Shown here: in pieces, positions 1 to 64,000 of the stretch
Layout of the letters: each line of letters starts with the position of its first letter
How positions within the stretch are numbered: position 1 is the first letter of the stretch
Assembly: GCF_001971585.1 (NCBI RefSeq)
Contig: NZ_CP019323.1
Coordinates: 62,001 to 126,000, forward strand
Length of the DNA: 64,000 nucleotides
Direction of reading: 5' to 3'
From: Companilactobacillus allii
GTDB taxonomy: Bacteria > Bacillota > Bacilli > Lactobacillales > Lactobacillaceae
Program-made: the position numbers and the translations under genes
Notes under the pieces: generated by a model
The model's database searches: none
What the model saw: only the letters and a program-made list of their open reading frames with translations
Told to the model about the DNA's origin: nothing

Positions 1-531
1 TTTTACTAAAGCGTCTATTTCATCTTCGTTACTTTTATTTGATAAATGAAATATTTGTACACGTGATCTAATAGTTTGTAATAATTGCTTAGCTGAGTTT
101 GTCAAAAAAATGATCAGTAAATTACCTTCTGGCTCCTCAATTGTCTTAAGCAAGTTATTACTGGCGGCATTAGTCATTTTCTCGGCTTCATCAATAATCA
201 AAATCCTACGATTACCTTGAGTTGCTGTCATATTTACTTCTTTTTTAAAATACTTTATATCGTCAACACCGATACTTTGCTTGTCTGTTTTAATTTCAAG
301 AACATCTGGATTATCCCCCATAGCAATCGTCTTGCAACGTTGACAGGTTTGATCAGGTAATCCATCTTGCAAATTTTCACAGAACTGTGTTTGGGCAAGC
401 CAAATAGCAACTTGTTGACGTACTTTAGAAGAAGCATTATCTATCAAATAAGCATGTGAAAGTTTATTTGAATTAATAATTTTTTTGAATTCATTAATAA
501 CACGTGGTTGCTCTTCTAATATATTTTCCAT
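1..531 (-). CDS. holB: DNA polymerase III delta-prime subunit (partial, 3' end outside window)
   Basis: The delta-prime subunit works in the clamp loader that places the beta clamp on DNA. The visible 177 codons start MENILEEQPRV and contain a motif RRILIIDEAEKM (Walker-B-like) followed by NNLLKTIEEPEGN, typical of this AAA+ family. A cysteine group (CENLQ..CQRC) sits where the family often binds zinc. The gene continues past the left edge, so the C-terminus is not seen. It follows tmk and darA directly, the usual Firmicutes order tmk-darA-holB, and starts 3 nt after the darA stop, suggesting translational coupling. Confidence 0.93.
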   Translation of the reverse strand, partial: MENILEEQPRVINEFKKIINSNKLSHAYLIDNASSKVRQQVAIWLAQTQFCENLQDGLPDQTCQRCKTIAMGDNPDVLEIKTDKQSIGVDDIKYFKKEVNMTATQGNRRILIIDEAEKMTNAASNNLLKTIEEPEGNLLIIFLTNSAKQLLQTIRSRVQIFHLSNKSNEDEIDALVK

Positions 532-534
532 TTT

Positions 535-858
535 TTAAAATCTTACGAATTTATCCACAGGTAGGATAAAGCAAGTAGCTCCTCCAACTTCAACCTCAAC
601 TGGATCATTAATACCAGCTGCTTCTGGCAATGCAAATGTTGAGGTTACATATTGTGTTCTTGTGTGACAGGTCTTTTTAATAACTTCAAGTGCATCATCA
701 ACTTTGTCATCTTCAACTCCGATAATGAAAGTTGAATTTCCGGCTTTTAAGAATCCACCGGTCGAAGGAAGTCTAGTTGCTCTAAAGTCACCTTTTATAA
801 GGTGTGTTTGTAATTGTTGACTATCTTTATCTTGCACAATGGCTAAAATTACTTTCAT
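535..858 (-). CDS. darA: Cyclic-di-AMP receptor, PII-like (DarA/PstA family)
   Basis: A 107-residue PII-like protein beginning MKVILAIVQDKD. This family forms trimers in the cytoplasm that bind cyclic-di-AMP; the downstream partner is not firmly known. The sequence carries the expected glycine-rich segment (STGGFLKAGNSTFIIGVEDDKV) between the first two strands. A start eight codons upstream is possible, but the chosen ATG has AAAGGAG at good distance, so I prefer it. It lies between tmk and holB, the conserved location. The old name PstA should not be confused with the phosphate permease gene at 46455. Confidence 0.93.
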   Translation of the reverse strand: MKVILAIVQDKDSQQLQTHLIKGDFRATRLPSTGGFLKAGNSTFIIGVEDDKVDDALEVIKKTCHTRTQYVTSTFALPEAAGINDPVEVEVGGATCFILPVDKFVRF

Positions 859-859
859 A

Positions 860-1510
860 TTATTCTCCTTTGTTGAACACATTCGGAAATCTATTAATAA
901 TTACATTTAATGCATCATCAACTACTTTTTCAGGAGCCTGATTCGCATTAATACTCTTTATTCTATCAGGATTAGCGTCTACTAAGTCAAGATATGCGCT
1001 GTGAACTCGTTTATGAAAGCTCAATGCTTCCTTTTCCAAACGATCCATTTCGCCTTCATGATCTTTGCGTATTCTAGATAATCCTACTTCTGGTGAGATA
1101 TCAAAATAGATAGTTAAGTCTGGTAAAGTACCGTTAATTGCAAAATCATTTATTTCAGCAACTTCTTTAGTACCTATTTCACGTCCACCACCTTGATAGG
1201 CAATTGAACTGTCCACAAATCTGTCACTTAATAATATTTTGTTATCAGCCAATGAAGGTCTTATTACATCGACAACATGTTGACGACGTGCTGCTGCATA
1301 CAAAAGTGCCTCAGTTCTATCGTCCATTTTTTCATCGTGAATTGCCAAAATTATCTTCCTGATCTGTTCAGCAATTTCACTACCACCAGGCTCTCTAGAC
1401 AACACGATATCTTGGTTAGCACGTTGTTTCAACAATGGTACTAATGCATTTAAAGCAGTAGTCTTACCTGCTCCATCTGGTCCCTCAAAAGATATAAATA
1501 ATCCTGACAT
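860..1510 (-). CDS. tmk: Thymidylate kinase
   Basis: Phosphorylates dTMP to dTDP with ATP in the cytoplasm. The 216-residue product is full length. The P-loop GPDGAGKT is at residues 10-17, DRFVDSSIAYQG is the dTMP-binding DR(Y/F)-type motif near residue 96, and an arginine-containing LID segment follows. The start has GGGAG upstream. It ends 1 nt before the darA start, so tmk, darA and holB are very likely one transcript. The 284-nt upstream gap holds a palindromic repeat that may separate it from yaaL. Confidence 0.96.
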   Translation of the reverse strand: MSGLFISFEGPDGAGKTTALNALVPLLKQRANQDIVLSREPGGSEIAEQIRKIILAIHDEKMDDRTEALLYAAARRQHVVDVIRPSLADNKILLSDRFVDSSIAYQGGGREIGTKEVAEINDFAINGTLPDLTIYFDISPEVGLSRIRKDHEGEMDRLEKEALSFHKRVHSAYLDLVDANPDRIKSINANQAPEKVVDDALNVIINRFPNVFNKGE

Positions 1511-1683
1511 TTAGTACTCTCCCTTTTAATACGTTGTTTCTATTTTACTTGATATTAGTATTTCGGTAAAGCGAACTACTAACTTTCCTAAAAAGTGTAT
1601 GTAATAATATACTGTTAATTTTATAATTATGGGACAAGAAAAATTGTGGCATATATAGTTTTCTATCTAATTTGTAGTAGAGA

Positions 1684-1797
1684 TTTGCGACTGAACACAA
1701 TTTTCTCCTTATAAGTTCAAAAATCCGATATTTACTTGCGTAAATACCGGATTTTTGAATTTATAAACGAAAACTGAACGTGTTCAGTCGCACTCTA
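1684..1797. repeat. Palindromic intergenic repeat, copy 1
   Basis: Outer arms TGCGACTGAACAC (1686-1698) and GTGTTCAGTCGCA (1780-1792) are perfect reverse complements. An inner 20-bp stem with core ATTTAC-ttgc-GTAAAT lies at 1716-1760. The element is nearly mirror-symmetric over about 110 bp and fills the tmk-yaaL gap. The same sequences recur at 20386, 25206, 29359 and 54333, with mini-copies elsewhere. The rest of the gap (1511-1683) shows nothing further. Confidence 0.85.
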
Positions 1798-2082
1798 CCA
1801 ATGTTTCTCAGCTCGGCTAGGTTGCTTCAAGAAAGTATCCTCATCACCAAAAATAATATCTGTAGTCTGTTTGGCTTGGGCTTTTCTTCGTCTGGCCTCT
1901 AAATATAAAAATTGATATTTGGCACGATCTGCCCTCAACTGTAACTGAGTTGCATCTGTAACTTCTAGTGAGTTATTCATCAATCTTTGAACATTACTAA
2001 TACGACGTTGAATATCATGAATACTATCCATTAGACGATCATTTTCGATTTTTTCAACGCTCTTCTTTTTCTTACCAAACAT
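1795..2082 (-). CDS. yaaL: YaaL-family protein (DUF2508)
   Basis: A 95-residue charged, helical protein of unknown function, starting MFGKKKKSVEKIEND. Its length, basic N-terminus, central heptad-like helices rich in R, Q and L, and its position right after recR all match the DUF2508/YaaL family of Bacillota. No enzymatic motif is visible. It starts 1 nt after the recR stop, so the two are almost certainly co-transcribed. The gene name rests on synteny plus general sequence character. Confidence 0.8.
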   Translation of the reverse strand: MFGKKKKSVEKIENDRLMDSIHDIQRRISNVQRLMNNSLEVTDATQLQLRADRAKYQFLYLEARRRKAQAKQTTDIIFGDEDTFLKQPSRAEKHW

Positions 2083-2083
2083 G

Positions 2084-2683
2084 TTAAATCTCCCTGCGTC
2101 CTAGAACAGCACTCTTCAAAGTCATTTCATCTGCATATTCAATATCAGATCCTACGGCCAATCCATGTGCGAGTCTAGTTACTTTGATACCTGCCGGTTT
2201 TACCAGTTTGGCTAAATATTGCGCTGTTGCTTCTCCTTCTGGAGTTGCGTTAGTTGCAATAATTAATTCCTGAACTTTGCTATTTTCACGTAAACGATTC
2301 AATAGCATTTTTATGTTCAAATCCTCTGGACCTACGCCATCAACTGGAGATAACACCCCTCCAAGAACATGATACAATCCGTTATAACTATTCATGTCAT
2401 CTAGTGACATTATATCTTTTGGCTGTTCAACTACCAAGATTGTTGATTGGTCACGATCCTTATCACTACAAATGGAACAAATATCATCTGTTGTAATATT
2501 GCCACAGATCTTGCATGACTTAAGGTCTGTCTTAGCAGACATTAAGTTATCAGCAAATTCTTGTACCTGACTTTTGTCCATTCCTAATGTAAAGAACGCC
2601 ATTCTAGTGGCCGTTTTACGACCTATTCCTGGTAATGTCATATAACTATCAATTAATTTTGAAATTGGCTCTGGATATCTCAT
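2084..2683 (-). CDS. recR: Recombination mediator RecR
   Basis: RecR acts with RecO (and RecF) to load RecA on gapped DNA. The 199-residue product is the usual size. It shows an N-terminal helix-hairpin-helix ([14 protein letters not shown]), a four-cysteine zinc finger (CKICGN...CSIC, about residues 57-72), a Toprim domain beginning [10 protein letters not shown], and a C-terminal Walker-B-like segment ([17 protein letters not shown]). It is packed between ybaB and yaaL with 1-3 nt spacings, the standard dnaX-ybaB-recR arrangement. Confidence 0.97.
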
Positions 2684-2686
2684 TGA

Positions 2687-3016
2687 TTACATCAACCCGT
2701 TTGTGTATTTGCCTAACTTAGCATCTTTATCTTTGTCGACCTTTGAAAATCCATCATTCAATGCATCAATCAACATATCCTGCAATGTATCTGGATCATC
2801 TGGATCAATAATCTTTTCATCGATTTTTATATCTATAATCTTTTTATCACCATTCATTTTAACAACTGCAAAGTCGTCAACTGAGTTACCAACATATTCT
2901 GTTTTACTTAATAACTCTTGTGCTGCTGCTACTTCTTTTTGCATTTTTTGAGCTTGGCGCATGATGTTACCCATGTTTCCACCCATTCCACCCATATTTG
3001 GCATTCCTTTACTCAT
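2687..3016 (-). CDS. YbaB/EbfC-family nucleoid-associated protein
   Basis: A 109-residue small DNA-binding protein that in other bacteria binds DNA as a dimer; its precise role is not settled. The N-terminus is Met/Gly-rich (MSKGMPNMGGMGGNMGN), followed by the helix MRQAQKMQKEVAAAQELL typical of the family and then the beta region with VKMNGDKKI. A strong AGGAGG site precedes the ATG. It sits between dnaX and recR, its classic position. Confidence 0.95.
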   Translation of the reverse strand: MSKGMPNMGGMGGNMGNIMRQAQKMQKEVAAAQELLSKTEYVGNSVDDFAVVKMNGDKKIIDIKIDEKIIDPDDPDTLQDMLIDALNDGFSKVDKDKDAKLGKYTNGLM

Positions 3017-3038
3017 AATAATTCCTCCTTAATTCTTA

Positions 3039-4766
3039 TTAGTCATCTTTAATTTCAACTGCTCCATCATTACCAAATAACTTTAAAGCCTCATCGACAG
3101 TTGGATCAGTCTGTTTTTGTTCTTGTTTAGATTCTACATTTTCACTCTTAGATAAATCAATATTATTATCAATGTATTCTTTACGTACTACTGGCCATTG
3201 TGCTTTCGGAACTAAGACGATTTGATAATCTTTTTTTAACAGTTTACTTACATTATTAGTTAACTCGTCAATGAATTCATGATCTTCTTGTGCTTTTTCA
3301 AACCACATTTCATAATCAAACGCCACGACAATACCGCTGTCACAAGCAGCAACTGGATCTGAAACACTCATTATCGAACGTTGTGTAACTGAAAGCATAC
3401 TCATCAAATCAGGCCAAATATCCTTCACAGTAATTAAATCTTTTTTTGTGGCCTTTTCCAATACTTGATAAATTGCTGTTTTATTGATACGAACTCCGCC
3501 AGCACGTTTAGTGGGTTTTGTACTTGCAGTTTTTTGTTCAGTTCTGTGATTAGAATTATCAGATAACTGTTTAACTTCTTGTTTAAGACTAACAATTTCA
3601 TCACTTAATTTATCAATTTCACTATTATCAACGATAGGAGTCTGTGAATTTTGCTTTGGAGCAGTGATTTGAGGTTGTTGAATTTTAAGTTCACTTATTT
3701 TTACCGTTAAAATTTCCATATAAACGTCAGTTTGATTAGAATTCTTCAGGTTTTTTTGGGTCGCACTGACTTGATCAACTATATAAAACAACCTGGCATT
3801 ATCAAACTTCGTAGCAATAGTTAACAATTCATCTGTCATAACAGATTTGTCCATTTGATCAGATAGATCTGAATTAGAATTATACAAAATCAAATTACGG
3901 CAAACTCGAATTATCATCTCAGTAAATCGTGTTGCTGAACGTCCACTAGCAAGTATCTGATAAAGACTATTTAAGGCATCTGCTGGCTTATTATCAGCAA
4001 TAGCAGTCATATAGGCGACTATTTGTTCATTACTAAGGGCACCGGTAACTTCTTGAGCATTTTTTAAGGTCAACTCATCATCGCCATACGACAATGCCTG
4101 ATCCAAAATGCTTAGTGCATCACGCATACCACCTTCAGCTGAGGCCGCAATAATGTTCAAAGCTTCTTCATCATACTTAATATTCTTATCATTCAAAATA
4201 TAAACCATACGTTCTAATATATCTTGACGTGAAATTCTTCTAAATGTGAAGCTTTGGGTTCTAGATATAATTGTTGCCGGAATTTTTTGTGGTTCAGTCG
4301 TTGCTAAGATAAACATTACATTGGCAGGTGGTTCCTCAAGTGTCTTTAACAATGCGTTGAAGGCACCTTGTGAAAGCATATGTACTTCATCGATAATATA
4401 AACTTTGAACTTAGCTTCGGTTGGTGCATATTTGACCTTATCACGAATATCACGAATTTCTTCAACACCGTTATTAGAGGCGGCATCTATCTCGATAACA
4501 TCATTCAGTCGATTCTCATTAGCTGCAAGACAAATCTCACATTCATTGCATGGTTCACCATCATGAGGATTCAAGCAGTTAACAGCCTTAGCCAAAATCT
4601 TAGCACAAGACGTTTTACCAGTACCACGAGGACCGCTGAATAGATAAGCATGACTGGTCATTTTACTAGCGACCGCATTACGCAAAGTCTGTGTAATAAC
4701 GCCTTGACCAATTACATCTGAAAAAGTTTGGGGACGCCAAACTCGATATAGTGCTTGATATGCCAT
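3039..4766 (-). CDS. dnaX: DNA polymerase III subunits gamma/tau
   Basis: AAA+ motor and organiser of the replicative clamp loader. The 575-residue protein has Walker A GPRGTGKTS near residues 45-53, a four-cysteine zinc module (C..C..C..C within CLNPHDGEPCNECEIC), Walker B VYIIDEVHML and sensor-1 ATTEPQKI. After residue 360 comes a variable Q/K/S/T-rich linker and a tau-like C-terminal domain. I did not find an obvious slippery site for a gamma form. AGGAGG precedes the ATG. The small SRP RNA and its terminator lie immediately upstream. Confidence 0.97.
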   Translation of the reverse strand: MAYQALYRVWRPQTFSDVIGQGVITQTLRNAVASKMTSHAYLFSGPRGTGKTSCAKILAKAVNCLNPHDGEPCNECEICLAANENRLNDVIEIDAASNNGVEEIRDIRDKVKYAPTEAKFKVYIIDEVHMLSQGAFNALLKTLEEPPANVMFILATTEPQKIPATIISRTQSFTFRRISRQDILERMVYILNDKNIKYDEEALNIIAASAEGGMRDALSILDQALSYGDDELTLKNAQEVTGALSNEQIVAYMTAIADNKPADALNSLYQILASGRSATRFTEMIIRVCRNLILYNSNSDLSDQMDKSVMTDELLTIATKFDNARLFYIVDQVSATQKNLKNSNQTDVYMEILTVKISELKIQQPQITAPKQNSQTPIVDNSEIDKLSDEIVSLKQEVKQLSDNSNHRTEQKTASTKPTKRAGGVRINKTAIYQVLEKATKKDLITVKDIWPDLMSMLSVTQRSIMSVSDPVAACDSGIVVAFDYEMWFEKAQEDHEFIDELTNNVSKLLKKDYQIVLVPKAQWPVVRKEYIDNNIDLSKSENVESKQEQKQTDPTVDEALKLFGNDGAVEIKDD

Positions 4767-4863
4767 ACTTCCTCCTTACATAACTACAGTACTTAAATTT
4801 TACCACAAATAACTACTTTAACTTATAGATTTAATATTCAGAATATTTTCTTAAAAAAGTGAA

Positions 4864-4900
4864 ATAAAAAACTCCTAATCTTTTAGATTAGGAGGCTAAT
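4864..4900 (-). terminator. Intrinsic terminator after the SRP RNA
   Basis: On the minus strand the stem CCTCCTAATC / GATTAGGAGT with loop TAAAA is followed by TTTTTTATTTC. It ends the SRP RNA transcript before dnaX. Confidence 0.85.
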
Positions 4901-4910
4901 TTACATAACA

Positions 4911-5003
4911 AAAGGCACATGATGCAACTCACTTAGTGCTGCTTTCTTCCGAATCTGACACGATTCACAAGAGCACCATTGCCCTAAGGCCTTTCGGCAA
5001 TAA
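4911..5003 (-). ncRNA. ffs: Signal recognition particle RNA, small bacterial type
   Basis: The minus strand contains GTCAGATTCGGAAGAAAGCA, close to the universally conserved SRP helix-8 motif (GGUCAGGUCCGGAAGGAAGCAGC), flanked by arms GGTGCT and AGCAC/GTGCC that close a long hairpin. The size, near 90 nt, fits the small SRP RNA without an Alu domain. The location between tadA and dnaX is the conserved Bacillota site. A possible -10 (TATGAT) lies at 5007-5012 on the minus strand; the -35 is not convincing. Ends are approximate. Confidence 0.9.
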
Positions 5004-5018
5004 CTATCATACTATAAA

Positions 5019-5507
5019 TTAATTCTTTTTACCACTATTCAGACGGATTTCTCTAAAGAAGTTTCTTAAAAGATCCCCAGTTTCTTTTTCCTTAACATTT
5101 GCCAATACAGTTGGCTGATGATTATAGCGTGTCTCAGTCAATAAGTTATTGATGGATCCTACCGATCCTGCTTTAGGATCATTAGCACCAAAAATGACTT
5201 CTTCAATACGACTATTAATAATAGCACCAGCACACATTGGACATGGCTCAAGCGTCACAAAAAGACTTGTGTTCTCTAATCTCCAACTGCCAATAGTTCT
5301 ACAAGCTTCTTCTATTGCAATTATTTCAGCATGCTTAATAGCATCCTGAGTCTCTTCTCTTTCGTTAGATCCACGACCAATTACTTCACCAGTTGTATTA
5401 TTAACAATAATACAACCGATTGGAACCTCTGATCTACTCTTGGCTTTCAAAGCTTCACCAATAGCTTCGTCCATATAATTATTAATTTGTTCTTCCGAAA
5501 AAATCAT
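5019..5507 (-). CDS. tadA: tRNA-specific adenosine deaminase
   Basis: Deaminates A34 to inosine in the anticodon of tRNA-Arg(ACG). The 162-residue protein has the zinc-deaminase signature HAEIIAIEEA (zinc His and catalytic Glu) and PCPMCAGAI (two zinc cysteines). The start ATG follows the methyltransferase stop by 4 nt, so the two genes are co-transcribed. The gene ends just before the SRP RNA, consistent with synteny across Bacillota. Confidence 0.96.
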   Translation of the reverse strand: MIFSEEQINNYMDEAIGEALKAKSRSEVPIGCIIVNNTTGEVIGRGSNEREETQDAIKHAEIIAIEEACRTIGSWRLENTSLFVTLEPCPMCAGAIINSRIEEVIFGANDPKAGSVGSINNLLTETRYNHQPTVLANVKEKETGDLLRNFFREIRLNSGKKN

Positions 5508-5511
5508 ATTA

Positions 5512-6114
5512 TTATGCCAACTTGCTTCTCAAGATATAATATCCCTTAGATTTAGTAACGACATCAACATTACCATAAGTAGCTTCCATTAATTTTTTAG
5601 CTGATGGAGCACCTTGTTTCTTTTGAATAACTATCCATAGCTCGCCGTTTGCCACTAAGTGACTTGCAGCACCACTAATTATTCCAGAAACAACATTTTT
5701 ACCAGCACGGATTGGTGGATTAGAAACTATCAATGAATAATTTTCAGTAACTTTTTCATACATATTGGATTCAAAAATATTAATATTATTCACTTTATTG
5801 GATTTAGCATTCTTTTTAGCAAGATCTATAGCACGTAAATTAACATCCGTCATGTCTACATTACGCTGGTCTTGTTCTTTTGCTAGAGACAACCCGATTG
5901 GTCCATAACCACAACCTACATCTAAGATATTACCCGCAGGAATGTTTTCAAAATCAATTGCCTCAATCAAAACTCGTGATCCAAAATCCACTGTTTGTCG
6001 TGAGAATACCCCACTATCTGAAGTAAAGGTAAAATTATTATTTCTTAAAGTAAAATTGAAATCTTTTAGTTCATGTTCTAGATCAGCTGAATTCTCAAAA
6101 TATTGATTAGCCAT
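5512..6114 (-). CDS. Class I SAM-dependent methyltransferase, RsmC-like (YbxB family)
   Basis: A 200-residue methyltransferase beginning MANQYFENSADLEH. Motif I is DVGCGYGPIG, and SNPPIRAG is the NPP(Y/F)-type catalytic motif seen in base N-methyltransferases, here with Ile as last residue. The family relates to 16S rRNA G1207 methyltransferases, but the actual target is unproven. I use the internal ATG because GGAAGGAAA lies just upstream; an 11-codon longer form is less likely. It follows rplL and precedes tadA. Confidence 0.85.
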   Translation of the reverse strand: MANQYFENSADLEHELKDFNFTLRNNNFTFTSDSGVFSRQTVDFGSRVLIEAIDFENIPAGNILDVGCGYGPIGLSLAKEQDQRNVDMTDVNLRAIDLAKKNAKSNKVNNINIFESNMYEKVTENYSLIVSNPPIRAGKNVVSGIISGAASHLVANGELWIVIQKKQGAPSAKKLMEATYGNVDVVTKSKGYYILRSKLA

Positions 6115-6142
6115 ATTGGTTTCCTTCCTAAACGAAAATGAG

Positions 6143-6174
6143 AACAAAAAAATAATCCTCTTACGAGGATTAAT
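6143..6174 (-). terminator. Intrinsic terminator after rplL
   Basis: Minus-strand stem AATCCTC-gtaa-GAGGATT followed by ATTTTTTTG. It lies between the rplJ-rplL operon and the methyltransferase gene. Confidence 0.85.
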
Positions 6175-6202
6175 TTTATCATAATAAACTTATTAAAAGT
6201 TA

Positions 6203-6571
6203 TTATTTCAATGTAACTGTTGCGCCAACAGCTTCAAGTTTTGACTTCATGTCATCAGCGTCAGCCTTAGCAACGCCTTCCTTGATAACCTTAGGAGCAC
6301 CATCAACAAGGTCCTTTGAGTCCTTCAAGCCAAGTCCAGTGATACCACGAACTTCCTTGATAACCTTAACCTTTTCTTGACCTGCTTCTGTAAGTTCAAC
6401 ATCAAATGAATCCTTTTCAGCAGCAGCTTCGCCACCTGCAGCAGCACCTGCAGCAACTGGTGCAGCAGCTGTAACGTCAAATTCTTCTTCGATAGCCTTA
6501 ACAAGGTCGTTAAGTTCTAGAATTGAAGCATCTTTTAAATCATCGATAATCTTTTGTGTATCTAAAGCCAT
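6203..6571 (-). CDS. rplL: 50S ribosomal protein L7/L12
   Basis: Stalk protein that recruits translation factors to the ribosome. It has 122 residues from [11 protein letters not shown], with an N-terminal dimerisation helix, an Ala/Gly-rich hinge ([13 protein letters not shown]) and a conserved C-terminal domain ([21 protein letters not shown]). GGAGG lies 6-7 nt before this ATG, so an upstream in-frame start five codons earlier is rejected. It is 33 nt after rplJ in the usual pair. Confidence 0.98.
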
Positions 6572-6604
6572 TTTAATGTCCTCCAAATTATGTTTGTTTT
6601 TTAA

Positions 6605-7111
6605 TTAAGCAGCTGGTTCGTCGTCTTTCTTTTCAGCAACAGCTTTAACAGCCAATGCGAAGTCGCGAACTGGAGCTTGTAATACAGATACCAACATAGA
6701 TAGCAAGCCATCTCTGTTTGGTAGTGTTGCAAGTGCTTGAATTTCTTCAAGTGTAGCAGCCTTGCCTTCGATGATTCCACCCTTGATTTCAACGGATTCA
6801 ACATCTTTGGCATATTTAGCAGCAACCTTAGCAGGTGCAACTGGATCTTCATTAGAATAAGCGATGGCTGTTGGGCCAACGAAGAATTCTTCAAGACCAT
6901 CTAATCCAGCTTCTTCAGCAGCACGTCTTAAGACAGTGTTCTTAATAACCTTCATAGTAGCACCTTGCTCACGTAATTCGGCACGCATAGAAGTAGCTTG
7001 TTCAACTGTAAGACCTAAGTAGTCAACAACAATAACTGACTTAGCATCCTTTAAACTAGCAGCAACTCCTGTAACTAGTGCTTCTTTTTGTGATAATTTT
7101 TCTTGCTTCAT
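6605..7111 (-). CDS. rplJ: 50S ribosomal protein L10
   Basis: Base of the ribosomal stalk; binds 23S rRNA and L7/L12 dimers. The 168-residue protein starts [13 protein letters not shown] and has the family's [20 protein letters not shown] segment and an acidic C-terminal tail (EKKDDEPAA). GGAGGTGAAAC lies upstream of the ATG. An L10 leader and an attenuator hairpin precede it, so it is expected to be autoregulated. Confidence 0.98.
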
Positions 7112-7162
7112 TTTTATGTTTCACCTCCACAATTTATTTAGTTAACTCTACAAATTTCGGCT

Positions 7163-7198
7163 AAAATAAAATCTCTGCGCCCGAAAGACACAGAGATT
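7163..7198 (-). terminator. Attenuator terminator in the L10 leader
   Basis: Minus-strand stem AATCTCTGTG / CGCAGAGATT with a short loop, followed by TTATTTTAG. It lies between the L10 leader and rplJ, where an intrinsic attenuator is expected. Confidence 0.8.
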
Positions 7199-7288
7199 AA
7201 TTAACAATCTTCTGGCCTCGGCAGGATATTAAGATTCACATCACCTGAGTCTTCGGTAGAAATCAACTATTGTACGTTATCATTATTT
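7199..7288 (-). ncRNA. Ribosomal protein L10 leader
   Basis: The minus strand contains CTACCGAAGACTCAGGTGAT followed by TTAATATCCTGCCGAGGCCA, the conserved kink-turn and helix parts of the L10(L12)4 leader of Bacillota. It stands between rplA and rplJ in the expected place. Known function: binding of L10-L12 to this leader lowers rplJL expression. The 5' end is approximate. Confidence 0.88.
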
Positions 7289-7304
7289 TGGTTATTAGTC
7301 AACA

Positions 7305-7985
7305 CTAAGCGTTGATCTTTAGACCAGGGCCAAATGTTGATGTCATATTAACACTAACAATATAGTTACCCTTCAATGATGCTGGACGTGCCTTTGCGAT
7401 AGTTTCGTAGAATGCGTCAAAGTTAGCAGCAATCTTCTCTGTATCAAATGACAATTTACCAATAGGTGCGTGAATCAATCCATTAGGATCTACACGGTAA
7501 GTAACTTGTCCAGCCTTAACATCGTTAACAGCCTTTGTAACATCCATTGTTACAGTACCTGTCTTAGGGTTAGGCATCAAGCCTTTAGGTCCAAGTACAC
7601 GACCTAAACGTCCAACTTTAGCCATCATTGGTGGTGTTGCAACAGCAACATCAAAGTCCAACCAGCCATCTTGGATCTTTTCAACAAGATCATCAGAACC
7701 AACGATGTCAGCACCGGCAGCTTCAGCAGCCTTTGCTTGTTCACCTTCAGCGAAAACGATAACCTTTTGTGATTTACCTGTTCCGTTAGGTAGAACAAGT
7801 GCACCACGAATTTGTTGATCAGCTTGTTTTGGATCTACATCCAAGTTAATAGCAACTTCAACAGTTGCGTCAAATTTTGCGTAATTTACTTTCTTAAGTA
7901 AGTCAGCAGCTTCTGAAGCAGTGTAAGATTTGTTCTTATCAACTTGCTTCATAGCTTCTATATAATTTTTTCCATGCTTAGCCAT
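7305..7985 (-). CDS. rplA: 50S ribosomal protein L1
   Basis: Binds the L1 stalk of 23S rRNA and represses its own operon. The protein is 226 residues, within the family range. It contains the signature [23 protein letters not shown] and the N-terminal [18 protein letters not shown] precedes the ATG. The 88-nt gap to rplK holds a hairpin resembling the L1 binding site of 23S rRNA. Confidence 0.98.
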
Positions 7986-8004
7986 GCTAAGTTCCTCCTT
8001 GCTT

Positions 8005-8035
8005 TGTGGTCATATTGGGGATTTTCCCCTCCCAC
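8005..8035 (-). promoter_or_regulatory. Putative L1 binding hairpin in the rplK-rplA gap
   Basis: On the minus strand GTGGGAG (8029-8035) and GACCACA (8005-8011) flank a GGGGAAAATCCCC hairpin. The GTGGGAG...ACCAC pair imitates the L1 site of 23S rRNA (GGUGGGAG...ACCACC in E. coli). A second, matching element lies before rplK. Confidence 0.65.
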
Positions 8036-8073
8036 TTGTTAGGAATACTTTCGTATCCTTATAAACTGCTTGT

Positions 8074-8499
8074 CTAGTCTTCTACTGTAAAGCCCATACT
8101 TCTTGCAGTACCAGCGACCATACGCATTGCAGATTCAACACTTGCAGCGTTTAGGTCTTTCATCTTGGTTTCAGCAATTTCGCGAACTTGGTCGTTTGTG
8201 ACTTTGGCAACTTTATTTTTGTTAGGTTCGCCAGAGCCCTTTTCAACACCAGCAGCCTTCTTCAATAGAACTGCTGCAGGTGGTGTCTTAGTAACGAAGT
8301 CGAATGAACGGTCTTCATATACTGAAATAACAACAGGAATAATCATTCCTTGTTGGTCTTGTGTACGTGCATTAAAGTCCTTTGTAAATGCAACGATGTT
8401 AATACCAGCTTGTCCTAAAGCAGGACCAACTGGTGGAGCTGGAGTAGCCTGACCAGCAGGAATTTGTAATTTTACTACGTTAGCAACTTTTTTAGCCAC
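8074..8499 (-). CDS. rplK: 50S ribosomal protein L11
   Basis: Component of the GTPase-associated centre. The 141-residue protein shows the L11 hallmarks [26 protein letters not shown] near the N-terminus (shown only as a family pattern, residues 10-35) and [23 protein letters not shown] near the C-terminus. AAGGAGG precedes the ATG. It begins the rplK-rplA operon downstream of nusG, with its own leader carrying an L1-like site. Confidence 0.98.
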
Positions 8500-8523
8500 G
8501 GTGCATACCTCCTTAGTCCGTGA

Positions 8524-8559
8524 TGTGGTAATATTGAGAATCTAAATTTTCTCTCCCAC
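8524..8559 (-). promoter_or_regulatory. Putative L1 binding site in the rplK leader
   Basis: Minus-strand GTGGGAG (8553-8559) is matched by TTACCACA (8524-8531), with AGAGAAAATT...TTCTC between them. The arrangement parallels the element between rplK and rplA. A possible -10 (TATAAT at 8599-8604, minus strand) lies upstream; no good -35 was found. Confidence 0.6.
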
Positions 8560-8624
8560 ATGCATGTTTAAAAAACATACCATGTAATAGTAGCACGGAT
8601 TATATCCATTATCAATATTATTTA

Positions 8625-9164
8625 TTATTTTTGTACGTCACTAAAGTCAACTTCTGTACTAGTCATACGACCAAACATATCGACATCGACCTTAAGTTTA
8701 TCGTGATCTGCATCAATCTCTGTAACTTTACCAGTCATTTTTGAGAATGCACCTTCAATGATAGTTACACTTTCACCAACTTCAAAGTCGTTTCCGGCTT
8801 CAACACTGATTCCAAGATCATCTAGAATATGATCGATTTCTTCTGGTAATAGTGGTGCTGGCTTACTACCTGAACCGTGGCTTCCAACAAATCCAGTAAC
8901 ACCAGGTGTATTACGCACAACGAACCAAGATTCATCGCTCATAACCATCTCAACCAAAACATATCCTGGGAATGTTTTCTTCATTTCTGTCTTTTGTTTA
9001 CCATTTTTTGTTTCTGTCTCTTCTTCTTCAGGAACAACTGCACGGAAAATATAATCTTCCATACCCATTGATTGGGCACGTGATTCTAAGTTCTCTTTAA
9101 CCTTGTTTTCGTATCCTGAATAAGTATGTAGAACATACCATTGTTTATCGCCAGCTTCAGCCAT
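8625..9164 (-). CDS. nusG: Transcription termination/antitermination factor NusG
   Basis: Binds RNA polymerase and modulates pausing and termination. The 179-residue protein from MAEAGDKQWYVLHTYSGYE has the NGN domain (FPGYVLVEM, VRNTPGVTGFVG) and a C-terminal KOW motif (VGESVTIIEGAFSKMTGKV). GGAGG precedes this ATG; the longer frame upstream covers a terminator stem and is not translated in my view. It follows secE, with an internal terminator hairpin in the gap. Confidence 0.97.
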   Translation of the reverse strand: MAEAGDKQWYVLHTYSGYENKVKENLESRAQSMGMEDYIFRAVVPEEEETETKNGKQKTEMKKTFPGYVLVEMVMSDESWFVVRNTPGVTGFVGSHGSGSKPAPLLPEEIDHILDDLGISVEAGNDFEVGESVTIIEGAFSKMTGKVTEIDADHDKLKVDVDMFGRMTSTEVDFSDVQK

Positions 9165-9188
9165 AATTTCCTCCAAAAAAATCAAAAT

Positions 9189-9222
9189 AAAAAAACTTCG
9201 AACAAAGCCGAAGTTTTCTCTC
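9189..9222 (-). terminator. Terminator hairpin between secE and nusG
   Basis: Minus-strand stem AAACTTCGGC / GTTCGAAGTTT with a small loop, followed by TTTTATTTTGATTTTTTT. It is intrinsic-terminator-like and lies only about 25 nt before the nusG start. Confidence 0.7.
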
Positions 9223-9262
9223 ATTAATTCAATCATATCAAATTATTGAATTAGTTACAATG

Positions 9263-9451
9263 TTATTTGCTTCCCATAATGAATTGTTGCAATAAGGCAA
9301 CCAATGCCCAGTCAACAGCTGCAAAGAAGATAGCGTACATCAATGATGTTGCTACAACAGTCCATGTATCACGTCTGTTTTCCTTAGCAGTAGGCCAAAC
9401 AACTACTTTCATTTCTTTTTTAACGCTACCGAAAAATTTAAATAATTTCAT
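9263..9451 (-). CDS. secE: Preprotein translocase subunit SecE
   Basis: Essential small subunit of the SecYEG channel. The 62-residue protein has the family's amphipathic stretch (FGSVKKEMKVVVWPTAKENRRDTW) and one C-terminal membrane segment (SLMYAIFFAAVDWALVALL). GGAGG precedes the ATG. It lies between rpmG and nusG in standard order. Confidence 0.97.
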   Translation of the reverse strand: MKLFKFFGSVKKEMKVVVWPTAKENRRDTWTVVATSLMYAIFFAAVDWALVALLQQFIMGSK

Positions 9452-9464
9452 TTAGTCCTCCAAA

Positions 9465-9614
9465 TTAACGTGTTTCTTTATGTAAGGTATGTTTACCACA
9501 ATGTTTACAAAATTTCTTAACTTCTAGACGTTCGGTTCTATTAGGATTCTCAGAAATCGTGTAATTTCTTGATCCACAAACGCTACAAGCTAATGCTACT
9601 TTTCTTAATCCCAT
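9465..9614 (-). CDS. rpmG: 50S ribosomal protein L33 (zinc-binding form)
   Basis: A 49-residue ribosomal protein starting [18 protein letters not shown] and ending [16 protein letters not shown]. Two CxxC pairs (residues 10/13 and 36/39) show the zinc-binding C+ type. GGAGAG lies before the ATG. The rpmG-secE-nusG order is conserved. The gap to secE is 13 nt, so co-transcription is expected. The two CxxC pairs mean it may be replaced by a zinc-free paralogue under zinc limitation, if the genome has one. Confidence 0.95.
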
Positions 9615-9698
9615 GATTCTCTCCACATTCTATGCAGTTTATATCTTTACTAGTATAGATTTTTAATACATAAATGTCCATGACAAACACATGACAAA

Positions 9699-10250
9699 TT
9701 ATAAATATTGCATCATTTTCATCCTACAACGACTTGCTGCACGATTTAACTGGTTTGAATTACAGCTTCCAATTTCACATGCAATTTGCAATTTTACTTC
9801 CCCAAGTAAAAATTGCAAGGCCACAAGCTCCAGTGCACTTAGTTCAGAAATAGCTTCCTCAAGATAGCTAGAAGTATTTAGCAAATGAACATAATTTTGA
9901 ATAAATTCTGCTGGATCATTGCTCTCAATTAACAATTCATATGAACACGCAAATTGGTTAGCTTGTCGTTTAAATGTGTTCTCTCTTCTGACAATATCAA
10001 TAATATGATTTTTAAATTTTAATTTAAAAAAGCTTCCAAACTTCGAACCACTCGCACCATCAAAAATTTGACAGGTTGAGTAACATACTAAAAGTGCTTC
10101 TTGATACCAATCATTTCGATCATAAAGGCCAATTTTATATTGAAAATACATATTGTCAATCATCGGTTTATAACGTTGAACTAGTGATTCTAATGCTTCA
10201 TTGTTTTTCTCCTTTACTAACTCAATTAGTTCTACTTCAAAAGTGTTCAT
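9699..10250 (-). CDS. Sigma-70 family alternative sigma factor, SigH/ComX-like
   Basis: A 183-residue protein with a region-2-like segment (NEALESLVQRYKPMIDNMYFQYK, about residues 17-39; DWYQEALLVCYSTCQIFD; FKNHIIDIVRRENTFKRQA) and a weaker C-terminal helix-turn-helix. Its position between rlmB and rpmG-secE-nusG is that of sigH in Bacillus. In lactic acid bacteria members of this family can drive competence genes, but the targets here cannot be seen. Region 4 is divergent (LQIACEIGSCNSNQLNRAASR), so promoter specificity is unclear. Confidence 0.8.
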   Translation of the reverse strand: MNTFEVELIELVKEKNNEALESLVQRYKPMIDNMYFQYKIGLYDRNDWYQEALLVCYSTCQIFDGASGSKFGSFFKLKFKNHIIDIVRRENTFKRQANQFACSYELLIESNDPAEFIQNYVHLLNTSSYLEEAISELSALELVALQFLLGEVKLQIACEIGSCNSNQLNRAASRCRMKMMQYL

Positions 10251-10385
10251 AAATTATCCCCTAAATTATTTTGTAACTGTATTACATATTTAAAATTAAC
10301 ACGGATTTTATGCCTTTTTAAGAGAACATTTGTTTACAAAAAGTTCGTTAAAACTTTAATCCGTTGGGGAATGAAAACCATATTA

Positions 10386-10425
10386 CAAAAAAAGATTCCA
10401 CTATATTAGTGAAATCTTTTTTTAT
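10386..10425. terminator. Bidirectional terminator after rlmB
   Basis: Stem AAAGATTtCAC / GTGgAATCTTT flanked by A7 and T7 on the two sides. It ends the cysS-mrnC-rlmB transcript on the minus strand. Confidence 0.85.
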
Positions 10426-10427
10426 TA

Positions 10428-11198
10428 TTATGAATGTCTTGAAGCAAATGCTTGATACAACAATACACCTGTTGCAACACTAGCATTTAAACTTTGAACA
10501 TGTCCAACCATTGGTATGCTTAAAGTTTGGTCTACTTGCTTTTGAACTAAAGGAGACACTCCTTTACCTTCATTACCTATAACTAATGCCACAGCACCTT
10601 TAGCGTTCCATGTACGATAGTTATTACCTTCCATGGCTGTACCAAATATCCAGATGTTTTGTTTTTTCAAATCATTAATTGTATTAACTAAATTAGTAAC
10701 ACGAACAACTGGGACGTGCTCAACTGCACCTGTAGATGTCTTAGCAACAACAGATGTCAATCCGGTCGATCTGTGCTTTGGCACAATAATTCCGTGCACG
10801 CCAACTGCATCTGCTGTTCTTAATATCGATCCTAAGTTATGTGGATCTTCAATTTTATCTAATATCAAAATGAATGGATCTTCATTCTTTGCCTTTGCGG
10901 CCTTAAAAATATCATCTAATTCTGCATATTGATAAGGGGAAATATAGGCTGCCATCCCTTGATGATTACCACCGTTACTAATATCATCCAGTTTGTTCTT
11001 AGGAACTTCTTGAACGATCAGTTTACTACGTTTGGCCAACTCAATAACTTCACCAATGTGTGAACTCTTCAATCCCTTTTGTACAAGGACTTTATTAACT
11101 CGTTGACCAGCAGTTGGTGATTTTAATAATTCAACAACTGTGTGATGACCGAAAACTAGTTCACTTTCTTCACTGTTTTCACTTAAATTCTTCTGCAT
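10428..11198 (-). CDS. rlmB: 23S rRNA (guanosine-2'-O-)-methyltransferase RlmB
   Basis: SpoU-family enzyme methylating G2251 of 23S rRNA. The 256-residue product has an N-terminal substrate-binding domain ([13 protein letters not shown]) and the SPOUT knot motifs [31 protein letters not shown] and SIPM...SLNASVATG. Its start overlaps the end of mrnC by 20 nt, so it is translationally coupled. This cysS-mrnC-rlmB order is standard in Bacillota. Confidence 0.93.
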
Positions 11199-11592
11199 CT
11201 GTTTCCCCCGCTTCTACTTTTCCAATGCACCATTGTGCAAGTTCTTTAACACGATCTTTTTGATTGCTTACATCCAAATACCCAAATAATGCCTCAAATC
11301 CTGTAGACATATGATACGTTATAACACTAGTATTCTTAGCCTTAGTATATTTCTTAGCATTGCGTCCATTTTTATAAACTCTAAGTTCCTTTTCAGACAG
11401 CATATTTTCATCAATCATCAAAGTAATTAACGCTGCTTGAGCTTTAGCTGAAACATAATGTGTCGCTTTTTTTTGTAATTGATTAACTTTAGTAATATCG
11501 AGATCTAACAAATGTTCACGAATGAACACTTCATAAACTGCATCACCTAAATATGCCAAAGTTACTCCATTTAACTGATCAATCTTAACCAT
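11179..11592 (-). CDS. mrnC: Mini-ribonuclease III
   Basis: Processes 23S rRNA precursor ends. The 137-residue protein is an RNase III catalytic domain without a dsRNA-binding domain. It has [18 protein letters not shown] with the active-site Asp (residue 17) and later EALFGYLDV with acidic residues. It overlaps cysS by 8 nt and rlmB by 20 nt, in a tightly packed operon. Confidence 0.95.
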
Positions 11593-12988
11593 CTATATGC
11601 CACCGTGTTCCTTGTGGAGTATCTTCTAAAATTACTCCCATTTCTTTTAGCTTATCACGAAGATCATCACTAGTTGCAAAGTCTTTATCTAAACGTGCTT
11701 GATCACGTTTTTCAACCATTGCTTGAATCTCATCTGATAAGTCATTCTTTTCTTTAAATTCAATCCCAAGAATTCCTGACAAATTGGCCAAAGTATCCAA
11801 GATATATTGGGCATTATCAGCATCGATATTATCTTGTGAACTATAATTGTTTGCCAAAGTTACCAAACCAAATATCTCAGTAATACCATTTTGCACATTG
11901 AAGTCATCATCCATGGCTACTTTGAACTTGTCTACAATCTTATCGACCTGTTTCTTAGTGTCATCCTCAATTGCCGTAGCGTCTTTAATTCGGAAGTTCA
12001 AATTATTGTATGCTGTTTTGATCTTCTCATAATTATCAGTAGCCTTTTGTAAATTAGACTCTGAATACTCTAAGGGTCTACGATAATGTGTTGATGACAA
12101 AAAGAATCTCAATACTTGGGGATCGATATTCTTAACCATATCATGAACAGTAACGAAGTTTCCCAATGATTTACTCATTTTTTCATTATTTTCAACGGTT
12201 ACAAAACCATTATGCATCCAATAATTAACAAATTTCTTACCAGTTTTAGCTTCACTTTGGGCTATTTCATTCTCATGATGTGGGAACTCTAGGTCTTGTC
12301 CGCCACCGTGAATATCAAAAGTATCACCAAGATATTTAGTGGACATAACTGAACATTCAATATGCCATCCCGGGCGTCCTTTTCCCCAAGGTGAATCCCA
12401 GTTTATTTCACCAGGTTTAGCTTTTTTCCACAGAACAAAATCAATGGGATCTTGTTTCTTATCAAATTCAGCCTCACCAATGTGCTTACTGGCACCTTGA
12501 ACTAATTGATCGATATCTTGATCAGACAACTCACCATAATGTTTGAATTTTCTTGCACGGTAAAGTACATCACCGTCTGATTCATATGCATAGTCTTTAG
12601 CAACCAAATCAGAAATAAAATCAATGATTTCTTTAATATTATCAGTAGCCCTAGGATTGACTGTTGCACGTTCAACGTTTAATTTATCAATATCTTCAAA
12701 GAATGCCTTTATAAACCTATCAGCAACTTCTGGAACGGTAATATTCTCACGATTAGCTTCTTTAATCATCTTATCGTCAACATCGGTAAAATTGGAAACA
12801 AACTTGACCTTATATCCTAAATATTCTAGATATCTACGAACCGTATCAAAAGCCACAATAGATCTAGCATTTCCAATATGAATATAGTTATACACTGTTG
12901 GTCCACAGACATACATACGAACCTCATTTGGGGTTATTGACTTGAATTCTTCTTTTTCACGAGTCAGTGTGTTGAATATTTTTAGCAT
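11585..12988 (-). CDS. cysS: Cysteinyl-tRNA synthetase
   Basis: Charges tRNA-Cys. The 467-residue class I synthetase has HIGH-type motif YIHIGNARS, zinc ligands beginning with C28 ([10 protein letters not shown]) and [11 protein letters not shown], and KMSKSLGNF. The downstream overlap with mrnC gives an operon. Serine acetyltransferase is absent upstream, unlike Bacillus. The 79-nt gap to gltX contains a terminator-like hairpin; it is too short for a T-box. Confidence 0.97.
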
Positions 12989-13006
12989 ATATTATCCTTT
13001 CTACAG

Positions 13007-13055
13007 CAAAAGAGAGATTGAGGCAAACCTTTGTTTTGCTTCAACCTCTCTTTTA
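13007..13055. terminator. Terminator hairpin between gltX and cysS
   Basis: Long stem AAAAGAGAG(G/A)TTGA(A/G)GCAAA with a 7-nt loop and a run of T at both ends, therefore usable in either direction. On the minus strand it follows gltX. Confidence 0.8.
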
Positions 13056-13067
13056 AAATATGTATTT

Positions 13068-14564
13068 TTATTTCATTTGATCCAAAGTCTTATCAATATT
13101 TGACAATGACTTTTCTTTACCGATCAATTCGATAGCTTCAGCAATTGCTGGACCATGCATTGTTCGTGTAGCGGCAATTCTAGCTGGCATATAAAGTTTT
13201 CTACCTTTAACACCTGTATCAGCACGAACCCCTTGAATAGCGGCCATGATTTGAGTAGCTGTAAAACGATTAAGTTTTTCCAACTTGCCACGTAGATCTT
13301 CAATGGCCTTTCTTGAATCATCATCAACCAATTCAGCTTGTTCGTCATCTGTTAATACATCAGGTTGGTTGAAGAAAATATCTGATAATTCAACAATTTG
13401 TTGTGTATAAGACATTTGTGGCATGTAAAGTTCTGTCAAATGTCTTACCCATTGAATCGTATTTGTATCCGGATCATCTGCAATACGTTTTGCTTCAATT
13501 AAGTTTTCTAGTACTAAGTCAGTGATTTCGCTGGCATCAGCAGTTTTAACATATTGGTTATTAACCCATTCAAGTTTCTTTTGATCAAACTTAGCGGGTG
13601 ACTTACTCAAACGATTCTCATCAAAGATCTTAATGAATTGTTTACGATTAAATAATTCATCTTCTCCAACTGGGGACCAGCCAAGTAAGGTAATAAAGTT
13701 GAACATAGCTTCTGGCAAATATCCTAAAGCACGATATTGTTCGATAAATTGTAGGATGGATTCGTCACGTTTGCTTAGTTTCTTACCTGTTTCAGTATTT
13801 ATGATAAGTGTCATGTGGCCAAATCTTGGTGCATCCCAACCTAGATCTTCATAAATCATTAATTGTTTTGGAGTATTAGCAACATGGTCATCCCCACGAA
13901 GAACATGACTAATTTCCATTAAGTGATCATCAACAACAACAGCAAAATTGTATGTTGGCATACCATCACGTTTTTGGATAACCCAATCTCCACCAATTGT
14001 ATCTGAATCAATTGAGACTTTACCTTTAACGATATCGTCCCATTCATAAGTTTTGCCCTTTGGTACATGGATTCTAATTACTGGAGTTAATCCAGCGTCT
14101 TTTGCATCTTGTATCTTAGCAGCTTTTTCTTCTTCAGACATTCCGGCAAACTCATATTCATAATGAGGCATTTCACCATTGGCTTCTTGTTTCTCACGCA
14201 TCTTTGTAAGTTGTTCTTCAGTCAGATATGATTCATAAGCCAATCCCTTATCGAGAAGCTCTTGAATGTATTTTTGATAGATATCTTTTCTTTCTGATTG
14301 ACGATATGGACCATAATCACCGCCTATATCAGGGCCTTCATCCCAGTCAACACCTAGCCATTTGAGGTTTTCTAGTTGACTTTCTTCTCCACCTTTAACG
14401 TTTCTTTTTGTATCAGTATCTTCAATACGGATTACAAAAGTTCCCTTGTGGCTTCTTGCAAATAGGTAATTAAAAATAGCTGTTCTTGCATTACCAATGT
14501 GTAAATGACCTGTTGGACTTGGTGCATATCTTACTCGAATTTTATTATCTGACTTTTTTGCCAT
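13068..14564 (-). CDS. gltX: Glutamyl-tRNA synthetase
   Basis: Charges tRNA-Glu (and probably tRNA-Gln, for later amidation, as usual in lactobacilli). The 498-residue protein starts [19 protein letters not shown] with HIGH-type motif [10 protein letters not shown] and has [14 protein letters not shown] lies upstream of this ATG, so a 40-codon extension into yacL is rejected. The start lies inside the last 20 nt of yacL, implying coupling. Confidence 0.97.
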
Positions 14565-15801
14565 TTCTATGTTCTCCCCTTTTATTTCTAGAGTTGTTCT
14601 TAGAGTTCTTATTGGCATTATTAGTACTCTGTGTTGAACTACTCTTTTTATTGCCATTGTTACTTGTATTGCTTTGGATACCATTCATTGAATGTTTAGG
14701 CTTAGCAAATATCATTTTACCAGCATCAGTTTGTAATGCACTAGTTACAACGACATCCACTTGCTTATCTATGAAGTACTTACCATCTTCAACGACTACC
14801 ATCGTACCATCCTCTAGATAAGCAACACCTTGTTCACGTTCAGTACCCGCTTTAATTACTTTAACAGTCATTGTTTCGCCTGGCAAAACCATGGGTTTCA
14901 AAACTTTGGCTAACTCATTAATATTAAGTACTTTAACATTTTGGAACTCACTGACCTTACTTAAATTATAGTCATTTGTGAGGACTGCACCACCTATTTC
15001 TTTAGCCAATTTCAATAATTTCATATCAACTTCGGGAATATTATCATAATCACGAGTGGTTGTTTCAATATTAATGGTTTGATCCATCTTCATTTCGTTC
15101 AAAATATCTAATCCACGTCTACCACGTTCACGTTTTTGATTATCACTTGAATCAGATATCAATTGTAATTCATGGACAACAAAATCTGGAACCATGATTT
15201 TACCTTCGAGGAATCCAGTTTGAGCCAATTGATGAATTCGACCATCAATAACAACTGATGTATCGACGATCTTATATGGATAGAATTCCTTTTTTACTGA
15301 ACGACGTAAAACTTCACCGTCATAATCCATATCTTTTTTATCTGGTTCTGAATTTGTCTCTGTAGTCTTTCTTTTAGTGATAGAAAAACTCTTCCAGTCA
15401 TTTCTTCTACTAGTACCCATACGAAATCCAATGAATCCAAAGATTATCATTAGAATCGGTGGAATAATATTAGCAAACATATTGTGCATCATATAAAAAG
15501 GAATGGAAATAATATTTGCTAAAATCAATCCTCCTATTAGGAATAGTGAACCAAATATGATCCATCCCGGTGATCGGGAATTCAAATACTTCTCTATCCT
15601 AGTGTTTGCATCTGTAATAGGTTTAATAAATAAAAACGACAATAGGTAAAATATAATTAATCCAATAAGTCCATCAATATAGCCGTTATTCAATAAACGC
15701 ACATTATCTAATCCTGAAGCAATCCACAGCGCTGGCAAAATGGTTATACCAACCGCTAAGCCAAATAACGCGAAGACTGCATTAATAATATATTTTCGCA
15801 T
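14545..15801 (-). CDS. yacL: PIN/TRAM-domain membrane protein (YacL family)
   Basis: A 418-residue protein with four predicted membrane helices in the first ~130 residues. A PIN nuclease domain follows ([22 protein letters not shown], with acidic residues near 182 and 190, and [23 protein letters not shown]), then a TRAM domain ([22 protein letters not shown]). It is longer than the usual ~360 residues because of a C-terminal tail of about 45 residues rich in N, S, K and R. The family lies next to radA and gltX in Bacillota; its RNA target is unknown. The tail overlaps the gltX start. Confidence 0.92.
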
Positions 15802-15824
15802 ATATAAATATATACCTCCTCAAT

Positions 15825-17195
15825 TTAATTAAATATCTTATTCATAGCTTCCACAACTGTATTAACACCAATAATTTCAATTTTATTATTCTTTGTCCAG
15901 TCGCCTAAGTTATTCTTAGGAACAAAAATACGCTTGAATCCTAATTTTTCAGCTTCATTCACACGTTGATCAATTCTATTCACACGACGAACTTCACCAG
16001 TTAATCCTACCTCGCCGACAAAACAGTCAGTAGCAGGAATCCCAATATTTTTATAACTCGACGCAATAGACATTACTAGTGCTAGATCAATTGCTGGTTC
16101 ATCTAATTTTACACCACCAGTTGATTTCAAATAAGCATCTTGGTTTTGAAGCATTAAATTCCCACGTTTTTCTAAGACAGCCATTATAACAGATACTCGA
16201 TTGTGGTCCAATCCAGTAGCGGTTCTTTTGGCATTTCCAAAAATAGTTGGAGTAATCAACGATTGAATTTCAACCAAAATAGGACGTGTTCCTTCCATTG
16301 AAACAACAACGGCAGAACCATTAGCATCTTTCAAACGTTCCTCAAGGAATATTTCAGATGGATTAGCCACTTCAACAAGTCCTTTAGTCTGCATTTCAAA
16401 AATACCAATCTCATTTGTTGAACCAAAACGGTTCTTAACTGAACGCAATATGCGGTAACTATGATGTGTGTCACCTTCAAAGTATAGAACAGTATCAACC
16501 ATATGTTCCAGTATTTTAGGACCAGCGATGGCACCGCCCTTTGTAACATGTCCAACAACAAATACTGTAATATTTTGTTGTTTAGCAATATTCATCAATT
16601 CTGCAGTAACTTCTCTAACTTGAGAGATACTACCAACTGCGGAGGATATTTCTGGTTCATCCATAGTTTGAATAGAATCTATCACTAAATAATCAGGGTC
16701 CATATTATTGATCTGATCACGAATATAACTCATATCTGTTTGAGGATACACATACAATTCATCCCCACTAACGCCCAATCTATCAGCACGCATCTTTATC
16801 TGAGATGCACTCTCTTCACCAGAAACGTATAATACCTTTCCTCCAGTTTTTTGGAGTTGTCCCGAAACTTGCATCAATAAAGTTGACTTACCAATACCAG
16901 GATCACCACCTATAAGTATAAGTGATCCAGGAACGATTCCTCCACCGAGTACTCGATTCAATTCAGACATATCAGTTTTAACACGAGCTTCTTTTTCGAA
17001 TGAAACATCATTGATTTTGATAGGTCTAGATGTAACATCGCTTGTTCTACGGCTTGGTGTAGCTTGAGCTGTTTCAACGTGCTCTACTTCTTCCACCATT
17101 TGGTTCCATGAACCACAATTAGGACAACGTCCCAAGTATTTTGGTGAAACGTAGCCACAGTTTTGACAAACGAATTTTGATTTTGATTTAGCCAA
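15825..17195 (-). CDS. radA: DNA repair protein RadA
   Basis: A RecA-like helicase that promotes branch migration in recombination. The 456-residue protein has an N-terminal C4 zinc finger (CQNCGY...CPNCGSW, residues 10-28), Walker [11 protein letters not shown] near residue 95, the RadA motif KNRFG and a C-terminal Lon-type domain ([13 protein letters not shown]). Spacing of 26 nt to dut and 23 nt to yacL supports one operon. Confidence 0.97.
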
Positions 17196-17221
17196 TAAAA
17201 TATTTCCTTTCTTCAGTTACA

Positions 17222-17764
17222 TTATAGTCCAGATGAACCGAATCCACCTTGACGTTCTTTCAAACCACCTTCATCTGCGTCGGTAGTTAAATACTTCATA
17301 AAGATACCTTGAGCAAGACGTTCACCCTTTTTGATTTTATAATCTAATGGGAAGAAATTGATCAGTTGAACAAATAATTCTCCTTCATTTCCATCGTTAT
17401 TATAGTAGTCGGCATCAACTACCCCAATACCATTTGGAATAGATAATCCACGTTTCAATGGGTTGCTTGAACGACTGGCAATAATTAATACTTCATCATC
17501 TTGCATATAAGCCTTGATACCAGTTGGTACTAAAACCGGCTTTATGCTCTTCTTTATTTCTTCAGTTTTGTTTTCGTCAATTTTACCTTTACCAAAAATA
17601 AACTTAATAACATTCAATACTCCAAACTTCCAAATTGAAGGAACTATAAAATCTTCTGAACTTTCAATATCATACCCAGCGGCATTTGTAGTTTGACGGA
17701 CTGGTAAATTAACATCTGCATCTTTATATTTTGATACAATTTCAAAGCCACGTTTTTTAGTCAA
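17222..17764 (-). CDS. dut: dUTP diphosphatase
   Basis: Hydrolyses dUTP to dUMP, keeping uracil out of DNA and supplying thymidylate synthesis. The 180-residue protein has the trimeric dUTPase motifs: ATNAAGYDIESSEDF-like motif 1, ASRSSNPLKRGLSIPNGIGVVDADYYN (motifs 2 and 3, with the catalytic Asp) and GERLAQGIF plus a C-terminal ERQGGFGSSG (motif 5). An insertion around residues 45-75 makes it longer than the ~150-residue minimum. It is the first gene of the minus-strand block, divergent from the GNAT gene. Confidence 0.95.
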   Translation of the reverse strand: MTKKRGFEIVSKYKDADVNLPVRQTTNAAGYDIESSEDFIVPSIWKFGVLNVIKFIFGKGKIDENKTEEIKKSIKPVLVPTGIKAYMQDDEVLIIASRSSNPLKRGLSIPNGIGVVDADYYNNDGNEGELFVQLINFFPLDYKIKKGERLAQGIFMKYLTTDADEGGLKERQGGFGSSGL

Positions 17765-17929
17765 ATTAGTACTCTCCCATAGTATTAGATACTTAAAATA
17801 ATAGCATTTATAGCCTTATAAAACTATTGATTCGACTGACTTTCTTCCATTAATAAGGTAATATTAAAGTAATCAAAGAGTGAGTGGAAATAATTTGGTT
17901 TCCTGTAGCTCGTTTAAGGGAGGTAGTTT

Positions 17930-18229
17930 ATGGAAATAAAACACGTAGACGGTCGTTTCTACATTGAAGATAGTGAATTGATTGGTGAAATAACTTATTC
18001 TCCAGTTAAAGAAGGAATTATTTCAATTGATCACACTTTCGTCAATGAGAAATATCGTGGACAAGGTATTGCCGGTAGACTTTTGGATGAGGTTTTAACT
18101 TATGCAGATAGGGAAAACTTAAAAATTGTTCCTGTCTGTTCTTACGCAAAACTAGTATTTAAAAACAAACCTTCAATACGCTATTTATTAACTGAAAATT
18201 ACCGCAAACTTTTGCAGGAGGATAACTAG
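17930..18229 (+). CDS. GNAT-fold N-acetyltransferase, YidJ/NATD1-like
   Basis: A 99-residue protein with the acetyl-CoA motif RGQGIAGRLLDEVL and a C-terminal segment (LKIVPVCSYAKLVFKN) typical of the small Yjdj/NATD1 group. The substrate is unknown. GGGAGG lies 6 nt before the ATG. Its stop codon abuts the TTG start of rpiA, so the two genes are coupled. The 165-nt gap to dut has no other feature I can support. Confidence 0.88.
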   Translation: MEIKHVDGRFYIEDSELIGEITYSPVKEGIISIDHTFVNEKYRGQGIAGRLLDEVLTYADRENLKIVPVCSYAKLVFKNKPSIRYLLTENYRKLLQEDN

Positions 18230-18919
18230 TTGAATCAAAACGAATTAAAAAAGGCAGTCGGTGTTAAATCCGTCGACTTTATTGAGAGTAATACAGTCGT
18301 AGGTTTGGGTACTGGATCTACCGTTTACTATATGATAGAAGAACTTGGTAAAAGATACCAAGAAGGCAAAATCAAAAATATCGTTGGTGTTGCGACTTCC
18401 TCACGTTCAAGAAAACAAGCTGAAGAACTCGGAATCCCTATGAAGGACCTTAATGATGTTGATCACATTGATCTGACAATTGATGGTGCCGATCAAATAG
18501 ACAAAAACTTCCAAGGAATCAAGGGTGGTGGTGCTGCTCACCTGCTTGAAAAGATGGTTGCTACAAATTCTCACAAGAACATTTGGATTGTTGATCAATC
18601 AAAAATGGCCGATAAACTTGGCAGTTTCCCACTACCTTTGGAAGTGATTCCTTTCGGTTGTGAAAAAACATTTGAAGATCTAAAAGCAGAAGAGTTGCAT
18701 CCTAAGTTTCGTTTGGACGACAATGGTAGTAGAGTTTTGACTCATAACAAAAACTACGTTATTGATTTGAGCATTGGAACCATCAATCACCCACACTTAT
18801 TAGCCGATTGGTTAGATCATCAAGTAGGGATCGTTGCACATGGACTATTTCTTGATCTAGTCAACACTGTTATCGTTGGATATGATGATGGTCCAAAAGT
18901 TATCAAAGATGTACGTTAA
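18230..18919 (+). CDS. rpiA: Ribose-5-phosphate isomerase A
   Basis: Interconverts ribose-5-phosphate and ribulose-5-phosphate. The 229-residue protein shows [39 protein letters not shown] (active-site Asp and Glu/Lys region) and a C-terminal [13 protein letters not shown]. The start codon is TTG, 7-8 nt after AGGAGG, and directly follows the GNAT stop codon. Full length for the family. Confidence 0.97.
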
Positions 18920-18941
18920 TTATCGATAAGGGAGAGATTTT

Positions 18942-20285
18942 ATGTCAAAAGAGATTACTTCAAAAGAACTAGAAAAATTTCAAACTGCCTTTGAACAAAC
19001 ACCAGGTTCATCCGCAATAAAAAATGCTGTTGCCAATAATGGTATCTTTGCATCAAGTGAAACTATGGCTTCTAAAATAGCCATGGATCCTACTTTTTCA
19101 GTAGAATTAGACACTGGATCTGTTTCTGATCAAAAACAATCAGGTCTATGTTGGGTATTTGCTGCATTAAATACTATGAGACATCCTATTCAAAGCAACT
19201 TCAAAATTAAAGGATTCGAACTTTCAGAAGGATATATGCTATTTTGGGATAAACTTGAAAAGTCAAACTTCTTCTATGAAAATGTTATTAACACTGCTGC
19301 TCTTCCAGTTGGTGATAGAAAAGTCGACTTCCTAATGACAACACCTCAACAAGATGGTGGTCAATGGGATATGATTATGGCACTTGTTCAAAAGTACGGT
19401 GTAGTACCAAAGAGCGTTATGCCTGATACTTACAGTAGAACAAAATCTTCAGAACTTAATACCGTTCTTAATACCAAATTACGCAAGAACGCTATCACAT
19501 TGCGTGCCTTAGTAAATGAAAACAAATCTACTGAAGATATTGAACGTATAAAGGATGAAATGCTCAGTGAGATCTATAAGATCTTGGTATACACAGTTGG
19601 TGAACCACCAACTAAATTCGATTGGGCATATCGTGATGATGATAAAAATTATCACAAGGAAAGTAACATCACACCTCAAGAATTCTTCAAAAAGTATGTT
19701 GGTTGGAATCTAGACGACTATATTTCAACAATCAATGCTCCAACAGAAGACAAGCCATACAACCATGTCTACACAGTTGAAATGCTTGGAAATGTTCTTG
19801 GTGGACGTCAAGTACGTCATTTAAATCTTGAAATAAATGACTTCAAGAGTCTTGCTGTTAAACAACTTCAAGACGGAGAAGCTGTTTGGTTTGGTAGTGA
19901 TGTTGGTCAAAGTTCCGATCGTAAAATCGGTATTATGGATACAGATGTATATAATATTGAAGATCTATTCAACACTGACCTTTCAATGACTAAGGCCCAA
20001 AGACTCGACTATATCCAAAGTATGATGACTCACGCCATGGTACTTACTGGTGTAGACTTGGACGACAATGGTCAACCCACAAAGTGGAAAGTTGAAAATT
20101 CATGGGGTGAAAAGGTTGGAACAAAGGGATATTTCGTAATGAGTGACTCTTGGTTTGATGAATTCGTATATCAACTAGTTATTAATAAGAAATATCTAAA
20201 CGACGATTTAAAGAAAACCTTTGAAACAGAATCAAAAGATCCTAAAGTTCTAGCACCATGGGATCCAATGGGTGCTTTAGCTTAG
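18942..20285 (+). CDS. pepC: Aminopeptidase C (bleomycin hydrolase family C1B)
   Basis: Cytoplasmic cysteine aminopeptidase used by lactic acid bacteria to degrade peptides. The 447-residue protein has the catalytic Cys (C70) in QKQSGLCWVFAALNTM, the His in MMTHAMVLTGV near residue 363 and the Asn in VENSWGEK near residue 384. The family forms hexamers whose C-terminal residue occupies the active site; here the protein ends DPMGALA. GGGAGA precedes the ATG. A mini palindromic repeat serves as terminator. Confidence 0.97.
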   Translation: MSKEITSKELEKFQTAFEQTPGSSAIKNAVANNGIFASSETMASKIAMDPTFSVELDTGSVSDQKQSGLCWVFAALNTMRHPIQSNFKIKGFELSEGYMLFWDKLEKSNFFYENVINTAALPVGDRKVDFLMTTPQQDGGQWDMIMALVQKYGVVPKSVMPDTYSRTKSSELNTVLNTKLRKNAITLRALVNENKSTEDIERIKDEMLSEIYKILVYTVGEPPTKFDWAYRDDDKNYHKESNITPQEFFKKYVGWNLDDYISTINAPTEDKPYNHVYTVEMLGNVLGGRQVRHLNLEINDFKSLAVKQLQDGEAVWFGSDVGQSSDRKIGIMDTDVYNIEDLFNTDLSMTKAQRLDYIQSMMTHAMVLTGVDLDDNGQPTKWKVENSWGEKVGTKGYFVMSDSWFDEFVYQLVINKKYLNDDLKKTFETESKDPKVLAPWDPMGALA

Positions 20286-20307
20286 AGTATAACTGAGTTG
20301 TAGTACA

Positions 20308-20348
20308 GAGAAGTCTGGTATTTACGTAAGTAAATGCTGGACTTTTTT
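20308..20348 (+). terminator. Terminator of pepC built on the ATTTAC-gtaa-GTAAAT core
   Basis: Stem AAGTC(T)GG-TATTTAC-gtaa-GTAAAT-GC-TGGACTT followed by TTTTTTG. It has the same hairpin core as the long palindromic repeats. Confidence 0.75.
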
Positions 20349-20385
20349 GTACTAGATGGAAAAAATATATTTTTATAGCGAAAAC

Positions 20386-20496
20386 GTGCGACAGAACACA
20401 ATTTTCCTCGTATAATCCCCCCAAAAACGATATTTACTTACGTAAATACCATTTTTGGGGGGATTATACGTGAAAACTGAGCGTGTTCTGTCGCAC
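20386..20496. repeat. Palindromic intergenic repeat, copy 2
   Basis: Outer arms GTGCGACAGAACAC (20386-20399) and GTGTTCTGTCGCAC (20483-20496) are perfect. Inner stem GTATAATCCCCCCAAAAA and its complement enclose the core ATTTAC-ttac-GTAAAT. It is the most symmetric copy and lies between pepC and pepX. Confidence 0.88.
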
Positions 20497-20558
20497 TCTC
20501 TTTTTTTAATACCTTGAATACCCTATAATGAGACATATAATACGAAGGAGTTGTTCAT

Positions 20559-22991
20559 ATGAAAAATAATCAATTTGCCATCCGTCCAACTAACTTTGAC
20601 ACACAGATTAAAGAGCTACAAGACATTCATTTTTTAACATCAAATAACGAGATGATAACTGACCCAATCGACTTATTTAAAGATTTTCTACGAATAAGCT
20701 TTCTGGAAGCAAATTCAAAAGCTGTTTTTGAACAAAAATTATCGTCATACATGGCGACTCCAACTCAAAATGCACTAGAATATTTGAACTCTAATAATGA
20801 ATTATCAGTAGAATCTTTCTATAATATTGCTTTACAGTTATTAAAGTTCAATCCAGATGTAGATTTCTCTTTTGAGGATCCACTTGGAGCAATGAAAAAA
20901 ATACAATTAAATATTTCTGATCATGAAGGTGTTGTATTCACACTAAACGAACTAAAATCCGCTTGGTATTATTTACTTGCTACACATAATAAGAATGGCC
21001 AGACTTTTATCGATTCACTTGCCGCCAGAGGATACTTCACTCCTTTTTACGGGGATGTTGGTGAACCATTATTATTTAATGGTAAAACTATGCCAGTATT
21101 TGATCCACATAAGACAATTCGTGAAGTGGTCTATGTTGAGTCACCTCAAGATACTGATAACGATGGAAAACTAGATTTATTAAAAGCTGAAATACTCCGC
21201 CCATATGAATCAAATTCTGGGCTTAAAGTCCCATCTTTATACACAGCTAGTCCTTATAACCAAGGTACAAATGATGAGACCGGCGAAAAAGTTATGCACA
21301 ATGTAAATATTCCCCTTGAACGAAAAGAACCCAATAATCTCAGTTATGATGATATTAAATATGTGGCACCACAAAAGAAACTTCCTAATAAAAGGACTGT
21401 TAACAGTCACGCCGAAGTCGCCGATGAGACCTTTTCTAGAGAACAATCGTATACATTGAACGATTACTTCTTAGCGAGAGGCTTTGCAATAGTTTATGCG
21501 GCCGGTATTGGAACTAAGGATTCTGACGGAATAAGAACTACTGGAGATCCTCAAGAAACAACTTCTACAGTTTCCATCATTGAATGGCTGGCCGGAAATC
21601 GTCGTGCATTTACTAATAAGTCAGACAACATAGAAATAAAAGCTTGGTGGTCTAACAAACATATCGCCATGACCGGTAGATCATATCTAGGAACACTTGC
21701 AACTGCTGCTGCTACATCCGGTGTCAAGGGTTTAAAAACTGTTATTAGTGAAGCGGCTATTTCCAGTTGGTACGACTATTACCGTGATGGTGGTTTAGTT
21801 ATTGCTCCTGGTGGGTTTCCTGGTGAAGATGCAGATGTTCTAGCCGAGGAAACACTTAGTCGACGTCTGCAACCTGGTGATTTTTATAAAATCCAACCAT
21901 TCTGGGACAAAAAGCTTCAGGAAATAACTGATAAACAAGACAGAGCCAGTGGTAACTATAATACATTCTGGGATGCTCGTAACTATCATAAGAATTTCAA
22001 GAATATAAAAGCTGATGTACTAATGGTTCACGGTTTGAATGATTGGAACGTTAAGCCTAGAAATGTCGAGAGATTATGGAATGGTATACGTAATAACGGC
22101 GTTATACAAAAGATAATATTGCATCAAGGACAACACATCTATATAAACGCGTTTCGTTCAATCGATTATACGGATATTATCAATTTGTGGTTAACTCATG
22201 AATTATTAGATATTGATAATCAAGCTGAAAAAATAATTCCTGATGTTATTATTCAAGACAATGTACAGCCCGAGACTTGGAACAAGTATTCTGACTGGAG
22301 TAATAAAGACAATCAAAAGATTAAATACAATTTATCGGATGATAAGCTATCAATTTCCGCACCTACCAATGAAACATTGACCTTTAGTGACCAGTTGAAT
22401 TCAGACTTATTTGACCGTTATAAGAATCATAACGATACCTGGCAACATGACTTAGTCGACATTTCTAATAACAACATGACACATAATCGACTACTATTCA
22501 CTACTAACAATATAGAAGAAACTGTTATTGATGGAATCGTTAAGATCAACTTAAATGTTGCTTCAAGTGAAGATCTAGGTATGTTAAGTTTCCAACTCAT
22601 TGACTATGGATTAAGCAAGCGACTTAAAGTTTCACCAACGCTATTATCAAAGAATGGTCTAGCTGGAACCTTTGATTGGCGTGAAGATGATCTTCGTGAA
22701 TTTGAACTTGGTGAACCAACAGATTATAAAATGATAACCAAAGGTCATGTAAACTTGCAAAATCGTGATAATGCGTATAGAGTAAACGACCTTGAGCCAA
22801 ATACGTTCTATCCACTATCTGTTGAACTTCAACCAACCTTTTATCGTGTTCCAAAGGATCACAAATTAGGATTGATAATTTACTCAACTGATTTTGGAAT
22901 GACTGTTCGTGGCAATAAAGATATTAAATACTCAATTCAAACTGGTGAATCAAATATTGTTGTTCCAATTCATTCGGACACAATAATTTAA
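20559..22991 (+). CDS. pepX: Xaa-Pro dipeptidyl-peptidase
   Basis: Serine peptidase (family S15) releasing X-Pro dipeptides, important for casein-derived peptides. The 810-residue protein has the nucleophile in GRSYLGT (S375), the acid in [10 protein letters not shown] (D495) and the His in QGQHIYI (H526). The 120- and 31-residue spacing agrees with characterised PepX enzymes. An N-terminal helical domain and C-terminal jelly-roll are present. AAGGAG precedes the ATG; a TATAAT at 20524-20529 is a likely -10, with a poor -35. Confidence 0.97.
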
Positions 22992-23113
22992 ACCAAAAAT
23001 CGATTTTAACACTTAGAATAAGCTTCTCTAACTAGACCAAAATTAAAGGGTTCCATGCGGTCATCTCTAATGTTATAATCGCGTTTGAACTGTTTAATTT
23101 GGAGATTATTTAT

Positions 23114-25198
23114 ATGGAAAAAAATCAATTGAATTCACTAAAAAATAACCCCCACTCAAAAATGAGCGTAGCAGGATTCTTAATTGCCTTAGGAATCGTT
23201 TACGGAGATATTGGTACTTCACCTCTTTACGTTATGCATTCATTAATGGTTGGGAATGGTGGTCTAGATAAAATGTCCACCAACTTTATTTTGGGTAGTG
23301 TATCTTTAATATTTTGGACACTTACGATAGTTACGACTGTCAAATACGTGTTAATCGCATTGCGAGCTGATAACCGTGGTGAGGGTGGTATTTTTGCCCT
23401 TTACACTTTAGTCAGAAAGCGTGCCAAATGGCTAATTATTCCAGCCATGATTGGTGGAGCAACATTTTTAGCTGATGGTATGATGACGCCTGCTGTTACA
23501 GTTACTGCCGCTATTGAAGGACTTAAAGGTATTAAATTCAATGGCAATGTTTTAATAAGTAACCAGACACACGTTATTATTATAACGATGGTGATTCTTT
23601 CTACCTTATTCTTTATTCAAAGATTCGGGACACAATTAATTGGTCGTGCATTTGGACCAATTATGCTAGTTTGGTTTTCATTCCTTGGCCTAATGGGTAT
23701 TTATAATATTACCTTTGATTGGACAATTATTAGAGCTTTGAATCCATACTATGCTATTGCATTACTGCAAAGCCCCGTTAATATCCGTGGTATCTTTATT
23801 TTGGGTAGTATTTTCCTAGCAACTACTGGTGCTGAGGCATTATATTCTGATATGGGACACGTTGGACGTCCAAACATCTATACTAGTTGGCCATTCGTTA
23901 AAATATGTCTCTTGCTTAGTTACTTAGGACAAGCAGTTTGGATTTTACGTTTAAAAGATGATCCAAAACTATTGGCAATGGGCTCAACAATGAATCCTTT
24001 CTACCAATCAATGCCTGACAATTTGCGATTATTCGGTATTTTGCTTTCAGCAATGGCCGCAATTATTGCCTCACAGGCTTTGATTTCTGGTTCATATACC
24101 TTAGTTTCTGAAGCAACAAAATTAAGAATTCTTCCTCGTTTAAAGACCTATTACCCAACTAACTTTAAGGGACAGTTGTATATTCCAACTGTCAATTCAA
24201 TAATCTGGGTAGTTTGTCTGTTCATAGTTATGTTCTTCAAAACATCTGAGAATATGTCAAACGCGTACGGTCTAGAAATAACTATTACAATGTTAATGAC
24301 GACAATTCTCTTGCACCAATGGTTGTTAATGAAACGAGCCAATCGCTTCTTCTCAACGATAGTCATTAGTTTCTTCTTCATTATTGAAATAATATTCTTC
24401 ATCACAAATAGTAGTAAGTTCATTCATGGTGCTTATATCACAATGGGTATTGCTGCTATTTTGATAAGTGTTATGTTCATTTGGAGATACGGCGATAGGT
24501 TGATGGATGACAATACATTCAGAAGTCATTTTGCCTCACTATTGGCTTTTAAGCATCAATTAAACGACCTTAGAAAAGACCCTAGTTATCCACTTTATAC
24601 AACAAATTTAGTTTATTTAACAAAGGTTCATGATGGCTATAGGATCAAAAAGAATATTCTTTATTCAATCTTAGATAAAAGGCCAAAACGCGCTGAAGTG
24701 TATTGGTTTGTAACTGTAAATGTTACCGATGAACCTTATACTGCAGCTTACAGTGTTGAGACTTTTGATACTGATTATATGGTCAGTGTTCAATTGTATC
24801 TTGGTTTCCGTGTTGATCAAAAGGTTAATGTCTACTTAAGACAAGTTGTTAATGACATGATGGCAAACGGTGAGATCAAACCACAGCCACAGAAATATAC
24901 AACGATTCCTGATCGTCAAGTTGGTGACTTTTCATTTGTTCTTATTAAAGAAGCACTATCTCCTGACACTAAAATCAGTGGACTTAAAAAGGCCATTATC
25001 CGCGCACGTTTAGCACTTCAAAAATTCATCTCACCTGCTAGCTGGTTTGGATTATCATATAGTGATGTTATTGAAGAACGTGTTCCTCTTGTTCTAGGAA
25101 AGATCTCAATGAATAGACTTCGCCTAGTACGTAAGGATCGTTCAGCATTACAAGATATCCCTATTGACCAACCGATTGATGACGATGACGATGAGTAA
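23114..25198 (+). CDS. kup: Kup-family potassium uptake protein
   Basis: A 694-residue K+ importer with about 12 membrane helices, starting MEKNQLNSLKNNPH. The signature GIVYGDIGTSPLYVMHS is near residue 31 and GGIFALYTLV follows. The cytoplasmic C-terminal half is large and ends in an acidic run (DDDDDE). I use the ATG at 23114 because GGAG sits 9 nt before it; the frame also has a TTG 15 nt upstream. A -10-like TATAAT lies at 23074-23079. No cyclic-di-AMP riboswitch is evident in the 120-nt leader region. Confidence 0.95.
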   Translation: MEKNQLNSLKNNPHSKMSVAGFLIALGIVYGDIGTSPLYVMHSLMVGNGGLDKMSTNFILGSVSLIFWTLTIVTTVKYVLIALRADNRGEGGIFALYTLVRKRAKWLIIPAMIGGATFLADGMMTPAVTVTAAIEGLKGIKFNGNVLISNQTHVIIITMVILSTLFFIQRFGTQLIGRAFGPIMLVWFSFLGLMGIYNITFDWTIIRALNPYYAIALLQSPVNIRGIFILGSIFLATTGAEALYSDMGHVGRPNIYTSWPFVKICLLLSYLGQAVWILRLKDDPKLLAMGSTMNPFYQSMPDNLRLFGILLSAMAAIIASQALISGSYTLVSEATKLRILPRLKTYYPTNFKGQLYIPTVNSIIWVVCLFIVMFFKTSENMSNAYGLEITITMLMTTILLHQWLLMKRANRFFSTIVISFFFIIEIIFFITNSSKFIHGAYITMGIAAILISVMFIWRYGDRLMDDNTFRSHFASLLAFKHQLNDLRKDPSYPLYTTNLVYLTKVHDGYRIKKNILYSILDKRPKRAEVYWFVTVNVTDEPYTAAYSVETFDTDYMVSVQLYLGFRVDQKVNVYLRQVVNDMMANGEIKPQPQKYTTIPDRQVGDFSFVLIKEALSPDTKISGLKKAIIRARLALQKFISPASWFGLSYSDVIEERVPLVLGKISMNRLRLVRKDRSALQDIPIDQPIDDDDDE

Positions 25199-25205
25199 AC
25201 AAATC

Positions 25206-25358
25206 AGAGTATGGAAAAACACGTTCAGTTTTCGAGTCTAATAAAAAAGAAGCTGGTATTTACGAAAGTAAATATCGGCTTCTTTTTTATTAGACGGAGG
25301 AAATTGTGTTTTGGAACACGTTTTCACTACAAATTTGAGTAAAAACAAAGTTTGTCAC
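25206..25358. repeat. Palindromic intergenic repeat, copy 3 (also a bidirectional terminator)
   Basis: The inner stem at 25236-25294 (TCTAATAAAAAAGAAGC with its complement, core ATTTAC-gaaa-GTAAAT) acts as a terminator for kup and, on the other strand, gpmA. Outer sequence ACACGTTTTCACTACAAATT at 25317-25336 matches, in reverse complement, the extended arm at 29379-29404, so the arms of this family extend beyond the GTG...CAC segment. Confidence 0.8.
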
Positions 25359-25360
25359 AA

Positions 25361-26035
25361 TCACTTTTGTTGTCTATTTGTTTTTAGAATGTTCAATTTA
25401 GTATCCATTTCATAGATCAACGGAACACCATTTTCAACCTCGACCCCATCAATATCCTTATCACTGATATTCTCAAGATATTTAATTAAGGCTCTAATAG
25501 TACTCCCATGTGCAACGATTAATTGGTTTTCACCAGCTAACAATTTTGGTGCAACGACATCAATATAATATGGAACGATACGATTATATGCTTGAAATAA
25601 ACTTTCTGACAAAGGCATTACCCTTCTATCTAGATACTTATAAGGCCCAATTGATGGATCTGGCTTATCCAATTGTGGTGGAATTGTGTAATAACTTCTA
25701 CGCCACAATCTAACTTGCTTTGCTCCATATTTATTACGTGTCATTTCCTTATTCTGGCCACGAAGTGCTCCATAATGTCTCTCATTTAAGCGCCAAGATT
25801 TAATTATTGGCACATAATTAATATCCAAATCATCCTGAATAATATACGCTGTCATAATTGCGCGTTTCAAAACGGAAGTATGAACACATTTGATATCCAA
25901 TCCATGTAGCTGTTTAGCTGCATCATGAGCTTGTTTGATTCCCTCTTTAGTAAGATCAACATCACTCCAGCCGGTGTAGTGATTCAATGCATTAGCGGTA
26001 CTTTGTCCATGTCTGACCATGATAAGCTTTACCAT
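25361..26035 (-). CDS. gpmA: 2,3-bisphosphoglycerate-dependent phosphoglycerate mutase
   Basis: Interconverts 3- and 2-phosphoglycerate in glycolysis. The 224-residue protein has MVRHGQSTAN (phosphohistidine H8), SVLKRAIMTA, the acid-base Glu in LNERHYGALRGQNK, and VAHGSTIRAL (second His). Substrate loop and length fit the GpmA group, somewhat short at the C-terminus. In this organism it may be a paralogue. A terminator and a CDF gene lie upstream. Confidence 0.92.
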   Translation of the reverse strand: MVKLIMVRHGQSTANALNHYTGWSDVDLTKEGIKQAHDAAKQLHGLDIKCVHTSVLKRAIMTAYIIQDDLDINYVPIIKSWRLNERHYGALRGQNKEMTRNKYGAKQVRLWRRSYYTIPPQLDKPDPSIGPYKYLDRRVMPLSESLFQAYNRIVPYYIDVVAPKLLAGENQLIVAHGSTIRALIKYLENISDKDIDGVEVENGVPLIYEMDTKLNILKTNRQQK

Positions 26036-26094
26036 TTATGACATTACCAACTTTCTTGAAATATACCTACTTATACTATCACAATCATCATTTG

Positions 26095-26141
26095 AAATAA
26101 AAAAAGTGATTGAAAATTATAATCATATTTTCAATCACCAA
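26095..26141 (-). terminator. Terminator after the CDF transporter gene
   Basis: Minus-strand stem GGTGATTGAAAAT / ATTTTCAATCAC(T) with a short loop, followed by TTTTTTTATT. Confidence 0.88.
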
Positions 26142-26144
26142 TTC

Positions 26145-27032
26145 CTAATCAATTAAGGGATCCTTCAACCCACGTGTACATTCTGCTTGCAACGTAACAT
26201 GTGAGACACCGAATTCTTTTTTTAATAGTGAATCAACCTGATCGTATATCACTTCAAGCTGATCCATATTGCATTTTTTACGTACGTTTAAATGTGCATC
26301 CAAGATTATGAAATTTTCATCAATCATCCAAACATGGACGTGATGAATGCCAACGACATCTGGTACAGTTAAAACGCATCGCTTGACAGCCTCTAAATCG
26401 ATATTAGGACTAGCTTCCATCAAGATGTTGATAGTTTCCTTAACGACATCAAAAGCTTCTTTAAGAAGCCATATGGCGATAATTATCGTAATTAACGGAT
26501 CAACCCAAGTCCAATTGAATAGAATAATAAATATTGAGGCAACAAAAACACCTATTGATGATAATGTATCTGACAACATGTGCAAAAATGTGGCTTTAAT
26601 ATTTAGGTTATCCTTCGAACCAGACCAAAGTGCCAGCATGGATATCACATTAGCCAACAAACCAACAATGGACACTCCCATCATTAATAATCCATCGATG
26701 TGTTGCGGCTTTTGAAATCTTCTAATTGACTCAATAATCATTATAATAGTAATAATTATCAGAATGCTAGAATTTACAAACGCAGCTAATATTTCAGCAC
26801 GCTTATAACCAAATGTTTTAGCAGAATTATTATGTCTTTGGCCAATAACGTTGGCAACATATGAAATAACAATGGAAATAGAATCTTCCAGGTTATGAAC
26901 GGCATCAGATAATAGTCCTAAACTTCCAGAAATAATTCCACCAAAAAATTCAGCAATTGTGATAATCAAATTTAAAATGGTTACGGCAAGAAATTTTCTG
27001 CCAGTGATTTTTGTATGATCCAAAAATATCAC
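26145..27032 (-). CDS. Cation diffusion facilitator (CzcD-like metal exporter)
   Basis: A 295-residue CDF protein that probably exports Zn2+ or a related divalent metal by proton antiport. Six membrane helices are predicted. Metal-site motifs are LLSDAVHNLEDS in helix 2 and FLHMLSDTLSS in helix 5. The cytoplasmic C-terminal domain (HHVHVWMIDENFIILDAHLNV) follows. The His in the second motif and the DxxxD-like arrangement favour zinc over manganese, but this is inference. It is probably transcribed alone. Confidence 0.9.
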   Translation of the reverse strand: MIFLDHTKITGRKFLAVTILNLIITIAEFFGGIISGSLGLLSDAVHNLEDSISIVISYVANVIGQRHNNSAKTFGYKRAEILAAFVNSSILIIITIIMIIESIRRFQKPQHIDGLLMMGVSIVGLLANVISMLALWSGSKDNLNIKATFLHMLSDTLSSIGVFVASIFIILFNWTWVDPLITIIIAIWLLKEAFDVVKETINILMEASPNIDLEAVKRCVLTVPDVVGIHHVHVWMIDENFIILDAHLNVRKKCNMDQLEVIYDQVDSLLKKEFGVSHVTLQAECTRGLKDPLID

Positions 27033-27062
27033 TCCCTTTAAGTAAATAATAACATTTACTCA

Positions 27063-27096
27063 AAAAAAAGAAGACTAGTTTAAACTAGTCTTCACA
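27063..27096 (-). terminator. Terminator after the small 70-residue protein gene
   Basis: Minus-strand perfect stem GAAGACTAGTTT / AAACTAGTCTTC followed by TTTTTTTTG. Confidence 0.88.
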
Positions 27097-27113
27097 CACA
27101 AATACAAATTTTG

Positions 27114-27326
27114 TTATCTAGTTGTAACCGGCTTTGCTGCAACTTTGATAGGATGAGCAACATCAATGATATCAGAGAATCTGTTTGTAACATAATCTCT
27201 CATACCGTCACGTGCTTCTTTTTTAGAAACGTTGTGACAAATGCGCTTCTTAGCAATTCTTTGGCCTGTCTTATCTAGAAAATTACAAGTAACCTCGTAA
27301 TCGCCATTACCAAAAAACAACATCAT
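27114..27326 (-). CDS. Small conserved-looking protein of unknown function
   Basis: A 70-residue protein (MMLFFGNGDYEVTCNFLDKTG...). I do not recognise a family. It has a mixed beta pattern followed by a basic helix (KKEARDGMRDYVTNRF), no signal peptide and no membrane helix. A GGGGG-type ribosome site and a strong terminator on the 3' side support that it is a real gene. It is flanked by the CDF gene and by the divergent DUF5067-like gene; no functional link is visible. Confidence 0.7.
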   Translation of the reverse strand: MMLFFGNGDYEVTCNFLDKTGQRIAKKRICHNVSKKEARDGMRDYVTNRFSDIIDVAHPIKVAAKPVTTR

Positions 27327-27526
27327 TGTGACCCCCTTTTATATTAAGATAAAAATACCCCTGATGTTTCGACCAGATATTTATACCACTTTTCAAAAGA
27401 CGTTACAACACCTTGAGATGAAATTTCTGAAAAAAGAACTTTTAAATGACAATTTTTAATTTACATGAAAAAAATATGCTATTATTGCTCTATATAGTTT
27501 CATGCAGATTGTTATAGGAGAAAAAC

Positions 27527-28324
27527 ATGAACACACGTAGTGGTAAAAACAACAACAAAAATAATCAAAGATATCCACAAAAAAACATTGAAAATAGTCG
27601 TCTTTCACGTGATAAAAGACGTAGAAAACAATTACCCTTTTATAAAAAAAATGGCTTTATAATCACTACAATTATTGTAGTGATTATTGTAGTTGTCGCT
27701 GCCTTCATTATTTGGAATGTTAATGAAAAAAGTGACAATAAAACTGTTGAAAATAATATTCAAAAGGTTTCTCCAACAAAAAAGACTACTGAGAAAAAGC
27801 CAAAAGCAGTTGAAAAGAAAAGTAAAAAACAGGCTGACCAAAAAGTTAAAGATGAAACAAAAAATAGTGATGAATCAAAATCATCTGATAACGAACAATC
27901 TACTGATACGTCCAATGATATAAAGAATCCTGGTTCGTATGATAATTTAGTTTACAAAACTGATTGGTATACTTTTAAGTTTTCAAATGATGTTAAATTG
28001 GTTAAAGATGCTAATGGGGATGCTGCTTTATTAGTTAAATATACTTATACAAATAACACTCAAAGTGCTGAAAATCCTCAAAAAGTTCAAGCTAACGATA
28101 TTACTCTTAAACAAGACGATAAAGCCTTATCACCTACATCACCGACTGGTGACTATGCTGACTTAGTGAATGCTACCAACTCTCAATCAGTAAAAACTGG
28201 GGATAGTTTTGATGGTGCACTATTAGTCAAAGTTGACAACACTGACTCAAATGTCAATATGTACTTCAAAAATGTTCAAACAAACGCTGACTTAGACACA
28301 ATGCAACCATTCAAACTTAAGTAA
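27527..28324 (+). CDS. Membrane-anchored DUF5067-like protein
   Basis: A 265-residue protein with a basic cytoplasmic N-terminus, one membrane helix (FIITTIIVVIIVVVAAFIIW, about residues 45-64), a Lys/Ser/Asp-rich linker of about 70 residues, and an extracellular beta domain (ALLVKYTYTNNTQSAENP...) that resembles DUF5067/DUF4352 immunoglobulin-like domains. Function is unknown. AGGAG precedes the ATG. In the 200-nt upstream gap TTTACA and TATTGC spaced by 17 nt could form a weak promoter. Confidence 0.8.
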   Translation: MNTRSGKNNNKNNQRYPQKNIENSRLSRDKRRRKQLPFYKKNGFIITTIIVVIIVVVAAFIIWNVNEKSDNKTVENNIQKVSPTKKTTEKKPKAVEKKSKKQADQKVKDETKNSDESKSSDNEQSTDTSNDIKNPGSYDNLVYKTDWYTFKFSNDVKLVKDANGDAALLVKYTYTNNTQSAENPQKVQANDITLKQDDKALSPTSPTGDYADLVNATNSQSVKTGDSFDGALLVKVDNTDSNVNMYFKNVQTNADLDTMQPFKLK

Positions 28325-28328
28325 AATC

Positions 28329-29069
28329 TTATACTTCTGTATTTATCTTCAATCCCTTAGTCTGATATCCCGAAATAAACAACGCAATAACTAGTAAGAA
28401 CAAACAAGCAACTAAAGCAGCTATTGAAAATTGCATCTTGCTAGCTTCCCTAAGCGTACTTGGGGATAACAATGGGAAAAGATCCTTAAGCATGTGCAAA
28501 ACAATAACCAAGCTCAAATTATTCGTTTTCACATATATTGTACCCAACAATAGTCCAAATGATATGGCAAAAATAACTTGTATACTAACATATCCAAACG
28601 ATACGCTTTTCAAGTTTATTAAATGCATCAAGCCAAATAAGACACTTGATCCTAGTACTGCTTGAAATGCTCTACCTCTGAATAGACGCAAGAATAGCGG
28701 TATCATCAAGCCACGAAAGCAGAATTCTTCTGCTAAACCAACCAAAATCGTCATTATAAGTATTTCTATTTTGAATGACATATCATTTACAAAGAACATC
28801 GCTGAACTCAAATATGCTACAAAAATGATTGTCGGTAAGGCAGTCATTATTTGTTGTTCTATTTTATCAAAATTTATCCAATGAATTTGTTGATGAAGCC
28901 AATATTTATTCAACATAAAACTTGCTACGAAAACAATTAAGTCAGCTATTCCCTGTCTTATGTTAGTGTTCAATCCATTTGGAATTACCATTGAGGAAAT
29001 GAATAACATGATCGGAAAAATAATCCATGCAATAAATATATTTAACAGATTTGATTTCAATATTTTCAT
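28329..29069 (-). CDS. CPBP-family intramembrane metalloprotease (Abi-like)
   Basis: A 246-residue, highly hydrophobic protein with about 7-8 membrane helices. It shows motif 1 EEFCFRG (residues ~114-120), motif 2 FGLMHL with His, and a later ISFGLLLGTIY segment, all typical of CAAX/bacteriocin-processing proteases. In lactobacilli such proteins often give self-immunity to bacteriocins, but no bacteriocin gene is near. It converges with the DUF5067-like gene with only 4 nt between stops and no clear terminator. Confidence 0.88.
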   Translation of the reverse strand: MKILKSNLLNIFIAWIIFPIMLFISSMVIPNGLNTNIRQGIADLIVFVASFMLNKYWLHQQIHWINFDKIEQQIMTALPTIIFVAYLSSAMFFVNDMSFKIEILIMTILVGLAEEFCFRGLMIPLFLRLFRGRAFQAVLGSSVLFGLMHLINLKSVSFGYVSIQVIFAISFGLLLGTIYVKTNNLSLVIVLHMLKDLFPLLSPSTLREASKMQFSIAALVACLFLLVIALFISGYQTKGLKINTEV

Positions 29070-29125
29070 TTAATATCCTCTTTTTTTGCCTAATTCTAAC
29101 ATTTACAATTATTTTTTAAAATAAA

Positions 29126-29156
29126 TTGACATGGAACGCGTTCCATGTAGTATCCT
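29126..29156 (+). promoter_or_regulatory. Promoter with a perfect palindromic operator
   Basis: TTGACA (29126-29131) and TAGTAT (29148-29153) have 16-nt spacing. Between them TGGAACGCGTTCCA (29132-29145) is a perfect palindrome, a likely TetR-family-type operator. No regulator gene is adjacent and no convincing ORF follows. Confidence 0.65.
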
Positions 29157-29157
29157 A

Positions 29158-29341
29158 TAGTTGTTGATGAGAGGTGGTAACGACCACTTACCTCGACATT
29201 TTAAATGACAATTGTAAAACATTCAGCCATGTTAATTACAATTATATATATTTTTTGAAAGATGCTCACCCTTCAACGACTCTTTCAAATTGGTCTAACG
29301 ACCCAAAAACACCCAGGCTTACCTTTTGGTAAGTCTTTTTG
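29158..29341 (+). ncRNA. Candidate small RNA
   Basis: A promoter ends just upstream and an intrinsic terminator (CTTACC-tttt-GGTAAG-TCTTTTT, 29318-29340) ends the unit. Inside are a hairpin GAGGTGGT...ACCACTTACCTC near 29170-29194 and TTGAAAGA...TCTTTCAA near 29257-29288. Only ORFs of 13 and 17 codons without ribosome sites are present. Exposed CACCC and TTACCTC segments could pair with ribosome-binding sites. I do not recognise a known family. Confidence 0.5.
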
Positions 29342-29358
29342 TGTGGAACAAAAAAGGG

Positions 29359-29600
29359 AGCTGTGACGTAACCATTTTTCTACTCAAACTTGCAGTGAAA
29401 ACGTGTGACAAAACACAATTTTCTCCCTATAAGTCCAAAAAGGGGTTGTGACATAACTCCTTTTCTACTCAAACTTGCAGTGAAAACACGTGACAAAACA
29501 CAATTTTCTCCCTATAAGTCCAAAAAACCGATATTTACTTACGTAAATACCGGCTCTTTGGGCTTATAAACGAAAACTGAACGTGTTTTGTCACGCTCTT
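29359..29600. repeat. Palindromic intergenic repeat, copy 4, with a tandemly duplicated left arm
   Basis: The left arm occurs twice with an 85-nt offset (TACTCAAACTTGCAGTGAAA at 29381 and 29466, each followed by ACACAATTTTCTCCCTATAA). A single right arm ends GAACGTGTTTTGTCACGCTC. The core is ATTTAC-ttac-GTAAAT. It fills the gap between the candidate RNA and manO. Confidence 0.85.
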
Positions 29601-29609
29601 TGAATTATA

Positions 29610-29997
29610 TTATGATTTCTTATTTCTTTTTCTAAATATATTCTTAAGACTTCGACTGATAACTTGGAAAAAGCCAAGTGATTGCACAATATCCTTAGGC
29701 TTAATGTACACACGAATGGCCCTTAGAACACGTTTTGGATCCTTTGATGAGAAAGTAAACATTCCATTTTTTTTTCGTTTGTATGGCAAATCTTGGTATC
29801 CATTTGCCCTTAAACATAACAGAAACGATAACTCTTCTGACCTCGTCCCAAGGAATTTGAATAAAGTTCTTATTATCCCTATCACTATAAAATTCAAAAC
29901 CTTTATCACCAACCATGATTTTACCGTACTCGGATAATCCCATGTGTGATGTTCCATTAATTACTAAATCGGATTTTGTATTTATTGATTGGACCAT
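29610..29997 (-). pseudogene. manO: ManO/DUF956-family protein, frameshifted at an A9 run
   Basis: DUF956 proteins are encoded at the end of mannose-PTS operons and are thought to regulate them. Here the first 76 codons (MVQSINTKSD...WIPRFAIQTKK) are in one frame, and the remainder (NGMFTFSSKDPKRVLRAIRVY... to the stop at 29610) is in another. The break is at nine A on the minus strand (29767-29775); eight A would give a single 128-residue protein matching the family. It could be a mutation, a sequencing error, phase variation or polymerase slippage. Read without correction, the product ends after 98 residues. It lies about 110 nt after manZ in operon orientation. Confidence 0.85.
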
Positions 29998-30104
29998 TTA
30001 ATCCACTCCATTTCTTAAAATACTAATAGTTAATCATATTATACAACTAAAAAAGGATGAACCCATAAGAGTCCATCCAATAAGGAACCTGATTCATTAA
30101 ATTA

Positions 30105-31016
30105 TTACATAATGTGAATAACGTGTAGAATTACACCAACAACGAATAATCCAAGGATAATAACGATTGGTGAAACTTTCTTCTTAAGTAACCACATACA
30201 GAACAATGTTAGAAGTAAAGCAGCCAAACCTGGTACCAATTGGTCCAAGTTATCTTGCAAAGTTGTAACCTTGCTTGATGTCAATGATAGACCAGCTTTT
30301 TGTTGAATCAATGCTTCTTTAACACCTTGTGCACCTGCTGGAAGATGTGCCCAGTCAATAAATGCACCTTTGTCCAACTTAACAGTTGAAACAGTTGGTG
30401 TAAACTTAACAACAACCCAACGGTTAATCAAGGATCCTAGAATAAACATACCTAGAATTGAAGCACCTTTAGTAATGTCTTGTAGCAAACCACCAGACAT
30501 ATCTTCAGTAATTGCTGAACCTGCTTTGTATCCTAATTCTTGTGTATACCACATGAATCCCATACGAATAGCATTCCATACTACGAAGTAAATGATTGGT
30601 CCTAAGATGTTACCAGTCATAGCAAGTGAAGCAGCTAGTGCACCAACGATAGGCTTAACAGTGAACCAGAACACAGGATCACCAATACCTGCCAATGGAC
30701 CCATCATACCAACTTTAACACCTTGAATAGCAACGTCATCAACGGGAGCACCATTAGCACGTTCCTCTTCAAGAGCCATAGTAACACCCAAAATAGGTGA
30801 AGCTAAGTAGGGGTGACAGTTAAAGAACTCCATGTGACGCTTTAATGCTGCGGCACGGTCTTCTTTAGTTGTATATAATTTTTTTAGTGCTGGAATCATT
30901 GCATAAGTCCAGCCACCGTTTTGCATACGTTCGTAGTTCCATGAACCTTGAATGAAAGTTGAACGCCACCAAACGGAGATTCTATCTTTTTTACTTAATT
31001 TTAATTCTTCAGCCAT
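30105..31016 (-). CDS. manZ: PTS mannose-class transporter subunit IID
   Basis: Membrane subunit that with IIC forms the channel for mannose, glucose and related sugars. The 303-residue protein has the IID signatures STFIQGSWNYERMQNGGW and GVKVGMMGPLAGIGDPVFWFT, and C-terminal membrane helices. AGGAAG precedes the ATG; 17 nt separate it from manY. In other lactic acid bacteria the IIC/IID pair is a receptor for class IIa bacteriocins. Confidence 0.97.
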   Translation of the reverse strand: MAEELKLSKKDRISVWWRSTFIQGSWNYERMQNGGWTYAMIPALKKLYTTKEDRAAALKRHMEFFNCHPYLASPILGVTMALEEERANGAPVDDVAIQGVKVGMMGPLAGIGDPVFWFTVKPIVGALAASLAMTGNILGPIIYFVVWNAIRMGFMWYTQELGYKAGSAITEDMSGGLLQDITKGASILGMFILGSLINRWVVVKFTPTVSTVKLDKGAFIDWAHLPAGAQGVKEALIQQKAGLSLTSSKVTTLQDNLDQLVPGLAALLLTLFCMWLLKKKVSPIVIILGLFVVGVILHVIHIM

Positions 31017-31033
31017 ATTAATCTTCCTCCGTC

Positions 31034-31846
31034 CTAGTAATTATCTATTATGTCGCCAACTGGATCACCGGTGTTTGAACCTCCACCGCCGTTATTTGAA
31101 CCACCGCCACTCTTTGAAAGAGTTAGGTAGATCAAAGCTAGTGAAATACCGATAGTACCAAGTGCGATTAATGTAAGATCTGTAACAGTTGCTAGAACAA
31201 AACCAATAGCAAAGAATGGCCATACTTCTTTAGAAGCCATCATGTTGATAACCATTGCATAACCAACGGCAACAACCATACCACCACCAATGGCAAGACC
31301 ATCAGTTAACCATGCAGGCATGGATGATAACATAGCTCTAACGGGACCAGGACCAACAGCAAGAATCAATGCTGCAGGAATAGCAATACGAACACCTTGC
31401 ATAGCAATGGCGACGATTTGCCAAATTTCAATCTTTCTAAAACTACCTTCTTCAGCAGCCTTATCCATGATATGAACAATACCAGTTGCTAATGTACGAA
31501 CAATAATTGTTAGTAACAAACCAGCAACAGCAAGTGGAACGGCAATGGCAATAGCTGACGCTACACCCTTTCTACCTTCTCCACCTAAAACTAAAATTAT
31601 AGCAGAAGCTACAGATGCCAAAGCGGCATCAGGTGCAACAGCGGCACCGATATTTGCCCAACCTAAGGCGATCATTTGTAATGAACCACCTAAGATCAAA
31701 CAAGGAATTAAGTTACCTGTAACTAATCCGATCAAAGTACAGGCGATAACTGGTTGATGAAAATGGAATTCATCCAAAATACCTTCCATACCAGCTAAGA
31801 AAGATACTAGAACGACTAGTATTATTTGAATAGCATTCAATTGCAT
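31034..31846 (-). CDS. manY: PTS mannose-class transporter subunit IIC
   Basis: Sugar-translocating membrane subunit, 270 residues, about 8 hydrophobic helices. Family segments include FLAGMEGILDEFHFHQPVIACTLIG-type N-terminus (residues 16-40), GGSLQMIALGWANIGAA and GGMVVAVGYAMVINMM. The C-terminus ends in a Gly/Asn/Ser-rich tail (GGGSNNGGGGSNTGD). GGAGGA lies before the ATG. Spacing of 32 nt from manX and 17 nt to manZ supports one operon. Confidence 0.97.
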   Translation of the reverse strand: MQLNAIQIILVVLVSFLAGMEGILDEFHFHQPVIACTLIGLVTGNLIPCLILGGSLQMIALGWANIGAAVAPDAALASVASAIILVLGGEGRKGVASAIAIAVPLAVAGLLLTIIVRTLATGIVHIMDKAAEEGSFRKIEIWQIVAIAMQGVRIAIPAALILAVGPGPVRAMLSSMPAWLTDGLAIGGGMVVAVGYAMVINMMASKEVWPFFAIGFVLATVTDLTLIALGTIGISLALIYLTLSKSGGGSNNGGGGSNTGDPVGDIIDNY

Positions 31847-31878
31847 GAGTATTTATCCTCCATATATATTCTAAAAAT

Positions 31879-32856
31879 TTACTTGTTTTTATTTAATTCA
31901 GCTTGAGCCTTATTCAAAATTGAGTCCATGTTGTCTTGTGAATCTGTTGGGACTTTACGAACATCAAATTTGATACCCTTATCTTCAAGCTTCTTAAATG
32001 TATCAATATCATTTTGGTCAAAAGCCAAAACTTTATTAGGTTGAACTTTTCCGGCAGAATGTGCCATTGATCCAACGTTTAGTTCCTTCAATGGAACTCC
32101 ACCTTCAATTGCACGTAGTGCATCTTGAGGTGTTTCGAATAATAGTAAAGCACGTTGACCACCAAAGTGCTTATCATCCTTTGCTAACTTGATCATTTGG
32201 TCAACTGGAACAACGTGAGCTTTAACACCAACTGGTGCAGCTTGTTGAATCAATTGTGTACGCAAATCATCTTTAGCAACAGCATCAGATACAACGATAA
32301 TACGTGTAGGTGTTACTGACTTGGACCATGCTGTAGCAACTTGTCCATGAAGTAAACGTGAATCGATACGTGATAATACGTATTTGAATGATCCTGGTTT
32401 ACCAGTATTAGCTACTTGTTGTTCTGAAGTTGCAGGTTTTGCAGCTTCTTTAGGTTGTAGTTCTTCTGGACGAACTTTAACCCCATCTTTTGCTGTCTCA
32501 AGAATATGTGCAGCGATCTCATGTGCACTATCCATTGACAAACGTGAAGCATAAGCTTCAATAAGCATTGGCAAGTTTAAGCCGGCGACGATTGCCCACT
32601 TATCCTTATGTGCTTCAAACAAGCCATTAACTTGATTGAATGGTGTACCACCCCAAAGATCGACTAGGAACAAGACTTGGTCTTGATCTTTAAAAGTAGC
32701 AATTGCTTCTTCCAACTTTGCCTTTAAGTCATCAGGACCCATATCAGGCATCAATGTAACGGCTTGAACTTCTTCTTGTTCGCCGAAAATCATTGATCCG
32801 GACTGTTTGATGCCCTTGGCAAATTCGCCATGACTGGCAATGATAATTCCTACCAT
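31879..32856 (-). CDS. manX: PTS mannose-class transporter subunit IIAB
   Basis: Cytoplasmic phosphotransfer subunit, 325 residues. The IIA domain (1-~135) has the phosphoacceptor His in [12 protein letters not shown] (H9). A linker rich in A, T and P precedes the IIB domain (~155-325), with its phosphoacceptor His in [18 protein letters not shown] lies before the ATG. A near-consensus cre lies 25 nt upstream. I found no sigma-54 (-24/-12) promoter, unlike LevR-controlled man operons. Confidence 0.97.
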
Positions 32857-32880
32857 CTTTAATCCTCCTTATTTTTTGTA

Positions 32881-32894
32881 TCGAAGCGCTTACA
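32881..32894 (-). promoter_or_regulatory. Near-consensus cre site before manX
   Basis: TCGAAGCGCTTACA matches TGNNARCGNWWWCA at all but one of the fixed positions. Its position 25 nt before manX suggests CcpA control. The stretch 32895-33095 has AT-rich sequence and no gene. Confidence 0.55.
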
Positions 32895-33099
32895 TCAGCT
32901 ACCCATTGATAACTTTTATAATATAAATAACAAATTATGTCTTAATAAAACGCCTCAATCGAGCTCACCCTTCTTGTGAACCCTTTCATAATATCATTTT
33001 TTCAGAAAAAAAACACCTCTTTAAACAAAAAAAATCACACTATAAGCAATTAAATTATTCTCAACAGAATAATTATTCGTATTTTTTGATTCTTTTAAT

Positions 33100-33275
33100 A
33101 AGATAACCGCTACCAAAGGCCTGTCGCCTGTGTTTCATAATCCCCATCTTATGGTCTAGACTAAAGGTTTGCTATTGTTCTAAACGAACAATAGCACTCA
33201 AAAGCAAAGGCTGAAAATCCAAACGTTTTAGTCCTCTTTCAGCCATTTTGTTCTACAAAACTATTTTTTTATTTT
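33100..33275 (+). other. Structured non-coding region, possible RNA
   Basis: Nested and alternative stems are visible: CATAA-tccccatc-TTATG, GCTATTGTTC-taaac-GAACAATAGC (33171-33195), GACTAAA/TTTAGTC and GGCTGAAA/TTTCAGCC. A small hairpin TTTTGT-tct-ACAAAA followed by CTATTTTTTT (33246-33269) could be a plus-strand terminator. Strand is uncertain and no promoter is convincing. The rest of the manX-MarR gap shows nothing else. Confidence 0.4.
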
Positions 33276-33419
33276 TTTTCAATTTTTTAACCAATATTAA
33301 AATTTTAATAAATCAGTTTTCACTTGTTTTAAATGTATAACATTATTCATTCGGCTTTCTTCCTATTGTAAGTTAAAAAAATAATTGGTAATGATAATCC
33401 AATTTACTGAAATTGGTAG

Positions 33420-33878
33420 CTACCTCTTGTCGTTAACGATTATTCTCAAAAAATCAATTATTGTCCTAATATCTTCATCTGAAAATTTTGAAGTAGCCTT
33501 TTGAAGACTCAATAGAGTTATTTTATCCAACTTGATTTTTACTTTTAATAACTCTTGTCCCTCACTCGTAAGTCTTAATTGCCATTCTTTTTTATTATCT
33601 TCATCTTTGAACTTATCAATTACTTTTAATCTTTGTAATTTAGTAGCCGATCTTGAACTAGTAGCCTGCGATACTTTTAATTTTTCTGGCAAGGATTTTA
33701 ACAATATAGTATCGCTATTTTTAAATAAACCAACCAGACGGAATTCCCTTGTATCGCATTGTTTGATTATATTCTTTAGCCGTGGATCATTTGTCTGATC
33801 TAGTGCCCACTTTTTTTCTTGATCATTTTTAGAATCATTTGCTAAAAATTGGTTAAGTAATTCAATTATATTTTCCAT
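33420..33878 (-). CDS. MarR-family transcriptional regulator
   Basis: A 152-residue winged-helix regulator. The central segment KLKVSQATSSRSATKLQRLKVIDKFKDEDNKKEWQLRLTSEGQELL is the recognition helix and wing pattern of MarR (residues ~68-112). It is divergent from an FMN reductase gene, and an inverted repeat lies between them, so it probably represses that gene and perhaps itself. The ligand is unknown; oxidants or quinones are likely from the target. Confidence 0.88.
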   Translation of the reverse strand: MENIIELLNQFLANDSKNDQEKKWALDQTNDPRLKNIIKQCDTREFRLVGLFKNSDTILLKSLPEKLKVSQATSSRSATKLQRLKVIDKFKDEDNKKEWQLRLTSEGQELLKVKIKLDKITLLSLQKATSKFSDEDIRTIIDFLRIIVNDKR

Positions 33879-33902
33879 ATTATTTATTCTCCTGAATACA
33901 TA

Positions 33903-33947
33903 TTGACATATCTACAGATTGTTGTAAAATATCTATTCAGATGAATA
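33903..33947 (+). promoter_or_regulatory. Promoter and operator of the FMN reductase gene
   Basis: TTGACA (33903-33908) and TAAAAT (33925-33930) with 16-nt spacing. The inverted repeat TATTCA-GA-TGAATA (33934-33947) lies just after the -10, a position where a bound repressor would block transcription. Confidence 0.7.
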
Positions 33948-33970
33948 AATATTGAAAGAAGATATGATTT

Positions 33971-34510
33971 ATGAAGAACATAGGTATTATTGTAGGAAGT
34001 AGTCGACCAACCAGAGTATCTCTAAGTATTGCCAACTGGGTAAAGGATAATCTAGACTCGAATTCTTTAAATTTTGAGATAATCGACTTAAAAGAAATCA
34101 GTCTACCCTTTTTAGATGAACCAGATATTCCCGCTCATGGAAATTATCAGAATAAACATACTAAAGACTGGGCAAAACTAATCAACAACTATGATGGATT
34201 CATTATTATTTATCCACAATATAACTGGGGATATCCGGCTGTATTAAAAAACGCTTTGGACTATCTTTATAAAGAATGGGCTCATAAACCAGTTTCTAGC
34301 GTTGTTTACGGGTCACATGGAGGATTTCAAGCTGAAATTGCTTTGGACCTTGTTTTGAACGGATTACATATGAACATTTTAAATAGTAAGGCGAGTTTGA
34401 GCTTTGATAACTCTAAGGAATTGAACCCTACCATTGATTTCAAAAAGTACGAATTTAGTATTAAACAAATCGGTTATGAACTCGAATCTATATTTAATGA
34501 AGATATATAA
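33971..34510 (+). CDS. NADPH-dependent FMN reductase
   Basis: A 179-residue flavodoxin-like reductase. It has GSSRPTRVSLSIANWV (FMN phosphate loop), PQYNWGYPAVLKNALDYLYKEW and YGSHGGFQAE, signature segments of the NADPH-dependent FMN reductase/azoreductase family. The substrate is likely quinones or azo compounds. It is controlled by the divergent MarR gene. GAAAGAAG is a modest ribosome site. A mini palindromic repeat follows as terminator. Confidence 0.88.
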   Translation: MKNIGIIVGSSRPTRVSLSIANWVKDNLDSNSLNFEIIDLKEISLPFLDEPDIPAHGNYQNKHTKDWAKLINNYDGFIIIYPQYNWGYPAVLKNALDYLYKEWAHKPVSSVVYGSHGGFQAEIALDLVLNGLHMNILNSKASLSFDNSKELNPTIDFKKYEFSIKQIGYELESIFNEDI

Positions 34511-34534
34511 CCTACTTAGCGTTTTTTAAATCAG

Positions 34535-34577
34535 ATGTAAAAATGGCATTTACTTTGCGTAAATACCATTTTTTTGG
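34535..34577. repeat. Mini palindromic repeat/terminator after the FMN reductase gene
   Basis: Stem AAAAATGGcATTTAC-tttgc-GTAAATaCCATTTTT followed by TTGG. It shares the ATTTAC...GTAAAT core. Confidence 0.75.
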
Positions 34578-34597
34578 ATATATTCAGATAGTAAAAG

Positions 34598-35275
34598 TTA
34601 TTTAACTTGTTTCATTTCAACAAGTTTACCTGTAAGACCAACCTTTACACCAATTGCAATCTTATCTTTTCTGATTGGATCAACAACTTGGAACTTATTC
34701 TTTTTAACAATACGAGGATTACTGCTCTTAAAATCCGCAGGAAGTTCTTGATTCGTTCCAGCAATCAGCATGACAATAAATTTGAATCCTGATTCATGAA
34801 CTTTAATAGGTGCATAGTGAAGTGTATCGCTATAAAATTCTACTACTGTGCCAGCTGGTACAAAGAAGATTTGTCCATCTTCACTTGGACTATAAAGACC
34901 CTTAGTATCCAAAGTTTGACGTTTTCCAAGAACCATAATTACATCGGTCTGAAAAATATTCAATTCACTACCCTGATGATACTCAATAGCAGTGAAACTT
35001 GTTGATTGTCCTGTACATTCACCAGCTTCAATTGGCATCCCAGCAAATACATCAATTCCAATTTCTTGAATAGTTGAAATTTCTTCTAGTTCTGGATTTG
35101 AAGGAACATATTTATTATCAGGACTTGAGATTTGTACCTTTGTATCCATAAATTGATTTATTTCACTCAAATTATATTTTGTATACACTGTTCCATACTT
35201 CTTAAAGTCAGGATCATCGATCGTTAGAATTTTGTAGTCTGGATTTTTCTTTTTAAAATCTTCATATGTACTCAT
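34598..35275 (-). CDS. DUF4867-family cupin-like protein
   Basis: A 225-residue cytoplasmic protein of unknown function. The sequence, with IDVFAGMPIEAGECTGQSTSFTAIEYHQGSE and VPAGTVVEFYSDTLHYAPIKV, fits DUF4867, a group with a cupin-like beta fold often found with sugar-utilisation genes. Candidate metal ligands are His in EYHQGSE and in LHYAP. AGGAG precedes the ATG. A degenerate cre-like sequence (TGGAAGCGTTTTAG, about 35332) lies upstream. It could take part in the metabolism of a sugar imported by the adjacent NagE-type PTS, but this is a guess. Confidence 0.7.
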   Translation of the reverse strand: MSTYEDFKKKNPDYKILTIDDPDFKKYGTVYTKYNLSEINQFMDTKVQISSPDNKYVPSNPELEEISTIQEIGIDVFAGMPIEAGECTGQSTSFTAIEYHQGSELNIFQTDVIMVLGKRQTLDTKGLYSPSEDGQIFFVPAGTVVEFYSDTLHYAPIKVHESGFKFIVMLIAGTNQELPADFKSSNPRIVKKNKFQVVDPIRKDKIAIGVKVGLTGKLVEMKQVK

Positions 35276-35410
35276 TAAAAAATATCTCCTCTATTGTTTG
35301 CTGTTGTTTAATTCAAACATAATCTAGCATTTGGAAGCGTTTTAGTCAAGTGCCCTAATTTTTAACTTCTATCTATTTTTCTACTTAAAAAAATCTGGTG
35401 ATAATTAAAT

Positions 35411-35455
35411 AGCACAAAAAATGAGCCTAGAAAATTCAGGGCTCATTTTTTGTAC
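35411..35455. terminator. Bidirectional terminator after nagE
   Basis: Stem ACAAAAAATGAGCC / GGCTCATTTTTTGT. It serves the nagE transcript on the minus strand. Confidence 0.88.
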
Positions 35456-37437
35456 TATTTAATTGTGACTTTAGTGACCTCATCTGTTGCAGTGACTTCT
35501 TTATCCAAAACGTTGTATTTCATATAAGAAACAACTGCCATATTGGTTACAATAACCATAACATCGGTCTTTTTACCAGCTTTAACAACTGCATCTAAAT
35601 CCATATTTGCTAACACGTCTCCGTGTTTTATTTCTTGTCCTTCACTTACTTTAACATCAAATGGTTCACCCTTTAATTGAACAGTATCAATTCCCATATG
35701 AACTAGAACTTCTAATCCATTATCAGTCTTGATCCCAATCGCATGTTTTGTTGGGAATACTGTGGAAATAACACCATCAACTGGAGCCACAATTTGATTA
35801 TCAGAAGGAACAACACCATATCCATCCCCCAACATCTTTTGGGCAAATGTAGGATCGTCAACTTTTTCGATATCTTCTAATTTACCATTAGCTACACTGT
35901 AGAAGACATCAGTCGAGCCAGAATGATCATTGACCGTAGGTTCAGCGGATTTTGCTGTATTGTTTTCTGAGGTAGTAGTATTTATTGGCGCATTTTCATC
36001 GTTCAGCTTTTTAAGTGCATCAGCTACAAATTGAACTTCTGTACCAATAACAATGTGTATATTGGTTTTATCCAAGACATTTGTACCTGCAGCACCTGAT
36101 GATTTAATAATATTTTTATTAATTTTCCCAGTATCATTTAATTGCAAACGTAATCTGGTTGTACAGTTATCGATAACCTTTATATTATCATGACCACCAA
36201 TACCAGCATAAACTTTCTTAGCAGCAATCATATACTTGTCATCTTTATCTGAAGTTTCGACCTCAACTGCTTCACTATCATCTGTATCTTCAAGTGGTTC
36301 ACGACCAGGCGTCATTAGATTGAACTTCTTAATAGCAAAATCAAATCCGAAGTAATAAATAAAGGCCATTACTACACCTTGTACCAGGAGCATCAAAGGA
36401 TGATTAGCAATTGGCATATGTAAACTCAATAAGTAATCAACTAATCCGGCACTAAAAGTAAATCCGGCTGTCCAGTGCATATATGCAGCAAATGCCATTG
36501 ATAATCCAGTGAACACAGCATGTATAACATATAGTGGCCATGCAACGAACATAAAAGAAAACTCTAGTGGTTCGGTAACACCTGTGAAAAATGATGCAAA
36601 GGCCCCTGCCATCATCAATCCAGCAGTTTCCTTTTTACGTTCTGGCAAGGCATTACGATAAATCGCATATGCACCAGCGGGTAATCCAAACATCATAACT
36701 GGGAAATAACCAGCTAGATACATACCAGTAACACCCTTTACTCCTTTATTGGCCCAAAAATTACCAATATCATTTATACCAGCAATATTAAACTCAAACA
36801 CTTGGTTCAATGCTTGATGTAATCCAGTTGGAATCAACAAACGGTTGAAGAATCCAAACAGTCCAGCACCAAGTGCACCTAATCCAACGAAAAACTTACC
36901 AAATGTAATTAAGGCATCATATAATGTTGGCCAAATGAACAATAATAATATTGTAACTAAAAGCATCACTAATGATGAAAGTATAGGTACTAATCTTTTA
37001 CCACTGAAAAATGATAAAGCCATTGGAAGCTTGGTATTATGGAATCTATCATATAAAGCAGCGGCAGTAAGACCAGCAATGATACCTATAAAAACATTAC
37101 CTGAAATGGCATTAAATGCAGGATCAACATTTTTAACACTTATGCCCTTTAACAAAGCTACGTTTGCTGGTGCAAGAACACCAACCGGTACAATGTATGC
37201 GACAACTCCGGCAAGAGCTGAAGCTCCATCTTTTTCCTGTGCCATCCCCAAAGCTAGTCCAACGGCAAATAATAACGCCAATTGACCAAGGATTGCGGTA
37301 CCACCTGCCTGTAAAAATTGAGCTAATGCCCATTTTTCAGGAAGCCAATGGCCAATCCCTACAAGAAGTGCAGCTGCTGGTAGCACAGCTACAGGAAGTT
37401 GCAATGAGCGTCCCATTCTCTGTAAATAAGTTTTCAT
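35455..37437 (-). CDS. nagE: PTS EIICBA transporter, N-acetylglucosamine/glucose type
   Basis: A 660-residue fused permease that imports and phosphorylates an amino sugar or glucose. Domain IIC (1-~395) has about 10 helices, FFTGVTEPLEFSFMF and ends NLMTPGRE, closest to NagE. IIB (~415-490) has the phosphocysteine in NCTTRLRLQL. IIA (~520-660) has the His in VLVHMGIDTVQL. GGAGG precedes the chosen ATG. An operator of HutC/NagR type and a clear promoter lie upstream, which supports the GlcNAc assignment; glucose is the alternative. Confidence 0.9.
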   Translation of the reverse strand: MKTYLQRMGRSLQLPVAVLPAAALLVGIGHWLPEKWALAQFLQAGGTAILGQLALLFAVGLALGMAQEKDGASALAGVVAYIVPVGVLAPANVALLKGISVKNVDPAFNAISGNVFIGIIAGLTAAALYDRFHNTKLPMALSFFSGKRLVPILSSLVMLLVTILLLFIWPTLYDALITFGKFFVGLGALGAGLFGFFNRLLIPTGLHQALNQVFEFNIAGINDIGNFWANKGVKGVTGMYLAGYFPVMMFGLPAGAYAIYRNALPERKKETAGLMMAGAFASFFTGVTEPLEFSFMFVAWPLYVIHAVFTGLSMAFAAYMHWTAGFTFSAGLVDYLLSLHMPIANHPLMLLVQGVVMAFIYYFGFDFAIKKFNLMTPGREPLEDTDDSEAVEVETSDKDDKYMIAAKKVYAGIGGHDNIKVIDNCTTRLRLQLNDTGKINKNIIKSSGAAGTNVLDKTNIHIVIGTEVQFVADALKKLNDENAPINTTTSENNTAKSAEPTVNDHSGSTDVFYSVANGKLEDIEKVDDPTFAQKMLGDGYGVVPSDNQIVAPVDGVISTVFPTKHAIGIKTDNGLEVLVHMGIDTVQLKGEPFDVKVSEGQEIKHGDVLANMDLDAVVKAGKKTDVMVIVTNMAVVSYMKYNVLDKEVTATDEVTKVTIK

Positions 37438-37484
37438 TTTTCCCTTTTCCTCCTCATGAAAATGAAATAAATATAACAAATCCC

Positions 37485-37544
37485 ATAATAATGGTATATA
37501 TACGAGTTTGCAAGAGTTAATTTCATAGGTATATACCTATGAAA
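37485..37544 (-). promoter_or_regulatory. nagE promoter and GntR/HutC-type operator
   Basis: On the minus strand TTGCAA (37508-37513), 17 nt, then TATTAT (37485-37490). A 24-bp perfect palindrome at 37521-37544 centred on GGTATATACC ends 8 bp upstream of the -35. GT-n-TA-n-AC fits the HutC subfamily of GntR regulators such as NagR. No GntR gene is in the window. Confidence 0.72.
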
Positions 37545-37719
37545 GCACATTAACCGTTTTCATTCTAAAATTTAAGATATTTTTGTGATATATTGGTATA
37601 CTACCTGAATTGGATTTAAAATCTATAAAGTTTTAGTATTTATTACCTATAATTTTTTTCTAATATAATTATTAAGTTTGACATAATTTTAAATACCTGT
37701 TACTTTATAATTAGAATAT

Positions 37720-37828
37720 ATCTAAAGGAGTGTAGCTGGACTGAAAGCGAATATCACAACTATATCCGGTAACAAAATAACCTAGTTTATTTAGTACACA
37801 CTGTCATCATGGCAATGTGCTTTTTTTA
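37720..37828 (+). ncRNA. yybP-ykoY manganese riboswitch
   Basis: Contains AAAGGAGTGTAGCTG near the 5' side and CTGTCATCATGGCA near the 3' side, the two conserved loops of this family, followed by GTGC and TTTTTTT as a terminator. The downstream P-type ATPase is a known partner (compare L. lactis yoaB). Known function: Mn2+ binding prevents the terminator and switches on expression. Confidence 0.85.
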
Positions 37829-37861
37829 ACCCTAATTTTACAAATTTTGAGGAGGAAAAAA

Positions 37862-40525
37862 TTGAAAAAGAAATTTTTTCAAATGGGATTAAGTGAATTA
37901 CAGGAACAAAATAATATTGAGGACTTCAAACAAGGTTTAACTGACGAGGATGCCGGACAGCGGCTCATAAAAGACGGCCCTAATAAATTAGAGGCACATA
38001 AAACATCAAAATGGAAAATATTCTTTAGACAATTCAAGAGTATGATCATTTACGTTTTGATTGCTTCAACTTTAATTACCCTACTTATGGGACACTATTC
38101 TGATTCAGTGATTATTGGTTTAGTGGTCATTATCAATGCATTAATAGGATACTACCAAGAAACTAACGCTTCAGATGCACTTGAAAAAATAAAAAATATG
38201 CTATCGACCAACGCTACTGTTTATCGTGAAGGTCAAAGAAAAGACGTTCCCGCTACTGAGCTTGTTGTTGGTGATCTAGTCTTTCTTGAAGCCGGTGACA
38301 ACGTACCAGCTGATTTAAGAATAGTAGATTCTGATAATTTAAGAATTCAGGAATCAGCATTGACTGGTGAAGCTAACTCAGTTGAAAAGACCGTCGATGC
38401 TATTGAAGAAGAAGCTGTATCATTAGCTGATCAAACAAATATGGCATTCGCATCTACCTCTGTAACAAACGGTAGTGGTACCGGACTAGTCGTAGCTACT
38501 GGTTCAGATACTGAAATTGGTAAAATATCTACAAGTGTCAGCTCTGTAAAAGAACGTAAAACACCATTAATGCAAATAATAGATAAATTAGGAACCAACA
38601 CTTCTTACTTTATCGTAGCGGCTTCAATTGCTATTTTCATCATTGGGTTGATTTTTGATACTTACTCAGTATCCGTTCTTGCCTTAGCCGTTGTTGCTAT
38701 GATGGTTGGTGCCATTCCCGAAGGATTACCTGCCACTACATCTGTAATTTTGGCTAAAGGTGTTAGTGATATGGCCAAAAATCAAAATACAATTGTTAAA
38801 ACCCTTCCAGCAGTTGAAACACTTGGATCTGTAGATGTGGTTGCAACTGATAAAACTGGTACATTAACACAAAATGAAATGACTGTTACCGACATAATGA
38901 TTGGTAACACGGAATATCAAGTAAGTGGTACAGGATATCGTCCAGATGGTCAAATAACCAAAAACGGTCAGCCAGTTGAAATAGATGATAAGTTAGAATT
39001 ATTCTTAGAGGCTGGATTTGAGGCCAATGATACTGAATTAACAAAAGAAAATGGACAATGGATAATTAATGGTGAACCTACTGATGGTGCATTTTTAACT
39101 CTATATCATAAAGTTCATCCCTACGGAAACGAACCTAAATATGAAGAATTAGACATTTTACCATTTGATTCAGAATTCAGATATATGGCCAAGCTAGTCA
39201 AAGATAAAGATGATAATAGAACACTCTTTGTTAAAGGCTCTCCTGACAAACTGTTAGAGATGGCCAAAAAGAATGACCCTAAGTTTGATTTTGACATGTG
39301 GTTTGAAAGAGTCAAACGATTCTCTGAAGACGGAAAACGTGTTATTGCTGTTGGATACGAAAACGAAAAGAAAACAACTAACGAGATAACTCATGATATC
39401 ATCACCGATGGTATCAATTTCTTAGGACTGGTTGCTATTATCGACCCACCTAGAGAAGAAGTTATTGAGGCTCTTAAGGTTATGAATACTGCCGGTGTGG
39501 ATGTAAAAATGATAACTGGTGACAATGCGATTATCGCCAAGTCGATCGGTAAACAATTAGGTTTAGCAGATGAGATTCACGCTATCACTGGATTGGAATG
39601 GGATAAATTAACCGATGAAGAAAAAGTTGAAGCAGCCAATGAGAACCAAGTATTCGCTCGTACAACACCAAGTAACAAAATTGAGATTATAGAAGCTCTC
39701 CAAAAAAGCAATAAAGTTACTGCCATGACTGGTGATGGCGTAAATGATGCCCCTGCTTTAAAACGAGCCGATATTGGTGTTGCCATGGGTATAAAAGGTA
39801 CTGACGTAGCTAAAGACTCTGCAGATATGATTCTAACTGACGATAACTTTGCAACTATTTCTACTGCTATCCGTGAAGGTAGAAGAATTTTTGATAACAT
39901 TAAAAAGAGTATCTTGTATTTATTACCTATCTCCTTTTCTGAAGGTTTAATAGTTGCCTACGCAATCCTTACTAAAAACGATATTCCACTACATCCCACA
40001 CAGCTTTTGTGGATCAATATGGTTTCAGCTATAACGATTCAGTTTGCATTGATATTTGAACCTGCCGAAGATGGAATTATGAACCGAGCACCACGAAAGA
40101 CTGGTGCTAAATTCATGAATCGACATGATATATTCCAAATGGCTTACGTTGCAATGTTAATAGCTGGAGTTAGTTTGGTTATTGATGCTTGGATGATCCA
40201 AAGTGGTTTCAGTACTGTTATTGCTAGTACAACAATGGTAAACGTCTTGGTAGTCGGCAAAATTTTCTACTTATTTAATATTCGAACACCAAAACTCGCT
40301 CTATCAAAAGAACTATTCTCCAATATCTATGTCTTCATCTTTGTTGGATTAATGTTGATTTTACAATTAATATTAACTTATGTACCATTCATGCAAGACA
40401 TCTTCCATACAGGTCCAATAGGACTCAAGGAATGGGGATTAGCAGTTATCGGTGGTATCATAGTTCTATCAGTCGCCGAGCTTGATAAAATCATTCGTAT
40501 TTTACATAACAAGAAAAAAGCATAA
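37862..40525 (+). CDS. P-type cation ATPase, probable Mn2+/Ca2+ exporter
   Basis: An 887-residue P2-type ATPase. It has LTGEANSVEK (A-domain TGE), the PEGLP motif of helix M4 (GAIPEGLPAT), the phosphorylation site DKTGTLTQNEM, KGSPDKLLEM in the N-domain, and MTGDGVNDAPAL. Six C-terminal helices complete it. The start is TTG at 37862, with GAGGAGG 7 nt upstream; an earlier ATG lies in the terminator stem and is rejected. The Mn2+ riboswitch makes manganese export the best role; calcium is the family's general alternative. Confidence 0.92.
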   Translation: MKKKFFQMGLSELQEQNNIEDFKQGLTDEDAGQRLIKDGPNKLEAHKTSKWKIFFRQFKSMIIYVLIASTLITLLMGHYSDSVIIGLVVIINALIGYYQETNASDALEKIKNMLSTNATVYREGQRKDVPATELVVGDLVFLEAGDNVPADLRIVDSDNLRIQESALTGEANSVEKTVDAIEEEAVSLADQTNMAFASTSVTNGSGTGLVVATGSDTEIGKISTSVSSVKERKTPLMQIIDKLGTNTSYFIVAASIAIFIIGLIFDTYSVSVLALAVVAMMVGAIPEGLPATTSVILAKGVSDMAKNQNTIVKTLPAVETLGSVDVVATDKTGTLTQNEMTVTDIMIGNTEYQVSGTGYRPDGQITKNGQPVEIDDKLELFLEAGFEANDTELTKENGQWIINGEPTDGAFLTLYHKVHPYGNEPKYEELDILPFDSEFRYMAKLVKDKDDNRTLFVKGSPDKLLEMAKKNDPKFDFDMWFERVKRFSEDGKRVIAVGYENEKKTTNEITHDIITDGINFLGLVAIIDPPREEVIEALKVMNTAGVDVKMITGDNAIIAKSIGKQLGLADEIHAITGLEWDKLTDEEKVEAANENQVFARTTPSNKIEIIEALQKSNKVTAMTGDGVNDAPALKRADIGVAMGIKGTDVAKDSADMILTDDNFATISTAIREGRRIFDNIKKSILYLLPISFSEGLIVAYAILTKNDIPLHPTQLLWINMVSAITIQFALIFEPAEDGIMNRAPRKTGAKFMNRHDIFQMAYVAMLIAGVSLVIDAWMIQSGFSTVIASTTMVNVLVVGKIFYLFNIRTPKLALSKELFSNIYVFIFVGLMLILQLILTYVPFMQDIFHTGPIGLKEWGLAVIGGIIVLSVAELDKIIRILHNKKKA

Positions 40526-40536
40526 AAAATTTACTT

Positions 40537-40584
40537 CAAAGAACCCTCTAGTTTGGATGTTTGTTCAAGCTAGAGGGTTCTTTA
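40537..40584. terminator. Terminator after the P-type ATPase gene
   Basis: Stem AAGAACCCTCTAG / CTAGAGGGTTCTT with a loop of about 20 nt, followed by TTATG. Confidence 0.85.
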
Positions 40585-40667
40585 TGTTAAAAATCCATTT
40601 GACTATAACGTTAGGGTATAGTTTAAAATTAAATAATACTTAAAAAAGTGAAAAGAAGGGATTTAGA

Positions 40668-42094
40668 ATGTCACATCCTAGTAAAAAATTTAACAATGTA
40701 AAAGAATGGCTCGGAGTCCCTTACGGCACTGCAAAGCGCTTTCAAAAAGCACAAATTGTTCCTTTTGAATCCAAATATGATTACAGTCAAAGTGGACCAG
40801 CCTCAATACAATTTACAGATCCCGCTTTTTTAACCTCAGACAAAGGTGAAAGTGAAGACTGCTTAAATCTTAATATTTGGGATCCAGATAATTCCCACGA
40901 AAAATTACCAGTTGTGGTCTATATTCACGGTGGTGGTTGGACTTATGGTTCCAATTCTCAAGATACATCAGACTTATCTGGATTAGTGGCCAGTGGTAAG
41001 GCCATCGGTGTTTCCATCAATTACCGTCTTGGACCCTTGGTTGGCTTGAGTTATCCCAATATGGTGGAAAGTTCAAGGATGCTAGTAATCTAGGTTTGCA
41101 AGACATCGTCTTAGCTTTGAAATGGATTAATCAGTATATTGATCTCTTTGGAGGAGATTCTAATCGTGTCACCCTTACAGGTCATAGTGCTGGCTCTTTC
41201 TCATTGTTAACACTTTTGGCTGTGCCTGAAGCTGACGGATTATACAATAAATTGGCAGCATTCTCCGGCTATGCAGCACGTTATATTCCAGCCTGGTGGG
41301 CTGAAGAACTAACACATAAAGTTTTAGAAAAACTAGAACTTACTTCACCGGAACAATTATTAACCATTGATAACAAATTATTGATTGATACAGTTAATCA
41401 AGCGTTACCAACTGATGTTTTGAAACGTGGTAATTTAAATACCAATTCAATTGGAATTGTCGATGACGAATTTTTGCCAAATGGAGTTTTGAAAGCAAAT
41501 CCCGCTGACATTATTAAAGGTGGACAGCATAAAGATATTGATTTAATAATAACTTCAACAACGGACGAAGCAAGTTGGTATGCTGCTAACATTCCGGATA
41601 ACGTCGACCCTAAAACAATTGAAGCTGTGATTGATGAAATGATTTATGATTGCCATATACCACGTAAACAAGCTGAAGATATTGCTTTACATTGTGGAGC
41701 TGGAAAAGAGCAACCACTTAATGTCAGAACCAGATTCTATACAGATTATAATTTCACTTTACCAGCTATCCGTGAAGCACATGATCATGCTAAAGCTGGT
41801 GGACGTGTTTATCAACTAAGCGTTGGACCAGTTGAAGGTTCCCCAGCTTATCATGGTACAGATATGTACGGTATTGTCGGACAAGCTGCACCTAATGCTA
41901 GTCAAGAGCAACTCAAACGCGATAGTTTTATTAGTCAAACATTGCTTAACTTTGCGACTGATCACTACGAAAAGTTATGGTCACCTACGACGGCAGATAA
42001 ATTAATTATCAAAGATATTGGACAAAGACCTTATAACGGAATTGAACATGCAAAATTGGTACTAGAACTATTTAAAGACATCTCTCGTCCATAA
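40668..42094 (+). pseudogene. Carboxylesterase type B (PnbA-like), disrupted by a 1-nt deletion
   Basis: The first frame encodes residues 1 to about 124 (MSHPSKKFNNVKEW..., oxyanion motif HGGGWTYG, NYRLGPL) and stops at 41093. The rest, with the nucleophile in GGDSNRVTLTGHSAGS, is in the next frame from about 41040 to 42094. Adding one G in CCCTTGGTTGG (41034-41044) restores GPLGWLELSQYGGKF, as expected for the family, and a 475-residue protein. So it is either a recent pseudogene or a sequencing error. The substrate of the ancestral enzyme is unknown. GAAGGG precedes the ATG. Confidence 0.88.
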
Positions 42095-42103
42095 TAAAAC
42101 TCA

Positions 42104-42130
42104 TAAAAAGGTGATCAAACACCTTTTTTA
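42104..42130 (+). terminator. Terminator between esterase and MFS gene
   Basis: Stem AAAAAGGTG-atcaaa-CACCTTTTTT. Some read-through to the MFS gene is possible because its start is 38 nt further on. Confidence 0.82.
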
Positions 42131-42167
42131 ATTTGGCTAAAATAGATTTCAAAAAGAGGAACAAACT

Positions 42168-43337
42168 TTGACAAAGAAATTTTCATTTTTTTCAAAAGAT
42201 ATTATTTGTGTTATGTTAGCAACATTTTTTTATCAATTTAGTATTCAATCAGTTAATCCACTAATCAATGGGTATGCACGTAATTTAGGGATAAGTAGTG
42301 CTTTTGCGGGCATCATTGTAGGAATTATGAGTATTACTTCAATGTTTTTAAGACCCTTTGCTGGAAATTTAACCGATCGAGTTTCTAAATATCATTTAGC
42401 GCTAATCGGTGGTAGCCTGTGTGCGATTAGTGACTTTGGTTACCTTTTTGCTTTCAACGCAACTTGGTTATTGACCTTTAGAATCATCAACGGTTTAGGT
42501 TTCGTTTTATGTACTGTTTGCCTTGCAACATGGATGGCATTTTTAGTTCCACGCCAGCACCTTGGTGCAGCAATGGGGTACTATGGATTGTTAAACGCCC
42601 TCGCGATGGCAATTGCCCCTGCTCTAGCAATAAGTATCTATAAACTTATGGGGTATAAATTTATTATAGTGCTTGCAGCCTTGAGTGCTATAGCTATGGT
42701 AGTTGTCATTCAATTTATCCACAATCGTGCAAAACCTTCAGTTGAATCAATGAAGGACCAACATTTTAAGATTATTCAGCGTGATGCACTACCAGTAGCA
42801 ATAATTTTTTCTTTGTTATCTATTCCTTACTTCGTTACCCAAGCCGACATTGTTATATACGTTCAAGAACGTCATTTGAATATTAACGTAAGTCTATTCT
42901 TTTTATGTTATTCGCTTGTTTTGATTGTTATTCGGATTATATTAAAAAATTATTTTGATACTATTCCATTTGGTATTTGGTTTTCTATCTGTATAACTGC
43001 AACAATTGGTTATATACTTCTTTTATCAATTATGCGAAATAACTTTGAAATGATATTAGCAGCTGGCTTAATGGCACTCGGCTTTGGAGTTATGGTTTCT
43101 GTCTCCCAATCAACCTCACTATTATTAGCTCCCCTAGAAGAACAAGGCCTTGCCAATGCTACTTATTATTTGGGAAGCGACATCGGCATGTCACTGGGAC
43201 CAATCATCGGTGGAATCTTACCAACTATTTTTCCACTTAGATTCTTTTATCCATTAATGTTAATTATTATTCCTTTAACTGTAATTCTATATTTATGTAA
43301 TCGACATAAACTAAATTCCGCAGTTCAATATAATTAA
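42168..43337 (+). CDS. MFS transporter
   Basis: A 389-residue transporter with 12 predicted membrane helices. The loop 2-3 motif is GNLTDRVSKYHLALIGG, a variant of the MFS GxxxDRxGRR motif. The start is TTG with AGAGGA upstream. The substrate cannot be told from the sequence; it is most like small drug/metabolite exporters (DHA1-like). It is downstream of the broken esterase on the same strand and may have been its functional partner. A strong bidirectional terminator follows. Confidence 0.88.
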   Translation: MTKKFSFFSKDIICVMLATFFYQFSIQSVNPLINGYARNLGISSAFAGIIVGIMSITSMFLRPFAGNLTDRVSKYHLALIGGSLCAISDFGYLFAFNATWLLTFRIINGLGFVLCTVCLATWMAFLVPRQHLGAAMGYYGLLNALAMAIAPALAISIYKLMGYKFIIVLAALSAIAMVVVIQFIHNRAKPSVESMKDQHFKIIQRDALPVAIIFSLLSIPYFVTQADIVIYVQERHLNINVSLFFLCYSLVLIVIRIILKNYFDTIPFGIWFSICITATIGYILLLSIMRNNFEMILAAGLMALGFGVMVSVSQSTSLLLAPLEEQGLANATYYLGSDIGMSLGPIIGGILPTIFPLRFFYPLMLIIIPLTVILYLCNRHKLNSAVQYN

Positions 43338-43386
43338 AAAAAGTCCTCTACTATTAGATTTTGAATCTAACAGTAGAGGACTTTTT
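43335..43386. terminator. Bidirectional terminator between MFS gene and response regulator gene
   Basis: Long stem AAAGTCCTCTACT(A)TTAGATT / AATCTAACAGTAGAGGACTTT with A and T runs outside. Confidence 0.9.
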
Positions 43387-43453
43387 AAGTCTATGTATTG
43401 AATTACTTTTGAACTGTTTAACCTGATAACCTAGTAAATAGTTCAGATTGTTT

Positions 43454-44188
43454 TTATTCCACAGAAACTAATGGATAATCGTTATTTAAAATATATCCAA
43501 ATCCCCTTACGGTTTTAATCCACTGTGGTTCCTGCGGATTCTTTTCTAATTTATCCCGTAAATGACTAATGTGAATATCGATCGTACGAGTTGAGCCAGC
43601 ATTATCATAACCCCAAACTCCAGCTATCAACTGGTCTCTACTTAACACCTGTCCTCTATGTTGCATTAAATACCACAAAATACTGAATTCTTTAGGTGTC
43701 AATCCCAAATCATTGCCTGATTGTGAAACGCGATAATGTTTCAAATCAATTGATAAGTCATGACATTTAACAGTTGTATTAGTGTCTCTAGATAATTGTT
43801 TTCTAGCTTCATTAACAGCAAACTTATCATATACCCAAAACAGTTGTTTAAATTTAGCAATCAATTCTGGATATTCTAGGGGTGCAACAAGATATGAATC
43901 AACATTTATATCATAAAATAATTTACGTTCGTTTCTTTTTTTTATTGGAGACAACACAATAATAGGACCATCAACTTTGTTTCGAATCTTTTCCAATATT
44001 TCTAATGATGTTTGTAAATCAGTTGTAGCTAGATCCCAGATGAGTCCTGATACATTATTGTTATCCACCATTTCAACAGTTTTTTGCGGTGATGTCATAT
44101 TATGTATGAACCACCCCTGACTGTTGCAGTAACTATTCATTTCTATAAATAATGGTAAATTTTTGCTTAATAGCACCAATGGTCGCAT
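43454..44188 (-). CDS. OmpR/PhoB-family response regulator with atypical receiver
   Basis: A 244-residue regulator. The C-terminal winged helix is canonical (LTPKEFSILWYLMQHRGQVLSRDQL, DIHISHLRDKLE, IKTVRGFGYIL; ~145-238). The receiver is degenerate: the N-terminal acidic pair is missing (VLLSKNLP), the likely phosphoacceptor is D52 in GLIWDLATT, and the conserved Lys is replaced by Ala (YLVAPLEY). No histidine kinase gene is adjacent. It is divergent from pstS, suggesting control of phosphate uptake. It could work as an unphosphorylated or protein-gated regulator; this is inference. Confidence 0.88.
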   Translation of the reverse strand: MRPLVLLSKNLPLFIEMNSYCNSQGWFIHNMTSPQKTVEMVDNNNVSGLIWDLATTDLQTSLEILEKIRNKVDGPIIVLSPIKKRNERKLFYDINVDSYLVAPLEYPELIAKFKQLFWVYDKFAVNEARKQLSRDTNTTVKCHDLSIDLKHYRVSQSGNDLGLTPKEFSILWYLMQHRGQVLSRDQLIAGVWGYDNAGSTRTIDIHISHLRDKLEKNPQEPQWIKTVRGFGYILNNDYPLVSVE

Positions 44189-44465
44189 CTATCCAAACTT
44201 CCTTCCAGTCATCTGTATTGCAATGATTGTCATCTATCACGACTGACATTACCACTATGGATAGAATTACAAGAACAGATAAGTGGTTTCGCCGTATTTA
44301 CAACCTTGCTAATTGATTATAACTTAATAACACATTATCGTAATCTATTTTGCGTAATTTGAATATTGTAATTTGATATAGACCAATACAAATTGAATAA
44401 TTGATTTTTAAGAAAAAAATTAACAACCAAACTTATATGCTTGAACAAATAAATAAATTCAACAT

Positions 44466-44503
44466 TTACACAATTTTTACAAAAGACAAACAAGAATTAT
44501 ACA
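44466..44503 (+). promoter_or_regulatory. pstS promoter with Pho-box-like direct repeat
   Basis: TTACACAATTTTTACA (44466-44481) contains two TTTACA-type repeats 11 bp apart (44465 and 44476). The second serves as -35; TATACA at 44498-44503 is the -10 with 16-nt spacing. The same arrangement precedes phnD. The remainder of the 368-nt gap is AT-rich with no gene seen. Confidence 0.72.
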
Positions 44504-44556
44504 TTAACAAGTTATATTTTTAGTAAGTACTAAATATTGTTAACAAGGGGTTAATT

Positions 44557-45456
44557 ATGAAGAAGAAAAATATCATTTCTGCAATTATCTTATTCGGTGC
44601 TTTCATTGCCGTGTTAGCTGGTTGTAGTAACAGTAGCAAGAGTAGTAGCAGTACAAGTTCAGCAGACTCTAGTGCTTCTGGTAAAGTTACAGTTGTTGGT
44701 TCAACCGCTCTACAACCATTGGTTGAAAAAGCAGCAAGCAATTTCCAAAAGGACAATAGTAAGATCAACGTTACAGTGCAAGGTGGCGGTTCCGGTACTG
44801 GTTTAAGCCAAGTCCAAGATGGTTCAGTTTCAATCGGTAATTCAGATATCTTCGCAGAATCAAAAGATGGAATTGATGCTAAGAAGTTAGTTGATCACAA
44901 GGTTGCAGTTGTCGGTATGGCACCAGTTGTCAATAAAGAAACCGGTGTTAAGAACTTAACTATGGAACAACTAAAAAATATCTTCACTGGTAAAATCACA
45001 AACTGGAAAGATGTTGGCGGTAAAGATCAAGAAATTACAGTTGTTAACCGTGCCGAAGGTAGTGGTACACGTGCTACTTTTGAAGATGCCGTACTAGGCG
45101 GAAGCAAAGCGGTTAAATCACAAGAACAAGACTCAAATGGTACTGTTCAAAAAATTGTTTCAAGCACACCTGGTGCTATAAGTTACTTAGCATTCTCATA
45201 CTTAAACGACAAAGTTCAAGCTGTCTCAATCAATGACATTAAACCTACAGATAAGAATGTTGAAACAAGTGACTGGCCTATATGGTCATATGAACATATG
45301 TATACAAAAGGTGATGCCAAAGGTGCAACAGCTAAATTCTTGAAATACATGGACTCAAGTGCAGTTCAAAAAGAATTAGTTGGTAAGATGGGATACATTA
45401 GTATTCATGATATGAAAGTTCAAAAAGACGCCAAAGGTAATGTTTCTAACAAGTAA
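44557..45456 (+). CDS. pstS: Phosphate ABC transporter, substrate-binding lipoprotein
   Basis: Extracellular phosphate-binding protein, 299 residues. The signal peptide ends in lipobox LAGCSN (Cys 22), followed by a Ser-rich linker. Binding-site motifs include VGSTALQPLVE, GGGSGTGLSQV and NRAEGSGTRATF. AAGGGG precedes the ATG. It is the first gene of pstSCAB. Confidence 0.97.
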   Translation: MKKKNIISAIILFGAFIAVLAGCSNSSKSSSSTSSADSSASGKVTVVGSTALQPLVEKAASNFQKDNSKINVTVQGGGSGTGLSQVQDGSVSIGNSDIFAESKDGIDAKKLVDHKVAVVGMAPVVNKETGVKNLTMEQLKNIFTGKITNWKDVGGKDQEITVVNRAEGSGTRATFEDAVLGGSKAVKSQEQDSNGTVQKIVSSTPGAISYLAFSYLNDKVQAVSINDIKPTDKNVETSDWPIWSYEHMYTKGDAKGATAKFLKYMDSSAVQKELVGKMGYISIHDMKVQKDAKGNVSNK

Positions 45457-45535
45457 TTCTGAGGGATTTTGACTAGTAGTGTTTTTGACTTGTCGGAATC
45501 TCTTTTTTTATGTCTCAATTTATAGGAGGCTCCAA

Positions 45536-46465
45536 ATGGATGATATTCAAAAAAAATTACAACAAAGTTCAAAAGCCACCAGACAAGAACGTCTAGGTAA
45601 ATCAATTTGTTATACATGTATTGGTTTAATTATTCTTTTGGTTGCATGTATATTGTATTTCATTGCATCAAAAGGAATTGCCACATTTACTAGAGATCAT
45701 GTAAATATTTGGCAATTTTTAACTACATCTAACTGGGAACCAGGAAATCTGGATAGTAAAGGCAGACCCATGATTGGTGCCTTACCAATGATAGTAACCT
45801 CTTTTAGTGTTACTTTACTTGCAGCTTTAGTCGCTACCCCTTTTGCAATTGGAGTGGCAATCTTCATGACCGAAATTTCAGCAAGAAATGGTGCCAAGTT
45901 CCTACAACCAGTTATTGAATTATTGGTAGGTATTCCTTCTGTTGTCTATGGATTTATCGGACTTTCATTGATAGTCCCATTCATAAGAAACATATTTGGA
46001 GGTACTGGATTTGGTATATTATCAGGAACACTAGTCCTTTTTGTCATGGTATTACCAACCATTACTTCATTGACCGTTGATAGTTTAAAGTCAGTTCCCA
46101 TGCACTATCGTCAAGCATCTTTAGCACTTGGAGCTACAAGATGGCAGACTATTTACAAAGTTATTCTTAGAGCTGCAACACCTGGAATACTCACTGCCAT
46201 TATTTTTGGTATGGCACGTGCCTTTGGTGAAGCTCTAGCAGTTCAAATGGTTATTGGTAATGCACTTTTGATGCCAAAAAATTTAGTATCACCAGCTTCT
46301 ACTTTGACAAGTAAATTAACAACCGATATTGGTAATACTGTAATGGGTACTCTTCCAAATGATGCCTTATGGTCACTTGCCTTGATTCTTTTATTAATGT
46401 CTTTAATTTTCAACATGATCGTTAGATTCTTAGGAAAGAGAGGTAACATAAAAAATGCATCCTAA
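45536..46465 (+). CDS. pstC: Phosphate ABC transporter permease PstC
   Basis: Membrane subunit of the high-affinity phosphate importer, 309 residues from MDDIQKKLQQSSK. Six membrane helices are predicted, with the EAA-type loop (YRQASLALGATRWQTIYKVIL). AGGAGG lies 7 nt before this ATG; a longer frame through the pstS-pstC gap is rejected. The C-terminus overlaps pstA by 11 nt. It pairs with PstA in the membrane. Confidence 0.97.
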   Translation: MDDIQKKLQQSSKATRQERLGKSICYTCIGLIILLVACILYFIASKGIATFTRDHVNIWQFLTTSNWEPGNLDSKGRPMIGALPMIVTSFSVTLLAALVATPFAIGVAIFMTEISARNGAKFLQPVIELLVGIPSVVYGFIGLSLIVPFIRNIFGGTGFGILSGTLVLFVMVLPTITSLTVDSLKSVPMHYRQASLALGATRWQTIYKVILRAATPGILTAIIFGMARAFGEALAVQMVIGNALLMPKNLVSPASTLTSKLTTDIGNTVMGTLPNDALWSLALILLLMSLIFNMIVRFLGKRGNIKNAS

Positions 46466-47342
46466 ACGTACAGACAAAATTGCAACCGGAATTATCTATT
46501 GCCTAGTCGCTATGGTAATTATGATACTGATTTTCTTACTGGGATATATTTTAATTAACGGTGTTCCCGATATTTCTTGGCACTTTTTAACTTCCCAAGC
46601 ACAATCCTTTAGTGCCGGTGGTGGTATTCGTGATCAATTATTTAACTCGATTTACTTGTTAATTTTAACTTTAATTATTTCGTTTCCAATCGCTATTGGA
46701 GCTGGTATCTATTTAGCTGAATATGCCAAAGATAACTGGATAACCGATATAATTCGTACTTCAATTGAAGTTCTAAGTTCATTACCTTCTGTTGTTGTTG
46801 GATTATTTGGATATTTACTACTGGTAAATCAGTTTCACTTCGGATTTTCTATTTTATCCGGTGCCATTGCCTTAACCTTTTTCAATCTCCCACTATTAAC
46901 TAGGAATATTGAAGAATCTCTTAACGCTGTACCAAATCTTCAAAAAGAAGCTGGAATCTCGCTAGGATTATCTGAATGGAAAACAATTACAAAAATCATC
47001 ATACCTGAAGCTCTACCAGGTATTTTAACAGGTGTCATTCTTAGTTCTGGTAGAGTCTTCGGTGAAGCCGCTGCTTTAATTTACACAGCCGGTCAAAGTG
47101 CACCAGAAGTTTCTTACACTAATTGGAATATTTTTAGTGCTAGTAGTTTTTTAAACCCCATGAGACCAGCTGAAACATTGGCAGTTCATATTTGGAAAGT
47201 TAACACTGAATCAGTGACCCCTGATGCCCATATAATCTCAGCTGGATCATCTGCTGTCTTGATCATAGTGATTTTGCTCTTCAATCTGAGTGCCAGATTC
47301 ATTGGTAATCGAATCTATAAAAAAATAACGGCTGCAAAGTGA
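46455..47342 (+). CDS. pstA: Phosphate ABC transporter permease PstA
   Basis: Second permease subunit, 295 residues, six helices. It has the EAA-type loop (LQKEAGISLGLSEWKTITKIIIPEALPG) and SSLPSVVVGLFGY. The overlap with pstC implies coupled translation. A hydrophobic C-terminal helix ends in RIYKKITAAK. It is followed 10 nt later by pstB. Confidence 0.97.
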   Translation: MHPKRTDKIATGIIYCLVAMVIMILIFLLGYILINGVPDISWHFLTSQAQSFSAGGGIRDQLFNSIYLLILTLIISFPIAIGAGIYLAEYAKDNWITDIIRTSIEVLSSLPSVVVGLFGYLLLVNQFHFGFSILSGAIALTFFNLPLLTRNIEESLNAVPNLQKEAGISLGLSEWKTITKIIIPEALPGILTGVILSSGRVFGEAAALIYTAGQSAPEVSYTNWNIFSASSFLNPMRPAETLAVHIWKVNTESVTPDAHIISAGSSAVLIIVILLFNLSARFIGNRIYKKITAAK

Positions 47343-47351
47343 GATGATATT

Positions 47352-48146
47352 TTGAAAACATATGACTTTAACGATAACTTCTTTATTAAAATCGATGCTG
47401 AAAATGCGATTGAAACAAAAAATGTTCAAGTATCTTATGGAAAAAACCAAGCAATTTTTGATACAAGTCTTAATTTTCCTAGATTCAAAATAATATCTTT
47501 AATTGGCGCCTCAGGATCTGGAAAATCCACTTATCTTCGTTGTCTAAATCGTATGAATGATAAAATTGCAACAGTAGACGGCAAGATAATGTATCGTAAC
47601 GTAAACATAAACGATCCAAAAACAAACGTATATGAAGTAAGAAAGCATATCGGTATGGTATTTCAACGTCCTAATCCTTTTGCTAAATCGATTCGAGATA
47701 ATATTCAATTTGCTCTTAAAGAAAATGGTATTCACGACAAAAGCGAGCTTGAAGAAAGATTAGAAACTAGCTTACAAGATGCCGCTTTGTGGGAAGAAGT
47801 AAAAGACGAACTGGACTCTAGTGCTTTAGCACTTTCTGGTGGACAACAACAGCGACTTTGCATTGCTAGATCAATCGCCATGAAGCCTGATATTCTATTA
47901 TTAGATGAACCGGCTAGTGCATTGGATCCTATTTCTACTTCAAAAATAGAAGACACTGTTCAACTACTCAGTAAAAATCTAACCGTAATAATTGTTACAC
48001 ATAATATGCAACAGGCTTCACGAATTAGTGATTACACTGCTTTTTTCCATATGGGACACGTTATTGAATATAATGAAACCCGAAAAATCTTTACAAATCC
48101 AAAAATAAAAGCCACCGAGGATTATATTTCCGGTGACTTTGGTTAA
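47352..48146 (+). CDS. pstB: Phosphate ABC transporter ATP-binding protein
   Basis: ATPase of the phosphate importer, 264 residues. Walker A is GASGSGKST, the signature is LSGGQQQRLCIARS and Walker B is ILLLDEPASALD. It has a TTG start with GAGATGA upstream. Many lactobacilli carry two pstB genes and a phoU; only one pstB is here and no phoU follows, the operon ending in a terminator at 48152-48188. Confidence 0.97.
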   Translation: MKTYDFNDNFFIKIDAENAIETKNVQVSYGKNQAIFDTSLNFPRFKIISLIGASGSGKSTYLRCLNRMNDKIATVDGKIMYRNVNINDPKTNVYEVRKHIGMVFQRPNPFAKSIRDNIQFALKENGIHDKSELEERLETSLQDAALWEEVKDELDSSALALSGGQQQRLCIARSIAMKPDILLLDEPASALDPISTSKIEDTVQLLSKNLTVIIVTHNMQQASRISDYTAFFHMGHVIEYNETRKIFTNPKIKATEDYISGDFG

Positions 48147-48151
48147 TATGA

Positions 48152-48190
48152 GAAATGTGTGAGTATTATTTTCGCACATTTTTTTTATGC
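48152..48190 (+). terminator. Terminator of pstSCAB
   Basis: Stem AATGTG(T)G / CGCACATT with a loop of about 13 nt, followed by TTTTTTT. It overlaps the 3' end of the opposing small gene. Confidence 0.82.
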
Positions 48191-48498
48191 TTTAATTCAA
48201 GAAGATAGGTATTTTCCTTTTTTGTTCTACGAATTACATATTTATTAATAATAATTCTTTTCAAATTCTCTAATTGCTTACTAGATGAACTCATGAATAA
48301 TCTTTTAATAGACTGGTTAAAGCCACTGAAGATTGCCAACCAACCACCTGATCCAGTTATTGACCAATCGTTACCTGTCGCAGAGATTTGTGATTGCAAC
48401 ACTGAATTACAAATTTCATACGCATCCCCGACTACTTCAATATTATTCTCTCCAGCAAATAAAGCTTCATATAAAACGTTTTGATCTGCAATTTGCAT
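48166..48498 (-). CDS. Small protein of unknown function
   Basis: A 110-residue protein beginning MQIADQNVLYEALFAGENN. I do not recognise a family. It has a central Gly/Trp segment (NDWSITGSGGWLAIFSGFNQ) and a Lys/Arg-rich C-terminus (RRTKKENTYLLELKHKKNVRK). No signal peptide or clear membrane helix. AGGAG precedes the ATG. It converges with pstB, lying over the pst terminator. It may be a small phage-like or stress protein; nothing supports a choice. Confidence 0.65.
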   Translation of the reverse strand: MQIADQNVLYEALFAGENNIEVVGDAYEICNSVLQSQISATGNDWSITGSGGWLAIFSGFNQSIKRLFMSSSSKQLENLKRIIINKYVIRRTKKENTYLLELKHKKNVRK

Positions 48499-48537
48499 AA
48501 TTAACTCACTCCTAATAAATCAATTATCCCACAAAAA

Positions 48538-48580
48538 CAAAAAAAGAATACCCATGATATTACATCACGGATATTCAAAA
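48538..48580 (-). terminator. Terminator after pyruvate oxidase
   Basis: Minus-strand stem GAATATCCGTGATG / CATGGGTATTC (with mismatches) followed by TTTTTTTGTTTTTG. Confidence 0.85.
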
Positions 48581-48582
48581 TT

Positions 48583-50343
48583 TTATAAATTATCACCTTT
48601 GGATCTCAAAATTTCACCTAATGATGGTTGAACTGATGGATCAATATGATATTTAGCAGCATACTCATCTACAGCATCTTGACCATACAATTTTGCATCA
48701 AGTGGCATAAAGGCAGTTGCTACTGGATCATCTTGTTTGATAACAGCATTAATTACAATTGGCTTTTTATTACCGGACTCTTGCAATTCTTTAACTTGCT
48801 TGAATACGTCATCAGCTTCTTTAATTGATGTAATTGTAAATCCAATTCCACCTAATCCTTCAGCAACTTTAGCCCAATCTGCACCAGTTAAATCTACTCC
48901 ATAAAGATGTTGTTTAGTTGCAACTTGTTCATAATATATGAAGCCTAATCTCTCATTAGAAAGAACGACATTAATAACTGGTAAACCATAACGTGCTTCA
49001 GTGATGATATCTGGAGCGACCATTGAAAAGCCTCCATCACCAGACATTGTCCAAGCTTGTCCATCTGGAACACTCAGGGCACCAGCTAAACCAGATGGAA
49101 CACCAAAGCCCATTGTTGCAAATAATCCAGATAAAGCAAAGCGTTGATTCTTATTCATTGGTAAACCACGAACACCAAATTCTGAAACATTACCAGTATC
49201 AATACCATAAGTATCATTTGGTCCGGCCATTTCAGCCATTTTTGATGTGATTGTCTCTGGATTTAAACCGTTAGAATCATCTTTGGCCAACTTATCTAAC
49301 CATTTATCCCAGTTTGCTTTATTTGTTTGATTGGATTTAAGCCAATCTCCTGCCGGCAAAGTCTCACCGGTATCAATAAGTGCTTCTAGATAACTTTTGG
49401 CGTCAGAGATAATTGCATAGTCAACATCAACAGTCTTACCAATATCATAAGGATTATTGTTTACCTCAATAATCTTCAAGTCCTTTGGCCAAAATCCTGC
49501 AAATGGGAACTCGGAACCAAGGAATAGAATCAAATCAGCATGTTGCAATGCTTCAAATCCCGACTTTGTTCCTAATCTTCCGAACGTACCAATAAAATTG
49601 GGATGATCTGTGCTAATTACTCCTGTTGCAGGAACTGTATTCATAACTGGTAAATTAAATTGTTCAGAGAATTTTGTTAAAGTATCTCTAGCACCTAGCA
49701 ATCCACGTCCAGCATATACTATCGGATGTTTAGCTTCTTTCAGCATCTTCAATGTGTTTGAAATATCTTCTGGATTAATTGTTTGAGAATAATCATTTTC
49801 AACAACTTTTGGTGTCTTTGGTGATACATAATCAATCTCTTCAGCTGTTAAATCTTCTGGTAATGTTACTACGGCAACTCCCTTTTGTCTGTATGCTTCA
49901 CGAATCGCCTGATTAATTACATATGGAATCTGGTCAGCTGTGGTTACAGTACGGTTATATACTGAAACGTCAGCAAACATAGGTGTTTCATCCATTTCTT
50001 GGAAATAATTTGTATTCATAGCTGTTTGAGGAACTTGTCCAACTAAAGCAAGGACTGGTACATGATCCATTTTTGCATCGTATAAGCCATTAAACAAGTG
50101 TGTTGCACCAGGACCGGCTGATCCGAATGCTACACCAATCTTTCCAGTAAACTTAGCGTCAGCTGATGCTGCGATTGCACCAACTTCCTCATGCCTTACT
50201 TGAATATATTTGATCTTGTCCTTTTCTAGATAAAGTCCCTCAACTGTATGATTTATTGAACCACCAGGAATACCATAAACATGGTTAACTCCCCATTCTT
50301 CTAATACCTTTACTAGTGCTTGACCAGCTATCATTTTTGTCAT
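48583..50343 (-). CDS. pox: Pyruvate oxidase
   Basis: Converts pyruvate, phosphate and O2 to acetyl phosphate, CO2 and H2O2. The 586-residue ThDP/FAD enzyme has the catalytic Glu in VRHEEVGAIAASADAK, a FAD domain (~190-330) and the ThDP motif GDGGFSM...N in its C-terminal domain. It is slightly shorter than the ~600 residues of L. plantarum Pox. GGAAG precedes the ATG. A perfect cre in the promoter region predicts CcpA repression on glucose, fitting the role in aerobic late-phase metabolism. It gives acetyl phosphate and hence ATP. Confidence 0.95.
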   Translation of the reverse strand: MTKMIAGQALVKVLEEWGVNHVYGIPGGSINHTVEGLYLEKDKIKYIQVRHEEVGAIAASADAKFTGKIGVAFGSAGPGATHLFNGLYDAKMDHVPVLALVGQVPQTAMNTNYFQEMDETPMFADVSVYNRTVTTADQIPYVINQAIREAYRQKGVAVVTLPEDLTAEEIDYVSPKTPKVVENDYSQTINPEDISNTLKMLKEAKHPIVYAGRGLLGARDTLTKFSEQFNLPVMNTVPATGVISTDHPNFIGTFGRLGTKSGFEALQHADLILFLGSEFPFAGFWPKDLKIIEVNNNPYDIGKTVDVDYAIISDAKSYLEALIDTGETLPAGDWLKSNQTNKANWDKWLDKLAKDDSNGLNPETITSKMAEMAGPNDTYGIDTGNVSEFGVRGLPMNKNQRFALSGLFATMGFGVPSGLAGALSVPDGQAWTMSGDGGFSMVAPDIITEARYGLPVINVVLSNERLGFIYYEQVATKQHLYGVDLTGADWAKVAEGLGGIGFTITSIKEADDVFKQVKELQESGNKKPIVINAVIKQDDPVATAFMPLDAKLYGQDAVDEYAAKYHIDPSVQPSLGEILRSKGDNL

Positions 50344-50377
50344 TTTCTAAAACTTCCTTTTATATATGTCTTGGTTA

Positions 50378-50425
50378 TGAAAACGAATTCACACTCATTT
50401 TTACAATAATCTAATTAATTGTCAA
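50378..50425 (-). promoter_or_regulatory. pox promoter with cre site
   Basis: On the minus strand TTGACA (50420-50425), about 17 nt, then AAAAAT preceded by TG (extended -10, near 50397-50402). TGAAAACGAATTCA at 50378-50391 matches the cre consensus TGNNARCGNWWWCA at every position and would block initiation or elongation. Confidence 0.78.
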
Positions 50426-50717
50426 AGATTCTTTCTCGAGATATTTTAATTTTGATTATTATTACAATTTCATTTTACATTTACCGGCTAAAATGAAGGA
50501 TTAGAATACCTAATATTCATAAAAACATGTAAATACTTTTGTGAATCAAAAAAAAAAATCACAAATTATATCTTTTTTAGTTATTTTTAAGGTTATTGGT
50601 TTAAACTATCAATAGATTTTTTAGGGGTCAAATACCTATTAAAAAATCATTACTGCCATATTATTACCACTAACACAGCGAAAATCATGTATTTTTATTC
50701 GTTTGTGAAAAATTATT

Positions 50718-50745
50718 TTGTTAACGCTTAATGTTGTGCTAATAT
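50718..50745 (+). promoter_or_regulatory. Possible promoter of the XRE regulator gene
   Basis: TTGTTA (50718-50723) and TAATAT (50740-50745) with 16-nt spacing. An AT-rich leader of about 90 nt follows. The other parts of the 500-nt pox-XRE gap show no gene. Confidence 0.5.
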
Positions 50746-50843
50746 GCCTTTTTTTGATAAACTAATGTCTCACACTTGCTCTTCAATGAACAAAACAATT
50801 AATCTATCGTTAAAGGGAAACATTTTGGACTGGAGGTGCATTA

Positions 50844-51155
50844 ATGCTTGGTAAAATAAGTAAACTTATCCGAGAACGCAGGAAATCTTTAAATTTAACA
50901 ATTGAGCAATTAGCAGAAATATCTGGTGTTTCAGAGAGCTTCATTTCACGAATTGAACGTGGTGAAGTAGACAATGTGAGAATCAAAAAGCTAAATGACA
51001 TTGCCATTGCATTGAATATGCAACTGTCAGATTTTTTCATTGATCAAAAATTGTCAGATATTTACACACTTGATTTGATTAAATATCTATCTAGTTTATC
51101 TGACGACGAAAGAAAACGTGTTTCAGAAGTACTTCTAAAAGTTATCAATTTATAA
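50844..51155 (+). CDS. XRE-family transcriptional regulator
   Basis: A 103-residue regulator with an N-terminal HTH (IRERRKSLNLTIEQLAEISGVSESFISRIERGEVDNV, residues ~8-44) and a short C-terminal helical segment (LSDDERKRVSEVLLKVI). Its targets are unknown. GGAGG lies 8 nt before the ATG. It is a stand-alone gene with its own promoter and terminator; divergence from pox is only over a 500-nt gap, so a link with pox is not implied. Confidence 0.85.
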   Translation: MLGKISKLIRERRKSLNLTIEQLAEISGVSESFISRIERGEVDNVRIKKLNDIAIALNMQLSDFFIDQKLSDIYTLDLIKYLSSLSDDERKRVSEVLLKVINL

Positions 51156-51184
51156 AACTGATTTATTAGTAAATTAGTTTTATT
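51154..51184 (+). terminator. Terminator of the XRE gene
   Basis: Stem AAAACTgATTTA-ttag-TAAATtAGTTTT followed by ATTG. It lies directly after the stop codon. Confidence 0.6.
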
Positions 51185-51266
51185 GTCTAATCATTTATGT
51201 CCGTAATTTTTAGTCCCCCTCGATTAAAAATAACCAGTAATAATTTTAGATACTGTTGATTTTTAG

Positions 51267-51323
51267 ATACAAATAGGGTCCTAAATCTTGAAATATCGAG
51301 ATTTAGGACCCTATTATTTTTTA
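51267..51323. terminator. Strong bidirectional terminator
   Basis: Stem AATAGGGTCCTAAATCT / AGATTTAGGACCCTATT with loop of about 10 nt. It terminates the small membrane protein gene on the minus strand. Confidence 0.9.
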
Positions 51324-51566
51324 CCCATTAAAAAACGAAGTTAATATTAAAAATACTATTCCACCTACGATAATACCGATTCCAACGATGAAAAAGTTCC
51401 AAAGACCTAATACACCAAATATTATAAGAATAATTCCTATAAATGGATGGCGTAACAACGCTGCTCCAGTCTTGATGAACAACCAAATTATTACCAGGAT
51501 TGCCACACCAATTGCAATCAACAATGGTGTTGAACTTGATGCATTTGTTGCCATTAATGTGAACAT
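51321..51566 (-). CDS. Small membrane protein
   Basis: An 81-residue protein with two or three hydrophobic segments (LLIAIGVAILVIIWLFI, GIILIIFGVLGLW and FIVGIGIIVGGIVFLILTSFF). I do not recognise a named family. AGGAGG lies 7 nt before the ATG, which fixes the start. The strong terminator after it shows that it is a separate unit. Function unknown; a role in envelope stress would be a guess. Confidence 0.75.
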   Translation of the reverse strand: MFTLMATNASSSTPLLIAIGVAILVIIWLFIKTGAALLRHPFIGIILIIFGVLGLWNFFIVGIGIIVGGIVFLILTSFFNG

Positions 51567-51628
51567 TTAATTCCTCCTTTTGCAGAAAAATTATATCATT
51601 ATCTCATGAAATAAGTATGAAGAAGCAA

Positions 51629-52237
51629 CTACTTTCTTATTAGTACCTTATTTAAAATGTTATACATAACAAATGACATAAAAAATCCAGCTGCATAACA
51701 AAATAATGTAATTTGTAAAACTAATAACAATACATTACCATTAAGAATTTTGGCTACAAGGTAAACAAATAATCCCGCAATTATTAATATAAGTCCTAAT
51801 CCCAACAAATATTTATGTACATGAACAAAAAAAACATCCATATTATTTGATTTATGCAATTCTTCATTCTTAAATTGACTAATAATCTCCGCTATTGCAG
51901 TATTTTCATTTTTGCCCAATTCCTTTTGATCGGTAACATAGTCAACCATCATTGTTCTTATTTCCATTTTTTCATCACTTGTCGTATCAAGATCTCGAAT
52001 AAATTGATCAATAGAATCATAAGTTTTGTACAAAGGATTTATCCTCAAGTGATCAATATAATTAATAATTGACCAAAATGCTGCTAACATTATGGCAAAC
52101 ATATATCCAACGACAAAAACAAACTCTGTATTAGACGGATCAATTACCTTATCCAAATAGTAACAAACAAAAAACAATATCATAGAAACGACTAAAATGG
52201 CCTTATAACTTATTTGTTTGATCGAAAAATAATTCAT
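51629..52237 (-). CDS. Membrane protein associated with a PadR regulator
   Basis: A 202-residue protein from MNYFSIKQISYKAI with four predicted helices: two N-terminal (~8-28, ~38-60) and two C-terminal. They flank a soluble helical segment (SIDQFIRDLDTTSDEKMEIRTMMVDYVTDQKELG). This layout resembles DUF1700/DUF1129-like (HAAS) proteins that accompany PadR regulators. The chosen ATG has GGAGAG upstream. It follows the PadR gene by 10 nt, so the pair is co-expressed. Its role is not known. Confidence 0.75.
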   Translation of the reverse strand: MNYFSIKQISYKAILVVSMILFFVCYYLDKVIDPSNTEFVFVVGYMFAIMLAAFWSIINYIDHLRINPLYKTYDSIDQFIRDLDTTSDEKMEIRTMMVDYVTDQKELGKNENTAIAEIISQFKNEELHKSNNMDVFFVHVHKYLLGLGLILIIAGLFVYLVAKILNGNVLLLVLQITLFCYAAGFFMSFVMYNILNKVLIRK

Positions 52238-52247
52238 CTTTCTCTCC

Positions 52248-52562
52248 TCACATAAACTTTTTAACAACGGTTGCTAAAGACTGAAAATCATCTTTCATTG
52301 TACTCAACTGCTCAATTCCCAAATCCGTAATATGATAATACTTACGCTTACCCCCATGGGTCTTCTCACCCCAGTAAGCTTCTACGCATTCTTGTTTTTC
52401 CAAACGTTTGAGTGCTAAATACAATGTCGCCTCTTGAATTTCAAAAGTTTTATCTGATTTATCAGTTATAATCTTTGAAATTTGATAACCATAGTTGTCG
52501 CTTTCTTTTAGTACCGCTAAAATCAATAAATCTATTGTTCCCTTTAACATTTCCTTATTCAT
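52248..52562 (-). CDS. PadR-family transcriptional regulator
   Basis: A 104-residue winged-helix protein with the PadR pattern: KGTIDLLILAVLKESDNYGYQISKII at the N-terminus, EATLYLALKRLEKQECVEAYW as recognition helix and wing, and GGKRKYYHITDLGIEQL. It probably regulates itself and the membrane protein gene that follows. The signal is unknown; members respond to phenolic acids or to envelope-active drugs. A weak ribosome site (AGGATTTG) precedes the ATG. Confidence 0.92.
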   Translation of the reverse strand: MNKEMLKGTIDLLILAVLKESDNYGYQISKIITDKSDKTFEIQEATLYLALKRLEKQECVEAYWGEKTHGGKRKYYHITDLGIEQLSTMKDDFQSLATVVKKFM

Positions 52563-52616
52563 TAGGTCAAATCCTCTTACTAGACATCATTAACTATATT
52601 TTACAGAATATGAATG

Positions 52617-53216
52617 CTAATTACTATTAATCCTAGATCTGAATATACTATTTTCTTTTTTATTAATAAAAATAAGTAGATTATTCAAAAATTTAGAATT
52701 AAATAGATATTGATAACTTATAATACTTACTATTGTGCCAATTGAAGCTCCAACAAAGACATCTATAGGATAATGTACTCCTACGAATATTCTTGATATA
52801 CCAACTAATACTGCTAAAATTAAATATCCATATTTGGCTTTGGATTTAGAATAAATAAAAAAAATAGTCATGATACTAAAAAAGACTATCGTATGATCAC
52901 TAGGAAAACTATTTCCAACATTTTTAACAATCAATTGATGTACATGCGGTAATACTGCAAAAGGTTGTCGATGATAATAAATATTACCAGCAATAAGTTT
53001 ACCAATTAACTCTGAAATAATACATGAGATAAAACCCATTATTAACATTTTTCTAGTTCTAATGCTTTTTCTCTTGAAGAACCAAAGATAAATCATTGCC
53101 ACTGCAAGTGCATAAACTAGATATTTGGCAAAAACAATTCCTATATCATCAGTGATTTTAGAAAATCCAGCCATATTATTTACTAATCTAAATATGGCTA
53201 TATCGTAACTATCCAT
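52617..53216 (-). CDS. PAP2-family phosphatase (undecaprenyl-diphosphatase-like)
   Basis: A 199-residue membrane phosphatase with five or six helices. It has the PAP2 motifs SFPSDHT (motif 2) and GVHYPIDVFVGASIG (motif 3, with catalytic His), with HRQPF as the start-side motif. This fits BcrC-type recycling of undecaprenyl pyrophosphate, which also gives bacitracin tolerance. Other lipid phosphates are possible substrates. It is a single gene; the spacing to padR is 54 nt. Confidence 0.88.
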   Translation of the reverse strand: MDSYDIAIFRLVNNMAGFSKITDDIGIVFAKYLVYALAVAMIYLWFFKRKSIRTRKMLIMGFISCIISELIGKLIAGNIYYHRQPFAVLPHVHQLIVKNVGNSFPSDHTIVFFSIMTIFFIYSKSKAKYGYLILAVLVGISRIFVGVHYPIDVFVGASIGTIVSIISYQYLFNSKFLNNLLIFINKKENSIFRSRINSN

Positions 53217-53351
53217 AATAAACCTCTACATAACATTATTGAGTACTTGATTACTAAATAATATAAAGTAATGTGCACATTAATACAAGCTTTTTTAAAC
53301 TAATCATAATTTTGATTGCTATACTATATATTAATATTGGAGGTTATATTT

Positions 53352-54332
53352 ATGAAAGCATTAGTACTTAATTCTAAGAATGATAAAAATATCGCAAATA
53401 TTAAATTGACGCAATTATCAAAACCAATCATCAATGATAATGAAATCTTAATAAAGGTTCATGCACTAGGACTGAATCCTGTGGACTATAAACTAATTGA
53501 AGAACATAGTCCAAGTTGGAGTTATCCACATATACTAGGATTAGATGTTGCTGGAGAAATTGTACAATTGGGTACAAAGAATCCCAGGAATTTCAAATTA
53601 GGTGATAGAGTATTCTTTCATAACGATCTAACTAATCAAGGATGCTATGCAGAATATGCAAAAGCAAAATATAATGTCGTTGCAAATATTCCTGACAACG
53701 TTAGTTATGAGGAGGCGGCTTCAGTTTTATGTAGTGGTCTTACTGCATACTCTGCTATCTATAGAAAGGCTAGCTTAATTGGCAAGAAAAACATATTGAT
53801 TCACGCCGGCGCTGGCGGTGTTGGAACAATTGCAATTCAACTCGCAAAAATTGCCGGTTTAAAAGTTATAACTACAGTTTCTGAGCACAAGAAGGATATT
53901 GTAAAAAAATTAGGTGCCGATTATATAATTGATTATCATAATGAAGATATTGACAAAAAAATTTCGGAGATAACTAATAACAATGGAGTTGATATTATTA
54001 TTAATGATATTGATAATGGTAATTCTGATCTACCTAGACTGGCATACAATGGAGCACTGATTTGTATTTTAGATACTCCTAATATTTCCACTTATAATCT
54101 TTCTTCAAAAGGACAAAGCATTATGGGATTGAATCTTGGTGGTGTACATCAATCTAATTACATTAATCAATTGGATGATCTGGCGGTAATGGCAGAAGAA
54201 TTAGTTAAGTTGATTTCAGAAAAAAGACTTGATCCAATTATTTCGGAAAAAATTTCTTTTGAAGATATCCCATTGGGATTAGAAAAGATTTCTGAACACA
54301 AAACTATCGGAAAAATTGTTGCAACTATATAG
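53352..54332 (+). CDS. Quinone-reductase-like alcohol dehydrogenase (MDR superfamily)
   Basis: A 326-residue NADP(H)-dependent reductase without zinc ligands. N-terminal GroES-like domain (HALGLNPVDYKLIEEH), nucleotide-binding motif HAGAGGVGTIAIQLAK and a C-terminal lobe (DIPLGLEKISEHKTIGKIVA). It belongs to the quinone oxidoreductase/zeta-crystallin group. GGAGG precedes the ATG; the frame extends 12 codons upstream without a good start. The substrate is unknown. A palindromic repeat follows. Confidence 0.9.
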   Translation: MKALVLNSKNDKNIANIKLTQLSKPIINDNEILIKVHALGLNPVDYKLIEEHSPSWSYPHILGLDVAGEIVQLGTKNPRNFKLGDRVFFHNDLTNQGCYAEYAKAKYNVVANIPDNVSYEEAASVLCSGLTAYSAIYRKASLIGKKNILIHAGAGGVGTIAIQLAKIAGLKVITTVSEHKKDIVKKLGADYIIDYHNEDIDKKISEITNNNGVDIIINDIDNGNSDLPRLAYNGALICILDTPNISTYNLSSKGQSIMGLNLGGVHQSNYINQLDDLAVMAEELVKLISEKRLDPIISEKISFEDIPLGLEKISEHKTIGKIVATI

Positions 54333-54438
54333 AGTGCGACAGAGCACATTCAGTCTTCGTATATAGCAAAAAAAACGACATTACATAAGTAAATGTCGTT
54401 TTTTGGACTATACAGAAAAAATTATGTTTTGTCACACT
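54333..54438. repeat. Palindromic intergenic repeat, copy 5
   Basis: Arms GTGCGACAGAGCACATTCAG (54334) and TTATGTTTTGTCACAC (54422) are imperfect. The inner stem AAAAAACGACATTTAC-like (AAAACGACATTAC-ataa-GTAAATGTCGTTTT) at 54369-54403 is a strong hairpin. It can terminate the dehydrogenase gene and, on the other strand, phnW. Confidence 0.8.
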
Positions 54439-54472
54439 TTTTTACTGCTAATTTTAGTAGGAATCAAGTTTG

Positions 54473-55573
54473 TCAAAAACTCTTTTCTGTATTCTGTATT
54501 TCTTTAATTACCTTTAATAATCTTGCAATATCATCCCTATACACTTCTCCAATATTACCAATTCTGAATGTTGGTACTTTTGAAATTTTACCAGGATAGA
54601 TTACAAATCCTGATTCCTTCAATTTTTGATAGAAGTCATTAAAATCAAAATCATCTGTTGGATAAATAAATGAAGTGATAATCGGTGATTGCCATTTTTT
54701 ATCAATCAATACCTCAAAACCAAGATTTTCCATTCCAAGAGCCAATTGGTTTTGATTTGCTTGGAATCTCTTATAGCGTTTCTGTAATCCACCCTCAAGT
54801 TTTAATTCTTCCAAAGCTTGAGCAAATGCATGGACAACATGTGTTGGTGAAGTAAAACGCCATTTACCGTTATTAATTTCCATCTCATGATATTGATCAT
54901 ATAAATCTAGTGATAATGTCCTAGCAGTACCCTTAGTTGCTTCCAAAACCTTCTTTCTTGCTATTACAAAAGAAAATCCGGGAACACCTTGAATACATTT
55001 ATTAGTACTACTAATCAAAAAATCAATATTAATACCACTTACATCAATTGGAATTCCTCCAAAACTGCTCATAGCATCAACTATCGTAACTATCTTTCGT
55101 TCATGAACCCAAGGAATGATTTCTTCAATTGGATTCAAAACTCCAGTGGTTGTTTCACAGTGTATCATTGCAAAATGTGTGATTTCAGGATGCATTTCAA
55201 CAACTGATTTAATGTCTTCTAATAAAACTGGTTTTTGTTCATCAATTCTTACATCAATATGGTTGATTCCGTACACATCTGCCATTTGGCTGATGCGTTC
55301 CCCATAGGAACCATTTATAGCAATTAATAACGTATCTGAATTGGATATCGTTGAACTGATTACTGACTCTACACCATACGTTCCACTTCCCTGAATGGGA
55401 ACGGCTGTATATTTTGATGGATTTACATCCGCCAAAGCCAACAACGATTGCCTTATTGATTGGGTAATCTCTTTATAGTCATCATCCCAAGTACAATAAT
55501 CAAATTCCATTGCTTTTTTAACTGTACTACTTGTAGTCAATGGACCAGGTGTTAATAATAAATAATTATCCAT
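54473..55573 (-). CDS. phnW: 2-aminoethylphosphonate-pyruvate transaminase
   Basis: PLP enzyme of fold type I that transfers the amino group of 2-aminoethylphosphonate (2-AEP) to pyruvate, giving phosphonoacetaldehyde and alanine. The 366-residue protein has LTPGPLTTS at the N-terminus, GSGTYGVE, HCETTTGVLNP, VDAMSSFGGIP and the PLP Lys in SSTNKCIQGVPG. It overlaps phnX by 8 nt at its start. It is the last gene of the phn operon. Confidence 0.96.
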   Translation of the reverse strand: MDNYLLLTPGPLTTSSTVKKAMEFDYCTWDDDYKEITQSIRQSLLALADVNPSKYTAVPIQGSGTYGVESVISSTISNSDTLLIAINGSYGERISQMADVYGINHIDVRIDEQKPVLLEDIKSVVEMHPEITHFAMIHCETTTGVLNPIEEIIPWVHERKIVTIVDAMSSFGGIPIDVSGINIDFLISSTNKCIQGVPGFSFVIARKKVLEATKGTARTLSLDLYDQYHEMEINNGKWRFTSPTHVVHAFAQALEELKLEGGLQKRYKRFQANQNQLALGMENLGFEVLIDKKWQSPIITSFIYPTDDFDFNDFYQKLKESGFVIYPGKISKVPTFRIGNIGEVYRDDIARLLKVIKEIQNTEKSF

Positions 55574-56363
55574 TGGCTACCTCCTCAGATGCATTCAAAG
55601 TCTGAATAACATCTGGTAATTCAAACATATTATTAATGATAATATCTGATCCTACTTCTTCAAATGTCTTTCTTACCTCATTGCGCTTGACTACTTGTTC
55701 GGATTTTGTCAGTCTATTGAACTCATCTTCAGACAATCCCATAAGACTACTACCTTCAATTACACCAACTGTAATTACACCAGCATTTTGACCCTCTTGA
55801 ATATCGGAGATAGTATCACCAATTTTAAGAACACTATGTAGATCACTAATACTAAATTGCGACACGATATTCTTGATCATAGCTGGAGAAGGTCTACCTT
55901 GACCAGATACATCCTCAGATGTAACTACTAGTTCAGGTAAATATCCTTGGCTTGAAGCACTATTCCTAACAATATTCATCATTTCTAAAGTATAACCAGT
56001 AGTAGTTGCAACACGTATGCTATGTTCTGTTAAATACTTAAAGGTTTCTAACATACCTGGTTTCAATTTAGTCGAAACTTTCAAATGTTTGATTAATGAC
56101 TCTTGAAACAGACCATAGACATTTTCACGATCTTCTTCATTTGGAAGACGATAATATATTTCTTTCCATTGATCCTGTATTCTTGGGATCTCCATAATTT
56201 TGTTAATGTGATCCCACTTGGCAATGCCCATATTCTTTCTAATTTCACTATCCAGAATAGTAATTCCTGCACGATTAAATGCCCTTTTAAAAGCTATAAC
56301 TGGTGCACAACTTCCATAATCAACTGTTGTCCCAGCCCAATCAAATATTACTGTTTTAATCAT
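55566..56363 (-). CDS. phnX: Phosphonoacetaldehyde hydrolase
   Basis: HAD-family enzyme that cleaves the C-P bond of phosphonoacetaldehyde to acetaldehyde and phosphate. The 265-residue protein has FDWAGTTVDYGS (nucleophile Asp, motif I), the Schiff-base Lys in MGIAKWDHI, TTTGYT and KIGDTISDIQEG (motif IV). The chain of phnX and phnW is the complete phosphonatase route. It overlaps phnW, and 17 nt separate it from the permease genes. The start has GGATAA as weak site. Confidence 0.96.
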   Translation of the reverse strand: MIKTVIFDWAGTTVDYGSCAPVIAFKRAFNRAGITILDSEIRKNMGIAKWDHINKIMEIPRIQDQWKEIYYRLPNEEDRENVYGLFQESLIKHLKVSTKLKPGMLETFKYLTEHSIRVATTTGYTLEMMNIVRNSASSQGYLPELVVTSEDVSGQGRPSPAMIKNIVSQFSISDLHSVLKIGDTISDIQEGQNAGVITVGVIEGSSLMGLSEDEFNRLTKSEQVVKRNEVRKTFEEVGSDIIINNMFELPDVIQTLNASEEVANG

Positions 56364-56380
56364 AAAGTTATCCTTTCACT

Positions 56381-57235
56381 CTACTTAACAATGTAAGCTT
56401 TTCTTAATTTAACAGCGATAAATTCCAACAATAAAGTTGCCACAATAACAAGATAAACAATCATCCCGACTTCGTGGAAATCAAAGCTCATTCCACTTGA
56501 AACAAATAATTGATACCCAATTCCACCAGCACCAGCAGCCGCACCCACAGCGACAGCATTGGCAAAATTAATTTCCACTCTTATAAATGTCCATGATACA
56601 AGTGAAGCTATTATTGTTGGCCAAATTGCTTGAAAAACAACAACCCAAAATTTACTTCCGGTTACTTTTAAAGCTTCAATAGTCGACTGATCTATTTCCT
56701 CAATACTCTCTGAATATGCTTTAGTTAGGTAGGCAACACTATGAAAACTTAATCCAAGAACTGCAGCGTTTGTTCCTAAGCCACACACAATGGAGAAGAT
56801 AAGAACCCAAATAATTGTTGGAATAGCACGGATAATTGCCATTATTATTCTAATCCCACCACCAAGATATGCATTGGTCAAATTTTTAGAGGCAAATACT
56901 GCCAATACAAAACCTATAACAGCACCTATCACTGTTGTCATTATTGAAAGTAACAAACTGATTCCTAAAGATTGAAGTAAAAGAACTATCCCATCGCTTC
57001 CCGCACTCGGTTGTAAAAACATTTGACGCAATGTCATCATCAGTCCATGAACAGCTGATCCAATTTTTACACCCGCGGCATCCAAATTCATAAGTGTATA
57101 TATTGTTATCAATGTCAGAAAAGATAATACTGATAGAATCATATACCTCGATAAACTTGCTTCGTGTAACCTAATCTTTTTAGGTTGCTGATCATTTGGA
57201 TCTACAACCAATCTTTCATCACTATTTGAGATCAT
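56381..57235 (-). CDS. phnE: Phosphonate ABC transporter permease PhnE (second copy)
   Basis: A 284-residue permease with about six helices and the EAA-type loop (IEEIDQSTIEALKVTGSKFWVVVFQAIWP). The N-terminal cytoplasmic tail is hydrophilic (MISNSDERLVVDPNDQQPKK). It overlaps the first phnE by 4 nt (translational coupling). Two divergent permeases forming a heterodimer are usual in Gram-positive phn operons. It is located directly before phnX. Confidence 0.94.
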   Translation of the reverse strand: MISNSDERLVVDPNDQQPKKIRLHEASLSRYMILSVLSFLTLITIYTLMNLDAAGVKIGSAVHGLMMTLRQMFLQPSAGSDGIVLLLQSLGISLLLSIMTTVIGAVIGFVLAVFASKNLTNAYLGGGIRIIMAIIRAIPTIIWVLIFSIVCGLGTNAAVLGLSFHSVAYLTKAYSESIEEIDQSTIEALKVTGSKFWVVVFQAIWPTIIASLVSWTFIRVEINFANAVAVGAAAGAGGIGYQLFVSSGMSFDFHEVGMIVYLVIVATLLLEFIAVKLRKAYIVK

Positions 57236-58026
57236 AAGATAACCTTTCTGATTTGATTAGATAAAATTTCCAATGCTATTACAACAACAATTATTAAAAG
57301 AACTGTCATCCCAGCAGCATCAAATCGAAAACTCTTATAATAAATATCAAATACAAAACCAATACCTGTACCGGTTAAAATTCCAACTAATGTCGCATCA
57401 CGTACGTTGTTTTCGATCATATATAGAATCCAACTAATCAAACTGGGCATAATTTGAGGAATTACAGCTTGAAAAATAACCTGTAAATAACTTGCCCCCG
57501 TAGCTTTAAGTGCCAGCATCGTTTCACTAGCTTCGTCTTCGATTATTTCCATGAATGCACGAATTAAATATCCGACAGACAAGAGTAATAGAGCTAAAAA
57601 TCCAGTGAAATCGCTCTGTTTAAAGGAGAAAAGTAGAATCATTGCCCAAGCAACTAATGGAATATTTCTAAAAAATGAAGCTATTCCACGCACAACTGTT
57701 TGAATAACACTATTACCACCAGTAACCTTTGATCCTAAAATTGCCACAAATATTGCAATTATCGATGCAACAACTGTAGAAGCAACTGCTAACATGACTG
57801 TACCAATTAGCTTTTGCCAAATACTAGGTAAATATTGAATGGAATTAGATGTTGGCCTGAAATTGATCCAAAGCCATGTGAACGCTCTAGGTATGGCCAA
57901 AATACCACTTAATCCATCAAACTTGAGGATATAACTACTTAATAGATAAATACTTCCAATAAGTGCGATAACTCCTGTCTGTTTCCAATGTTTTCGAGCT
58001 AAATATTTTACAGGTGTCTGCATCAA
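57232..58026 (-). CDS. phnE: Phosphonate ABC transporter permease PhnE (first copy)
   Basis: A 264-residue permease with six helices and the EAA-type loop (DEASETMLALKATGASYLQVIFQAVIPQ). It overlaps phnC by 4 nt and the following permease by 4 nt. With that permease it would form the channel for 2-AEP or related phosphonates. The motif placement matches PhnE rather than phosphate-specific permeases. Confidence 0.94.
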   Translation of the reverse strand: MMQTPVKYLARKHWKQTGVIALIGSIYLLSSYILKFDGLSGILAIPRAFTWLWINFRPTSNSIQYLPSIWQKLIGTVMLAVASTVVASIIAIFVAILGSKVTGGNSVIQTVVRGIASFFRNIPLVAWAMILLFSFKQSDFTGFLALLLLSVGYLIRAFMEIIEDEASETMLALKATGASYLQVIFQAVIPQIMPSLISWILYMIENNVRDATLVGILTGTGIGFVFDIYYKSFRFDAAGMTVLLIIVVVIALEILSNQIRKVIL

Positions 58027-58778
58027 CCAAGCCCCTCAGTAGTATTTTGATCATATAGTGTCCTTAATATTTCCTCAGATAACATATCAGCCTTTTCATC
58101 AAAAGCCATTTTCCCATCACGAATTCCAATAATTCGATCAGCATAATCCTTGGCCAAACCGATTTGATGTAAATTTGCGATACAAATAATATTGAATTCA
58201 GTGGTTAAATCTTTTAGTAGTTTCATTACTGTTTGAGATGATGCCGGATCTAGTGAAGCAATCGGTTCATCGCAAAGAATGATTTTGGGATGCTGAATTA
58301 ATGACCTAGCTATACCAACACGTTGCTTCTGACCACCACTAAGTTCAGAACAACGTTGCAAAGCAAAATCCTCCAGACCAACTTTACTTAGTAAAGTTAA
58401 AGCCTCTTGTTTTTCCTCTTCAGTATAACGACCAAATATACCAGCAAATGTAGATTTATATCCTAGTCGTCCATGCAAAACATTTTCAATAACAGTCAAT
58501 CTCTCAACTAAGTTGTAATTCTGGAAAACCATTCCAATTTGACGGCGATAATGTCTTAATTGTGTTTTGTTGGCAGTTCTAATATCTCCACCGTCTAAGA
58601 GAATTTGACCACCATCATCTTTGATCAACTGATTCAAGCTTCTTAAGATAGTTGTCTTACCTGCACCAGAAGGACCGATAATTGCAACAAATGTTCCAGG
58701 CTCTACTGAAAAATTGATATCAGTCAAGGCTGGCTTATCTTTTTGATAGCTCTTTTCTAAATGTTTTACCTCTAGCAT
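58023..58778 (-). CDS. phnC: Phosphonate ABC transporter ATP-binding protein
   Basis: ATPase subunit, 251 residues. Walker A is GPSGAGKTT, the signature is LSGGQKQRVGIAR and Walker B is IILCDEPIASLD. The tract FQNYNLVERLTVIENVLHGRLG is characteristic of PhnC. It lies 12 nt after phnD and overlaps the permease by 4 nt. GGGGATAGACGA provides the ribosome site. Confidence 0.96.
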   Translation of the reverse strand: MLEVKHLEKSYQKDKPALTDINFSVEPGTFVAIIGPSGAGKTTILRSLNQLIKDDGGQILLDGGDIRTANKTQLRHYRRQIGMVFQNYNLVERLTVIENVLHGRLGYKSTFAGIFGRYTEEEKQEALTLLSKVGLEDFALQRCSELSGGQKQRVGIARSLIQHPKIILCDEPIASLDPASSQTVMKLLKDLTTEFNIICIANLHQIGLAKDYADRIIGIRDGKMAFDEKADMLSEEILRTLYDQNTTEGLG

Positions 58779-58790
58779 TCGTCTATCCCC

Positions 58791-59825
58791 TTATTTACCA
58801 ACTAATTCATGAGTAGGTTTATACCAATCATCATCTACAGGTAGTAAAGTCATTTTTGCACTCTTCTTTTGCCATAGAGTTGGTGTCTTTGAACCTGGTT
58901 TAGCCATAAGTTTTGGATTATCTGTAACATCTTTTGATGTGAAACGTTTTTCAATTGCTTTTCTATCTTTATCGCTCAATGCTCCTGTATTAACTACAAA
59001 TGGACCATTTTGAACTGGCAATACTGAAATATCAACTAATTCCTTACCCTTGAAATCTGCAAATGGAGCGTCAGCATCTTCCTTAACTACAAATGTTGAA
59101 CCCACTTTGTTGTAGCTTCCATCTTTTACGTCCAAGAATGGTGTCAAATCAATATCATCAAATGCAGCAACATCAGCGTCACCCTTTAATAAGTTAATTG
59201 CTGATCCAGGATGTGAATTACCATATAGAACCTTATCAAAGAACTTACCACCCTCGGCTAATTTATCTTTGTTCTCTAATTTAAAGTGCTTTTGGATTTC
59301 ATCAGTTGGAACTGCGTATCCTGATGTTGAACTTGTTGAAACAAATGAGATTTTCTCACCTTTGATTTTGTCAATATCATACTTACCATTTTTCTTATAT
59401 GAATCTGCCTTATCTTTAGAAACCATTAAGTATGAACGATAACTGGCTCCTTTATCAGTACCATCTTCACCAGATTGTAATAAGAATGGAACAACCTTCT
59501 TGTTTTGTGCATGTGCTTGAATATAGCCATCTGCACCCATAAATGCCAATTGTGCTTTACCAGAAGCAATCGCTTCGATAGCAACGTTGTAATCAGTAGT
59601 TGTTTGAATCTCTACTTCTTTTCCAGTTGCTTTATGAATTTGTTTCTTCATCTCTTCACGAGATCCTGTGAAGTTCTTTGCTGACTCATTAGGATAAAAT
59701 ACAACCGTAATTTTTCCAGAATCTTTTTTAGCACCTGCGGAATTCTGACTTGAGCATCCAGTCAAAACACCAATAAATAACAACATTAACCCTAAACATA
59801 CCGTTAAAAATCGCCCTTTTCTCAT
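58791..59825 (-). CDS. phnD: Phosphonate ABC transporter substrate-binding lipoprotein
   Basis: A 344-residue lipoprotein binding alkylphosphonates at the cell surface. The signal peptide ends in lipobox LTGCSS (Cys 24). The body has VVFYPNESAKNFTGSREEM, GKAQLAFMGADGYIQA and SFVSTSSTSGYAVPT, the PhnD ligand-pocket pattern. It is the first gene of the operon, and a Pho-box-like promoter lies 58-95 nt upstream. The specificity for 2-AEP is inferred from phnX-phnW. Confidence 0.95.
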   Translation of the reverse strand: MRKGRFLTVCLGLMLLFIGVLTGCSSQNSAGAKKDSGKITVVFYPNESAKNFTGSREEMKKQIHKATGKEVEIQTTTDYNVAIEAIASGKAQLAFMGADGYIQAHAQNKKVVPFLLQSGEDGTDKGASYRSYLMVSKDKADSYKKNGKYDIDKIKGEKISFVSTSSTSGYAVPTDEIQKHFKLENKDKLAEGGKFFDKVLYGNSHPGSAINLLKGDADVAAFDDIDLTPFLDVKDGSYNKVGSTFVVKEDADAPFADFKGKELVDISVLPVQNGPFVVNTGALSDKDRKAIEKRFTSKDVTDNPKLMAKPGSKTPTLWQKKSAKMTLLPVDDDWYKPTHELVGK

Positions 59826-59882
59826 TGCGGAATAACCAACTTTCTATTTCGTTTTAAGTACAAAAAAAGTTTAACAAAAGGA

Positions 59883-59920
59883 TGTATATGTTATTTATAT
59901 TTATTGTAAAGATTGTGTAA
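59883..59920 (-). promoter_or_regulatory. phnD promoter with Pho-box-like direct repeat
   Basis: On the minus strand TTACACAATCTTTACA (59905-59920), then 16 nt, then TATACA (59883-59888). It matches the pstS element at 16 of 17 positions including the next base. A similar TTTACT/TTTACA pair (59937 and 59948, 11 bp apart, plus orientation) lies nearby. Confidence 0.72.
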
Positions 59921-60000
59921 TGATACAAAATAAATCTTTACTATAAATTTACACAAAACATACAATAAATAGTTATATTTGCGCATAAGCAATAGGCACC

Positions 60001-60038
60001 AAAAAAGTCACCTAATTTAGGTGACTTTTTCATTGCTA
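60001..60038. terminator. Bidirectional terminator upstream of phnD
   Basis: Stem AAAAAAGTCACCTAA / TTAGGTGACTTTTT. It ends the transcript of the 166-residue protein gene on the minus strand and isolates the phn promoter. Confidence 0.88.
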
Positions 60039-60052
60039 TTAAAATTAAATAT

Positions 60053-60553
60053 TTATTTCTGAATATATTTAATAATATCCTCACTTGTTGAATCAATGTC
60101 TTTTGAAACCTTATTATTCAATCTTCCAATCCCATACACCAAAGCAAATCCTAGTTTATCGACCTTTGACTCTTTTACTCTTTCAGCAAAGTAATAGATA
60201 ATTGACGGATATGTAGAATCACAATAAATTGAATAGTCCTTTGGAACATGTTTACTGTCCACAGCAAGGGATAATCCCACAACATAATCATTTAATGCAT
60301 AGCTTTTACCCTTTATATTATCTTTGTTTTGACTACCTTTATATCTAAATGGTAATGCCGAATATATCTTTAACTCAATTACATCATTTTTTTTACAATT
60401 ATCGTAATTGAAATTTAGCATTAATGATTCTTTAACAGTACTATTTTTAACATATTGATCCTTTATTTTAGCACCACTGAACTCTATTGGATCTCCATTT
60501 TTTAATATTTCAATAATACCAAATGGTAATTTCAAAATCTTCATAAATTTCAT
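60053..60553 (-). CDS. Protein of unknown function
   Basis: A 166-residue protein starting MKFMKILKLPFGIIEILKNGD. I do not recognise a family. It is beta-rich in the first half (IEFSGAKIKDQYV, SLMLNFNYDNC) and has a more helical C-terminus (FAERVKESKVDKLGFALVYGIG). No signal peptide or membrane helix is evident. A weak ribosome site (GAGATGAA) precedes the ATG. It lies between the YfcC carrier and the phn operon but is isolated from both by terminators. Confidence 0.65.
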   Translation of the reverse strand: MKFMKILKLPFGIIEILKNGDPIEFSGAKIKDQYVKNSTVKESLMLNFNYDNCKKNDVIELKIYSALPFRYKGSQNKDNIKGKSYALNDYVVGLSLAVDSKHVPKDYSIYCDSTYPSIIYYFAERVKESKVDKLGFALVYGIGRLNNKVSKDIDSTSEDIIKYIQK

Positions 60554-60561
60554 CTCTTATT

Positions 60562-60596
60562 CCAAAAAAGCACTCTCAGTCGAGAGTGCTTTTCGA
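60562..60596 (-). terminator. Terminator after the YfcC-family carrier gene
   Basis: Minus-strand stem AAAAGCACTCTCG-ACTG-AGAGTGCTTTT followed by TTGG. Confidence 0.88.
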
Positions 60597-62126
60597 TTAA
60601 GATATTAATACTCCAACACTTAAAAATACTAATATTAAAATAATTATTGTAACCAACAGTTTGAAAACGAATTTTATCCACTTATCAAACCCGATATTTA
60701 CCATAGATAATGATACCAAAATCAATCCTGTAGGTGCAATTAATCCAATCAATCCTTGTCCCCAGTTATATGCATCAATTATCATTGAACGATCTATACC
60801 CACAACATCAGCAAGTGGAGCCATAATTGGCATTGATAATACAGCAAGACCTGATGAAGATTGGATAAAGAATCCTAATATAACGTATACAAAGAATAAT
60901 ACACAAATGAACAAGACATTATTCATACCACTAATTTGATTACTAAAGTAATTCATGATCGTATCACTGACATAACTATTTTCCATTACGATACCAACCG
61001 AACGTGCCAGTCCAACGGTTAGAGCTACACCTAATAGGTCAGCAGCACCAGAAACAAAGCTTTCAACAAACTTCTTTTCGCCCAATCCAACTACAAATGC
61101 CAGAATATAAGTTACAGCTAAGAAAACAACTGCGATCTCAGTGAAGTACCAGCCAAGTTGTTGAACACCCCAGATCATTACAACGAATCCAAGTGCAAAG
61201 ATTATCAGTGCTAATTTCTGACGGATTGTAAATTCCTTTTTTTCATCCATATCAGTATCTAAGAAATGATCTCGATCAGACTCCATTTGATCGGCAATCA
61301 GTGACTTAGATGGATCCTTACGTACTTTCTCACCATAATGAATCGTATAAGCAATTGATATACCTACTGCGGTTACCCACATTAATAGCCTCAATGGCAT
61401 CCCATCAGTAAAAGTTATTCCAGCTGCATTTGAAGCAATTACGGTAGAAAATGGATTGATCGTCGAACTCATGGTTCCAATCGCAGTACCCAAGTAAACC
61501 GCAGCGACTGCGGTCAACGTATCATAACCTGCTAGCAGGAATATCGGTATTAAAATTGGATAAAACGCAATTGTCTCCTCAGCTAATCCAAATGTCGTTC
61601 CACCTAAAGCAATCAAGGTAGTAACAATTATGATAAGCCATTTTTGTTTCCCTTTTAAGATTTCAGATAGCCGTTTCATACCAGCATCCATTGCACCAGT
61701 TGCATTAACTATACCGATAACTCCACCCAAAATAAGAATAAAGATAATAATATCGACACTGTCTGATATACCTTTAACCTGTGAAGTCAAAAATTGATTG
61801 ATGGTCCCAAAAACTCCACGTTTTGGCTTTTTAATTCTGTGATAAGAATTAGGAATGGCAGCTGGTCGGTAAATTGTCCCATCCTTAAATTTTGATAACT
61901 TGATTTTGATCTTATATTTATCAAGTGTCTTTTTAGTTGCAGGTTCCTTTTTAGTTTTACCCTTAGCATCAGTAATAACAAATGCATTACTATCTGAACT
62001 ATATTCCAAAGTGGAGTACTTACCAGATGGAATAAAAAAAGTTAAAGCCTGAACCATGATTAAAACAATGACTATAACTGTATAAGCTGACGGAAAGGCA
62101 TGCTTTTTCTTTTTCGCAGTAGCCAT
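60597..62126 (-). CDS. YfcC-family (DcuC-like) membrane carrier
   Basis: A 509-residue carrier with about 11-12 membrane helices and an N-terminal extracytoplasmic insertion (~36-115). Characteristic segments are GGVIGIVNATGAMDAGMKRLSE, GTTFGLAEETIAFYPILIPIFL and GTAIGTMSSTINPFSTVIAS, as in the C4-dicarboxylate-type YfcC/DcuC group. The substrate may be a peptide, amino acid or dicarboxylate. GGGGG precedes the ATG. A perfect cre upstream predicts CcpA repression. It is not in the phn operon. Confidence 0.85.
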   Translation of the reverse strand: MATAKKKKHAFPSAYTVIVIVLIMVQALTFFIPSGKYSTLEYSSDSNAFVITDAKGKTKKEPATKKTLDKYKIKIKLSKFKDGTIYRPAAIPNSYHRIKKPKRGVFGTINQFLTSQVKGISDSVDIIIFILILGGVIGIVNATGAMDAGMKRLSEILKGKQKWLIIIVTTLIALGGTTFGLAEETIAFYPILIPIFLLAGYDTLTAVAAVYLGTAIGTMSSTINPFSTVIASNAAGITFTDGMPLRLLMWVTAVGISIAYTIHYGEKVRKDPSKSLIADQMESDRDHFLDTDMDEKKEFTIRQKLALIIFALGFVVMIWGVQQLGWYFTEIAVVFLAVTYILAFVVGLGEKKFVESFVSGAADLLGVALTVGLARSVGIVMENSYVSDTIMNYFSNQISGMNNVLFICVLFFVYVILGFFIQSSSGLAVLSMPIMAPLADVVGIDRSMIIDAYNWGQGLIGLIAPTGLILVSLSMVNIGFDKWIKFVFKLLVTIIILILVFLSVGVLIS

Positions 62127-62182
62127 GATTTAATCCCCCTTTTATTTTTTTAGTCTTCCAGTGAAGAGTATATCATAAGGGC

Positions 62183-62196
62183 TGTAAGCGTTATCA
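62183..62196 (-). promoter_or_regulatory. cre site before the YfcC-family gene
   Basis: TGTAAGCGTTATCA matches TGNNARCGNWWWCA at every position. It lies 57 nt upstream of the YfcC start and 117 nt upstream of the baeRF gene, so either could be the target. Confidence 0.72.
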
Positions 62197-62312
62197 GTAC
62201 TTATGATATTTATTTTTTAAAATTATCTTTATGCGTATTACTAGCCAAGGTAGCTGGAATGATGATATATTACTATTACAAATAAATTATGGTAACTATA
62301 AGGAGATGACAT

Positions 62313-63383
62313 ATGAAATTAACTAACAAAAAAGAATTATTAAACCTACTATCTTCAAAAGTAGAACCAAAGATAAGTATCATTCTCCCCATTCATCCCG
62401 AAACTCCCCAAGTTAACAATAATATTTTAATCTATAAAAACCTCTTAAAAGATGTCAAAAAAGATCTAGAACTAAACTATCCAAGACGTGACTGGTCAAA
62501 CGCAGTTGAAAAGTTGGATGCATTGATTCTAGACCGTACACTTTGGAGTAATGCTGGCCCTGCCGTACTAATCTTTGCCACTAACGACGACGTACAAATA
62601 TGCGAAATGAATCATGACGTTGAGCCTAAGTCTCATGTTGGTAATACATTTTTAATTCAAGATCTATTCTTGCAAGAAGAATTGACTGATGCACCACAAT
62701 ATATTATTAATATCAGCCGTGATCGTATCAATATCGTAGACGTAAAGACTCTTAAAGCCATCAACACAGAAAAAATTTATACAAAATTTGCTGATTACTA
62801 TTCAGATTTCGATGTGGATTCAAACTTAAACACAGGTTCATATGGCGGACTTAACACATCCAACTACCACGGACACAGATCTAAACCTGAAGAACAAGAA
62901 AAAGACCAATTAATTTACTACAGATATTTGAATAGAGAACTAACTAAGTTATCAAAGGAAAACGGTTATAGTTTTATCATATCCGGTCTCCCAGAAGTAC
63001 TTGATACTTATCTGAACAATTACGGTAACAGTTCTTACATTTATGACGTTATCCGAGGGTCAGTTCTAAATCTCTCTCAAAATGAACTAAAAAATAAACT
63101 TAATCAGCTCTCAGTTGATAAAAGAATGCATAACGCTGAATTGTTACAACAAGAATACAACCAAGCTGATAGACAAGATAAGGTCCTTAGTGATGTTGAT
63201 AGTATCAATCACGCTATTACCGACAAAAGAGTTAAATCAATAATTTCATTTAACATTGGCAACTCCTACTCGATTGATCAAAATAAATTAATGCTGAAAG
63301 CAGCATTAAACAAAATTAACTGTCGAGTGCTTAATGCAAATGAATTAACTGATTTACCTAATATCAGCGCTATCGTCTATTAA
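62313..63383 (+). CDS. Bacterial archaeo-eukaryotic release-factor-like (baeRF) protein
   Basis: A 356-residue cytoplasmic protein. The pattern of an N-terminal domain (KISIILPIHPETPQ), a middle HGHRSKPEEQEKDQLIYYRYLNREL tract and a C-terminal domain (SIISFNIGNSYSIDQNKLMLKAALN) agrees with the baeRF families related to eRF1 and Pelota, probably family 6 or close. The role is thought to be in ribosome rescue or stress but is unproved. AAGGAG lies 8-9 nt before the ATG. A mini palindromic repeat follows. Confidence 0.78.
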   Translation: MKLTNKKELLNLLSSKVEPKISIILPIHPETPQVNNNILIYKNLLKDVKKDLELNYPRRDWSNAVEKLDALILDRTLWSNAGPAVLIFATNDDVQICEMNHDVEPKSHVGNTFLIQDLFLQEELTDAPQYIINISRDRINIVDVKTLKAINTEKIYTKFADYYSDFDVDSNLNTGSYGGLNTSNYHGHRSKPEEQEKDQLIYYRYLNRELTKLSKENGYSFIISGLPEVLDTYLNNYGNSSYIYDVIRGSVLNLSQNELKNKLNQLSVDKRMHNAELLQQEYNQADRQDKVLSDVDSINHAITDKRVKSIISFNIGNSYSIDQNKLMLKAALNKINCRVLNANELTDLPNISAIVY

Positions 63384-63422
63384 AAATAAGTTAACAGTCA
63401 TATTAATTTTATAGCCAACATA

Positions 63423-63464
63423 AGTATTCCCAGTATTTACGAAAGTAAACCCTGGGAATATTTG
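63423..63464. repeat. Mini palindromic repeat/terminator after the baeRF gene
   Basis: Stem GTATTCCCAG-TATTTAC-gaaa-GTAAACCCTGGGAATA followed by TTTG. It has the same TATTTAC-loop-GTAAA core. Confidence 0.78.
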
Positions 63465-63483
63465 CGTTATACGATAAAAATAG

Positions 63484-63542
63484 TTGACAATTCATTCGGT
63501 GCCGAACTATAATCATTAATTGAATAATGATTCGGTGCCGAA
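63484..63542 (+). promoter_or_regulatory. Promoter with two identical MarR-type operators
   Basis: TTGACA (63484-63489), 18 nt, TATAAT (63508-63513). TTCGGTGCCGAA is present at 63495-63506 in the spacer and at 63531-63542 downstream, 36 bp apart. Each is a palindrome with a TG centre. This implies autoregulation by the MarR gene that follows. Confidence 0.85.
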
Positions 63543-63569
63543 CAAATAAAATGAAAAGAGAAATATCCA

Positions 63570-64000
63570 ATGAGTAAATCAACAGATGACCTAATGAAAC
63601 AGCTACATTTTGTTAGTACTGCAGGTAATAACTTCATGCATCAAAACAAACAACGTTTATCAGGACAACAGAGAGTCTTAGCAATACTCAGATTAGAAGA
63701 TGGACTAAGTCAGCGATACTTAGGTGAAGTTTTGGATCTTAGACCTAGCTCCATTGCTGAATTATTGAAAAAGCTCGAAAATAATAATTATATTATTCGT
63801 AAAGAAGATAAAGCAGACAAGCGTACAAAATTGGTTTACTTGACCGATACTGGAAAAGATAAAGCTGACGATAACGCTTCACTTAAAGACAATGACTACA
63901 GTGAACTATTCTTCTCTGGATTAAGTGATGATCAAATGAGTCAATTCAGCGATATTTTACAAAAAATTGCTGACGGATGGGATGATGACTTTAAAAAACA
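63570..64000 (+). CDS. MarR-family transcriptional regulator (partial, 3' end outside window)
   Basis: At least 143 codons are visible from MSKSTDDLMKQLHFVS. The winged helix is clear: QRVLAILRLEDGLSQRYLGEVLDLRPSSIAELLKKLENNNYI, then wing RKEDKADKRTKLVYLTDTGKDKA. The C-terminal dimer helix continues past the edge. The ribosome site (GAGA) is weak. In lactobacilli such regulators commonly head an operon of ABC drug exporters; what follows is not visible here. Two palindromic operators lie in its own promoter. Confidence 0.9.
   Translation, partial: MSKSTDDLMKQLHFVSTAGNNFMHQNKQRLSGQQRVLAILRLEDGLSQRYLGEVLDLRPSSIAELLKKLENNNYIIRKEDKADKRTKLVYLTDTGKDKADDNASLKDNDYSELFFSGLSDDQMSQFSDILQKIADGWDDDFKK

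Follow-up and report, generated by a model that had tools for sequence, protein, structure and literature searches.

The window, by which we mean the whole 64,000-nucleotide stretch of the Companilactobacillus allii genome (2,534,178 bases) analysed here, contains a pst operon and a phn operon. The pst operon lies on the forward strand and comprises pstS2, encoding a phosphate-binding lipoprotein (44557..45456; TIGR02136, 283.7 bits), pstC (45536..46465, with the start chosen by eye; TIGR02138, 292.2 bits for 45533-46465), pstA (46455..47342; TIGR00974, 269.7 bits) and pstB (47352..48146; TIGR00972, 370.2 bits). It stops at pstB, and the list of open reading frames (ORFs) shows no phoU in it. 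Divergent from pstS2, on the reverse strand, is the gene for an OmpR/PhoP-type regulator with a pseudo-receiver domain, hereafter aRR (43454..44188; PF00486, 107.8 bits). A plasmid search with the pst locus returned no match. At 40668-42094, a carboxylesterase-like gene (named by eye) is split between two ORFs of 141 and 332 amino acids that do not share a frame, and it looks disrupted.

The phn operon is carried on the reverse strand. It begins with a gene for a phnD-like phosphonate-binding lipoprotein (58791..59825), matched by PF12974 at 120 bits and by TIGR01098 at 112.9 bits, barely above the cut-off of 112.05. This is followed by the ATPase gene phnC (58023..58778; TIGR02315, 340.1 bits) and two phnE-like permease genes, the first (57232-58026) recognized from ORF position and sequence only and the second (56381-57235) matching TIGR01097 at 178.3 bits, under the cut-off of 216.7. 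The operon continues with phnX, encoding phosphonoacetaldehyde hydrolase (55566..56363; TIGR01422, 328.7 bits), and phnW, encoding 2-aminoethylphosphonate-pyruvate transaminase (54473..55573; TIGR02326, 559.2 bits).

Upstream of pstS2 lies TTACACAATTTTTACA (44466-44481, forward strand), and upstream of phnD lies TTACACAATCTTTACA (59905-59920, reverse strand). As an earlier note on this DNA had reported, the two sequences differ at one position and are followed by TATACA after an identical gap of 16 nt. Its remark that the 11-bp repeat resembles PHO boxes is borne out by a four-box register: the 16-nt spacer resolves into 5 + 6 + 5, and each element reads as four hexamers 11 bp apart. The pstS2 array (44465..44503, forward strand) has the layout TTTACA-N5-TTTACA-N5-CAAACA-N5-TATACA, with boxes starting at 44465, 44476, 44487 and 44498. 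The phnD array (59883..59921, reverse strand) has the layout ATTACA-N5-TTTACA-N5-TATAAA-N5-TATACA, with boxes starting at 59921, 59910, 59899 and 59888. Judged by sequence, the element before both genes is a PHO-box array of TWTACA-like hexamers in an 11-bp register.

A genome search for the element, which the earlier note had proposed as a check, returned exactly two exact matches to the pattern TTACACAATYTTTACA, both inside the window, against none for the backwards-read control. When up to three mismatches were allowed, the window held five matches against 5.2 expected, so that the signal resides only in the two exact matches. A genome-wide scan at the same tolerance, with a pattern derived from both sites, gave eight matches (both sites included) against two for the backwards control.

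According to a passage of PMC4415409, the PHO boxes of PhoP and PhoB are 11-nt direct repeat units, and like the elements described here they are arranged in tandem before pst and phosphorus-scavenging genes. The C. allii elements show a conserved core, direct repeats and the 11-nt period, and within this one genome they stand before several operons of the phosphate-scavenging kind (pst, phn and two ugp-like operons). PhoP of Bacillus subtilis recognizes a TT(A/T)ACA-like core in four repeats, with the array in place of the -35 element, and promoters activated by PhoB or PhoP consist of the array, 9 nt and a -10 element, with no -35.

The assignment of TATACA as a -10 element in the earlier note has to be rejected: TATACA is the fourth box of the hexamer series, and a conserved T-A-N-N-N-T sits further 3' at a fixed offset. 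At offsets of 15, 16 and 20 from the start of box 4, the bases T, A and T occur with frequencies of 1.00/1.00/1.00 at 34 pstS2 sites, the same at 29 phnD sites (genome G004 left out, box 4 anchored by TTTACA or TATACA) and 0.92/1.00/1.00 at 24 pstS sites of the wider family. Among 20 other targets, half have C at the first of these positions, all have A at the second, and a fraction of 0.95 has T at the last. The best match to TATAAT falls at offset 15 in 30 of 34 pstS2 sites, 21 of 24 family pstS sites, 15 of 20 other targets and only 16 of 29 phnD sites, which makes phnD the weakest case. The likely -10 elements are TATATT for pstS2 (44513..44518, forward strand), 9 nt past box 4, and TAAACT for phnD (59868..59873, reverse strand), which lies at the conserved offset and is weaker than that of pstS2. 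Inspection of the sequence revealed no -35 element. Since TATACA is not the -10, the distances of 54 and 58 nt to the start codon quoted earlier have the wrong starting point. A chance likeness between the ordinary sigma-A promoters of two genes, as the -35/-10 reading implies, could appeal to the resemblance of TATACA to a -10, but the 11-bp register, the T-A-N-N-N-T at +15, the rarity of the element in the genome and the recovery of phosphorus-uptake operons by the model described below all speak against it, and we regard it as very improbable. What stands of the earlier observation is thus the sequences, their positions and spacing, together with the reading of one Pho-type operator before pstS and phnD.

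Conservation was assessed in 36 Companilactobacillus genomes, the present one included. An aRR ortholog occurs in 34 of them at 57-100% identity. The nearest named relatives found also belong to Companilactobacillus, with regulator identities of 91% for C. hulinensis and 79% for C. nodensis, C. jidongensis and C. insicii. phnD is likewise present in 34, and the same two genomes, G012 and G034, lack both aRR and phnD and carry a single pstS each. A TTTACN-N5-TTTACA pair lies between the regulator gene and pstS2 in all 34 genomes with the regulator. Of the 34 phnD upstream regions, 30 were covered; in 29 of these, all but that of G004, the four-box array reaches p<=0.01 when compared with 300 dinucleotide shuffles.

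To extend the comparison to other genes, a sequence-only model, R1, was built from 31 distinct pstS2 sites; it yields seven near-full-length matches with E < 0.01 in the C. allii genome. These are the pstS2 array itself (E 9e-9, a training member), the phnD array (E 4.0e-4, with phnD sites absent from training), and arrays before a ugpCAEB-like operon (E 8e-5), a ugpBAEC-like operon with a calcineurin-like phosphoesterase gene behind it (E 0.0096), an MFS transporter gene (E 3e-5), a surface-protein gene whose product has SlpA and MucBP_2 domains (E 4e-5), and genes for a TIGR01654-resembling membrane protein and a bacteriocin-export-like ATPase (E 6e-4); for ugp, TIGR01654 and MFS, the matches that supply the names score under the NCBIfam cut-offs. 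The regulon suggested in the earlier note gains from this search, which finds the element before other operons resembling those for phosphorus uptake. That note had also held that the presence of the element before many unrelated genes would count against a shared regulon. Here the outcome is mixed and mostly favourable, with four of the seven arrays preceding phosphorus-uptake operons (pst, phn and the two ugp-like operons) and three preceding other genes. In these genome scans, 150 of the 329-3549 first-look candidates were scored per genome, so that regulon lists may be incomplete; E-values are rough. Across the genus, 20 R1 matches, picked by score or because they lay in G012 or the C. allii genome, were inspected, with downstream ORFs named by eye: nine precede a ugpC-like gene, six an MFS gene, four a surface-protein-like gene (L188, L189, L191 and L205) and one a secreted-protein-like ORF (L202). 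The ugpC-like ATPase gene behind the array in C. allii (L123:317-1399; C1:1378716-1379798) appears as two ORFs in one frame and is a single ORF in the loci of nine relatives. The TIGR01654-like and bacteriocin-export-like target (L124:206-3012) adjoins ribonucleotide reductase-like ORFs.

The strand opposite phnD carries a back-to-back partial array (TTTACT, TTTACA, CATACA; 59937..59964, forward strand; R1 E 0.037), and a reverse array reaches p<=0.01 in 22 of 30 phnD upstream regions. This side faces a divergent aldo-keto reductase-like gene in 8 of 11 phnD loci inspected by eye, the present locus being among the 11. That gene is absent from the C. allii phnD locus, and the partial array may thus be a relic here.

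The same genome contains a canonical locus at 1.43 Mb, with the order phoP-phoR-(cell-wall-hydrolase-like gene)-pstS1-C-A-B-B-phoU, the names being assigned by eye apart from those backed by matches to PF01895 and PF00486 or, for pstS1, by a search. The earlier note missed both this separate phoPR-pst-phoU locus and the absence of phoU from the pst operon in the window. According to PMC11084836, the typical Lactobacillaceae arrangement places phoPR upstream of pstSCAB1B2-phoU, and the pst operon is said there to be unstudied in the family. The canonical C. allii locus follows this pattern, whereas the locus in the window is a second pst operon without phoU or kinase and with a divergent, atypical regulator; section 3 of PMC11084836 makes no mention of such an arrangement. 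Upstream of pstS1, TTTATACAAAAAATATACA was found in all 30 regions examined (30 of the 36 genomes; L044:8690-8745). This element is a two-box TATACA-N5-TATACA pair distinct from the four-box array, so that PhoP of Companilactobacillus may prefer a different site. phoR lies within 1,500 bp upstream of pstS1 in 26 of the 30 loci, G012 among them, and was not found in the upstream stretch examined in G008, G010, G015 and G027.

The earlier note had named the product of 43454-44188 as a regulator, and it overlooked its kinase-less pseudo-receiver nature. The receiver domain of aRR scores 19.8 bits with PF00072, under the cut-off of 30.2, and its active-site positions read SK/D/S/A where PhoP has DD/D/T/K. 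Among 40 aRR sequences (34 from the genus and six from other genera), the metal-binding acid pair is lost in all and replaced by S/T plus N/K/S. All 40 retain the D and 15 retain the K, and 10 have S at the T/S position; the sequence from G057, for example, reads TN/D/K/Q. All 16 PhoP sequences compared read DD-D-T-K. The residues of a phosphorylated-type PhoP receiver are therefore not complete in aRR, which has, judged by these residues, a receiver-like domain without phosphotransfer residues, while the PhoP-type winged helix and recognition helix are present. Mean identity of the DNA-binding domain is 48.5% (31-62) to PhoP, 41.8% (28-50) to WalR and 34.5% (24-47) to six other regulators of the same genome. 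No histidine kinase was recognized by eye beside aRR, either in the window or at seven loci outside the genus. A receiver fold is weakly supported by the predicted structure, in which residues 1-100 alternate between strand and helix and the whole-model mean pLDDT is 48.9. Phylogenetically, 14 aRR sequences form one group with a support of 100/100, in a tree whose root position is unsettled and in which several sequences are long-branched. Simple autoregulation of aRR through the PHO-box element was considered and rejected, the best score for a reverse array at its own promoter being -3.6 across 40 intergenic regions.

With the metal-binding residues for phosphorylation missing, aRR probably acts without phosphorylation and would instead respond through its amount, a partner or a ligand. 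Pseudo-receivers are known among OmpR/PhoB regulators, including ChxR and HP1043 (PMC12632262, PMC3960148 and PMC8345958), and a 2025 review calls the activation mechanisms of bacterial pseudo-receivers a mystery (PMC12632262). Like aRR, ChxR, HP1043 and actinomycete GlnR combine a receiver-like domain devoid of phosphorylation residues with an intact winged helix, and GlnR shares a conserved unphosphorylated Asp, according to the title of a paper on it. The aRR family differs in being tied to pst and PhoP-type arrays.

The association of array and regulators was then surveyed in 37 genomes from outside the genus, one per genus, which were searched for PhoR, pstS and aRR; these genera are related and thus non-independent. 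In total, 51 pstS genes above the family cut-off, including those of G012 and G034, were scored with a box matrix from the pstS2 sites of the genus, leaving out matches under that cut-off (two in G041 and one in G043). Where PhoR occurs without aRR, a pstS array at p<=0.01 was found in 16 of 23 genera, with G042, G051, G052, G056, G064, G067 and G069 falling short and p lying between 0.01 and 0.03 in G056, G067 and G069. Genomes were called PhoR-negative by three features, namely score, frame length and the distance to pst. The scores of PhoR and WalK overlap, and G051, G052, G056, G064 and G065 are less certain carriers because their presumed PhoR match has no pstS next to it on its contig. 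All seven genomes with aRR have a pstS array at p<=0.01 (G039, G048, G057, G060, G061, G066 and G070), and aRR is pst-linked in each of them. PhoR was not found in six of the seven, and the aRR-linked pstS carries the array in all six. By comparison, none of the five genomes that have pstS and neither regulator has an array (six pstS genes; G036, G040, G043, G063 and G071); G062 and G068, also with neither regulator, have no pstS. For the genomes without PhoR, 6/6 versus 0/5 corresponds to a hand-computed Fisher p of about 0.002, ignoring relatedness. The second pstS of G061, unlinked to aRR, has no array, and in G038 and G060 a period other than 11 scores higher in the same region.

A second model, R2, was built from 17 arrays with a clear register in 17 PhoR-only genomes (G056, at p=0.017, included), picked with the box matrix from Companilactobacillus pstS2 sites, and was run on 16 genomes. 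In all six aRR-only genomes, pstS is the top match (E 1.9e-5 to 2.8e-3). The seven genomes with neither regulator, two of them without pstS, range from a best E of 0.057 to no match, and the best matches of G040 and G063, the strongest in this group, lie away from pstS. In C. allii, R2 ranks pstS2 first (E 1.2e-4) and phnD second (E 0.0024). G012 and G034 both have PhoR and only pst1, without aRR. The ugpC-like array of G012 scores E 2.8e-4 with R1 but 1.06 with R2, for which the best E in that genome is 0.212. In G034 there is no convincing array, the best E being 0.066 with R1 and 0.072 with R2.

Given the family-wide association and the recovery of pstS in aRR-only genomes by a model trained on PhoR-only genomes, PhoP and its kinase-less paralogue aRR probably read the same array. 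We assign a probability of about 0.72 to the prediction of a shared PHO-box regulon for which PhoP and aRR are two suited readers. Both proteins have evidence of their own: the array at pstS in PhoR-only genera and the ugpC-like array of G012 point to PhoP, and the contrast between aRR-only genomes and those with neither regulator points to aRR. These same data make it unlikely that canonical PhoP is the sole reader of the arrays, with aRR uninvolved or directed at other DNA. Such a role for PhoP would explain why the array recurs in PhoR-only genera and survives in G012 without aRR, but it leaves aside the six genomes in which no PhoR was found and the array at the aRR-linked pstS is nevertheless the best genome-wide match of R2, as well as the PhoP-type recognition helix of aRR and its linkage to pst in all seven carriers outside the genus.

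The converse, in which pst2 and phn are governed by aRR alone and PhoP is confined to its own pst1 operon, agrees with the different conserved element at pst1 and with the joint presence of aRR and phnD in 34 of 36 genus genomes and their joint absence from two. It is nonetheless doubtful, since G012, which lacks aRR, still has arrays at ugpC-like and MFS genes, and the same pstS array occurs in PhoR-only genera; aRR as the sole reader was rejected on the strength of G012, whose arrays could be remnants after aRR loss. A dead receiver combined with a shared site and recognition helix would also suit a repressor or dominant-negative partner that occupies the PhoP array or heterodimerises with PhoP, and aRR and PhoR do occur together in G048 and at least 25 genus genomes. 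We consider this role improbable as well, because the six genomes in which PhoR was not found keep both the array and an activator-type promoter geometry.

For the shared regulon, we infer array binding by PhoP or aRR, the direction of regulation and the phosphate signal. Four half-sites 11 bp apart, that is, one DNA turn and on the same face, would replace the -35 element; a PhoP-type activator would bind them head to tail and, under phosphate shortage, recruit RNA polymerase. One regulon would then comprise the second Pst transporter, the operon for uptake and breakdown of 2-aminoethylphosphonate and the two ugp-like operons. Phosphorylated PhoP would activate it at low phosphate, whereas the activity of aRR may depend on how much of it is present, on an interaction with PhoP or on some other signal. 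In Companilactobacillus the two proteins could share one array; in the six genomes where no PhoR was found, no candidate reader other than aRR turned up.

Six genera surveyed here differ from the known PhoP/PhoB systems in pairing the array with a pseudo-receiver-linked pst where no PhoR was found. It is an evenly balanced proposition that several Lactobacillaceae genera possess a kinase-less phosphate regulon, in which a pst-encoded pseudo-receiver paralogue of PhoP inherited the arrays after PhoPR loss and senses phosphate without phosphorylation, for instance by interacting with PhoU or Pst or by binding a ligand in the dead receiver. Both regulators would have been retained in Companilactobacillus, perhaps on one array. 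Among the literature matches listed for an orphan or otherwise atypical regulator linked to pst, or for the PhoP regulon of Lactobacillaceae, titles and abstract openings do not describe this arrangement, and the terms PhoP, PnpR and response regulator do not occur in the main text of PMC3616900. Tied to one nutrient, one transporter and one short operator, aRR would be a tractable test case for pseudo-receivers, the more so as related food bacteria have it either alongside PhoPR or in its place. For lactobacilli, the array would also supply a defined Pho operator whose promoter geometry is constant, with the prediction that their phosphate response extends to the uptake of phosphonates and to ugp-like (glycerol-phosphate-type) uptake.

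The setting of aRR outside the genus (L049, L050, L051, L052, L053, L054 and L256) varies by eye. The gene is divergent from pst in G039 and G060, lies just 3' of phoU in G048, G057, G066 and G070, and stands beside a divergent phoU-like gene in G061. The pst operon of G061 has a phoU-like gene at each end, and that of G057 has two pstS genes in a row.
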